Positions 1-34,666 of a DNA stretch of 34,666 nucleotides are shown piece by piece (the first letter of the stretch is position 1; each line of letters starts with the position of its first letter). This stretch comes from Bacilli bacterium (lineage in GTDB: Bacteria; Bacillota_I; Bacilli_A; RF39; UBA660). The notes below the pieces were generated by a model, which worked only from the letters and a program-made list of their open reading frames with translations, was not told the DNA's origin and ran no database searches. The position numbers and the translations under genes are program-made. The stretch covers positions 1 to 34,666 of the forward strand of contig JAAVZT010000034.1 of assembly GCA_022791775.1 (NCBI GenBank). The letters are read 5' to 3'.

Positions 1-2
1 AG

Positions 3-929
3 ACAGGTCCCTCAGGGAAAGTATTTCAAATGATTCAATATAATATAGAGGCGTATCCATATCGTCAAAGAGAGTTAGAAAGTGATGGTTCGGATAAAGG
101 GTTATATATGACTTTAGATGATGATGGAAAAAGCTATTATTACCGTGGAAATGTCAACAATAATTATGTGAAATTTGCAGGATTTTACTGGCGAATTATT
201 CGGTTAAATGGGGATGGAAGTGTAAGACTTTTATATGCAGGAGAATCTCCAATATCTTCGGGAATCAATCAATCCATTGAATCACAATTAAAACAATATA
301 ACTTCCAAAAAGATCATCCAGCATATGTAGGATATATGTATGGAAATAATTTGGATACTTATGAGAATGTTACGAAAAATGAAAAAGATAGTACGATAAA
401 AATGGTATTGGATAATTGGTATCAAAGAAACATCGTAGAAAAGGGATATCATGACAAAATCGCGGATAGTATTTTCTGTAATGACCGAGAACTACAAAGT
501 GGAACAGGAGATAATGAATTATCTTGGGTAACCTATAAAGCACATATCAGAAGTCAAGAAAAAAATCCTACATTAATGTGTCATCAACAAAATGATCGCT
601 TTACAACAGGAATAGAAAAAGGAAATGGATCTCTTACTTATCCTGTGGGACTCATTACTTCTGATGAATTAATGTATGCTGGAATAGCATCAGGATTTTT
701 AAATCGTTTAAATTATACTTTTTCTAATCAATCCTATTGGACAATGAGTCCTAGCGTGTACAATAGCGATTCTGCAGCTGCTCAAATGCAATTAATGTCC
801 AATGGAACATTAAATTTTTGGGTTCGTGTCATAGATCAAAACGGTGTGCGTGTCGTATTAAATATAAAAGGAGACAGTAGGATAAGTGGAGGAATTGGTA
901 CAGCAGGAAATCCATTTGTAATAATTTAG
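3..929 (+). CDS. C-terminal part of a surface or pilin-like protein, 5'-truncated by the window edge
   Basis: The reading frame stays open from base 3, with no stop before the first ATG at 30, so the true start lies to the left and only the C-terminal ~308 residues are visible. The visible part holds a globular module with phrases such as GNVNNNYVKFAGFYWRII near residue 40 of the ATG-30 form, and it ends in NGVRVVLNIKGDSRISGGIG...NPFVI. From general knowledge, this combination (FYWRIIRxNGDG..., then a VRxVxNLK...GGxGTxxNP ending) recurs in large exported or prepilin-like proteins of uncultured gut Firmicutes, often as paralogous families. No catalytic motif is recognised. The gene is followed directly by a strong terminator, so it is not co-transcribed with spoIIGA. 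The surface role is an inference; the true N-terminus, which would show a signal peptide or prepilin leader, is outside the window. Confidence 0.7.
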   Translation, partial: TGPSGKVFQMIQYNIEAYPYRQRELESDGSDKGLYMTLDDDGKSYYYRGNVNNNYVKFAGFYWRIIRLNGDGSVRLLYAGESPISSGINQSIESQLKQYNFQKDHPAYVGYMYGNNLDTYENVTKNEKDSTIKMVLDNWYQRNIVEKGYHDKIADSIFCNDRELQSGTGDNELSWVTYKAHIRSQEKNPTLMCHQQNDRFTTGIEKGNGSLTYPVGLITSDELMYAGIASGFLNRLNYTFSNQSYWTMSPSVYNSDSAAAQMQLMSNGTLNFWVRVIDQNGVRVVLNIKGDSRISGGIGTAGNPFVII

Positions 930-930
930 A

Positions 931-970
931 AAGAAGTGAAGAATCGACAGTTTTTTTCACTTCTTTTTTC
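931..970 (+). terminator. Rho-independent terminator after the surface-protein gene
   Basis: A perfect 10-bp stem, AAGAAGTGAA (931-940) with TTCACTTCTT (956-965), is followed by a T run to 969. It begins one base after the upstream stop codon. Confidence 0.85.
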
Positions 971-976
971 TATAAT
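944..976 (+). promoter_or_regulatory. Candidate spoIIGA promoter with long spacer and 0A-like box
   Basis: TATAAT lies at 971-976, just upstream of spoIIGA. The best -35-like hexamer, TCGACA (944-949), is 21 bp away, longer than usual. The B. subtilis spoIIG promoter is known for an over-long spacer of about 22 bp activated by Spo0A~P. The complement of 944-949 reads TGTCGA, six of the seven bases of the 0A core TGTCGAA. The site lies in the loop of the preceding terminator. The match is weak enough to be chance. Confidence 0.35.
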
Positions 977-991
977 CAATGTGGTGATACT

Positions 992-1786
992 ATGACAATC
1001 TATTTAGATTTAATTGCAATTTTAAATTTTGGAATGGATTTTATTTTATTATTCACAGTAAATAATACTTTGAAAAGAAATACCAAATTAAGAAGAATGA
1101 TATTTGGAGGACTATTTGGAAGTTTGACACTTATTTTTTTGTTTTTGCCACTTCACTCTTTTGCTTTATTTTTTTTAAAAATAATCGTCAGTTTTTTAAT
1201 GTGTATCATAACCTTTCAATTTAAAAACTGGCGATATACAATCGAAAATATGATTTATTTTTATATGAGTGGTACAATTCTTGGAGGTTTTCTTTATTAT
1301 CTCAATTTAGAATTTAGCTACAAACATGAAGGTATTGTTTTTTTTCATCACGGCTTATCCATTAACTTTATTTTTTTAATCATAATTTCTCCAATAATAT
1401 TATATATTTACATTAGAAGTCAAAAAAAATTAAAAACACACTACCAACATTATTACAAATTAAATATTTTATTTAAAAATAATCAAACTATTACTGTGAA
1501 TGCTTTTTTAGATACAGGAAATAAATTGATGGATCCTGTTACAAAAAAAGGAATTATTTTAGTGGAAGAAAAATCCTTACGTAAAATAAAAATGCCACAT
1601 GTTATTTATGTTCCTTATCATTCTTTAAACAATCATGGATTACTAAAATGTATCGCCCCGAAAAGTGTTACGCTAGATGGAGTGAGTTCTAAAAATTATT
1701 TAATAGGAATAAGTGAGAAAAAATTTCAAATCAATGGAATCGAATGTATATTAAATTCAAAATGTCTGGAGGATTTACCATGTTAA
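992..1786 (+). CDS. spoIIGA: SpoIIGA, sporulation pro-sigma-E processing aspartic peptidase
   Basis: This is the membrane-embedded protease that cuts the pro-sequence from sigma-E in the mother cell after a signal from the forespore (SpoIIR in the known system). The N-terminal ~140 residues form several hydrophobic segments (about 5-25, 35-75, 88-105, 118-142), matching the five-span membrane domain. The C-terminal half is the protease domain with the aspartic-protease signature LDTGNKLMDP; Asp174-Thr-Gly is the expected catalytic site. The later stretch VPYHSLNNHGLL and KSVTLDG also fits the family. Length (264 aa) is slightly below the usual ~300. The ATG has GTGGTGAT just upstream. The 3' end overlaps the sigE start by 7 bp, implying translational coupling of protease and substrate. 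Confidence 0.93.
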   Translation: MTIYLDLIAILNFGMDFILLFTVNNTLKRNTKLRRMIFGGLFGSLTLIFLFLPLHSFALFFLKIIVSFLMCIITFQFKNWRYTIENMIYFYMSGTILGGFLYYLNLEFSYKHEGIVFFHHGLSINFIFLIIISPIILYIYIRSQKKLKTHYQHYYKLNILFKNNQTITVNAFLDTGNKLMDPVTKKGIILVEEKSLRKIKMPHVIYVPYHSLNNHGLLKCIAPKSVTLDGVSSKNYLIGISEKKFQINGIECILNSKCLEDLPC

Positions 1787-2463
1787 GAAAAATATTAGAG
1801 TGGTTACGTTCAAAGTATAATGAATGTTTTTTTGTAGGAAGTACCGATAAATTACCACCCCCATTAAGTAAAGAGAAAGAATTAGAATGTTTAGTTAAAT
1901 TAAGTCAAGGCGATGAAGAAGCTAGAAATATTTTAATTGAACATAATTTAAGGTTAGTAGTTTTTCTAGCCAAAAAATATGAAAATACAGGATATGATGT
2001 AGAAGATTTAGTAAGTATTGGGTCCATTGGACTAATTAAAGGAATTAATACTTACAAAATAGATAAAAACATCAAATTAGCTACTTATGCCTCTCGTTGC
2101 ATAGCAAATGAAATATTAATGTTTTTAAGAAAAAACAAAAAAAGAAAAGGTGAAGTATCATTTGAAGACGCATTAAACTATGATGCAGAGGGCAACGAAT
2201 TACATTTAGAAGATATTCTCGGAACGGACGAAGATTTAGTTAGCAAAGAATTTGAAAGTAATCAAGAAAAAAGAATCTTATCGAGTGAAATAAACAAATT
2301 AAATCCCCGTGATAAACAAATTATGGTTTTAAGATATGGTCTAAATAATACAGAAGAATATACCCAAAAAGAAGTTGCTGAAATGCTAGGGATTAGTCAA
2401 TCCTATATTTCTAGAATTGAAAAAAAAGTTATCAAAAATTTAAAAAATTTATTAAAAATATAA
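1780..2463 (+). CDS. sigE: RNA polymerase sporulation sigma factor sigma-E (pro-form)
   Basis: This is the mother-cell sigma factor, made as an inactive precursor. The start chosen is ATG 1780, 6 nt after a TGGAGGA ribosome-binding site; an in-frame ATG at 1744 lies inside spoIIGA and lacks a good site. The product has 227 residues. Residues 1-~20 (MLRKILEWLRSKYNECFF) form the amphipathic pro-sequence, and the following VGSTDKLPPPLS matches the conserved junction after the SpoIIGA cut. Region 2 contains EHNLRLVVFLAKKYENTG, DLVSIGSIGLIKGI and KLATYASRCIANEI; region 4 ends in TQKEVAEMLGISQSYISRIEKK, a helix-turn-helix. Adjacent spoIIGA upstream and sigG downstream make the assignment secure. 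Confidence 0.97.
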   Translation: MLRKILEWLRSKYNECFFVGSTDKLPPPLSKEKELECLVKLSQGDEEARNILIEHNLRLVVFLAKKYENTGYDVEDLVSIGSIGLIKGINTYKIDKNIKLATYASRCIANEILMFLRKNKKRKGEVSFEDALNYDAEGNELHLEDILGTDEDLVSKEFESNQEKRILSSEINKLNPRDKQIMVLRYGLNNTEEYTQKEVAEMLGISQSYISRIEKKVIKNLKNLLKI

Positions 2464-2486
2464 AAAAAGATATTTTATTGAATAAA

Positions 2487-2527
2487 AAAAGTTCCTTTTA
2501 AGCAATAACTACTTGAAAGGAACTTTT
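2487..2527 (+). promoter_or_regulatory. Hairpin sequestering the sigG ribosome-binding site
   Basis: Bases 2487-2502 (AAAAGTTCCTTTTAAG) pair with 2512-2527 (CTTGAAAGGAACTTTT): 16 base pairs with a single G-U wobble and a 9-nt loop. The right arm contains AAAGGAAC, the only plausible Shine-Dalgarno sequence for sigG, and ends 3 nt before its ATG at 2531. The downstream T run is only four bases, so this is a poor plus-strand terminator and a good translational lock. Confidence 0.8.
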
Positions 2528-2530
2528 AAA

Positions 2531-3307
2531 ATGGCAAAATATAAAGTAGAAATTACAGGTTTAAATACCAATCATATTAAAGTATTAAAAAGTGAAGAGA
2601 ATTTAGTATTGTTTCAAAAATATCAGCAAGGAGATTTAAGTGCAAAAGAAGAATTGATTAATGGAAATTTAAAATTAGTGTTAAGTATTTTAAAAAAATT
2701 TAATAACACAAAATATAATATGGACGACCTATTTCAGGTAGGTGTAATTGGACTTATAAAAGCAATTGATAATTTTGATTTATCCTATAACTTAAAATTA
2801 AGTACCTATGCTTGTCCATTAATTTTAGGAGAAATTAAACGTTATATTCGAGATAATACGAGTGTCAGAGTAAGTAGAAGCATTAAAGATATTGCTTATC
2901 AAATATTACGCTATAAAGATGAATATGTAAACGAATATGGAGAAGAACCCACAAATCATCAGATCGCGAAAGCATTAGACTTAGAAGAATATAAAATATC
3001 TTATGCTCTAGATTCTTTGCGGGATCCTGTTAGTATCTTTGAACCAATTTATAATGATGGTGGAGATACCATTTATTTGCTCGATCAACTGGCAGATACA
3101 AAAGAAAAAAATAAAGACCAAGATATGATTATTTCTTTAAATCGTGCCATTCAAAAATTAAAAGAACGAGAACGAAATATTTTAAGAGAACGTTTTATTA
3201 TAGGTAAAACACAAATGGAAATTGCAAAAAGGCTAAATATTAGTCAAGCCCAAGTATCTAGAATTGAAAAAAGTGCCATAACGAATGTCCGAAAACTCAT
3301 CAAATAA
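2531..3307 (+). CDS. sigG: RNA polymerase sporulation sigma factor sigma-G (forespore)
   Basis: This is the late forespore sigma factor. The start is ATG 2531, giving 258 residues that begin MAKYKVEITGLNTNHIKVL, matching the KVEI-G-(D/N)T N-terminus typical of sigma-G. Region 2 shows NGNLKLVLSILKKFNN, DDLFQVGVIGLIKAIDNFDLS and STYACPLILGEIKRYIRD followed by VRVSRS. Region 3 carries DPVSIFEPIYNDGGD, a hallmark of sigma-F/G proteins. Region 4 ends GKTQMEIAKRLNISQAQVSRIEKSA. An upstream TTG (2513) could extend the frame but lies inside the ribosome-binding-site hairpin. The gene sits 67 nt after sigE, the conserved Firmicute arrangement; its own forespore promoter (expected sigma-F type) could not be identified with confidence. 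Confidence 0.96.
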   Translation: MAKYKVEITGLNTNHIKVLKSEENLVLFQKYQQGDLSAKEELINGNLKLVLSILKKFNNTKYNMDDLFQVGVIGLIKAIDNFDLSYNLKLSTYACPLILGEIKRYIRDNTSVRVSRSIKDIAYQILRYKDEYVNEYGEEPTNHQIAKALDLEEYKISYALDSLRDPVSIFEPIYNDGGDTIYLLDQLADTKEKNKDQDMIISLNRAIQKLKERERNILRERFIIGKTQMEIAKRLNISQAQVSRIEKSAITNVRKLIK

Positions 3308-3340
3308 AAGTTCTCTCATATAATTTGTAGAGGTGGTCTT

Positions 3341-3562
3341 GTGCGTTTAGCAGATTTGCAAAGAAAAGATGTAGTGAGTATGAATGACGGAAGAAGATTA
3401 GGACGCATCATTGATGTGGAAATGAGTGAGACAGGTCATATAGAATATCTAGTGGTAGAACCAAAACGTTTTTTTCGTTTTTTTTCAAGCAATGATGAAA
3501 CAACAGTTATTTTTACGCAAATTAAAAAAATTGGAGAAGACGTAATCTTGGTAGATTTATGA
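3341..3562 (+). CDS. ylmC: YlmC/YmxH-family sporulation PRC-barrel protein
   Basis: A 73-residue protein consisting of one PRC-barrel-like fold: LADLQRKDVVSMNDGRRLGRIIDVEM (strands around residues 3-28), then EYLVVEPKRFFRFFSS and a final strand pair ending EDVILVDL. The family is found in endospore formers next to sigG; its molecular function is not established. The start is GTG 3341 preceded by AGAGGTGG at good spacing; no upstream ATG fits. CATATAAT at 3317-3324 could be a -10 element, but no matching -35 is visible. The position after sigG matches B. subtilis order, with the intervening ylmA absent. Confidence 0.85.
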   Translation: MRLADLQRKDVVSMNDGRRLGRIIDVEMSETGHIEYLVVEPKRFFRFFSSNDETTVIFTQIKKIGEDVILVDL

Positions 3563-3570
3563 AAAAAATA

Positions 3571-3579
3571 TGTTATAAT
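3571..3579 (+). promoter_or_regulatory. Extended -10 promoter element for lspA
   Basis: TGTTATAAT (TGn plus a perfect TATAAT at 3574-3579) lies 18 nt before the lspA start, just after the ylmC stop. No convincing -35 at 16-18 bp, as tolerated by extended -10 promoters. Confidence 0.5.
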
Positions 3580-3596
3580 ACCAAAGAGGTTATTTT

Positions 3597-4067
3597 ATGA
3601 ATCGAAAAATTTTAATGGTAGCAGCCATTACATTAATTTTAGATCAAATATCAAAAGTATGCATCGAAATGTTTTTTCATTTAGAACAAGAAGTTATATG
3701 GATAGAAAACTTCTTTTCCATTCATTACATCAATAATTATGGAGCAGCTTGGAGCATTTTAAATAATCGAATATCAACTATCATTTTACTGAGTTTGATC
3801 GCTTTAGTGATTTTATATCGTTATATGTATTTGTTTCGTTTGAATACCCGAAATAATATTGCATTTGGTCTTTTAGTCGGAGGTTTAGTAGGGAATTTGA
3901 TGGATCGGTGGTTATTCGGATATGTACGAGATTTTTTAGATTTTAAAATAATGGGATATGATTATCCAATTTTCAATATTGCAGATACTGCAATCGTAAT
4001 AGGAACCGTGTTACTCATTTATGCAATTATAAAAGGAGAAGATCAACATGAAAATGTGGAAAGTTGA
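3597..4067 (+). CDS. lspA: Lipoprotein signal peptidase (signal peptidase II)
   Basis: An integral membrane aspartic peptidase that removes signal peptides from prolipoproteins. Its 156 residues contain four hydrophobic spans (about 4-20, 60-80, 88-105, 125-146). Conserved blocks are LDQISK (15-20), NNYGAAWSIL (46-55), GGLVGNLMDR (95-104), VRDFLDF (110-116) and YPIFNIADTAI (123-133). The catalytic pair is expected to be Asp112 and Asp130. Family length and motif spacing are normal. The ATG has AGAGGTT upstream. Its 3' end overlaps the next gene by 20 bp. The lspA-rluD pairing is conserved widely in Firmicutes, where ileS usually precedes; here ileS is about 23 kb away. Confidence 0.97.
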   Translation: MNRKILMVAAITLILDQISKVCIEMFFHLEQEVIWIENFFSIHYINNYGAAWSILNNRISTIILLSLIALVILYRYMYLFRLNTRNNIAFGLLVGGLVGNLMDRWLFGYVRDFLDFKIMGYDYPIFNIADTAIVIGTVLLIYAIIKGEDQHENVES

Positions 4068-4959
4068 AGATTCGAACGCACGAATTGATAAATATTTACA
4101 AGAACATAGTGAATATTCGCGAAGCCAAATTGAAAAAATGATAGATCAAAATTGTTTTACCGTTAACGATAAACCAATTAAAAGCAGTTACAAAGTAAAA
4201 GAACAAGATGAAATCAAAATGATAAAAGATTTTGATTTTAAAACGGATATAAAACCAACTAAAATGCCTTTAAATATCCTATATGAAGATCAAGATATTA
4301 TCATAGTAGATAAACCAAGCGGATTAGTTGTCCATCCAGGAAGTGGTAATTATGACAATACATTAGCAAACGGTTTGTTATATTATACTCAAACTTTAAG
4401 TAATGTAAATGGGGAAGAAAGACCTGGGATAGTCCATCGAATTGATAAAGATACAAGTGGCTTATTATTAATTGCTAAAACCAATGAAGCACATCAAATA
4501 TTAGCAGAAGATTTTAAAAGCAAACGGATTATTCGAGAATATATTGCTTTAATAGAAGGAGAATTTAAAAATAAGCATGCCATTATAGATGCTCCGATTG
4601 GAAGAGACGAACAAAATCGAAAACAGATGACAGTTACCGCCAAAAATTCAAAGCAAGCAATTACGCATTTAACCGTTTTAAAACGTTATCGAAATTATAC
4701 ATTAGTAAAACTACAGTTAGAAACAGGAAGAACGCATCAAATAAGAGTTCACATGAAATATATTGGCTATCCAGTTTTTAATGATCCAGTTTATAACAAT
4801 AAAAAATGTACCGAATTTGGCCAATTTCTTCATTCCTATTCTATGAAATTTGTACATCCTATTACAAAAAAAGAACTACAGTTTACGAGCGATTTACCAA
4901 AAGAATTTACTGACTTTTTAGATACTTTGGAAGAATGGAATAATAAAATAAAAGAATAA
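4048..4959 (+). CDS. rluD: RluD-type 23S rRNA pseudouridine synthase
   Basis: Converts uridines of 23S rRNA to pseudouridine. The 303 residues start with an S4 RNA-binding domain (about 11-60: ARIDKYLQEHSEYSRSQIEKMI), followed by the RluA/C/D catalytic domain. The signature GIVHRIDKDTSGLLLIAK lies at residues 127-144, with catalytic Asp133. Further family blocks are IVDKPSGLVVHPG (86-98) and LETGRTHQIRVHMKYIGYPV. The ATG at 4048 has AAGGAGAA 8 nt upstream, inside lspA, so the two are translationally coupled. It is the YlyB-type synthase next to lspA; the exact target uridines cannot be told from sequence. Its last 42 bp overlap convergently with the small membrane gene on the other strand. 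Confidence 0.93.
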   Translation: MKMWKVEDSNARIDKYLQEHSEYSRSQIEKMIDQNCFTVNDKPIKSSYKVKEQDEIKMIKDFDFKTDIKPTKMPLNILYEDQDIIIVDKPSGLVVHPGSGNYDNTLANGLLYYTQTLSNVNGEERPGIVHRIDKDTSGLLLIAKTNEAHQILAEDFKSKRIIREYIALIEGEFKNKHAIIDAPIGRDEQNRKQMTVTAKNSKQAITHLTVLKRYRNYTLVKLQLETGRTHQIRVHMKYIGYPVFNDPVYNNKKCTEFGQFLHSYSMKFVHPITKKELQFTSDLPKEFTDFLDTLEEWNNKIKE

Positions 4960-5250
4960 GAATAATTGACAAAATAAATAGGGAAGTAAGAAAAGAACAA
5001 AATTTGTTTTTTCTTTTTTTAATTGGAAGAAAAAGTGCCAACCAAATAAATTTTGAAATAAAATAGAAAAAAAGATAAAATAAAGATTAGGAAGAAAAAA
5101 ATAAAAAATAATACAACCAAACAATAAAATTCCCAAAGATAAAATAAAAAAAACAAAATCGGACGTTAATCTAGTCTTATGTTTAATTTTAAAAATAGGA
5201 TAAAATAATAAGAAATAACAAAAAATAGTAATTCCAAGGAAAAAATCCAT
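4918..5250 (-). CDS. Small hypothetical membrane protein (110 aa)
   Basis: No family is recognised. A longer open frame extends to 5544 but would overlap the rhomboid gene. The start chosen is the ATG at 5250 (minus strand), preceded at 7-8 nt by an excellent GAGGAGGAG ribosome-binding site. The product begins MDFFLGITIFCYFLLFYPIF and is almost entirely hydrophobic, with three or four spans separated by short basic loops (KIKHKTR around residue 23; QLKKEKTN past the middle). Phe and Ile/Leu dominate. It is divergent from the rhomboid gene (66 bp between starts) and convergent with rluD, overlapping its end by 42 bp. The strong ribosome-binding site is the main reason to believe it; the AT-rich, Phe-heavy composition could also arise from opposite-strand A tracts. 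Confidence 0.55.
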   Translation of the reverse strand: MDFFLGITIFCYFLLFYPIFKIKHKTRLTSDFVFFILSLGILLFGCIIFYFFLPNLYFIFFSILFQNLFGWHFFFQLKKEKTNFVLFLLPYLFCQLFLFFYFIIPFFQSI

Positions 5251-5316
5251 TTTTCTCCTCCTCTTTACTAATTGTATGAAATGTATTAAAATATTAGTAC
5301 TGATAGGAGGCCATCT

Positions 5317-6468
5317 ATGAGTACTGTAATTATGAATAATAAAGATGAAATTATCATGCGTTTGGTTCATTATTTTGTAACCGAAAAAAATTATACGCCG
5401 ATTGTAGTAAATGGAGTTAAGGATGAAATATGGTTGGAAAATCAAGAAGGACCATACAAGATTATTCGTATTAATGCCAATTATATTCATAATGAAGAAC
5501 AATATCGATTTGATGTTTTTAAAATCCGTAATGTAATGCGTCAAATAAAAAGAAAAACAGTTTCTTTTTCTATGAATACCTTAAATATCTTATTAGATGT
5601 CAACGATGGATTGAAAATTCCCACAGAAAAACATATAGATTCGGTAATTGTAAAAAATTTGAAGGAAGCCAAGAAAAAATTAAAAAACGATGACTTTCCA
5701 GATATTGATCAAAAATTATTAGAAGAAACTACTGGTATGGATTTGATATTAAATGTTACCAAAGATATTAATGAAAAAACTGCCAAAGAAAACAAAGTTT
5801 ATGAAAGTACATTTAAACCAAAAAAAATTGTTATTACCAATATATTAATCTTGATATGTATTGTTATATTCTTTTTAACTTTTATTGGTTCTAGAGGAAA
5901 ATTAGATTCGTTGTCATTATTAAAATATGGTGCAAATTATGCTCCCTTAATAGAATCTGGAGGAATTCAAATCTTCCGTTTAATTACAAGTGCTTTTTTA
6001 CATGGGGGGATTGCTCACTTATTATTTAATATGTATTCTTTATTTATCATAGGAACCCAAATTGAAAACTATGTAGGAAAATCAAAATTTTTATTCATTT
6101 ATATAATTAGTGCAATAAGTGGAAACTTAATGTCTTGTATTTTTAGTAGCAATAGTGTAAGTGTTGGAGCATCTGGTGCAATTTTTGGATTACTTGGAGC
6201 TTTACTTTATTTCGGATACCATTATCGTCTTTATTTAGGGAGTGTTTTAAAAAATCAAATTATCCCTTTAATTTTATTAAATTTATTATTAGGTTTTATG
6301 CTAGTAGGAGTCGATAATGCGGCGCATATTGGAGGTCTAATTGGAGGGTATTTATCAATGATGGCTTGTGGAGTAAATGGCAAATCCGATCAAATAGAAA
6401 AAATAAATGGATCGATTGTATTATCCATTTATCTTGTATTTTTAACATATGTTATATTCTTTCATTAA
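5317..6468 (+). CDS. Rhomboid family intramembrane serine protease
   Basis: Cleaves membrane-protein substrates inside the bilayer. The 383 residues comprise a soluble N-terminal domain (about 1-170, resembling the extension of GluP/YqgP-type rhomboids) and then a six- to seven-span membrane domain. Motifs are FRLITSAFLHGGIAHLLFNM, the catalytic Ser in GASGAIFGLLGA (Ser286) and the catalytic His in DNAAHIGGLIGGY (His337). The ATG at 5317 follows GATAGGAGG. It stands alone, ending in a terminator shared with convergent lexA. In B. subtilis GluP acts in membrane-protein quality control and Mg/Mn transporter turnover; the substrate here is unknown. Confidence 0.93.
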   Translation: MSTVIMNNKDEIIMRLVHYFVTEKNYTPIVVNGVKDEIWLENQEGPYKIIRINANYIHNEEQYRFDVFKIRNVMRQIKRKTVSFSMNTLNILLDVNDGLKIPTEKHIDSVIVKNLKEAKKKLKNDDFPDIDQKLLEETTGMDLILNVTKDINEKTAKENKVYESTFKPKKIVITNILILICIVIFFLTFIGSRGKLDSLSLLKYGANYAPLIESGGIQIFRLITSAFLHGGIAHLLFNMYSLFIIGTQIENYVGKSKFLFIYIISAISGNLMSCIFSSNSVSVGASGAIFGLLGALLYFGYHYRLYLGSVLKNQIIPLILLNLLLGFMLVGVDNAAHIGGLIGGYLSMMACGVNGKSDQIEKINGSIVLSIYLVFLTYVIFFH

Positions 6469-6497
6469 AAAACGTTCAAAATTTGAGCGTTTTTTTT
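6467..6497. terminator. Bidirectional terminator between the rhomboid gene and lexA
   Basis: AAAAACGTTCAAA pairs with TTTGAGCGTTTTT (one G-U) around a very short loop. T runs flank it on both strands, so it can end transcription from the rhomboid gene (+) and lexA (-). Confidence 0.75.
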
Positions 6498-6503
6498 GAA
6501 TTA

Positions 6504-7136
6504 TTAAAATTTTCGATATAAACCAATTGCTTTTCCTAAAATGGTAATATTTTGAAAAATAAAAGGTTCCATCGTATCATTTTCTGGTTGTAAGCGAATA
6601 TGGTCTTTTTCTTTATAAAAGGTTTTTAGCGTAACTTCATTTTCATCTGTTAAGGCTACTACAATATCCCCATTTCGAGCAGTGTTTTGCTTTTGAACAA
6701 TAACATAATCGCCATCATATATTCCAGCATTAATCATCGATTCTCCACTAACTTCTAAAGTAAAAATTGTTTCTTGACGTGGAATTAATGAGGCAGGTAT
6801 ATCGAAAAATTCATTGGGCCGCTCAATAGCTTCAATCGGATTTCCAGCCGTTATTTTTCCTAATAGTGGAACTTTAATTACATCTTCGTTTGTTTCTTCA
6901 TATTCATTTTCAACTAATATTTCAATGGTACGAAATTTATTACTAGAAGTTTTAATTACTCCAGCTTCTTCTAATTTTTTAACATGGGTATGAACCGTAG
7001 CTGGGCTCGATAAACCTAATCCCGCTCCAATTTCTCGTATTGCAGGAGGGTACCCATGCTGTGCAGTATATTTTTTGATATAATCTAATACTTCGCTTTG
7101 CTTCTTTGTTAAGGTATTTTCAAACTCTTTCGCCAT
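6504..7136 (-). CDS. lexA: LexA, SOS-response repressor
   Basis: Repressor of DNA-damage genes, inactivated by RecA-stimulated self-cleavage. The 210 residues comprise an N-terminal winged-helix DNA-binding domain (about 1-70: LTKKQSEVLDYIKKY, GYPPAIREIGAGLGLSSPATVHTHVKKLEEAG) and a C-terminal S24 peptidase domain. The scissile bond is Ala97-Gly98 (KITAGNP), with catalytic Ser133 (VSGESM) and Lys171 (VTLKTF). TTGGAGGAAAAG upstream of the ATG is a strong ribosome-binding site. Its promoter overlaps a degenerate LexA box, implying autoregulation. Divergent transcription from an SOS-controlled small gene matches the lexA-yneA layout of Bacillus. Confidence 0.98.
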   Translation of the reverse strand: MAKEFENTLTKKQSEVLDYIKKYTAQHGYPPAIREIGAGLGLSSPATVHTHVKKLEEAGVIKTSSNKFRTIEILVENEYEETNEDVIKVPLLGKITAGNPIEAIERPNEFFDIPASLIPRQETIFTLEVSGESMINAGIYDGDYVIVQKQNTARNGDIVVALTDENEVTLKTFYKEKDHIRLQPENDTMEPFIFQNITILGKAIGLYRKF

Positions 7137-7156
7137 TTTTCTTTTCCTCCAATATC

Positions 7157-7185
7157 ATCTTAACATACGAAAAATCAGATGTCAA
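7157..7185 (-). promoter_or_regulatory. lexA promoter
   Basis: On the minus strand, TTGACA (7180-7185) and TAAGAT (7157-7162) are separated by exactly 17 bp, 21 bp upstream of the lexA start codon. Confidence 0.85.
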
Positions 7186-7196
7186 ACATTTGTTCA
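7183..7196. promoter_or_regulatory. Degenerate LexA box at the lexA -35
   Basis: CAAACATTTGTTCA resembles the Gram-positive SOS box CGAACNNNNGTTCG, with one intact half site (GTTC) and an A for G at each outer position. It overlaps the -35 of lexA, a position suited to weak autorepression. Confidence 0.65.
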
Positions 7197-7204
7197 AAAA
7201 ACTC

Positions 7205-7233
7205 TTGACACGAAACTATGTTCGTTTTATAAT
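7205..7233 (+). promoter_or_regulatory. SOS promoter with LexA box filling the spacer
   Basis: Consensus TTGACA (7205-7210), 17 bp, consensus TATAAT (7228-7233). The spacer begins with the SOS box CGAAACTATGTTCG (7211-7224), one base from the CGAAC...GTTCG consensus. Bound LexA would cover the core promoter. Confidence 0.9.
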
Positions 7234-7257
7234 TAAGTTCAGAAAGAGGGAGTAAAT

Positions 7258-7410
7258 ATGAGTAAAATGTTAAAAAGTTATGGAGGCCTAATGCTATTTT
7301 ATGGAGTAATTATATTGGGATTTGTTTTACTAAATGAAAGATTTCGTTACTTGAATCAACTTGAATTATCATGTGAAAGTTCCGCAAGAGAGGGAATACA
7401 AAAAAATTAG
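7258..7410 (+). CDS. Small LexA-controlled single-pass membrane protein (50 aa), candidate SOS division inhibitor
   Basis: No sequence family is recognised. ATG 7258 is preceded by AGAGGGAG and lies 25 nt after the -10 of the SOS promoter. Translation gives 50 residues: a short basic start (MSKMLKSYGG), one hydrophobic helix (about 11-25, LMLFYGVIILGFVLL) and a polar tail of about 25 residues ending EGIQKN. The gene occupies the place of yneA in B. subtilis (divergent from lexA, upstream of tkt). YneA is a membrane-anchored SOS inhibitor of cell division, but it is longer and carries LysM, absent here. A division-inhibitor role is inferred from position, control and topology only. The stop at 7408-7410 leaves 13 nt before the next start. 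Confidence 0.72.
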   Translation: MSKMLKSYGGLMLFYGVIILGFVLLNERFRYLNQLELSCESSAREGIQKN

Positions 7411-7423
7411 GAAGGGTAGAAAT

Positions 7424-7714
7424 ATGTGTAAAAAAGAATTAATTGAAAAAATGAAAACAAAAAGTAGTTTGGTTGTCATGCAAAGTTATGTGAAAGATAT
7501 TATGAAAGAAAAATATAAAGAAAACTTATTAGATGAAGAAATATTTACATTATTTGAAAAAATTGTAGATTTAGCAAATGATGTTTATGAAGAAGATAAT
7601 TATTCTGAACGTCTTGATTTGTCAAGTATCTTTTCAGTATTAATCTCTCTGTGCAATAAAAGGAAAATTAATTTTCTAGAGACAATTTGTCTTTCTGATA
7701 TGCAGTCCTTTTAA
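7424..7714 (+). CDS. Hypothetical protein (96 aa), second gene of the SOS operon
   Basis: Not recognised. The open frame extends back to 7361, but that would overlap the 50-aa gene in another frame; ATG 7424 has AGGAAGGG at good spacing and is preferred. The product is soluble and helical, starts MCKKELIEKMKTKSSLVV, has acidic stretches in the middle (NLLDEEIFTLFEKIVDL, YEEDNYSERLDLSS) and three Cys. No membrane span or known motif is seen. It follows the SOS-promoted gene by 13 nt and should be co-induced by DNA damage; it occupies the yneB/ynzC region of the Bacillus lexA locus but resembles neither clearly. A separate promoter for the next gene starts 8 nt after its stop. Confidence 0.7.
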   Translation: MCKKELIEKMKTKSSLVVMQSYVKDIMKEKYKENLLDEEIFTLFEKIVDLANDVYEEDNYSERLDLSSIFSVLISLCNKRKINFLETICLSDMQSF

Positions 7715-7721
7715 TAAGGAA

Positions 7722-7750
7722 TTGTGAGCTGGTTGTTTTTTTGTTATACT
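7722..7750 (+). promoter_or_regulatory. Promoter of the transketolase-like gene
   Basis: TTGTGA (7722-7727), 17 bp, TATACT (7745-7750), with an extended -10 TG at 7742-7743. It is 18 nt before the start codon and separates this gene from the SOS operon. Confidence 0.75.
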
Positions 7751-7767
7751 GAACATAGGGTGAAAAT

Positions 7768-9744
7768 ATGAATCAAGAAGATATTCGTACATTAAATGAA
7801 TTAAAAATGCTTAGTATTGATATGATTACACATGCAAATGGTGGCTCTCCGGGGATTGTATTAAGTGTTGCTCCAATTGTTTATACTTTATTTCATCGCC
7901 ATTTAAATATTCGACCAAATGAACCAGATTGGATCAATCGGGATCGTTTTATTGCCACTGGTGGAGAAATAACCAGCATTTTATATGCGGCACTTCATAT
8001 GGCTGGCTTTCCCATTACAAGAGACGATTTATTAAGATATCGAGGAATAAAAAGTCTTACACCAGGATTTTTAGAACATAAATTAACGCCAGGTATTGAT
8101 GCAACAACAGGATTAAATGGATCAGGTGTTGGGATTGCGGTGGGAGAAGCATTAGCACAGAGATTTTATAAAAATACAATTGAAAAAGAAGACGATCGCT
8201 TAAAGTTAATTGATTATACGATTTATTGCTTTTGTAGCGAATCGGATATGATGGAAGGAATTGCAAACGAAGCATGCTCCTTTGCGGGAGTACAAAAGTT
8301 AGAAAATTTAGTACTATTATACAATGCAACGAATATTACAGAAGATGGAACATTAGAAAATGTCTTGCAAGAAGATATCGCTAAAAAATATCAAGCTCTT
8401 GGATTTTATGTAGACGAATTAAAAGATGTAACAAACATTAGAGATATAGATAAGGCGCTCACAGCTGCCAAAAAAAGTAGCAAACCAGCGTTAATTATCT
8501 TTCGGACCATCCTTGGAAAAGAATCTTTTAATGAAAATAAAAACATTATATATAATCGTCCTTTAACTCCTGATGATGTTGCAAATTTACGAAAAAAATG
8601 GAATTTATTTTTACCACCTTTCGAAGTATCAAAAGATAGCATGATTTTTTTTCAGAAAAATATTACCGAACGAACGAATAAGAAATATCAAAAATGGGAA
8701 GAAATATATCAAAAAGCAGAAAGTAATGGGAATCCGATTGTGCTAAATGCTATAAAAGCATTAAAACAAAAAGCAGTAATGATTGATTTTGATAGCGATC
8801 ATTATAAAATAAATGATAATTATCGAGAGCCACTGATAGAATCTAATCTAAAAGTAATGAATTTATTTGGAAATAAAACAAACCTTTTTTTAGGAGGAAG
8901 TGCAGATTATATGCTTTCCTGCCAAACCTACTTAAATGGAGAAGAGATTCAAAGTAGAAAAAGTCCTTGCGGAAGGAATATCCGTTTTGGAAAAAGAGAA
9001 CATGCGATGGGCTCCATTTTAAATGGATTAGCTTTAACAGGACTTCGCGTTTATGGAAGCACCAAATTAGTCTATGCAGATTATTTAAAATCACAAATTC
9101 GTCTAAGTGCTTTAATGAATTTACCTGTCACTTACATATTTACGCATGATACCATTTCTGTAGGAGAAGAGGGACCTGCAATGGAAGCGATCGAGCAATT
9201 ATCCATGCTTCGTACGATTCCGAATTTGATCTGTTACCGACCAGGAGATATTATTGAGATAATGGGAGCCTGGGAAAATATTTTAAAAAACAATCATCCA
9301 TCTGTTTTGATAATTACTCAAAACAATACTCCAAAATTGCCAGGCTCGAACGCAAAACTAGTGGCCCACGGAGCTTACATTATGAAGCAAGAAAAAAATA
9401 AATTAGATGGAATCATAGTGAGTTCAGGAAGTGAATTAGTTTATGCACTTCAAATGTCATATGATTTCGAACAGTTAGGATTAGATATTCGAGTTGTTTC
9501 GGTGCCTTCATTGGAACTATTCTTAAGTGCAGGAAAAGAATATGAAGAAAAAGTTTTGCCAACTCATGTTAAGAAAATTGTAATCGAAGCAGGAAATCCC
9601 CTTCTTTGGAATCGTTTAACAGAGTATGATAATATAATTGGGCTAGAAGAATTTGGATATAGTGGACATACACATGAAGTCTTAAAAGAAATGGGATTTG
9701 ACTATGAGTCTTTAAAAGAGAAAGTATTAGAACGATTAAAATAA
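7768..9744 (+). CDS. tkt: Transketolase homologue with degenerate active site
   Basis: Full-length transketolase fold (658 aa), placed between the lexA locus and sirA-yneF exactly as tkt is in Bacillus. All three domains are recognisable: N-terminal (INRDRFIATG, TTGLNGSGVGIAVGEALA), middle (GGSADYML 376-383, FGKREHAMG 407-415, THDTISVGEEGP 459-470) and C-terminal (VIEAGNPLLW, LEEFGYSGHTHEVLKEMGF). Glu411 of REHAMG is kept. However, against E. coli TktA numbering from memory, His26 is Ser27, His66 is Glu67, His100 is Phe101, His261 is Tyr262 and His473 is Met472. The GDG of the thiamine-diphosphate motif reads SES (157-159), and the metal-binding Asn185 is Thr188. Ordinary transketolase chemistry is therefore doubtful; it may be a pseudoenzyme or have a new role. 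The frame is intact with its own promoter, so it is not a decayed pseudogene. Confidence 0.85.
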   Translation: MNQEDIRTLNELKMLSIDMITHANGGSPGIVLSVAPIVYTLFHRHLNIRPNEPDWINRDRFIATGGEITSILYAALHMAGFPITRDDLLRYRGIKSLTPGFLEHKLTPGIDATTGLNGSGVGIAVGEALAQRFYKNTIEKEDDRLKLIDYTIYCFCSESDMMEGIANEACSFAGVQKLENLVLLYNATNITEDGTLENVLQEDIAKKYQALGFYVDELKDVTNIRDIDKALTAAKKSSKPALIIFRTILGKESFNENKNIIYNRPLTPDDVANLRKKWNLFLPPFEVSKDSMIFFQKNITERTNKKYQKWEEIYQKAESNGNPIVLNAIKALKQKAVMIDFDSDHYKINDNYREPLIESNLKVMNLFGNKTNLFLGGSADYMLSCQTYLNGEEIQSRKSPCGRNIRFGKREHAMGSILNGLALTGLRVYGSTKLVYADYLKSQIRLSALMNLPVTYIFTHDTISVGEEGPAMEAIEQLSMLRTIPNLICYRPGDIIEIMGAWENILKNNHPSVLIITQNNTPKLPGSNAKLVAHGAYIMKQEKNKLDGIIVSSGSELVYALQMSYDFEQLGLDIRVVSVPSLELFLSAGKEYEEKVLPTHVKKIVIEAGNPLLWNRLTEYDNIIGLEEFGYSGHTHEVLKEMGFDYESLKEKVLERLK

Positions 9745-9802
9745 GACAAATTTCGACAAAGTTCTTTCTTTTTTTTTGCTATATTAAAAAAGGTGATCGA
9801 AA

Positions 9803-10219
9803 ATGCGACAATTTTATATCTTCAAAATTAAAAAAGAATTTGCTACATTAACGCAAAAAAATCCTTATCATTTATTTCGAACCCTTGAGCAACTTTATTA
9901 TGTAGAGGAAAGTGATATATCACTTGGAATGGATTTGTTTGAACGATTAATTGAACGATTTAATCCTCGTCAATTAGATATTGAAATATTCAAAAAATAT
10001 AAAGAAAATTATTTTTATTCCAAGTATCGCAATATTCATCATTTATACGATAAATATCGTAACGAAGAAACAACTCTCAGAGTCAATCGAACTTACTTGG
10101 AGATTGAAAGTACAGTTCCTCGTCCGACTTTCTTAAAAGATTTGGAATGTGAAAAAAATTTATTTTTTTGCGATTTTGTAAACAAAGATTTTTTTTGGCT
10201 AGAAAAAATTTATATATAA
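9803..10219 (+). CDS. sirA: SirA-like sporulation inhibitor of replication
   Basis: SirA binds domain I of DnaA and blocks new rounds of replication when cells enter sporulation. This 138-residue protein (B. subtilis SirA is about 148) starts MRQFYIFKIKKEFATLTQKN, like the aromatic (Y/F)xFxIKxEFA start of SirA, and ends with CDFVNKDFFWLEKIYI, like its DFNSKRYGWL ending. The middle is divergent. The position between tkt and yneF is that of B. subtilis yneE/sirA, which weighs heavily. AAAGGTGAT precedes the ATG at good spacing. Phe/Tyr content is high and no membrane span is present. It fits the sporulation genes at the left of the window. Confidence 0.78.
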   Translation: MRQFYIFKIKKEFATLTQKNPYHLFRTLEQLYYVEESDISLGMDLFERLIERFNPRQLDIEIFKKYKENYFYSKYRNIHHLYDKYRNEETTLRVNRTYLEIESTVPRPTFLKDLECEKNLFFCDFVNKDFFWLEKIYI

Positions 10220-10270
10220 CTTGAGTTTCTAATTCATTTTTAGTAAAATACAATTATTAAGGAGGCTTTT

Positions 10271-10480
10271 ATGTTAGGAGACATTTTATTAGTTTTATTA
10301 GGATTAGTTATTGGGGCAGCGCTAGGCTTTTTTGGTGCTAGATTTACAATGAAAAAATATATGAAAAAAAATCCGCCAATTAATGAGAAAATGATTGAAG
10401 CAATGATGAGTAGTATGGGAAGAAAACCAAGTCAAAAGCAGATTAAGCAAGTAATGAATCAAATGACAAAAAACATGTAA
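10271..10480 (+). CDS. yneF: YneF family (UPF0154) small membrane protein
   Basis: A 69-residue protein with one N-terminal membrane helix (about 3-26, glycine-rich LGLVIGAALGFFGARF) and a basic cytosolic tail containing the family signature KKNPPINEKMIEAMMSSMGRKPSQKQIKQVMNQM. The function is unknown, but the family is near-universal in Bacilli. AAGGAGGC precedes the ATG. Placement after sirA matches B. subtilis. A terminator overlaps its stop codon. Confidence 0.95.
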   Translation: MLGDILLVLLGLVIGAALGFFGARFTMKKYMKKNPPINEKMIEAMMSSMGRKPSQKQIKQVMNQMTKNM

Positions 10481-10498
10481 TATTTTACAAGTTTTTTT
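10470..10498 (+). terminator. Terminator after yneF
   Basis: AAAACATGTAA (10470-10480) pairs with TTACAAGTTTT, with one mismatch and a 4-nt loop, followed by a T run to 10498. The stem includes the yneF stop codon. Confidence 0.65.
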
Positions 10499-10549
10499 CA
10501 TTTTTTGAAAAGAATCTTCATAAAATGAAGAGAGGATACAAAGAGAATA

Positions 10550-10579
10550 TTGACTTTTGAAAGTAGATTATGTTATCCT
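10550..10579 (+). promoter_or_regulatory. Promoter of the single-pass charged-tail protein gene
   Basis: TTGACT (10550-10555), 18 bp, TATCCT (10574-10579), with extended -10 TG at 10571-10572. Confidence 0.6.
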
Positions 10580-10607
10580 ATCAATAGAATAAAAGGTGGT
10601 GAGTAAA

Positions 10608-11477
10608 ATGGATTTTTTGACGACACTGTATAGTAACGATAATTTTGGAATTATTTTATTTATAACGATATCCATTTTAGTGCTAGCATTTTTAATAATC
10701 CTTTTCTTTGGAAAAAAGGATCAAAAAGAAAGAGAACTAGCTGAAACAAAAGCTTTAGAGATGAATAGCGAAGTTGGTCAAAAGGCTTTCCAAGATGATG
10801 AAAAAGAAGTGGAATTAGAAGTTCCTGTTCCAAAAGTCTCAGAGCCGGTCCCAAATTTCACTACATCTAATAAAATCTTAAATGAAAATTTAACAAATGA
10901 AAATAGGGAAGAACTAGAAAAAACACCTGTACTAGAAGAACAAAAAATAGAACCCATTATTCCAAATAGCAGCATAGAAGGGCCAAATATCGAAAGTCCT
11001 CGTTTAGATTTTGATTTTGATGCTTTAGCTGCTTCCATTTCAAAAGAATTAGAAAATATTGGCGTTGCAGTAGAAGAGCCACCAAAAGACGAACCAATTC
11101 AAAAAGAATATAATGAGCCCGTCATTCCACCAATTTCTGCACAAAAAATGGCTGAGATTGAACGATATGAAAGACCTGTTGAACTAAAGGAAGAACGGCC
11201 AAAAGTTCCACCTAAAACCCAATTTAGTTCTGTGTTTGTAACGAAGAAAAAAGATAATACTCCAGTTGTGGTAGAATTAGAACCTGTAAAACCTTTAGAG
11301 TCTTCAATATCAAGTATAACCAAAGAAACTCCAAAAATGGAATTACCAAAAACCATTGATCTTCCAAAATTAAATAATGATTCCAAACCTGAATTAAATA
11401 ATCATGCAAATATTGTATTTCCTAGTTTAGAAAATGATATTCCTGCATATCATAAGGATAATGAAAATAGAATGTAA
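10608..11477 (+). CDS. Hypothetical single-pass membrane protein with long Pro/Glu/Lys-rich tail (289 aa)
   Basis: Not recognised. ATG 10608 follows AAAGGTGG at 7-8 nt; an upstream GTG at 10596 lies inside the ribosome-binding site. Residues about 12-33 form one membrane helix (GIILFITISILVLAFLIILFF), and everything after it is a low-complexity acidic and basic tail rich in Pro, Glu, Lys, Ser and Asn, without long hydrophobic runs, probably disordered and cytosolic. Short repeated phrases recur: EVPVPKVSEPVP, EPVIPPIS, EPVKPLESS, VFVTKKKDNTPVVVELEPVK. The topology (short outside start, one span, long flexible tail) resembles scaffold or cell-division/cell-wall accessory proteins, but that is a guess. 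It has its own promoter and lies between yneF and perM. Confidence 0.8.
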   Translation: MDFLTTLYSNDNFGIILFITISILVLAFLIILFFGKKDQKERELAETKALEMNSEVGQKAFQDDEKEVELEVPVPKVSEPVPNFTTSNKILNENLTNENREELEKTPVLEEQKIEPIIPNSSIEGPNIESPRLDFDFDALAASISKELENIGVAVEEPPKDEPIQKEYNEPVIPPISAQKMAEIERYERPVELKEERPKVPPKTQFSSVFVTKKKDNTPVVVELEPVKPLESSISSITKETPKMELPKTIDLPKLNNDSKPELNNHANIVFPSLENDIPAYHKDNENRM

Positions 11478-11536
11478 CAATCATTCTTTTTTATTGCTAG
11501 TAAAAGAAATTCTTATGTTTTGAAAATGGGCTTTTA

Positions 11537-11545
11537 TGTTATAAT
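11537..11545 (+). promoter_or_regulatory. Extended -10 promoter element for the permease gene
   Basis: TGTTATAAT (TG at 11537-11538, TATAAT 11540-11545). The best -35-like hexamer is TTTTGA (11518-11523) at 16 bp. AGAAGGAGGG ribosome-binding site follows. Confidence 0.55.
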
Positions 11546-11565
11546 AAATAAGAAGGAGGGTAATT

Positions 11566-12732
11566 ATGAATTTTAAACGGAATAAAGAAAAATTAGATAT
11601 GGGGGAAGTAAATGAAGTCGTAAGCCTTTCCAAAAAGATTTTGCATTTATTTTATGCTGTCATGGTTATTTCGATCATTTTAATTGTCACCATTATCGCT
11701 CGAGAATGGGGAATTATAGCATTTTTATTTCAAGTGTTAAAAGTATTGTCACCACTCTTTATTGGATTTATTATTGCATGGATTTTTAACCCACTAGTAA
11801 AAAAGATGGAAGCCAAAGGATTTCCGCGAATGGTTGGATCCATGTTAATTTATGCAGTAATATTAATATTCTTAATTGTGTTTATTCGAATTTTAATTCC
11901 AACTATTTATAATCAATTAAATGAGCTATTAGCTAATTTGCCAGATATTTTTCAAGCTGGAGAAGATTTTGTTCGTAATTTCTTTCAGAATTTATCTGCC
12001 AATAAAGGCTTAGATTTAAGTGAAGTTCAACAGCATATGATGGAAACCATGAACAAATTTTTTGTGGAATTTACCACCAATTTACCAACATCGGTCATTA
12101 ATTTTATAGGAAGCTTTTTTTCGAGTTTATTGACTATTGGATTTGGATTAATCATAGGTTTATATATGTTATTTGACTTTGATGCCATTAACCGTCATTT
12201 ATTAAATCTATTTCCGAAAAAAAATCGTTTTGAATTATCTTTATTACTAACCAATATCAGTACAGAAGTTCGAAAGAGTGTCAATGGAACGTTATTAGTA
12301 GCTACAATGGTATTTGTTTGTGATTCTATTGGTTTTGCTTTAATTGGATTACAAGCACCTTTATTATTTGGATTCTTTTGTGGATTAACTGACTTAATTC
12401 CTTATGTTGGACCATATATCGGTGGAGCAGCCGCAGTAGTGATTGGATTTAGCCAAAGTAGTTTAATAGGAGTTATGGCAATTATAGTTGCTCTAATTGT
12501 CCAATTAGTTGAAAATTTTATTTTACAACCAATTGTCATGAGTAAAACCATGAAATTACATCCAGTCACAATTATTCTAGGACTCTTATTGTTTGAACAT
12601 TTTTTTGGAATTATTGGAATGATTTTGGCCACACCTTGTATTGCACTTGGAAAAGTAGTTTACAAATTCTTTGTAGAAAAGTATAATCTATTTGAAAAAG
12701 ATGAATTTTTATTAATTGACGAAGAAAAATAA
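11566..12732 (+). CDS. PerM / AI-2E family transporter
   Basis: Integral membrane permease of the UPF0118/PerM family (388 aa). About eight spans: around 25-45, 55-75, 85-110, a soluble segment ~115-165, then 180-200 and a C-terminal cluster 240-370. The family signature lies in the C-terminal half: GLTDLIPYVGPYIGGAAAVVIGF, then LVENFILQPIVMSKTMKLHPVTIILGLLLF and GIIGMILATPCIALGKVVY. Members export varied substrates (AI-2, Na+/H+ exchange has been claimed for some), so no substrate is assigned. B. subtilis yrrI, the same family, lies near alaS, so location supports an orthologue. A strong terminator follows. Confidence 0.93.
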   Translation: MNFKRNKEKLDMGEVNEVVSLSKKILHLFYAVMVISIILIVTIIAREWGIIAFLFQVLKVLSPLFIGFIIAWIFNPLVKKMEAKGFPRMVGSMLIYAVILIFLIVFIRILIPTIYNQLNELLANLPDIFQAGEDFVRNFFQNLSANKGLDLSEVQQHMMETMNKFFVEFTTNLPTSVINFIGSFFSSLLTIGFGLIIGLYMLFDFDAINRHLLNLFPKKNRFELSLLLTNISTEVRKSVNGTLLVATMVFVCDSIGFALIGLQAPLLFGFFCGLTDLIPYVGPYIGGAAAVVIGFSQSSLIGVMAIIVALIVQLVENFILQPIVMSKTMKLHPVTIILGLLLFEHFFGIIGMILATPCIALGKVVYKFFVEKYNLFEKDEFLLIDEEK

Positions 12733-12749
12733 AAGACTTTCGAATAGAT

Positions 12750-12787
12750 AAACCACAGGTTAATCGAAAGAAGTCTGTGGTTTTTTT
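12750..12787 (+). terminator. Terminator after the permease gene, with competing upstream pairing
   Basis: AAACCACAG (12750-12758) pairs perfectly with CTGTGGTTT (12775-12783), followed by T to 12787. The loop contains TCGAAA (12764-12769), complementary to TTTCGA at 12738-12743 just before the stem. Confidence 0.85.
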
Positions 12788-12801
12788 AAGAAAGGAATAT
12801 C

Positions 12802-13332
12802 ATGAAAATATTTATTTTAGCGGGAAAAGTCAGAAGTGGGAAGGGCGAAGTAGCAAAAAGTATAAAAAAATATTACGACAAATCAGGACAAAAAACCGTA
12901 ATTACCGAATTTAGTAAATATTTAAAAATATTTGCTAAAGAAATGACAGATTGGGATTTAACCGACGAGAAAAAACCTCGTAAGTTTTTACAAGAAATCG
13001 GATCTTATATTCGAAAAAATTTACGTATGCCAAATTTTTTAATAGAACGTATGAAAGAAGATTTCAAAATATATGAAAAATTTTACGAAAACATTGTAAT
13101 ATCGGATGCACGATTTGTGCAAGAAATCGAATATTTTAAAAGAAACTTCCCCGATGTCTACATCTTCTATATTATTAATGAACACGGAAATTATGATTTA
13201 AGTATAGAAGAATCAAATCATGAATCAGAACATGCTTTAGACGAATACAATGAATTTGATTTTATGATAGTAAACGATAGTAAAGAAAATTTAACGAAAA
13301 AGATGCAAGAAATATTAGAAGAATTAGGATAG
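12802..13332 (+). CDS. P-loop kinase, deoxynucleoside-monophosphate-kinase-like
   Basis: A 176-residue P-loop NTPase. The Walker A motif is GKVRSGKGE (residues 8-16), directly after the first beta strand (MKIFILA). Later VISDARFVQEIEYFKR resembles the Walker B/NMP-lid region of dephospho-CoA and deoxynucleotide monophosphate kinases (a D-x-R motif), and SNHESEHALDE matches the conserved SE(H)-x-L-D element near the C-terminus of phage-type dNMP kinases. This suggests phosphoryl transfer to a nucleotide, with unproved specificity. AAAGGAATATC precedes the ATG. alaS begins 17 nt after its stop and lacks a visible promoter, so the two are probably co-transcribed. Confidence 0.75.
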   Translation: MKIFILAGKVRSGKGEVAKSIKKYYDKSGQKTVITEFSKYLKIFAKEMTDWDLTDEKKPRKFLQEIGSYIRKNLRMPNFLIERMKEDFKIYEKFYENIVISDARFVQEIEYFKRNFPDVYIFYIINEHGNYDLSIEESNHESEHALDEYNEFDFMIVNDSKENLTKKMQEILEELG

Positions 13333-13349
13333 AAAAGAGTAGAATTAAA

Positions 13350-15098
13350 ATGAATATTAAAGATTTATATATCAATTTTTTTGTAAGCAAAGGACATGTA
13401 GAAATCCCAAGCGCGCCCATTGTTCCCGAAAATGATCCATCCGTATTATTTAATACTGCGGGAATGCAACCTTTGATTCCATATCTAATGGGCGAAATCC
13501 ATCCAAGTGGCAATCGGCTTTGTGATGCCCAAAAATGTGTCCGTTTAACTGATTTAGAAGAAGTCGGAGATAAAACGCATCATACCTTTTTTGAAATGCT
13601 GGGTAATTGGAGTTTAGGAAATTATTTTAAAAAAGAAAGCATTACCTATAGTTATGAGTTTTTAACGAATGTTTTAAAATTACCAAAAGAACGCCTTGCC
13701 ATAACCGTTTTTAAAGGGGATGAAGAAATTCCAAAAGATGAGGAAAGTGCGGAATGTTGGAAAAAAATGGGGATTAAAGAGGAAAAAATTGCTTATTTAG
13801 GACGCGAAGATAACTTTTGGGCGGCTGGAGAAACAGGACCTTGCGGAACTGACACTGAAATTTTTTATTGGCGAAGCGAGGAAGAAGTTCCAACTACGTT
13901 TGACCCAACGGATGATAGATGGGTAGAAATATGGAACAATGTTTTTATGGAATACAATCGTAAATCGGATTATACTATTGAACTTCTTCCTAAAAAGAAT
14001 GTAGATACAGGAATGGGCTTAGAACGAATCGTTGCCGTTGTAGAAGGAGTAAATGATAATTATACTTCTTCCATTTGGATAGATATTATAAAAAAAATAG
14101 AAGAAATTACAGAGTTACCTTATGAAGGAAATGAAAAAGGCATGCGTATTATAGCTGATCATATAAGAACGAGCGTATTTATTGCAGCAGACCCAGCCCA
14201 AATAGTTCCAAGTAATACTGATCAGGGTTATATTTTAAGAAGATTAATTCGCCGCGCCATTCGTTATGCTAAAAAATTGAATATAGATATTAATAGTAAT
14301 TGGGATAAAATAATTGCCAAAGCAATTATAGCGAAATACGAAACTTATTATCCAGAATTAAAACAACAACAAGAACGTATTTTAAATATTTTATATGAAG
14401 AAAAAAACAAATTTAATCGGACATTAGAACGAGGATTAAAAGAATTTGAAAAAGTTGCTAGAAAACAAACTGAAATTGATAAGATTACAGCCTTTCACTT
14501 ATATGATACTTACGGTTTTCCTATTGAGTTAACCACTGAATTAGCCATGGAACGAAATATGAAAGTGGACGAAAAAGGATTTCAGGAGAAAATGAAAGAG
14601 CATCAAGAAAAATCTCGAACAGCTTCAGCTGGAAAATTTAAAGGTGGCTTAGCAGGGAATAGTGAAATAGAAACCAAATATCATACAGCCACCCACTTAT
14701 TAAATGCAGCTTTAAAAATAGTGTTAGGAGATGATACCCATCAGCGAGGAAGCAATATTACGGAAGAAAGAATGCGCTTTGATTTCAATTGTGACCATAA
14801 ATTGACGGATGAAGAAAAACGACAAGTGGAAGACTTAGTAAATCAATTTATCGCGGATGATTTACCAGTAAAAAAAGAAGAAATGACGAAACAAAACGCT
14901 TTAGAGATTGGAGCCGAAGCCATGTTTATCGAAAAGTATCCTGAAGTGTTAAATGTATACTTCATTGGAGAAATTTCGAAAGAGATTTGTGGAGGTCCTC
15001 ACGTAAAAAGTACAAAAGAATTAGGACATTTCAAAATCAAAAAAGAAGAAGCTTCTAGTGCTGGGGTTAGACGTATAAAAGCTGTTTTAGAAGATTGA
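13350..15098 (+). CDS. alaS: Alanyl-tRNA synthetase, compact form
   Basis: Charges tRNA-Ala. Usual bacterial AlaRS has ~870 residues; this has 582 with an intact frame. The class II catalytic core is complete: FNTAGMQPLIPYLMG, KCVRLTDLEEVG, THHTFFEMLGNWSLG, the ETGPCGTDTE loop, and DTGMGLERI with the tRNA-binding helical region to about 430. The editing metal-binding residues are also present: His445/His449 (HTATH) and Cys547/His551 (CGGPH). Missing are the beta-barrel segment (no FYAESGGQxGD block; the core passes directly from ASAGKFKGGLAGN to the HTATH domain) and the whole C-terminal DHHA1/C-Ala region. The ending SSAGVRRIKAVLED is a natural domain end, and the gene is not frameshifted. 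CGGPH rather than CGGTH is, as I recall, common in reduced-genome and archaeal-like AlaRS. The ribosome-binding site is weak. Confidence 0.92.
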   Translation: MNIKDLYINFFVSKGHVEIPSAPIVPENDPSVLFNTAGMQPLIPYLMGEIHPSGNRLCDAQKCVRLTDLEEVGDKTHHTFFEMLGNWSLGNYFKKESITYSYEFLTNVLKLPKERLAITVFKGDEEIPKDEESAECWKKMGIKEEKIAYLGREDNFWAAGETGPCGTDTEIFYWRSEEEVPTTFDPTDDRWVEIWNNVFMEYNRKSDYTIELLPKKNVDTGMGLERIVAVVEGVNDNYTSSIWIDIIKKIEEITELPYEGNEKGMRIIADHIRTSVFIAADPAQIVPSNTDQGYILRRLIRRAIRYAKKLNIDINSNWDKIIAKAIIAKYETYYPELKQQQERILNILYEEKNKFNRTLERGLKEFEKVARKQTEIDKITAFHLYDTYGFPIELTTELAMERNMKVDEKGFQEKMKEHQEKSRTASAGKFKGGLAGNSEIETKYHTATHLLNAALKIVLGDDTHQRGSNITEERMRFDFNCDHKLTDEEKRQVEDLVNQFIADDLPVKKEEMTKQNALEIGAEAMFIEKYPEVLNVYFIGEISKEICGGPHVKSTKELGHFKIKKEEASSAGVRRIKAVLED

Positions 15099-15155
15099 CA
15101 ATATTATGAATAATCCATTTTTAAATTCATAAAATTCTATTAGTTAAAGGAGACT

Positions 15156-16268
15156 ATGAAAATGAAATGGATTATTTTTATATTATTAACAATAATGGCA
15201 GGTTGTTATAACGTATCAGCTAGTGACGATGGTTTTATCGAAGTACAAAGTGAAACAGAATTAAAAAGATGCTTAGAGAATGAAAATGCTTGTCGTTTAA
15301 CAAGTAATCTAAATATCACAACCTTCCAAAGTATTGATCATGATGTAATTTTAGATTTAAATGGTTATATCATTACACCAAATGAAAATCTTCAATTAAA
15401 AGCCGGATTATTTTATATTAAGCGGGGTGGAAAATTAACGATTCAAGATACCAAAGGCGGTAAAATATCTACAGGAACAAGTGGTAATGTTTGGGCAGCT
15501 ATTCAAATGATTGATGAGCAAGAGGGAAATGAAATTGCCGAATTAATTGTAAATGGAGGCACTATTGAAGGTTATTACTATGGAATTACTGGAAATGGGA
15601 CTCGCCACAATAGCAAGATAACAATAAATGATGGAACGATTAAAGGATTAAATATTGAAGATAGTGCGGGAATCTATCAACCACAAATAGGAGATGTTAT
15701 CATAAACGGTGGAACCATAACAGGAGGAACAGGTATTGAGATTCGCTCAGGAAATCTCACGATTAATAACGGAACCATAATGGGCTTATCTCCAAAATTT
15801 GTCAAAGTAGCAAACAAAAATGGGACAACGACCAATGGAGTTGGAGTTGCAATTGCTGAACACATAACCAAAAATAACATAAATGTTGCTATATATGATG
15901 GTAAAATTAATGGACAATATGCATTATATGAATGGAATCCACATAGTCTTTCAAAAGAAGATTTAAATAAAATCAATCTCCATATTTATGGGGGAAATTT
16001 TGAAACCATAGGAAAAGATGGGAAAGCTGTTTATAGTGAAGATTTTACAAATTTTATCTCTGGCGGAAAATTTAATACAGACGTAACTGCCTACTTAACA
16101 GCAGATGCCAAAGTTTCTGTTAACCAAGCGGAAGAATTAAATCCACTGAATATAAAAAGCGAAACAAAAAGGGATAAAATGTGGTTTTTGCTAACTGGCC
16201 TTCTCATATCATTATTAGCTTTCTTTGGCTGGGCAATCTATCAAAAGAAAATTACCCTCCCATTTTAG
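15156..16268 (+). CDS. Exported beta-helix surface protein with C-terminal membrane anchor
   Basis: The 370-residue protein starts with a signal peptide (KMKWIIFILLTIMAG), which could be cleaved after ASA (residues ~21-23) or, less likely, processed as a lipoprotein at MAGC. The body carries repeated strand-turn units of the pattern (I/L)x(I/V)x(N/D)GGTIxG: VNGGTIEG, INDGTIKG, INGGTITG, INNGTIMG, IYDGKING, IYGGNFE, ISGGKFN. Such units build a right-handed beta-helix, often found in adhesins and polysaccharide-acting proteins; no catalytic residues can be named. A hydrophobic helix (KMWFLLTGLLISLLAFFGWAIY) and short basic tail anchor the C-terminus. AAAGGAGA precedes the ATG. It sits between alaS and ireB, which are neighbours in Bacillus, so it looks like an insertion. 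Confidence 0.85.
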   Translation: MKMKWIIFILLTIMAGCYNVSASDDGFIEVQSETELKRCLENENACRLTSNLNITTFQSIDHDVILDLNGYIITPNENLQLKAGLFYIKRGGKLTIQDTKGGKISTGTSGNVWAAIQMIDEQEGNEIAELIVNGGTIEGYYYGITGNGTRHNSKITINDGTIKGLNIEDSAGIYQPQIGDVIINGGTITGGTGIEIRSGNLTINNGTIMGLSPKFVKVANKNGTTTNGVGVAIAEHITKNNINVAIYDGKINGQYALYEWNPHSLSKEDLNKINLHIYGGNFETIGKDGKAVYSEDFTNFISGGKFNTDVTAYLTADAKVSVNQAEELNPLNIKSETKRDKMWFLLTGLLISLLAFFGWAIYQKKITLPF

Positions 16269-16292
16269 AATCGAGCTTTCTCGATTTTTTTT
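16269..16292 (+). terminator. Terminator after the beta-helix gene
   Basis: AATCGAG (16269-16275), 4-nt loop CTTT, CTCGATT (16280-16286), then T to 16292. Confidence 0.85.
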
Positions 16293-16303
16293 CATGGAAT
16301 GAT

Positions 16304-16332
16304 TTGCGAATAAAGAAAAAAATGCTTATAAT
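16304..16332 (+). promoter_or_regulatory. Promoter of the XRE regulator gene
   Basis: TTGCGA (16304-16309), 17 bp, TATAAT (16327-16332), 20 nt before the start codon. Confidence 0.7.
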
Positions 16333-16352
16333 AAAAAAACAATGGAGGTTAT

Positions 16353-16583
16353 ATGAACGAATTAAAAAGAAAAGAAATAGAAATATTAGCACAAATAAAA
16401 CAAGAACGTGAAAACCACGGCTTTAGTCAGCGTGGATTATGTGCAATTATTAATATGCAACAACCATCCTTAGTTAAAATAGAAAAAGGGCAGATTTCCC
16501 CTCAACTAGATACATTACTAAAAATTTTAGAACCCCTTCATCGAACTTTAAAAATTGTTCCAATTGACGATAAATTAGAGTAG
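16353..16583 (+). CDS. XRE-family helix-turn-helix regulator (76 aa)
   Basis: A small Cro/C1-type DNA-binding protein. The helix-turn-helix spans about residues 12-60: LAQIKQERENHGFSQRGL (helices 1-2), IINMQQPSLVKIEKGQ (recognition helix) and PQLDTLLKILEPL. There is little outside this domain, as in antitoxins and small repressors. GGAGGTTAT precedes the ATG. No toxin-like gene accompanies it. The amidoligase follows 36 nt later, and that gene's promoter lies across the 3' end of this one, so the regulator may control its neighbour. That is an inference from layout only. Confidence 0.88.
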   Translation: MNELKRKEIEILAQIKQERENHGFSQRGLCAIINMQQPSLVKIEKGQISPQLDTLLKILEPLHRTLKIVPIDDKLE

Positions 16584-16592
16584 TGTTATGAT
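16564..16592 (+). promoter_or_regulatory. Promoter of the amidoligase gene
   Basis: TTGACG (16564-16569), 17 bp, TATGAT (16587-16592), with extended -10 TG at 16584-16585. It lies across the end of the XRE gene. Confidence 0.75.
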
Positions 16593-16619
16593 ATACCCCA
16601 AAAGAAAGGGCGTATTAAA

Positions 16620-17519
16620 GTGGAATTACCAGTTCGATTTGAATTTCCATTACATCATCAGATTCCATTTGGAACAGAACTAGAAGTAGCTGGATTTGAT
16701 ATTTTAAAACAATATCAAAAAAATAGTTTTAGAGAGCTAGATGTAAACTATCAAATAAATACGAGGTATGAAGAAAACAAAATAAGCGATTATCATAAAT
16801 GGCTTTTTACACATGATTCATCGATAATGCAAAATACAAGAGGAGTAGAAGTAATTTCTCCAATTAGTTTACTCAATCAAAAGTTTATTTTAGAATTAAT
16901 GAAACTTTGCAATTTTTTAACAAAATACGACGGGTTTATAACAGAAGAATGTTCGCAGCATATTCACGTTGGGTTCCACATATTCCCTAATTTAGATTCT
17001 GTAAAAACTTTTTTCTTACTATATTCCTTAACCGAGCCAGAATTAAATCGCTTTTTTGCTGGGGAACAAGAAACACTACGAGCACCAGCAGAATTTTGTT
17101 TTGCTCAAAATATCACAAAATTATTGCATAAAATAGATAAAGTTACCAAACTATTTCAAGAAAATGATCCGGCAATGTTTATTCAGCGTCTTCATATAAT
17201 GGAGAAAAGATGCGCCCTAAATGGTCGGAATATCAAATCATTTTCAAGAGAAAATCGTAATACAATAGAACTTCGTAGTCCAAATGGTTCATTAAATCCT
17301 ATAATTTTAGAAAATAATGTTTATTTCCTTCTAAAAATGATCGAATATTGTATCGAAAATCCAAAATGGCAAAATTTATATGAAGTATGGAAACTGCAAG
17401 ACGAAGAAAAAAATCGTTTGCCAGATCAAAATACAGCCCTTAAGCTATCAAGAATGATCCTAAAGGATCGTACAGATTTAAAATACTTTGACTGGCAGTA
17501 TGAGAAACATTTTAAATAG
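16620..17519 (+). CDS. Amidoligase-family (COOH-NH2 ligase) protein
   Basis: Resembles the Amidoligase_2 family, of glutamine-synthetase-like fold, thought to form amide or peptide bonds in peptide tagging, peptidoglycan or secondary metabolism. Family features in order: FGTELEVAGF (17-26) with the metal-binding Glu pair; HDSSI (65-69); RGVEVISPI (74-82); SQHIHVGFH (112-120), with His114 and His116; and RNTIELRSPNGSLN (~217-230), the conserved arginine/glutamate strand. Length (299 aa) is normal. The start is GTG 16620, 10 nt after AAGAAAGGG. It has its own strong promoter and ends 62 nt before ireB. No partner glutamine amidotransferase, carrier peptide or toxin gene is visible next to it, so the substrate is unknown. 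Confidence 0.82.
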   Translation: MELPVRFEFPLHHQIPFGTELEVAGFDILKQYQKNSFRELDVNYQINTRYEENKISDYHKWLFTHDSSIMQNTRGVEVISPISLLNQKFILELMKLCNFLTKYDGFITEECSQHIHVGFHIFPNLDSVKTFFLLYSLTEPELNRFFAGEQETLRAPAEFCFAQNITKLLHKIDKVTKLFQENDPAMFIQRLHIMEKRCALNGRNIKSFSRENRNTIELRSPNGSLNPIILENNVYFLLKMIEYCIENPKWQNLYEVWKLQDEEKNRLPDQNTALKLSRMILKDRTDLKYFDWQYEKHFK

Positions 17520-17528
17520 TGAGAATAC

Positions 17529-17557
17529 TTGTAAAGCAGAGAATAGTTTGATAAAAT
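17529..17557 (+). promoter_or_regulatory. Promoter of the ireB-trhP2 operon
   Basis: TTGTAA (17529-17534), 17 bp, TAAAAT (17552-17557), with extended -10 TG at 17549-17550. It is 24 nt before the ireB start. Confidence 0.7.
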
Positions 17558-17581
17558 ATCTTTGAACTAAAGAGGTGAAGT

Positions 17582-17824
17582 ATGAGCGAAAATACTGGCT
17601 TATTTAATTTATCAGTTGTAAAAAAAACAATGATAAAAGAAACAGTAAAAGAAATCTATGATAGCTTAAAAGAAAAGGGCTATAACCCTATCAATCAAAT
17701 AGTAGGATATCTAATGAGTGGGGATGAAAATTATATCTCAAATTATCAAAATGCCCGTGAAAAAATATTAGAATTAGATCGAGCTCAAATCATAGAATTT
17801 CTATTAACAGAAAGCTTAAAATAA
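17582..17824 (+). CDS. ireB: IreB/YrzL family regulatory phosphoprotein
   Basis: An 80-residue member of UPF0297. The signature KEIYDSLKEKGYNPINQIVGYLMSGDENYISNYQNAR is nearly family consensus. In Enterococcus, IreB is a substrate of the Ser/Thr kinase IreK at N-terminal threonines and tunes cephalosporin tolerance; here Thr5 lies in a comparable N-terminal position, but phosphorylation is an inference. GAGGTGAAGT precedes the ATG. It is the first gene of the operon and shares one base (TAATG) with ruvX; the order ireB-ruvX-yrzB-mltG is as in Bacillus. Confidence 0.95.
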   Translation: MSENTGLFNLSVVKKTMIKETVKEIYDSLKEKGYNPINQIVGYLMSGDENYISNYQNAREKILELDRAQIIEFLLTESLK

Positions 17825-18261
17825 TGAGATTTTTAGGATTAGATTTAGGAACTAGAACACTTGGAATAGCCATTAGCGATCGAACGAACACCATTGCAAG
17901 TCCTCTTCAAACCATGCGCTTTTCCTGTGAAAAATATGAAGAATTAATCAAACCATTAAAAAAGATCATTGCAGAAAAAGAGATTACTGATTTAGTTTTA
18001 GGATTACCTAAAAATATGGACAATTCTTGTGGCTTTGCTGCCAAGAGGTCTTTAAATTTTCAAAAATTATTAGCAGAATATATTCAATTACCCATTCATT
18101 TAATCGATGAACGGTTATCTACCAAAGAAGCAGAAAACCTTTTGATCGCGAGTGATATGAAAAGAATAAAAAGGAAAAAGGTCATTGATAATGTTGCCGC
18201 CGCAATCATATTAGAAACGTACCTAAAAGAAAGAAGGAATCAAAATGAATCCCAAAAATAA
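17824..18261 (+). CDS. ruvX: RuvX/YqgF, putative pre-16S rRNA nuclease / Holliday junction resolvase
   Basis: An RNase H-fold nuclease (145 aa) thought to trim the 5' end of 16S rRNA precursors; a resolvase role was proposed earlier. The first acidic residue lies in RFLGLDLGTRTLGIAISD (Asp7), followed by DLVLGLPKNMDNSCG, and the late catalytic pair lies in IDERLSTKEAE and KVIDNVAAAIILE. Length is typical. Its ATG overlaps the ireB stop, and its only ribosome-binding sequence is weak, so translation is probably coupled. It overlaps yrzB by 17 bp. Confidence 0.95.
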   Translation: MRFLGLDLGTRTLGIAISDRTNTIASPLQTMRFSCEKYEELIKPLKKIIAEKEITDLVLGLPKNMDNSCGFAAKRSLNFQKLLAEYIQLPIHLIDERLSTKEAENLLIASDMKRIKRKKVIDNVAAAIILETYLKERRNQNESQK

Positions 18262-18526
18262 TAGTGTGTTTACCATCAAAAATGAAAATGGAATGGAAAT
18301 AGAATGTGAAGTATTATTTACGTTCGATTCGGAAGAAACCAAAAAAAGTTATTTAGTTTATACCGATAATACAAAAGATGAAACTGGAGCCTTAAAAGTT
18401 TACGCGAATATTTATGATCCAAGTGGAAATAATACCAACTTAATGCCGATTACGAAAGAAGAAGAATGGAATACAGTGGAAGCAATTTTAAGTAAACTAG
18501 AAACCAAAGGGGAAGAACATGAATAA
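18245..18526 (+). CDS. yrzB: YrzB family (DUF1292) protein
   Basis: A 93-residue acidic protein of the DUF1292 family, recognised by VFTIKNENGMEIECEVLFTFDSEETKKSYLVYTDNT and YANIYDPSG, ending in EEEWNTVEAILSKLE. The function is unknown. It is strictly conserved between ruvX and mltG across Bacilli. AGAAGGAAT precedes the ATG; it overlaps ruvX by 17 bp and mltG by 8 bp, showing tight translational linkage. Confidence 0.93.
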   Translation: MNPKNNSVFTIKNENGMEIECEVLFTFDSEETKKSYLVYTDNTKDETGALKVYANIYDPSGNNTNLMPITKEEEWNTVEAILSKLETKGEEHE

Positions 18527-19571
18527 GAAAAAAATTATTCTTTGGGTGTTTTTGGGAGTCGTGTTAACATCTTTACTTGGTACAGCGGCATTTTATTATT
18601 ATGGAATGTCTCCCAAAGACCAAAATAGCGAATTAAGAGAGTTTGTCCTTTCAAAAGGAACTTCCAAATTAAGTTTGGTCGAAAAATTAGAACAAGAAGG
18701 CTTTATTTCGAATGCACTGGTGTTAAAAGCATATTTATTTTTTCATAGTGAACTAAATTTACAAGCTGGAACATATGAATTAAGTAGCAATATGGCCCCA
18801 AAAGATATCTTAAAGAAAATGAGTCAAGGAGAGATCAAAAATGACAGCACAAGTGTTATGTTAGTCCCTGGCCGTAGATTAAAAGAATATGTAGAGCAAA
18901 TCGCATCTAAAATAGAAATTACAGAAAATGAATTATGGAATCAAATGAGTGATCAAACTTACTTAAGAGAATTAATCACAAAATATTGGTTTTTAGAAGA
19001 TTCTATTTTAAATACAGATATTTATTATCCATTAGAAGGGTACTTTACCCCAGATACCTATACATTTTATGAACATAGTACCGCCAAAGAAGTAATTGAG
19101 AAAATTTTAAATCAGACTGAAAATAAATTGGAACCTCTAAAAGACCAAATTCAAAGTTCTAATTTTTCTGTTCATGAAATTCTTTCAATGGCGTCTATTA
19201 TCGAATTAGAAGCGGTGAATGAAAATGATCGGAAAACGGTAAGTCAAGTGATTCAAAAACGCTTATCTATGAAAAAAGGACTAGGGATGGATGTAACCAC
19301 TTATTATGCTGTAAAAAAAGACATGAAAGAAGGATTAACATTAAGCGATTTAAAAACTGTAAGCCCATATAATACTAGTGAAATGAATAGTAGTATGGCG
19401 GGAAAACTTCCAATTGGTCCAATTTGTAATATCTCAGTTATGAGCATTCGTGCTGCACTAGAACCGACAGATACAGATTACTTATTCTTCTATGCAGATG
19501 TAAAGACAGGAAAAGTATATTTTTCCAAAACGTATGAAGAACATGTTGCAGTTCAAAAAGAAATAGGGTGA
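18519..19571 (+). CDS. mltG: MltG endolytic murein transglycosylase
   Basis: Cuts nascent glycan strands and so sets their length; it acts outside the membrane near the elongation machinery. The 350 residues comprise a short cytosolic start, a membrane helix (about 5-28, IILWVFLGVVLTSLLGTAAFYYY), a LysM-like region to ~110 and the YceG catalytic domain. The catalytic glutamate lies in LSMASIIELEA (first Glu, compare ASIxExE), followed by VSQVIQKRLSMKKGLGMDVTTYYA and the conserved SPYNTSEMNSSMAGKLPIGPI. AAAGGGGAAG precedes the ATG. Length is typical of Firmicute MltG. Confidence 0.95.
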   Translation: MNKKKIILWVFLGVVLTSLLGTAAFYYYGMSPKDQNSELREFVLSKGTSKLSLVEKLEQEGFISNALVLKAYLFFHSELNLQAGTYELSSNMAPKDILKKMSQGEIKNDSTSVMLVPGRRLKEYVEQIASKIEITENELWNQMSDQTYLRELITKYWFLEDSILNTDIYYPLEGYFTPDTYTFYEHSTAKEVIEKILNQTENKLEPLKDQIQSSNFSVHEILSMASIIELEAVNENDRKTVSQVIQKRLSMKKGLGMDVTTYYAVKKDMKEGLTLSDLKTVSPYNTSEMNSSMAGKLPIGPICNISVMSIRAALEPTDTDYLFFYADVKTGKVYFSKTYEEHVAVQKEIG

Positions 19572-19576
19572 AAGAA

Positions 19577-20173
19577 ATGAAAGAATTAATTGTAGAAATG
19601 GAAACATATGCCAAAGAAAAAAATGTTCCCATTATTGAAAAAGATAGTATTGCTTTCATTATGAAATATATAAAAGCAAATAATATAAAGAATATTTTAG
19701 AAATTGGGAGTGCAATCGGTTACTCAGCTATTTTAATGGCTTCTAGTAATCAAGAAACCAAAGTAACTACCATCGAACGAGACGAAGAAAGATATATGGA
19801 ATGCTTAAAAAATGTTAAAAAATCTGGTTTAGAAAAAAAGATAAATGTCGTATTCCAAGATGCATTAGATGTAAACTTAAGTGATGTTTCTTATGATTTG
19901 ATTTTTATCGATGCTGCTAAAGGGCAATATACGAAATTTTTTGAAAAATTTAAATACTTTTTAGCTCCCAATGGAGTTATTATTACCGATAATTTAAAAT
20001 TTCATGGTTATGTAGGAAAAAGTGAAAAAATTGAAAGTAAAAATCTTCGTAGTTTAGTGGAAAAAATTGAAAGCTACATTACCTTTTTAAAGGAGAATGA
20101 AGAATTTGAAACCGAATTTTATGATTTAGGAGATGGCATTTCTGTCAGTAAAAGAAAAAATGAATCCCAATAA
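19577..20173 (+). CDS. trmR: TrmR, tRNA 5-hydroxyuridine methyltransferase (YrrM family)
   Basis: A SAM-dependent O-methyltransferase that converts 5-hydroxyuridine to 5-methoxyuridine at tRNA wobble position 34. The Rossmann core shows ILEIGSAIGYSAILMA (motif I), VTTIERDEERY (motif II), DLIFIDAAKGQYTKFFEKF and GVIITDNLKFHGYVG. The start at ATG 19577 (198 aa) is preferred over GTG 19568 because AGGG (19565-19568) sits 8 nt upstream. It is followed by trhP1 and trhP2 as in B. subtilis yrrMNO, which supports TrmR rather than another class I O-methyltransferase. Confidence 0.88.
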   Translation: MKELIVEMETYAKEKNVPIIEKDSIAFIMKYIKANNIKNILEIGSAIGYSAILMASSNQETKVTTIERDEERYMECLKNVKKSGLEKKINVVFQDALDVNLSDVSYDLIFIDAAKGQYTKFFEKFKYFLAPNGVIITDNLKFHGYVGKSEKIESKNLRSLVEKIESYITFLKENEEFETEFYDLGDGISVSKRKNESQ

Positions 20174-20972
20174 AATATTAGTAATCATTACCAATGAAAA
20201 TCAAATTTCAATTTGTAAGAAAGCTAGTGTCCCTAACTTTCTTTTTCCATTAAAAGATTTTGCTGTGGGGTTTGAAACAACTTTTTCCTTAAATGAAATA
20301 GAAGAAGGATATCTTTTGATCAATCGTATATTAGATACGAAAGCATATCAAGAATTAAAAATGTTGCTAAAAAATTTAAAGGATCAAATAAAAGGAATTG
20401 TTTTTGAAGATTTTGGCATAATAAAATTAGCGCAAGAATTAAACTTAAAACAAGAATTGATTTTATACCAAACTCATTTTGGAACCAACAGCAAAAGTAT
20501 CAATGCCAATTTAAAGTTTGTAGATAGTCAGGTAATTAGTACCGATATTACAAGAGAAGAAATCAATGATATTTTAAATGCGGCGATAAAACCTCTCGTT
20601 TATGTTTTATATGGACTCATTCCTGTAATGTACTCAAGAAGAACCCTTCTAACCAATTTTGAAGAGACTTTTAAAACCGATAAAGAGACGCAAGTAATGC
20701 TAGAAGAAGTTGTATCAAAAAAAAGATTTCAAGCAATTGAAAATGAATATGGAACCATTTTATACCATGATAAATTTTTAAATGGTCAAATAGAAGCTCA
20801 TACCGCCAAAATTAAATTTTATTTATTGAATACCCTAGGATTATCGAGTGAAGATTTCGAAAAAGTATTAAACGATTATTTGAACCAAGAAAAAAAATTA
20901 GAAGCCCAAGAAGACCAAGGTTTTTTAGAAACAAAAACGATTTATCGTTTAAAGGAGGAAAGTCGTGACTAA
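20160..20972 (+). CDS. trhP1: TrhP1-like U32 family protein (YrrN position), divergent
   Basis: Probable partner in tRNA wobble-uridine hydroxylation. The 270-residue product lies between trmR and trhP2 as yrrN/trhP1 does in B. subtilis. Similarity is modest: a barrel-like N-terminus (KILVIITNENQI, VPNFLFPLKDFAVGFE), IKGIVFEDFGIIKLAQEL, and LKPLVYVLYGLIPVMYSRRTLLTNF late in the protein, corresponding to the Y-x-P-x-M stretch of U32 proteins. The usual C-x6-C...C-x3-C cluster is absent. ATG 20160 overlaps the trmR end by 14 bp; an alternative ATG at 20133 has AGGAG only 2 nt away. The function rests mostly on gene order. Confidence 0.7.
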   Translation: MNPNKILVIITNENQISICKKASVPNFLFPLKDFAVGFETTFSLNEIEEGYLLINRILDTKAYQELKMLLKNLKDQIKGIVFEDFGIIKLAQELNLKQELILYQTHFGTNSKSINANLKFVDSQVISTDITREEINDILNAAIKPLVYVLYGLIPVMYSRRTLLTNFEETFKTDKETQVMLEEVVSKKRFQAIENEYGTILYHDKFLNGQIEAHTAKIKFYLLNTLGLSSEDFEKVLNDYLNQEKKLEAQEDQGFLETKTIYRLKEESRD

Positions 20973-22164
20973 AGTAGAGCTTTTATCTCCAGCAGGGGAT
21001 TTTGAAAAATTAAAGATTGCCTTATTATATGGTGCCGATGCTGTCTACTTTGGAGGTCAAGAGTTTAGTTTACGTGCCAATGCGAAAAATTTTTCCCTAG
21101 ACGAAATAAAAAAAGCAACAGAATATGCGCATCAAAGAAACAAAAGAGTTTACGTAACAGTAAATATTGTATTTCATGAAAGTGATTTAATTGGCTTAAA
21201 AGAATATCTTCAAAAATTAGATGAAATCGGAATTGATGCGATTATTGCAAGTGACATTGTGGTTTTAGAATTAGCCAAAGAAATAAAAGCAACCTACGAA
21301 CTGCATTTATCTACTCAAAGTAGTGTCTTAAATGAAGGTGCTGCTACCTTTTACAAAGAGTTAGGAGTGAAGCGAATTGTCTTAGCAAGAGAAGCCAGTA
21401 AAGAAGATATCAAACAGATAAAAGAAAGAACAAAACTCGATCTAGAATGTTTTATTCATGGTGCTATGTGCACTAGTTTCAGTGGAAAGTGCGTTTTATC
21501 AAACTATACTACCAATCGAGACGCAAACCGGGGAGGATGTGCTCAAATATGTCGCTGGCAATTTAATACCACATTAAGTGAAACTCCATTTTCCATGACA
21601 AGTAAAGATTTAAATATGATTCCCTATATTGAAGATATGATAGATATTGGAGTAAATTCTTTTAAAGTAGAAGGAAGAATGCGAGGAATTTATTATGTTG
21701 CAACTGTCATTCATACCTATCGACATTTAATCGATAAGATTGTAAGTCATACGTTGCAAAATAAAGATGTCAATTATGCGAAAGATATATTAAATCGCTG
21801 TGCCAATCGAGAATCAACCCCTCAATTCTATAACGGGCTTCCAACTGCCAACGAACAATATTTTTTAGGACGAGATGAAGTATCCAATCAAGATTTCTTA
21901 GGTCTTGTAAAGGGATATGATAAAGAAAATAAAATGGCCATAATCGAAGAGCGAAATATCTTTCGTTTACAAGATGAAATAGAATTTTTTGGCCCAAATT
22001 TGGAAACTTTTTCCATCTCTTTGAGTAAAATATATGACGAAGAGAATACCCCAATCGAAGTAGCAAATCATCCAGGCATGATAGTAAAAATACCAGTTCC
22101 TTATCCCGTAAGTGAATTTGATATGATGCGCTTAAAAGTGTTTGACAAAGATGATTATGTGTAG
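20965..22164 (+). CDS. trhP2: TrhP2, U32 family tRNA 5-hydroxyuridine synthase
   Basis: A peptidase-U32-family protein, now understood as a tRNA hydroxylase component rather than a protease. The 399 residues begin VELLSPAGDFEKLKIALLYGADAVYFGG. The family signature is ECFIHGAMCTSFSGKCVLSNY...GGCAQICRW, with four cysteines (GAMC, GKC, GGC, QIC) expected to bind an iron-sulfur cluster. FKVEGRMRGIYYVATVIHTYR follows, and then a C-terminal beta-barrel domain. The start is GTG 20965 with a strong AAAGGAGGAA, overlapping trhP1 by 8 bp. Prephenate dependence is known for the B. subtilis/E. coli enzymes; no prephenate genes are in view. Confidence 0.93.
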   Translation: MTKVELLSPAGDFEKLKIALLYGADAVYFGGQEFSLRANAKNFSLDEIKKATEYAHQRNKRVYVTVNIVFHESDLIGLKEYLQKLDEIGIDAIIASDIVVLELAKEIKATYELHLSTQSSVLNEGAATFYKELGVKRIVLAREASKEDIKQIKERTKLDLECFIHGAMCTSFSGKCVLSNYTTNRDANRGGCAQICRWQFNTTLSETPFSMTSKDLNMIPYIEDMIDIGVNSFKVEGRMRGIYYVATVIHTYRHLIDKIVSHTLQNKDVNYAKDILNRCANRESTPQFYNGLPTANEQYFLGRDEVSNQDFLGLVKGYDKENKMAIIEERNIFRLQDEIEFFGPNLETFSISLSKIYDEENTPIEVANHPGMIVKIPVPYPVSEFDMMRLKVFDKDDYV

Positions 22165-22170
22165 TATTCT
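22142..22170 (+). promoter_or_regulatory. greA promoter
   Basis: TTGACA (22142-22147), 17 bp, TATTCT (22165-22170). It lies within the last codons of trhP2, so greA need not depend on the operon. Confidence 0.6.
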
Positions 22171-22199
22171 TGATAAGTAAATTTTTAGGATGTGATAAA

Positions 22200-22664
22200 A
22201 TGAATGAAGAAAAAATAATGTTAACTGCTGAAGGTTACTTAGAATTAGAAACGGAATTGAACGAATTAAAAACCGTTACACGCCCTCAAATTATTAAAGA
22301 GTTAAAAGAAGCAAGAGCTCAAGGCGATTTGTCTGAAAATTCAGATTACGATGCAGCTAGAGATGCTCAAGCAAAATTAGAAGGACGTATTAAAGAATTA
22401 GAATATAAATTGGAACATTGTGTCATTGCAGAACAAACAGCAAAAGATATTGTAAATATAGGCTCAACTGTAACCCTAGTATATGATGATGGAGAAGAAG
22501 ATACCTATAAAATTGTCGGCTCTTTGGAAGCTGATCCTTTCGATAATAAAGTATCTAATGAATCTCCAATTGGGAAAGCAATTCTTGGCCGTAAAGTAGG
22601 AGAAGTAATTGAAGTAGAAAGTCCAAATGGATCTTATAAGGTAGAGATTAAAGCCCTAGCATAA
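22200..22664 (+). CDS. greA: Transcription elongation factor GreA
   Basis: Rescues backtracked RNA polymerase by stimulating transcript cleavage. The 154-residue product starts at ATG 22200 (AGGATGTGA upstream); an in-frame ATG at 22170 overlaps the promoter and has no ribosome-binding site. The N-terminal coiled coil spans ~5-75, with LTAEGYLELETELNEL, RPQIIKELKEARAQGDLSENSDYDAARDAQ and the acidic tip ENSDYD that reaches the polymerase active site. The C-terminal FKBP-like domain contains GSTVTLVYDDGEEDTYKIVGS and ISPIGKAIxG-like SPIGKAILGRKVGEVIEV. The length is normal for the family. In Bacillus greA follows yrrO and udk; udk is missing here. Confidence 0.97.
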   Translation: MNEEKIMLTAEGYLELETELNELKTVTRPQIIKELKEARAQGDLSENSDYDAARDAQAKLEGRIKELEYKLEHCVIAEQTAKDIVNIGSTVTLVYDDGEEDTYKIVGSLEADPFDNKVSNESPIGKAILGRKVGEVIEVESPNGSYKVEIKALA

Positions 22665-22666
22665 AT

Positions 22667-22700
22667 AGAAATTTAGAAATGCCCTCTAAGTTTCTTTTTT
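22667..22700 (+). terminator. Terminator after greA
   Basis: AGAAATTTAGA (22667-22677) pairs with TCTAAGTTTCT (22685-22695) through 11 bp with one G-U, followed by T to 22700. Confidence 0.75.
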
Positions 22701-22735
22701 AAAGAAAGAAATCCAAATAAAAATAGGATGAATGC

Positions 22736-22764
22736 TTGCATTGTTTGTGCGGGTTCGATATAAT
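22736..22764 (+). promoter_or_regulatory. tig promoter
   Basis: TTGCAT (22736-22741), 17 bp, TATAAT (22759-22764), 24 nt before the start codon. Confidence 0.8.
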
Positions 22765-22788
22765 AAACGTGATTGAAAGGAAGAATTT

Positions 22789-24039
22789 ATGAAAAACGTA
22801 CATGAAATAGAAATAACAATAGATGGAAAAGAATGGGAAACTAGTTTAGATAAAGCATTTAAAAAGAAAAATAAAGAAGTCAAAATAGATGGATTTCGAA
22901 AAGGAACTGCTTCCAAAGAAGTTTACTTAAAAAAATTTGGAATCGAATCTCTATATATGGACGCAATTGATATGACAATGGATCAAGCTTATCAAAAATG
23001 TTTAAAAGAGAATAAGCTAGTTCCCGTAATAGAGCCAAAAGTAGATGTGAAAACCATTGATGAGCAAAAAGTTATATTTCAATTTACAATTATTACGAAA
23101 CCAGAAGTAAAATTAGGAGAATATAAAAATTTAAATATTCCGAAAGAAAAAGCTCAGGTAAATAAAGAAGAGATTGCTACTGAAATAGAGAATCTTCGCA
23201 ACAAATTTGCTGAAATAACAGTCAAAAATGACGGAGAAGCCATCGCTATAAAAGATACCGCAATCATTAACTTTAAAGGTTATGTAGATGGAAAGGAATT
23301 AGAAGGAGGAAGTGGAGAAAACTTTCCACTTGAAATTGGATCAAATACCTTCATTCCAGGATTTGAAACAGGCCTAGTTGGCTTAAAAAAAGGTGATAAA
23401 AAAACATTGGATTTAAAATTTCCAGAAGGATATGCAAATGACCTAGGAAATAAAGATGTAAAATTTGATGTAGAAGTAATGGAAATTAAAACCCGTGTTC
23501 TTCCTGAAGTAAATAAAGACTTTTTTGAAGATCTTGGATATGACAAAGTAACTAATCAAGAAGAATTAGAACAAGAAGTAGAAAAAGTTTTAAAAGAGCA
23601 AAAAGAAAAAGAAATAGATGATCTTTATTTAGAAAAATGTTTAGAAAAAGCAGCAGATAATATGACAATAGAATTAAATGAAGAGATTATTTCAGATGAA
23701 GTACATCGCATGATTCATCAATTTGAAAGTCAATTACAAATGCAAGGTATTACTTTAGAACAATATAGCCAATTTACTGGATTAGACCATGAAAAATTAC
23801 ATGAACAAATGGCACCTGAAGCTACGAAAAGAGTAAAATATCGTTATCTATTAGAAGAAGTTGCTGAACAAGAAAAAATTGATTTTACAGAAAAAGAAGT
23901 GGAAGAAAAAAGCCAAGAAATGGCTGAAAATTATGGAATCAGTAAAGAAGAATTATTAGAAGCATATGGTTCATTAGAAGTTGTAAAATATGACATGAAA
24001 ATGCGCGAAGCAATGGAGATTATAAGAGCTAGTAAATAA
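22789..24039 (+). CDS. tig: Trigger factor, ribosome-associated chaperone and prolyl isomerase
   Basis: Binds nascent chains at the ribosome exit. The 416 residues comprise an N-terminal ribosome-binding domain (1-~115) with the signature DGFRKGTASKEVYLKKFG (usually GFRKGKxPK; here T-A-S replaces K-A-P); an FKBP domain (~135-235: DTAIINFKGYVDGKELEGG, FIPGFETGLVGLKKGDKKTLDLKFPEGY); and a helical C-terminal chaperone domain (~245-416) rich in Glu and Lys. The ATG is preceded by TTGAAAGGAAG. It has its own promoter and terminator. In Bacillus it is followed by clpX and lon genes; here clpX is absent and lon follows directly. Confidence 0.97.
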   Translation: MKNVHEIEITIDGKEWETSLDKAFKKKNKEVKIDGFRKGTASKEVYLKKFGIESLYMDAIDMTMDQAYQKCLKENKLVPVIEPKVDVKTIDEQKVIFQFTIITKPEVKLGEYKNLNIPKEKAQVNKEEIATEIENLRNKFAEITVKNDGEAIAIKDTAIINFKGYVDGKELEGGSGENFPLEIGSNTFIPGFETGLVGLKKGDKKTLDLKFPEGYANDLGNKDVKFDVEVMEIKTRVLPEVNKDFFEDLGYDKVTNQEELEQEVEKVLKEQKEKEIDDLYLEKCLEKAADNMTIELNEEIISDEVHRMIHQFESQLQMQGITLEQYSQFTGLDHEKLHEQMAPEATKRVKYRYLLEEVAEQEKIDFTEKEVEEKSQEMAENYGISKEELLEAYGSLEVVKYDMKMREAMEIIRASK

Positions 24040-24051
24040 CTAGCCTTTTTT
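24028..24051 (+). terminator. Terminator after tig
   Basis: GCTAGT (24028-24033), loop AAATA, ACTAGC (24039-24044), C, then T to 24051. The stem includes the last codons of tig. Confidence 0.75.
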
Positions 24052-24103
24052 CATAAATGTCAAAAATTACCACGAAAAAAACGTCAAGAAGTTGTAAAAA
24101 TAA

Positions 24104-24132
24104 TTTACTTTCAAAGCATTCCTCTTTATAAT
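24104..24132 (+). promoter_or_regulatory. lon promoter
   Basis: TTTACT (24104-24109), 17 bp, TATAAT (24127-24132). I saw no CIRCE inverted repeat and no tandem CtsR heptads around it. Confidence 0.65.
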
Positions 24133-24162
24133 AAAACACGACAAAGAAACGAGGAGTAAGAA

Positions 24163-26493
24163 GTGAACGAAATACTGCCAGTTATATTATTAAAAAAATT
24201 AATTCTGTTACCAAATCAAGAAGTCAAATTAGAATTAACCAATGATTTAACGCGAGAAGTAATTTTAGTAGCAAATGAAATATATAATCAAGAAGTTATT
24301 ATTGTTTGTCCGAAAAATGAATTAGAAGAAATACCAGATGTAGATGATTTACCGCTTATCGGAGTAGTAGGTAAAATTCAAAGTAAAATTGATTTACCGA
24401 ATGGGCATCTAAGAATAAAAATACTAGGACTACGACGCATTAAAATTGCCAAATATTTTAGTGAACCAACGGAAGAATTTTTAAAATGTCATTTTAAAGA
24501 AATAGTCTTGCCAAAAATATCCGAAGCAGAAAATTTAGCCTATCGTCGTAAATTAATCAATAATGTAAAAAAATATATAAAAGCAGTTCCAAATATTTCA
24601 AATAGTATATTAAATGCTCTTAATGAAGTGCACTCTTTAAGTATTTTAACCGATATGATTTCTTCGTTTTTACCGCTAACCTTAGAAAAAAAAATATCCT
24701 ATATGGAAGAAATTAGTCCCATAAAAAGAGCCGAGCAACTAATGAAAGATTTTGAACTCGAATTACAATCCATTAAAATTGATAAAATGATCGATCAAAC
24801 GCTTCGAGAAGAATTAGAAAAGAACCAACGTGAATATCTATTACGTGAAAAAATAAAAGAAATTGAACATGAATTAGGAGAAGAAGATTTAAAGAAGAAA
24901 GAAGTAGAAGGATATCTTGCCAAATTAGATTCCTTCATTATTTCAGAAAAAACCAAAGAAAAAATTGCGCATGAAATCAAAAAATATGATCTCACCCCAG
25001 AGATGAGTCCGGATTCATCCATAATCCGTAATTATTTAGACTGGATCTTATCTCTTCCTTGGAATAATCTTCGAAAAGAAAATGAAGATTTAGATAAAAT
25101 TCAAACAGAATTAAATCAAAGTCATTATGGATTAAATGAACTAAAAGAACGAATTATGGAATACGCTGCCATCCGAAAAAGAAATCCAAAATTACGCAGT
25201 CCCATTTTGTGCTTAGTAGGACCACCTGGAGTTGGAAAAACATCCATTGCCTTTTCGATTGCGAAAAGTTTAGAAAAAGATTTCTATAAAATTAGTGTTG
25301 GGGGATTAAATGATAGTACAGAATTAAATGGCCACCGTCGAACTTATATTGGAGCTTCACCAGGCAAAATCATTCAAGGACTAAAAAAATGTGGCAGTAA
25401 AAATCCTATTTTTTTAATAGATGAAATCGATAAAATGGTGAATGATTATAAAGGTGATCCAGCAAGTGTTTTGTTAGAGATATTAGATCCAGAACAAAAT
25501 AAATTATTTACTGACAATTACATCGAAGAACCCTTTGATTTATCGGAAGTATTTTTCATTTTAACTGCCAATAATAAATATAATATTCCCTTAGAGTTAA
25601 GAGATCGGTTAGAGATCATAGAATTATCTAGTTATACTTTATTTGAAAAATTAGATATTGCCAAGAAATATTTAATACCAAAAGTATTAAAAGAGCATGT
25701 CTTAAAAGAAAATGAAATTAAAATTTCGGATAGTGTATTAGAAAATATTATTTTAAATTATACCAAAGAAGCTGGAGTTCGTGATTTAGAACGAGTTTTG
25801 ACTGCATTAATTCGAAAAATTCTTACGGAAAGTATAAAAGAATCCAAAGAAATCAAAAAGACCATTACCAAAAAAGATGTAATCACTTATTTAGGTGAAA
25901 AAAAATATATTGAAGAAAATGTAGTGAAAAATATGGTACCTGGATTAGTATATGGACTAGCCTACACGCCGTTAGGGGGAGCTGTACTGCCAATTGAATC
26001 TTGTCTTTATGAGGGGAATGGAAAAGTAATCTACACGGGGTCACTTGGAAAAGTAATGCAAGAAAGTATTGATGTAGCTATTAGTTATATGAAATCTCAT
26101 CGTGATGATTTAAAATTAAATGACTATTATTTTAAAACGAAAGATATTCATATCCATGCTCTAGAAGGTGCCATTCCAAAAGACGGTCCCAGTGCTGGAG
26201 TAACAATTGTCACATCTCTAATCAGTTTAATTCGTAATTTAAAAGTACCATCCCACGTAGCTATGACGGGAGAAGTTTCCCTGCGAGGAGATATATTACC
26301 AATTGGAGGATTAAAAGAAAAACTCATTGGAGCTTACAATGAAAAAATAAAAACGGTTTTTATCCCTCAAAAAAACCATTCTGATTTAAAAGATATTCCT
26401 GAATTTTTAAAAGAGAATATAGAGATTCTAGAAGTAGGAAACTACAAAGAAATATATCAATATTTATTTGAAGAAGAAACGAAAAAAAGTTGA
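24163..26493 (+). CDS. lon: ATP-dependent Lon protease
   Basis: A cytoplasmic AAA+ serine protease for misfolded and regulatory proteins. The 776 residues (normal length) comprise the LON substrate-binding domain (~1-200), a coiled-coil linker (~205-270, LREELEKNQREYLLREKIKEIEHELGE), AAA+ with Walker A GPPGVGKT (353-360), Walker B IFLIDEIDKM and arginine finger region LRDRLEII, and the protease domain with catalytic Ser677 in KDGPSAGVTI and Lys720 in GGLKEKLIGA. The start is GTG 24163 with GAGGAG 7-8 nt upstream. It is monocistronic, and its terminator coincides with the ileS promoter. Confidence 0.98.
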   Translation: MNEILPVILLKKLILLPNQEVKLELTNDLTREVILVANEIYNQEVIIVCPKNELEEIPDVDDLPLIGVVGKIQSKIDLPNGHLRIKILGLRRIKIAKYFSEPTEEFLKCHFKEIVLPKISEAENLAYRRKLINNVKKYIKAVPNISNSILNALNEVHSLSILTDMISSFLPLTLEKKISYMEEISPIKRAEQLMKDFELELQSIKIDKMIDQTLREELEKNQREYLLREKIKEIEHELGEEDLKKKEVEGYLAKLDSFIISEKTKEKIAHEIKKYDLTPEMSPDSSIIRNYLDWILSLPWNNLRKENEDLDKIQTELNQSHYGLNELKERIMEYAAIRKRNPKLRSPILCLVGPPGVGKTSIAFSIAKSLEKDFYKISVGGLNDSTELNGHRRTYIGASPGKIIQGLKKCGSKNPIFLIDEIDKMVNDYKGDPASVLLEILDPEQNKLFTDNYIEEPFDLSEVFFILTANNKYNIPLELRDRLEIIELSSYTLFEKLDIAKKYLIPKVLKEHVLKENEIKISDSVLENIILNYTKEAGVRDLERVLTALIRKILTESIKESKEIKKTITKKDVITYLGEKKYIEENVVKNMVPGLVYGLAYTPLGGAVLPIESCLYEGNGKVIYTGSLGKVMQESIDVAISYMKSHRDDLKLNDYYFKTKDIHIHALEGAIPKDGPSAGVTIVTSLISLIRNLKVPSHVAMTGEVSLRGDILPIGGLKEKLIGAYNEKIKTVFIPQKNHSDLKDIPEFLKENIEILEVGNYKEIYQYLFEEETKKS

Positions 26494-26512
26494 CTTTTAA
26501 AAATGTCAATTT
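26487..26512 (+). terminator. Probable lon terminator, overlapping the ileS promoter
   Basis: AAAGTTGAC (26487-26495) can pair with GTCAATTTT (26504-26512) with one G-U; the 8-nt loop is TTTTAAAA-like. The stem covers the ileS -35 and spacer. The short T run makes it a modest terminator. Confidence 0.45.
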
Positions 26513-26518
26513 TATAAT
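26490..26518 (+). promoter_or_regulatory. ileS T-box operon promoter
   Basis: TTGACT (26490-26495), 17 bp, TATAAT (26513-26518). Transcription would start near 26525, at the 5' end of the T-box leader. Confidence 0.85.
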
Positions 26519-26524
26519 GAATAA

Positions 26525-26747
26525 TAGAAAAAGCAAAGAACAAGCCGGTTAATAAGATATTTTAAAAGAGAGTCTATGGTTGGTGAAAATAGGCAAAATT
26601 CTTTTTAACAAATCACTTGGGAGCTGCAAAGCTAAAAATAAGTAAGCTTTGATCGCAGAGTGCTGCGTTATCAAAAAGAGTTAAAAAAAGGTGGTACCAC
26701 GGGTTCTCTCGTCCTTTCGCCATCTTTTTTTATGGGAAAGGAAAATT
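26525..26747 (+). promoter_or_regulatory. T-box riboswitch (isoleucine specifier) controlling ileS
   Basis: The leader senses uncharged tRNA-Ile. In order it has Stem I with AGAGAGTC and GGTTGGTG (26578-26585); the specifier region AACAAATCACTTGGGAGCTG with codon ATC (Ile) at 26612-26614; hairpins AAAGCT/AGCTTT and GATCGCAG/CTGCGTTATC (26651-26672); and the T-box AAGGTGGTACCACGGG (26689-26703). The bulge TGGT (26692-26695) pairs with the ACCA end expected of tRNA-Ile. AGAG (26677-26680) with CTCT (26706-26709) can close the antiterminator. Downstream, GGTGGT (26690-26695) can pair with GCCATC (26719-26724) just before seven Ts, or TCCTTTC-G-CCAT (26712-26723) can pair with ATGGGAAAGGA (26732-26742), covering the ribosome-binding site. 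Gene order (ileS next) confirms the specifier. Confidence 0.95.
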
Positions 26748-29700
26748 ATGAAAAAGTTTAAATTATTAGAAAATAAGCCAATTGCTTCAGTTGAACAAGA
26801 CATCTTAAATTCATGGGGAAGTGTCAATACAATTTTAAATGAAACTATAAAGAATCGAAAAAATGCTCCATATTGGGTCTTCTATGATGGACCTGCTACA
26901 GCAAACGGACATCCTGGTTTACATCATATGTTAGCTAAATTCTTAAAAGATACTTTTTGTAAATATAAAACAATGCAAGGTTATCAAGTAATTCGAAAAA
27001 TTGGATGGGATACTCATGGACTTCCTGTTGAATTACAAGTGGAAAAAAAATTAGGATTTAATAGTAAAAATGATATTGAAAAATATGGAATTGAAGCATT
27101 CAATCAAAAATGTCGTGAGAGTGTTTTTGAAAATGAAAAAACATTTACAGATTTAACAAGTAAAATGGGCCAATTTATTGATTTAGAAGATCCCTATATA
27201 ACATATGATAATAACTATATCGAAACCGAATGGTGGATTTTAAAAAAGTTTTACGAAGAAGGGTATTTCTATTCAGGAAGTAAAATTTTACCATACTGTC
27301 CCCGTTGTGGAACTGGATTAGCTTCTCATGAAGTAGCCCAAGGATATAAAGAAGTAGGTGTCGATACCGTAATTGTACCGATGAAGAAAAAAGATAGTGA
27401 TACATACTTTCTAGTTTGGACGACAACCCCTTGGACACTCATTTCTAATGTTGCTCTTTGTGTAAATCCAAATGAGACTTATATTGAAGTTGAAAAACAA
27501 GGTCTTCAGTTCATTTTAGCGGAAAAATTAGCACACTCTATTTTAGGAGAAGAAGACTATCTAATAAAAAATAAATTTCAAGGCAAAGAATTAGAATTTC
27601 AAGAATATGAACAATTAATTCCATCATTAAGTGTCGATAGAAAAGCGTTTTACATTACTTGTGATGATTATGTAACTATGGATGCAGGAACTGGAATTGT
27701 CCATATTGCACCAGCTTTTGGAGAAGACGATGCTAAAGTGGGAAAAAAATATAACCTTCCATATTTAAATCCAGTAGGAGAAGATGGAAAATATCAAGAA
27801 GGACCTTGGAAGGGACAGCTAGTTTTTGATGCCGACTTAGAAATTATCAAGTATCTAAAAGCAAATGATAAATTATTTAAAAAACAAAAAATAACGCATA
27901 ACTATCCACACTGCTGGAGATGTAATACGCCTTTAATTTATTATTCCAAACCAAGTTATTATTTAGAAATTACGAAATTAAAAGATCAAATTATTGCTGC
28001 CAATCAATCAGTTCATTGGTATCCATCTTATGTTGGAGAAAAACGTTTTGGTAATTGGTTAGAAGATCTAAAAGACTGGGCAATTTCAAGAAATCGCTAT
28101 TGGGGGACACCACTTCCATTATGGATCTGCTCTTGTCATCACGAAGAGATGATCGGTAGTCGAAAAGAATTAATAGAAAAATCTATCACCCCGATTGATG
28201 AAAAAACAATCGAATTACATCGTCCTTATGTAGATGATATTAAATTAAAATGTCCAAAATGTGGTAAAGAAATGACACGAGTAAAAGATGTCATTGACTG
28301 TTGGTTTGACTCTGGATCCATGCCTTTTGCGCAATATCATTATCCATTTGAACATCAAGATTTATTTGAAACCCAATTTCCTGCCGATTTTATTTGTGAA
28401 GGAATTGACCAAACAAGAGGCTGGTTTTATACCTTATTAGTTATCTCAACCTTCCTAAAAGGATGTGCTCCTTACAAAAATGTACTCGTAAATGAGCTAG
28501 TTCAAGACGCCGAGGGAAAGAAAATGAGCAAAAGTAAGGGAAACATTGTTGAACCATTTAGCACCATGGCAGAATTTGGTGCAGACGTAACGCGCTTTTA
28601 TTTACCCTATGTTTCTCCCGTTTGGACTCCTTTGCGTTTTGATCTAAAAGGTTTAAAAGAAGTATATTCGAAATTTATGAATCCATTAAAAAATACTTAC
28701 AATTTCTTTGCCATGTACGCCAACACAGATGAAATTGAAATAGAATCTTGTCAAATTCCATATCAAGAACGAGAAGAAATTGATCGGTGGTTATTATCCA
28801 AATATAATCATTTAGTAAGCGAAGTAACGATACATTTTGAAGAATTTGATTTAAATAAAGTCGTAAGAGCTATCGCAAACTTTGTTTCCGAAGATTTATC
28901 GAATTGGTACATTCGTCGCAATCGAAAACGTTTTTGGGAATCTAAACTTACGAATTCGAAAAAATCAGTCTATAAAACAACCTATGAAGTATTAGTAGGG
29001 CTTTCAAAATTAATTGCTCCGATCACGCCGTTTGTCAGTGAAGAAATTTATCGAAATTTAACCCATGAAAAAAGCGTTCATTTAAGTGATTATCCAACGA
29101 TTCAAACAGAACATTTAGATGAATCATTAGAAGAACGAATGGATTTAGTGAGAAATTTAATTAGTATTGGTAGAAATATTCGAGAAGAAGTAAAAATAAA
29201 AGTAAGAGAGCCCCTTAGCGAATGTCTTTTAGATCAAAAATTAGAATCGTCATTAAAAGAATTAATTCCTTTAATTGAAGAAGAATTAAATGTAAAAAAA
29301 GTATCATTTATTCAAGACTTATCCCCATATATGAATTTTTTCATTAAACCAAATTTCAAAGAAGCTGGTAAAATAATGGGATCAAAAATGAAAGAATTTC
29401 AAACTGCTTTAGAAAATTTGACAGACCAAGAAAAAACAGCATTTCAAAAAGGGAAAAATATAATCATGAACTTGCAGTCAGAAGAATACGAAATTACTCC
29501 GAATTTAGTAGATATACGCATTACAGCGAAAGACGGCTTTGATGTTGCCATGGAGAATAATCTTTTTGTGATTTTAAATACAGAGCAAACGGAAGAATTA
29601 ATATTAGAAGGATTAGCTCGAGAATTTGTATCAAAAGTTCAAAACATTCGAAAAAATAACAATTTAGAAGTAACCGATCGAATTCAAATAAACTATTATG

Positions 29701-29861
29701 GTACTGAAAAAATAAAAAAAGCCGTTACAACTTTTCTAGATTATATTAAAGAAGAAACATTAGCAGAAAAAATCATCGAAGAAAAAGGAAAAGAATCTTA
29801 TGAACTTAATGGAGAAATGACGGAATTGGATATTATCAAAATTACTGAAAAGGAAAGATAA
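26748..29861 (+). CDS. ileS: Isoleucyl-tRNA synthetase, type 2, with GXHH signature
   Basis: Charges tRNA-Ile. The start is ATG 26748 after GGGAAAGGA; an upstream in-frame start at 26691 lies inside the T-box and is rejected. The 1037 residues are longer than the type 1 enzyme of B. subtilis (~920) and match the eukaryote-like type 2. Motifs: FYDGPATANGHPGLHHMLAKFLKD (45-68), where the usual HIGH reads Gly57-Leu-His-His60; GWDTHGLPVELQVEKKLG; CPRCGTGLASHE; VWTTTPWTL and the editing-domain stretch AGTGIVHIAPAFGEDD; the WCFDSGS-like CWFDSGSMPFAQYHYP; and KMSKS at 592-596 followed by KGN. The C-terminal anticodon-binding region ends normally. Gene dut follows after 1 nt. Confidence 0.97.
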   Translation: MKKFKLLENKPIASVEQDILNSWGSVNTILNETIKNRKNAPYWVFYDGPATANGHPGLHHMLAKFLKDTFCKYKTMQGYQVIRKIGWDTHGLPVELQVEKKLGFNSKNDIEKYGIEAFNQKCRESVFENEKTFTDLTSKMGQFIDLEDPYITYDNNYIETEWWILKKFYEEGYFYSGSKILPYCPRCGTGLASHEVAQGYKEVGVDTVIVPMKKKDSDTYFLVWTTTPWTLISNVALCVNPNETYIEVEKQGLQFILAEKLAHSILGEEDYLIKNKFQGKELEFQEYEQLIPSLSVDRKAFYITCDDYVTMDAGTGIVHIAPAFGEDDAKVGKKYNLPYLNPVGEDGKYQEGPWKGQLVFDADLEIIKYLKANDKLFKKQKITHNYPHCWRCNTPLIYYSKPSYYLEITKLKDQIIAANQSVHWYPSYVGEKRFGNWLEDLKDWAISRNRYWGTPLPLWICSCHHEEMIGSRKELIEKSITPIDEKTIELHRPYVDDIKLKCPKCGKEMTRVKDVIDCWFDSGSMPFAQYHYPFEHQDLFETQFPADFICEGIDQTRGWFYTLLVISTFLKGCAPYKNVLVNELVQDAEGKKMSKSKGNIVEPFSTMAEFGADVTRFYLPYVSPVWTPLRFDLKGLKEVYSKFMNPLKNTYNFFAMYANTDEIEIESCQIPYQEREEIDRWLLSKYNHLVSEVTIHFEEFDLNKVVRAIANFVSEDLSNWYIRRNRKRFWESKLTNSKKSVYKTTYEVLVGLSKLIAPITPFVSEEIYRNLTHEKSVHLSDYPTIQTEHLDESLEERMDLVRNLISIGRNIREEVKIKVREPLSECLLDQKLESSLKELIPLIEEELNVKKVSFIQDLSPYMNFFIKPNFKEAGKIMGSKMKEFQTALENLTDQEKTAFQKGKNIIMNLQSEEYEITPNLVDIRITAKDGFDVAMENNLFVILNTEQTEELILEGLAREFVSKVQNIRKNNNLEVTDRIQINYYGTEKIKKAVTTFLDYIKEETLAEKIIEEKGKESYELNGEMTELDIIKITEKER

Positions 29862-29862
29862 A

Positions 29863-30330
29863 ATGAAAGAGATATATGTGAGAGGATTTGAAGTAGTAAA
29901 GGGATATGAACAGAAAGAAATTCATTTACCCATTCGTTCAACATTATATTCAGCAGGATATGATATAGAAGCTGCAGAAAATGTTAAAATTCCACCATTT
30001 CAACCAGCCAATAAGCCAACATTAATTCCTACTGGCTTAAAAGCTTATTTTCCAAAAGATGAATATATGATGCTAGTAAACCGTAGTTCTGGACCAAAAA
30101 AAGGACTTGTATTGGCAAATGGAATTGGAATAGTCGATGCTGATTATTATCAAAATGAAGAGAATGATGGCCATTTTTACTTTCAATATTACAATATTTC
30201 CGATCATGAAATTGAAATAAAAAAAGGGGAGAAAATAGGCCAAGCTATTTTTCAAAAATTTTTATTAATTGATCAAGATAACGCTTTTAATATTCGCAAA
30301 GGTGGTTTGGGATCCACAGATAAAATTTAA
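29863..30330 (+). CDS. dut: dUTP diphosphatase (trimeric dUTPase)
   Basis: Hydrolyses dUTP to dUMP, keeping uracil out of DNA and feeding thymidylate synthesis. The 155 residues show the trimeric-family motifs: 1 SAGYDIEAAE (catalytic region ~31-40), 2 NRSSGPKKGLVLANGIGIVDADYYQNE (serine/glycine loop and the base-binding strand with Asp), 4 EKIGQAIFQKF, and 5 GGLGSTDKI, a C-terminal P-loop-like arm with one substitution (usual RGxxGFGSTG). The insertion before DGHFYF (DYYQNEENDG) is short. It starts 1 nt after the ileS stop, so it is translated with ileS and under the T-box. This association of dut with ileS is unusual. Confidence 0.93.
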   Translation: MKEIYVRGFEVVKGYEQKEIHLPIRSTLYSAGYDIEAAENVKIPPFQPANKPTLIPTGLKAYFPKDEYMMLVNRSSGPKKGLVLANGIGIVDADYYQNEENDGHFYFQYYNISDHEIEIKKGEKIGQAIFQKFLLIDQDNAFNIRKGGLGSTDKI

Positions 30331-30356
30331 AAAAAAGAACAATTTGGTTCTTTTTT
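30331..30356 (+). terminator. Terminator after dut
   Basis: AAAAAAGAAC (30331-30340), loop AATTTG, GTTCTTTTTT (30347-30356): 10-bp stem with T-rich tail. Confidence 0.8.
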
Positions 30357-30415
30357 CAAATATAAAAATAAATGATGGGCATTGAACATTAAAAAAATTA
30401 TAAAACTTAATTAAA

Positions 30416-30443
30416 TTGATTGTATTTTAACCTTACTTATAAT
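30416..30443 (+). promoter_or_regulatory. nfeD-stomatin operon promoter
   Basis: TTGATT (30416-30421), 16 bp, TATAAT (30438-30443), 25 nt before the first start codon. Confidence 0.65.
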
Positions 30444-30468
30444 AGAATAACATTAGAAGGAGGTTCTT

Positions 30469-30897
30469 ATGGAATTGTGGATTACTTGGTTAATTGTCAT
30501 CATTATTCTTTCTTTTATAGAAGCTTGTACTGTTAATTTAGTATCAATTTGGTTTATCGTAAGTGCCTTGATATCTCTTGCTATGTCATTTTTTGATATT
30601 CCATTTGTTTGGCAATTTGCGACTTTCGTACTACTAGGAATTTTGTTAATGATTATTACAAAGCCACTTTTAAAAAAGTATATTCATCCGAAAAGCGTGA
30701 AAACAAACATCGATCGAGTAATAGGAATGACAGGAATTGTAACAGAAGAAATCACCAAAAATACCATTGGAGAAATAAAAGTAGATGGGAAACGGTGGAG
30801 TGCGATGAGTAAAGAAAGTATTACCGTTGGTGAAAATGTCATCATAGATGAAATTGATGGCGTAAAATTAAAAGTACATAAACACGAAGAAAAATAA
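30469..30897 (+). CDS. NfeD family membrane protein
   Basis: A short-form NfeD (142 aa) partner of a stomatin-like protein. There are two or three membrane spans in residues ~3-65 (LWITWLIVIIILSFIEACTVN, SIWFIVSALISLAMSFF, TFVLLGILLMIITKPLL). The C-terminal OB-fold domain follows (GMTGIVTEEITKNTIGEIKVDGKRWSAMSKESITVGENVIIDEIDGVKLKV). This domain closes NfeD proteins generally, and the conserved (T/K)GxVxxx(L/I)...G.V...G..W.A pattern is visible. AGAAGGAGGTTCTT precedes the ATG. The next gene begins 13 nt later. Confidence 0.93.
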   Translation: MELWITWLIVIIILSFIEACTVNLVSIWFIVSALISLAMSFFDIPFVWQFATFVLLGILLMIITKPLLKKYIHPKSVKTNIDRVIGMTGIVTEEITKNTIGEIKVDGKRWSAMSKESITVGENVIIDEIDGVKLKVHKHEEK

Positions 30898-30910
30898 GGA
30901 GGTCAGGTTT

Positions 30911-31804
30911 ATGGCTATATTAATAGCAATTTTAATTATTGTGGCAATTATCTTAATTCCATGTATTAAGGTAGTTCCCCAAGCAAAAACATATGTAATA
31001 GAACGGTTAGGATCTTATTACGTTACATGGAATAATGGACTTCATTTTAAAGTTCCATTTATCGACCGCGTTGCAAGTATTGTTTCTTTAAAAGAAACGG
31101 TGAAAGATTTTGCTCCGCAACCAGTTATAACAAAAGATAATGTAACTATGCAAATTGATACAGTAGTTTATTTTCAAATTACAGATGCTAAATTATATAC
31201 CTATGGGGTAGATTATCCAATTAGTGCGATTGAAAACTTAACTGCTACAACCTTACGAAATTTAATTGGTGAATTGGAGTTAGATCAAACTTTAACGTCA
31301 AGAGACATTATTAATTCTAAGATGCGTTCCATTTTAGATGAAGCAACGGATCCATGGGGAATTAAAGTGAATCGTGTAGAAGTAAAAAATATTCTTCCCC
31401 CAAAAGATATTCAAGAAGCTATGGAAAAACAAATGCGTGCTGAAAGAGAGCGTCGGGAAAAAATATTACAAGCCGAAGGAGAAAAGAAATCAAGCATTTT
31501 AATTGCCGAGGGTGAAAAAGAAAGTGCAATCTTAAGAGCAGAAGCGGATAAAGAATCGAGAATTAAAAGAGCAGAAGGAGAAGCAGAAGCTTTACTAAAA
31601 ATAAAGCAGGCAGAGGCAGATGGTATGAAATTATTAAAAGATGCAAAAGCTGATGAGTCCGTTCTTCGATTAAAGAGTTTTGAAACATTATCAAAAATAG
31701 CAGATGGACAATCTACAAAAATTATCTTACCTGCAGAATTACAAAACATTGCTTCTTTTGGGACAGTGTTAAAAGAAACATTAAATGATTCTAAGAAAAA
31801 ATAA
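30911..31804 (+). CDS. SPFH/Band 7 stomatin-like protein (QmcA/paraslipin type)
   Basis: A membrane-scaffold protein (297 aa) with an N-terminal membrane helix (2-21, AILIAILIIVAIILIPCI) and the SPFH domain (~22-180): VPQAKTYVIERLGSYYVTWNNGLHFKVPFIDRV, VTMQIDTVVYFQITDAKLY, LRNLIGELELDQTLTSRDIINSKM, DPWGIKVNRVEVKNILPP. A long coiled coil follows with repeated E-G-E/A-E-A units (AEGEKKSSILIAEGEKESAILRAEADKES...AEGEAEALLKIKQAEADG). The NfeD partner is upstream, the typical pairing. GGAGGTCAGG precedes the ATG. Proposed role: organising membrane microdomains and controlling membrane proteases; no specific partner can be named. Confidence 0.95.
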   Translation: MAILIAILIIVAIILIPCIKVVPQAKTYVIERLGSYYVTWNNGLHFKVPFIDRVASIVSLKETVKDFAPQPVITKDNVTMQIDTVVYFQITDAKLYTYGVDYPISAIENLTATTLRNLIGELELDQTLTSRDIINSKMRSILDEATDPWGIKVNRVEVKNILPPKDIQEAMEKQMRAERERREKILQAEGEKKSSILIAEGEKESAILRAEADKESRIKRAEGEAEALLKIKQAEADGMKLLKDAKADESVLRLKSFETLSKIADGQSTKIILPAELQNIASFGTVLKETLNDSKKK

Positions 31805-31807
31805 AAG

Positions 31808-31841
31808 AAAAAAAGATTATAGAAAAAATAGTCTTTTTTTT
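31808..31841 (+). terminator. Terminator after the stomatin-like gene
   Basis: AAAAAAAGATTAT (31808-31820) pairs with ATAGTCTTTTTTT (31828-31840) with one G-U, 7-nt loop. Confidence 0.8.
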
Positions 31842-31878
31842 GTAAAATAATCCATAATAAAAATGAAAGGAGATTTAT

Positions 31879-32361
31879 ATGGAACATGTATCTCATGATC
31901 AAATTCCACCCTTTTTTGATTCTAATTCCAAAATATTAATTCTTGGATCTATGCCGAGTCGTAAATCGCGTGAAGCAAAATTTTATTATATGCATCCCCA
32001 AAATCGCTTTTGGAAAATATTAGAAAATGTTTTTGAAGAAAAAATTATAAATAAAAAAGCATTTTTAAAAAAACATCACATAGCATTATGGGATACCATA
32101 TCTTCTTGTGATATAAAAGGAGCTAGTGACGCTTCCATTAAAAATGTAGTTCCCAATGATATTACAAGTCTTTTAGCTAAAACTCAAATTAAAGTGATTT
32201 TTACTGCTGGGAAAACAGCTGAGAAATACTATCAAAAATACACTTATCCAAAAACAAAAAGAAATACAATTTGTCTTCCAAGTACTTCTCCTGCCAATTG
32301 TCGGATTACGATGGAAGAAATTTGTGAAAGTTGGAAACAGATTCGAGAATATACAAAATAG
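31879..32361 (+). CDS. DNA-deoxyinosine glycosylase (UDG superfamily, HDG type)
   Basis: Removes hypoxanthine, and perhaps uracil, from deaminated DNA. The 160 residues match family 6 of the uracil-DNA-glycosylase superfamily: LILGSMPSRKSREAKFYYMHPQNRFWKILENVF (17-~50) with the MPSxxSxxxxFYYxHPQNRFW signature, IALWDTISSCDIKGASDASI, VIFTAGKTAEKYYQKY and LPSTSPANCRI (the C-terminal S-(T/P)-S-P-A-N motif). Length is typical. AAAGGAGA precedes the ATG. It stands alone between terminators; with dut upstream in the window it serves the same general task of keeping deaminated bases out of DNA, although the two are not co-transcribed. Confidence 0.92.
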   Translation: MEHVSHDQIPPFFDSNSKILILGSMPSRKSREAKFYYMHPQNRFWKILENVFEEKIINKKAFLKKHHIALWDTISSCDIKGASDASIKNVVPNDITSLLAKTQIKVIFTAGKTAEKYYQKYTYPKTKRNTICLPSTSPANCRITMEEICESWKQIREYTK

Positions 32362-32381
32362 ATGAAAAAAGCTGAAATTTT

Positions 32382-32390
32382 TGGTATAGT
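32382..32390 (+). promoter_or_regulatory. Extended -10 element before priA
   Basis: TGGTATAGT (TG at 32382-32383, TATAGT 32385-32390), 17 nt before the priA start. No good -35. Confidence 0.4.
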
Positions 32391-32407
32391 AATATCGAAG
32401 TGATTTA

Positions 32408-34585
32408 ATGATAGCGAGCGTACTAGTAGAAATAAAATCGAAATGTTTAGATAAAAATTTTGAATATATGATTCCCGATTTAATGCGGGATACTTTACAA
32501 GTCGGAATGCGTGTATTAGTTCCCTTTGGACAGCAGAAATTAGAAGGATATGTCTTAAAAATTGCCTCAGAACAGACTGGAGAATATGAATTAAAAGAAA
32601 TATTGGAACAAATAGATGACCGCCCCGTTTTAAATCAAGAATTATTAGAAATAGGAAAATATGTGAAAGATATTACCTTATCAAGTTTAAGCAGTGCCTA
32701 TAGTACAATGCTACCAAGAGCCTTAAAAGCAAAACGAAATAATACGATTTCTAAAAAGTATGAAACTCAATTAACTTGTTCGATAGAAATGGAAAAAGCT
32801 TATCTGCGTTGTAAAAGTGAAGCCCAAAAAAAGATTATTTCCTTAATAGAGGAAACGGGAATCATATCCAAAAAAATAGCCAACCAAATCTCTTCTTCGG
32901 CTGTTAAAACCTTAATCAAACAAGGAATTTTGAAAGAAGAAATAAAAGAGATATATCGTTATCAAATTGGACTTTTAGAGCAAGAGTCCAAAAAAGAATT
33001 AAATAAAGAACAAAAGATAGCCTTTGAAAAAATAAAAGCTTCTTTAGAAAAAGATAAAACAATCTTATTACATGGTGTAACAGGATCTGGCAAAACAGAA
33101 ATATATATGCAAGTAATCGAAAAAGTACTAATGGAAAAGAAACAAGCCCTTGTTTTGGTTCCAGAAATCAGTTTAACGCCTCAATTTATTCAAAACTTTG
33201 CAAAACGATTTTCAAGTGAAATAGCAGTATTGCATTCAGGGCTTAGTGATGGTGAAAAATACGATGAATGGCGTAAAATTATGAGAGGAGAAACCAAAAT
33301 TGTAATAGGTGCACGAAGTGCAATCTTTGCTCCATTAAACCATCTTGGCGTGATTATCATGGATGAATGTCATTCAGATTCCTACAAACAAGAAAATTCT
33401 CCAAAATATCATGTTTTAGATATTGCCCTTTTTCGCAGTCAGTATCACAAATGTCCAGTTATTTTAGGAAGTGCAACACCTAGTTTAGAAGAAATGGCTC
33501 GTGCTCAGAAAGGTGTTTTTGAATTAATAACATTACAACAGCGGGTGAATCAAAATCCACTACCGAATTGCTTCTTAGTTGATATGAAAGAAGAAATCCA
33601 AAAGAAACATCCGATTCTCAGTCGAATGTTAGAAAAAAAAATAGAAGAACGATTACAAAAAAAAGAACAAATTATGATTTTGCTAAATCGCCGTGGACAT
33701 TCCACATTTATTCAATGTTCTGCTTGTGGATTTACCTATAAATGTCCTCATTGTGATATTTCTTTAACTTATCATAAGACAAATGGAAACTTACGTTGTC
33801 ATTATTGTGGTTATACAATTTATCAAACAGAAAAGTGTCCAAAATGTTATGAAAAATCCTTAAATTATTATGGTTTAGGAACCGAAAAATTAGAGCAAAT
33901 CTTAAAAGAAAGGTTTCAAAATGCCCGTATTGTTCGAATGGATACAGATACAACAAAAAAGAAAGAAGCTTTAGATAAAATTATAAATGGCTTTCAAAAT
34001 AAACAATATGATATTTTAATTGGAACCCAAATGATAAGCAAAGGACTTGATTTCCCGTTCGTTACCTTGGTTGGAATTATAAATGCCGATTTAAGCTTGA
34101 ACATTCCAGATTTTCGAAGTGGTGAAAAAACCTTTGCTTTATTATGTCAAGCCAGTGGTCGAGCAGGTCGTAAAGATTTAAAAGGTGAAGTAGTGATTCA
34201 AACCTTTAATCCAGACAATAAAATTTTAGATTGTGTAGTTCATCAAGATTACGAAAAATTTTATCGATATGAAATGCAAATCCGAAAACAATTAAAATAT
34301 CCTCCTTACTATTTTTTAGCCCAATTAAAATTGAAAGGAAAAAATTACGAAGAAGTAAAAAAAGAAGCAACAAAAGCTGCAAATTATTTAAAAAAGAAAT
34401 TAGATCCTACATCCATCCTTTTAGGACCAACTACTGCTAGTATGTTTCGTATAAATAACATATTCCATTTTGAAATCATAATCAAATATCGATTTGATTC
34501 AAATGTAAAAATCGCCATAAAAGAATTAGATCAAATATTTTTACTAAATAGAAATGTTACTTTTGAAAGCGATTTAAATTATTAA
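32408..34585 (+). CDS. priA: Primosomal protein PriA, replication-restart 3'-5' helicase
   Basis: Reloads the replicative helicase at stalled forks. The 725 residues comprise the 3'-DNA-binding and winged-helix regions (~1-190, VLVEIKSKCLDKNFEYMIP, GMRVLVPFGQQKLEGYVLKI), the helicase core with Walker A GVTGSGKT (223-230) and Walker B DECH at 319-322 (typically DEEH), GSATPSLE, the zinc-binding insert with eight cysteines (CSACGFTYKCPHCD, CHYCGY, CPKC), GTEKLEQ, ILIGTQMISKGLDFPFVTLVGI and QASGRAGRKDLKGEV. The ATG at 32408 has only a weak ribosome-binding sequence. In many Firmicutes def and fmt follow priA. Confidence 0.97.
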   Translation: MIASVLVEIKSKCLDKNFEYMIPDLMRDTLQVGMRVLVPFGQQKLEGYVLKIASEQTGEYELKEILEQIDDRPVLNQELLEIGKYVKDITLSSLSSAYSTMLPRALKAKRNNTISKKYETQLTCSIEMEKAYLRCKSEAQKKIISLIEETGIISKKIANQISSSAVKTLIKQGILKEEIKEIYRYQIGLLEQESKKELNKEQKIAFEKIKASLEKDKTILLHGVTGSGKTEIYMQVIEKVLMEKKQALVLVPEISLTPQFIQNFAKRFSSEIAVLHSGLSDGEKYDEWRKIMRGETKIVIGARSAIFAPLNHLGVIIMDECHSDSYKQENSPKYHVLDIALFRSQYHKCPVILGSATPSLEEMARAQKGVFELITLQQRVNQNPLPNCFLVDMKEEIQKKHPILSRMLEKKIEERLQKKEQIMILLNRRGHSTFIQCSACGFTYKCPHCDISLTYHKTNGNLRCHYCGYTIYQTEKCPKCYEKSLNYYGLGTEKLEQILKERFQNARIVRMDTDTTKKKEALDKIINGFQNKQYDILIGTQMISKGLDFPFVTLVGIINADLSLNIPDFRSGEKTFALLCQASGRAGRKDLKGEVVIQTFNPDNKILDCVVHQDYEKFYRYEMQIRKQLKYPPYYFLAQLKLKGKNYEEVKKEATKAANYLKKKLDPTSILLGPTTASMFRINNIFHFEIIIKYRFDSNVKIAIKELDQIFLLNRNVTFESDLNY

Positions 34586-34657
34586 TTCAGTTTATAACAC
34601 TATTTTAAAATAACCGAAAAGAAAACCATGATACATTTTTATCATAGGAAGTGAATT

Positions 34658-34666
34658 ATGAAAAAG
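34658..34666 (+). CDS. Start of a gene cut by the right window edge
   Basis: ATG AAA AAG at the end of the window, preceded by ATAGGAAGTG, a plausible ribosome-binding site 6-10 nt upstream. Only three codons are visible, so the product cannot be named; def is a common neighbour after priA. Confidence 0.4.

Follow-up and report, generated by a model that had tools for sequence, protein, structure and literature searches.

A sole-copy transketolase homologue of Bacilli that has lost its active-site residues and is kept by purifying selection as a probable pseudoenzyme

Pseudoenzymes are usually thought to come from spare duplicates. The closest parallel in fold to the protein described here is human TKTL1, a transketolase homologue without some of the active-site histidines, whose model protein TKT-delta38 showed neither specific thiamine diphosphate (ThDP) binding nor activity (PMC3485151), while others have made a case for activity of TKTL1 itself, and its inactivity is contested (PMC6334435). 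In logic, the nearest parallel is that of the fungal Ssd1/Dis3L2 pseudonucleases, whose nuclease activity disappeared on at least four occasions once a second function had arisen (PMC8097288). The pattern there is the same as the one reported below, repeated independent active-site loss with conservation of the protein, but the fold is unrelated, the organisms are eukaryotic, and RNA binding has been established as the second function. In the family of Bacilli examined here, the sole copy of a central-metabolism enzyme has apparently lost its chemistry, and apparent losses have occurred in about five events under near-normal purifying selection. Our literature search, which reached only a minority of subscription papers, turned up no description of a bacterial transketolase that is inactive.

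The window, a stretch of 34,666 nucleotides, makes up contig 12 in an assembly of 1.11 Mb that is 91% complete. The open reading frame at 7768..9744 on the forward strand encodes a 658-residue putative pseudo-transketolase that matches three Pfam domains in order and end to end (Transketolase_N, E = 2.5e-77; Transket_pyr, 1.6e-30; Transketolase_C_1, 5.9e-26; each passing its cut-off) and, over its full length, solved transketolases (best E = 6e-136). The domain set and order place it in the transketolase family by homology, and its fold-defining blocks and full length are kept, as originally predicted. It was aligned with 155 other transketolases and compared with the canonical bacterial enzymes E. 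coli TktA, L. salivarius transketolase (4c7v), and B. anthracis transketolase (3hyl). The likeness to canonical transketolases lies in full-length homology over three domains, an identity of 32 to 39% to class relatives, and an orthologous, single-copy gene. The predicted structure had a mean pLDDT of 38, too low for use, with the prediction limited to three sequences, and a scan of viral contigs for sequences that would deepen the transketolase alignment found none.

In E. coli and yeast transketolases, H26, H66, H100, H261, and H473 are catalytic or substrate histidines, GDG is the ThDP/metal motif, and N185 is a metal ligand. E411 activates the aminopyrimidine, F434 stacks on the aminopyrimidine ring, and R358 and R520 contact the substrate phosphate. 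With E. coli TktA as the anchor and numbering reference of the alignment, every substitution of the original prediction was recovered. The five histidines are replaced by S27 (codon 7846..7848, this and all following codons on the forward strand), E67 (7966..7968), F101 (8068..8070), Y262 (8551..8553), and M472 (9181..9183), respectively; G154-D155-G156 has become S157-E158-S159 (8236..8244), and N185 has become T188 (8329..8331). E411 (8998..9000) is retained, also as predicted. The same alignment revealed substitutions that had been overlooked, namely, F434 to K433 (9064..9066), R358 to I357 (8836..8838), R520 to Q518 (9319..9321), D469 to E468, and F437 to Y436, while H461 and S385 (E. coli numbering) are retained. 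Of the signatures of active transketolase (EC 2.2.1.1), the protein thus carries the aminopyrimidine-activating glutamate, with SES and T188 in place of the GDG...N motif and 0/5 histidines; unlike the canonical enzymes, it also lacks F434, R358, and R520, and it is an enzyme homologue without the conserved catalytic motifs. Misalignment or sequencing error was ruled out, as 12 species in three genera share clear motif blocks, and misalignment is excluded because these blocks align nearly gap-free. From these residues, we infer that the protein has no normal ThDP binding, carries out no two-carbon transfer, and has a largely repacked active-site pocket in which the lysine at the F434 position could pair with E411.

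The whole genome (a 91%-complete metagenome-assembled genome) contains one PF00456 match and one PF02779 match. A search of seven genus g1 genomes for a second, canonical transketolase, the first check proposed with the original prediction, found none, and a single locus per genome was seen in 7/7 genus g1 genomes and in five other members of the altered clade defined below. In contrast, TKTL1 coexists as a paralogue with an active TKT and lost its residues through a 38-residue deletion, whereas the sole copy in the window is still full length and has changed through point substitutions throughout its pocket. The other six genus g1 members have one orthologue each (62 to 68% identity), and the same residues are missing in all seven species. 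The G001 orthologue is divided between two contigs, and that of G004 runs off a contig edge with one in-frame TAA close to the edge. Close orthologues carrying all histidines, which would have pointed to sequencing error or recent decay, are therefore absent from the genus (7/7 altered).

Across the family, whose genomes are mostly fragmented assemblies, a transketolase match is present in 217/291 genomes and absent from 74/291, and, of 156 aligned transketolases, 131 carry the intact residue at each of 11 positions that were checked. Another seven have a single change at these positions, which is D155E in six. The main group of altered sequences comprises genera g1 (seven species), g91 (three), and g156 (two), 12 species that still form one clade when active-site columns are left out of the tree (UFBoot 97, SH-aLRT 89). 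The sister genus, g12, keeps the histidines, and the loss is therefore placed near the ancestor of the three genera. Within the clade, the GDG motif is altered in 12/12 members, with G156 changed to S, A, M, R, H, or V; R520 is gone in 12/12, and R358 is often lost too. H66 is changed to E, G, A, N, or I or is kept, H100 is mainly F, I, Y, M, or L, H261 is mostly Y or F, and H473 is mostly hydrophobic. Conserved features are E411 (10/12), H461 (11/12), and, in most members, Ser or Thr at position 385. Lysine occupies position 434 in 11/12 members and has a share of 0.00 among intact sequences.

Alterations are also found outside this clade, in the three species of genus g61 (H26Y, H100F, H461N, and H473E), in L029 (H100Y and H473N), and in two of the three species of genus g8, and parsimony gives five changes, or about five separate losses, across the family. 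Fewer residues are lost in these outside members, and some may retain activity. The genus g8 trio (L012 = G013, L069 = G281, and L071 = G180), two altered with different substitutions and one intact, is a recent natural matched set, and neighboring genera with intact and altered forms likewise provide natural matched pairs.

The original prediction had called for a test of dN/dS on orthologues. Codon models gave an omega of 0.035 to 0.042 in g1, with frames open over the available length, 0.01 to 0.026 in g91 and g156, and 0.01 in g61, compared with 0.011 to 0.028 in intact clades. Omega = 1 was rejected in every soundly fitted pair (2dlnL of 398 to 705 for altered pairs); the pairs L056-L057 and L062-L065 (infinite dS) were excluded from the set. 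Absolute omega values are rough because dS is saturated in most pairs, the closest altered pairs, L074-L076 (dS 2.9, omega 0.010) and L006-L007 (dS 3.4, omega 0.032), being the least saturated. At 64 columns lining the active site, the within-clade normalized rate was 1.13 in the altered clade versus 0.39 to 0.57 in four intact clades, while omega at these columns was 0.023. Constraint in the altered clade is shifted away from the active site. Two segments, residues 268 to 307 (8569..8688, forward strand) and residues 521 to 567 (9328..9468, forward strand), the latter at the Pyr/C-domain junction and the start of the C domain, evolve more slowly in the altered clade than the intact clades would predict and than rate-matched sites (p = 1e-4 and 1e-6, respectively), for regions that were chosen post hoc and with a contribution from a flatter rate distribution in this clade.

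These data bear on whether the gene is in ongoing decay, a relic of a lost pathway whose deletion is pending. The 74 genomes without a match, the release of constraint at the active site, an omega in g1 slightly above that of intact clades, and the in-frame TAA in G004 would all fit this reading. However, that TAA, at a contig edge, is the sole exception to open reading frames in the altered genes, which contain no other internal stop over a clade tree length of ∼4.3 substitutions/site. Omega is ∼25-fold below 1, at the active-site columns as elsewhere, and the promoter is preserved (see below). The gene therefore shows neither a broken frame nor an omega near 1, and we consider decay very unlikely. 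It is maintained by selection (omega of 0.01 to 0.04, omega = 1 rejected, promoter conserved), as expected of a pseudoenzyme, and the original preference for a pseudoenzyme or a new function over decay is supported by the losses shared among all seven genus species, the low omega, and the intact frames. The transketolase architecture is kept under strong purifying selection, while the ThDP/metal motif, the stacking phenylalanine, the five histidines, and R520 are lost.

The same residues allow the two other catalytic readings to be weighed. A neofunctionalized enzyme or sensor, whose pocket takes another ligand or supports ThDP-free chemistry, perhaps through the fixed Lys433, would account for the near-invariant lysine, for the retention of E411, H461, and Ser/Thr at 385, and for the purifying selection that persists at active-site columns (omega 0.023). 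Other pocket positions differ across the clade without a shared new constellation, however, and sugar phosphate binding is unlikely because R520 and often R358 are lost. We regard this reading as unlikely, and there is only an outside chance that Lys433, with E411 and H460 close by, provides a new site for ligand sensing or catalysis, in what would be a transketolase fold with cofactor-independent activity. The data favor a pseudoenzyme over a new catalytic function, and little speaks positively for the latter. A ThDP transketolase of weak or altered activity that relies on other residues could be imagined from TKTL1, with two histidines missing and its activity disputed (PMC6334435 versus PMC3485151), and from L029, L071, and genus g61 outside the main clade, which lose only some residues. 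In the clade of the window, by contrast, the GDG glycines, the stacking phenylalanine, R520, and most of the histidines are lost together, and ThDP is presumably available because these genomes encode phosphoketolases whose ThDP motif is intact. Residual transketolase activity in this clade is accordingly very improbable.

Phosphoketolase (Xfp) resembles transketolase as a ThDP enzyme with the same Xu5P substrate and is present in altered genomes, but it is a distinct family with intact motifs, to which the altered transketolase does not belong. The genome of the window encodes a full-length phosphoketolase with GHG and GDGE motifs, Rpe with intact motifs, and RpiB. All 13 altered-transketolase genomes examined encode a full-length phosphoketolase with GHG, GHA, or GHS and GDGE motifs, and most encode RpiB. 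Two broader explanations were thereby rejected: cellular loss of ThDP use, by the full-length phosphoketolase with an intact ThDP motif, and loss of the whole pathway, by the persistence of Rpe and RpiB. Phosphoketolase was found in 16/18 altered versus 42/115 intact genomes (Fisher p = 4e-5), the two altered genomes without a match being assemblies that are 87 to 89% complete, and in 61/74 transketolase-free versus 104/212 transketolase-bearing genomes (p = 3e-7). Most of five phylogenetically independent pairs showed no difference in phosphoketolase, and the association is permissive at best because it is confounded by phylogeny. The presence of phosphoketolase in intact sisters fits a permissive condition that predates the loss. 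Transaldolase was absent from 52/52 genomes tested, which is uninformative because these include genomes with intact transketolase. As a separate observation, thiamine pyrophosphokinase (TPK, PF04263) was absent from almost all family members, those with intact transketolase included, while the ThDP enzyme phosphoketolase is common; ThDP supply in the family may rely on direct uptake or a divergent kinase.

Taken together, our reading of the sequence comparisons is that the window protein is probably a single-copy pseudoenzyme, its chemistry made dispensable by phosphoketolase and its fold still selected for a second role. Phosphoketolase, fed by RpiB and Rpe, would consume pentose phosphates (Xu5P to GAP and acetyl-P), a bypass that could have let transketolase catalysis go. 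The transketolase of the family would already have had a second, fold-dependent role, so that the protein was kept after catalysis was lost; that the separate losses all kept the protein suggests that this role predates the loss of chemistry. Most likely, the protein, probably as a dimer, would bind another protein through surfaces that lie away from the active site, perhaps those at residues 268 to 307 and 521 to 567. Transketolase is missing from a quarter of the genomes in the family, and the second role is therefore dispensable in other lineages. If this explanation is correct, transketolase has a second function here that is separable from catalysis. It also carries a caution for metabolic reconstruction, in which annotation by family match would score such genomes as transketolase positive.

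The sequence upstream of the gene contains the promoter TTGTGA-17-TATACT (7722..7750, forward strand) with TG before the −10 element, in agreement with the good promoter originally described. Its extended −10 (TGnTATAMT) is shared by 11/11 clade species examined while the flanking DNA diverges, and transcription is therefore evidently maintained. A sirA-like gene lies 58 bases downstream (9803..10219, forward strand), and lexA is divergent and upstream. Across the family, the transketolase gene is often linked with sirA and lexA. The placement upstream of sirA is ancestral, as had been proposed, because many intact relatives show the same linkage. A functional meaning for this neighborhood was not supported. 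A complex with SirA, a DnaA regulator of sporulation, would account for the conserved gene pair, with sirA directly downstream (∼55 bases) in 15/18 altered genes and somewhat commoner in genomes with transketolase (182/217 versus 49/74, p = 0.002). Those same 49 genomes, most of the transketolase-free ones, retain sirA, however; in G268, sirA is placed on a separate contig, and the linkage is older than the alterations. An obligatory SirA partnership is rejected on the first two grounds, and we consider a SirA complex of any kind highly improbable as the explanation of the gene pair.

Several other features of the window were observed. In the stretches 7205-7409 and 7424-7714, a perfect sigma-70 promoter, TTGACA-17-TATAAT (7205-7233), overlaps the SOS-box-like sequence CGAAACTATGTTCG, which sits between the divergent lexA and a 50-residue open reading frame that contains a single hydrophobic segment and is YneA-like in its position. 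The open reading frame that follows is conserved in genera g1 and g156, and the two probably form a LexA-controlled operon. Sporulation genes are present in this 1.1-Mb genome, a combination that within class Bacilli would fit order RF39 (described in PMC10868615); positions 992-3307 hold a SpoIIGA protease gene (PF03419, E = 1.7e-49) and, after it, two sigma factor genes (sigE/sigG-like). Full-length alanyl-tRNA synthetase has about 870 residues; the one at 13350-15098 reads as only 582 residues, and its C-terminal part seems to be missing. An Amidoligase_2 family protein (PF12224, E = 2.6e-13), unusual for such a neighborhood, is encoded at 16620-17519.
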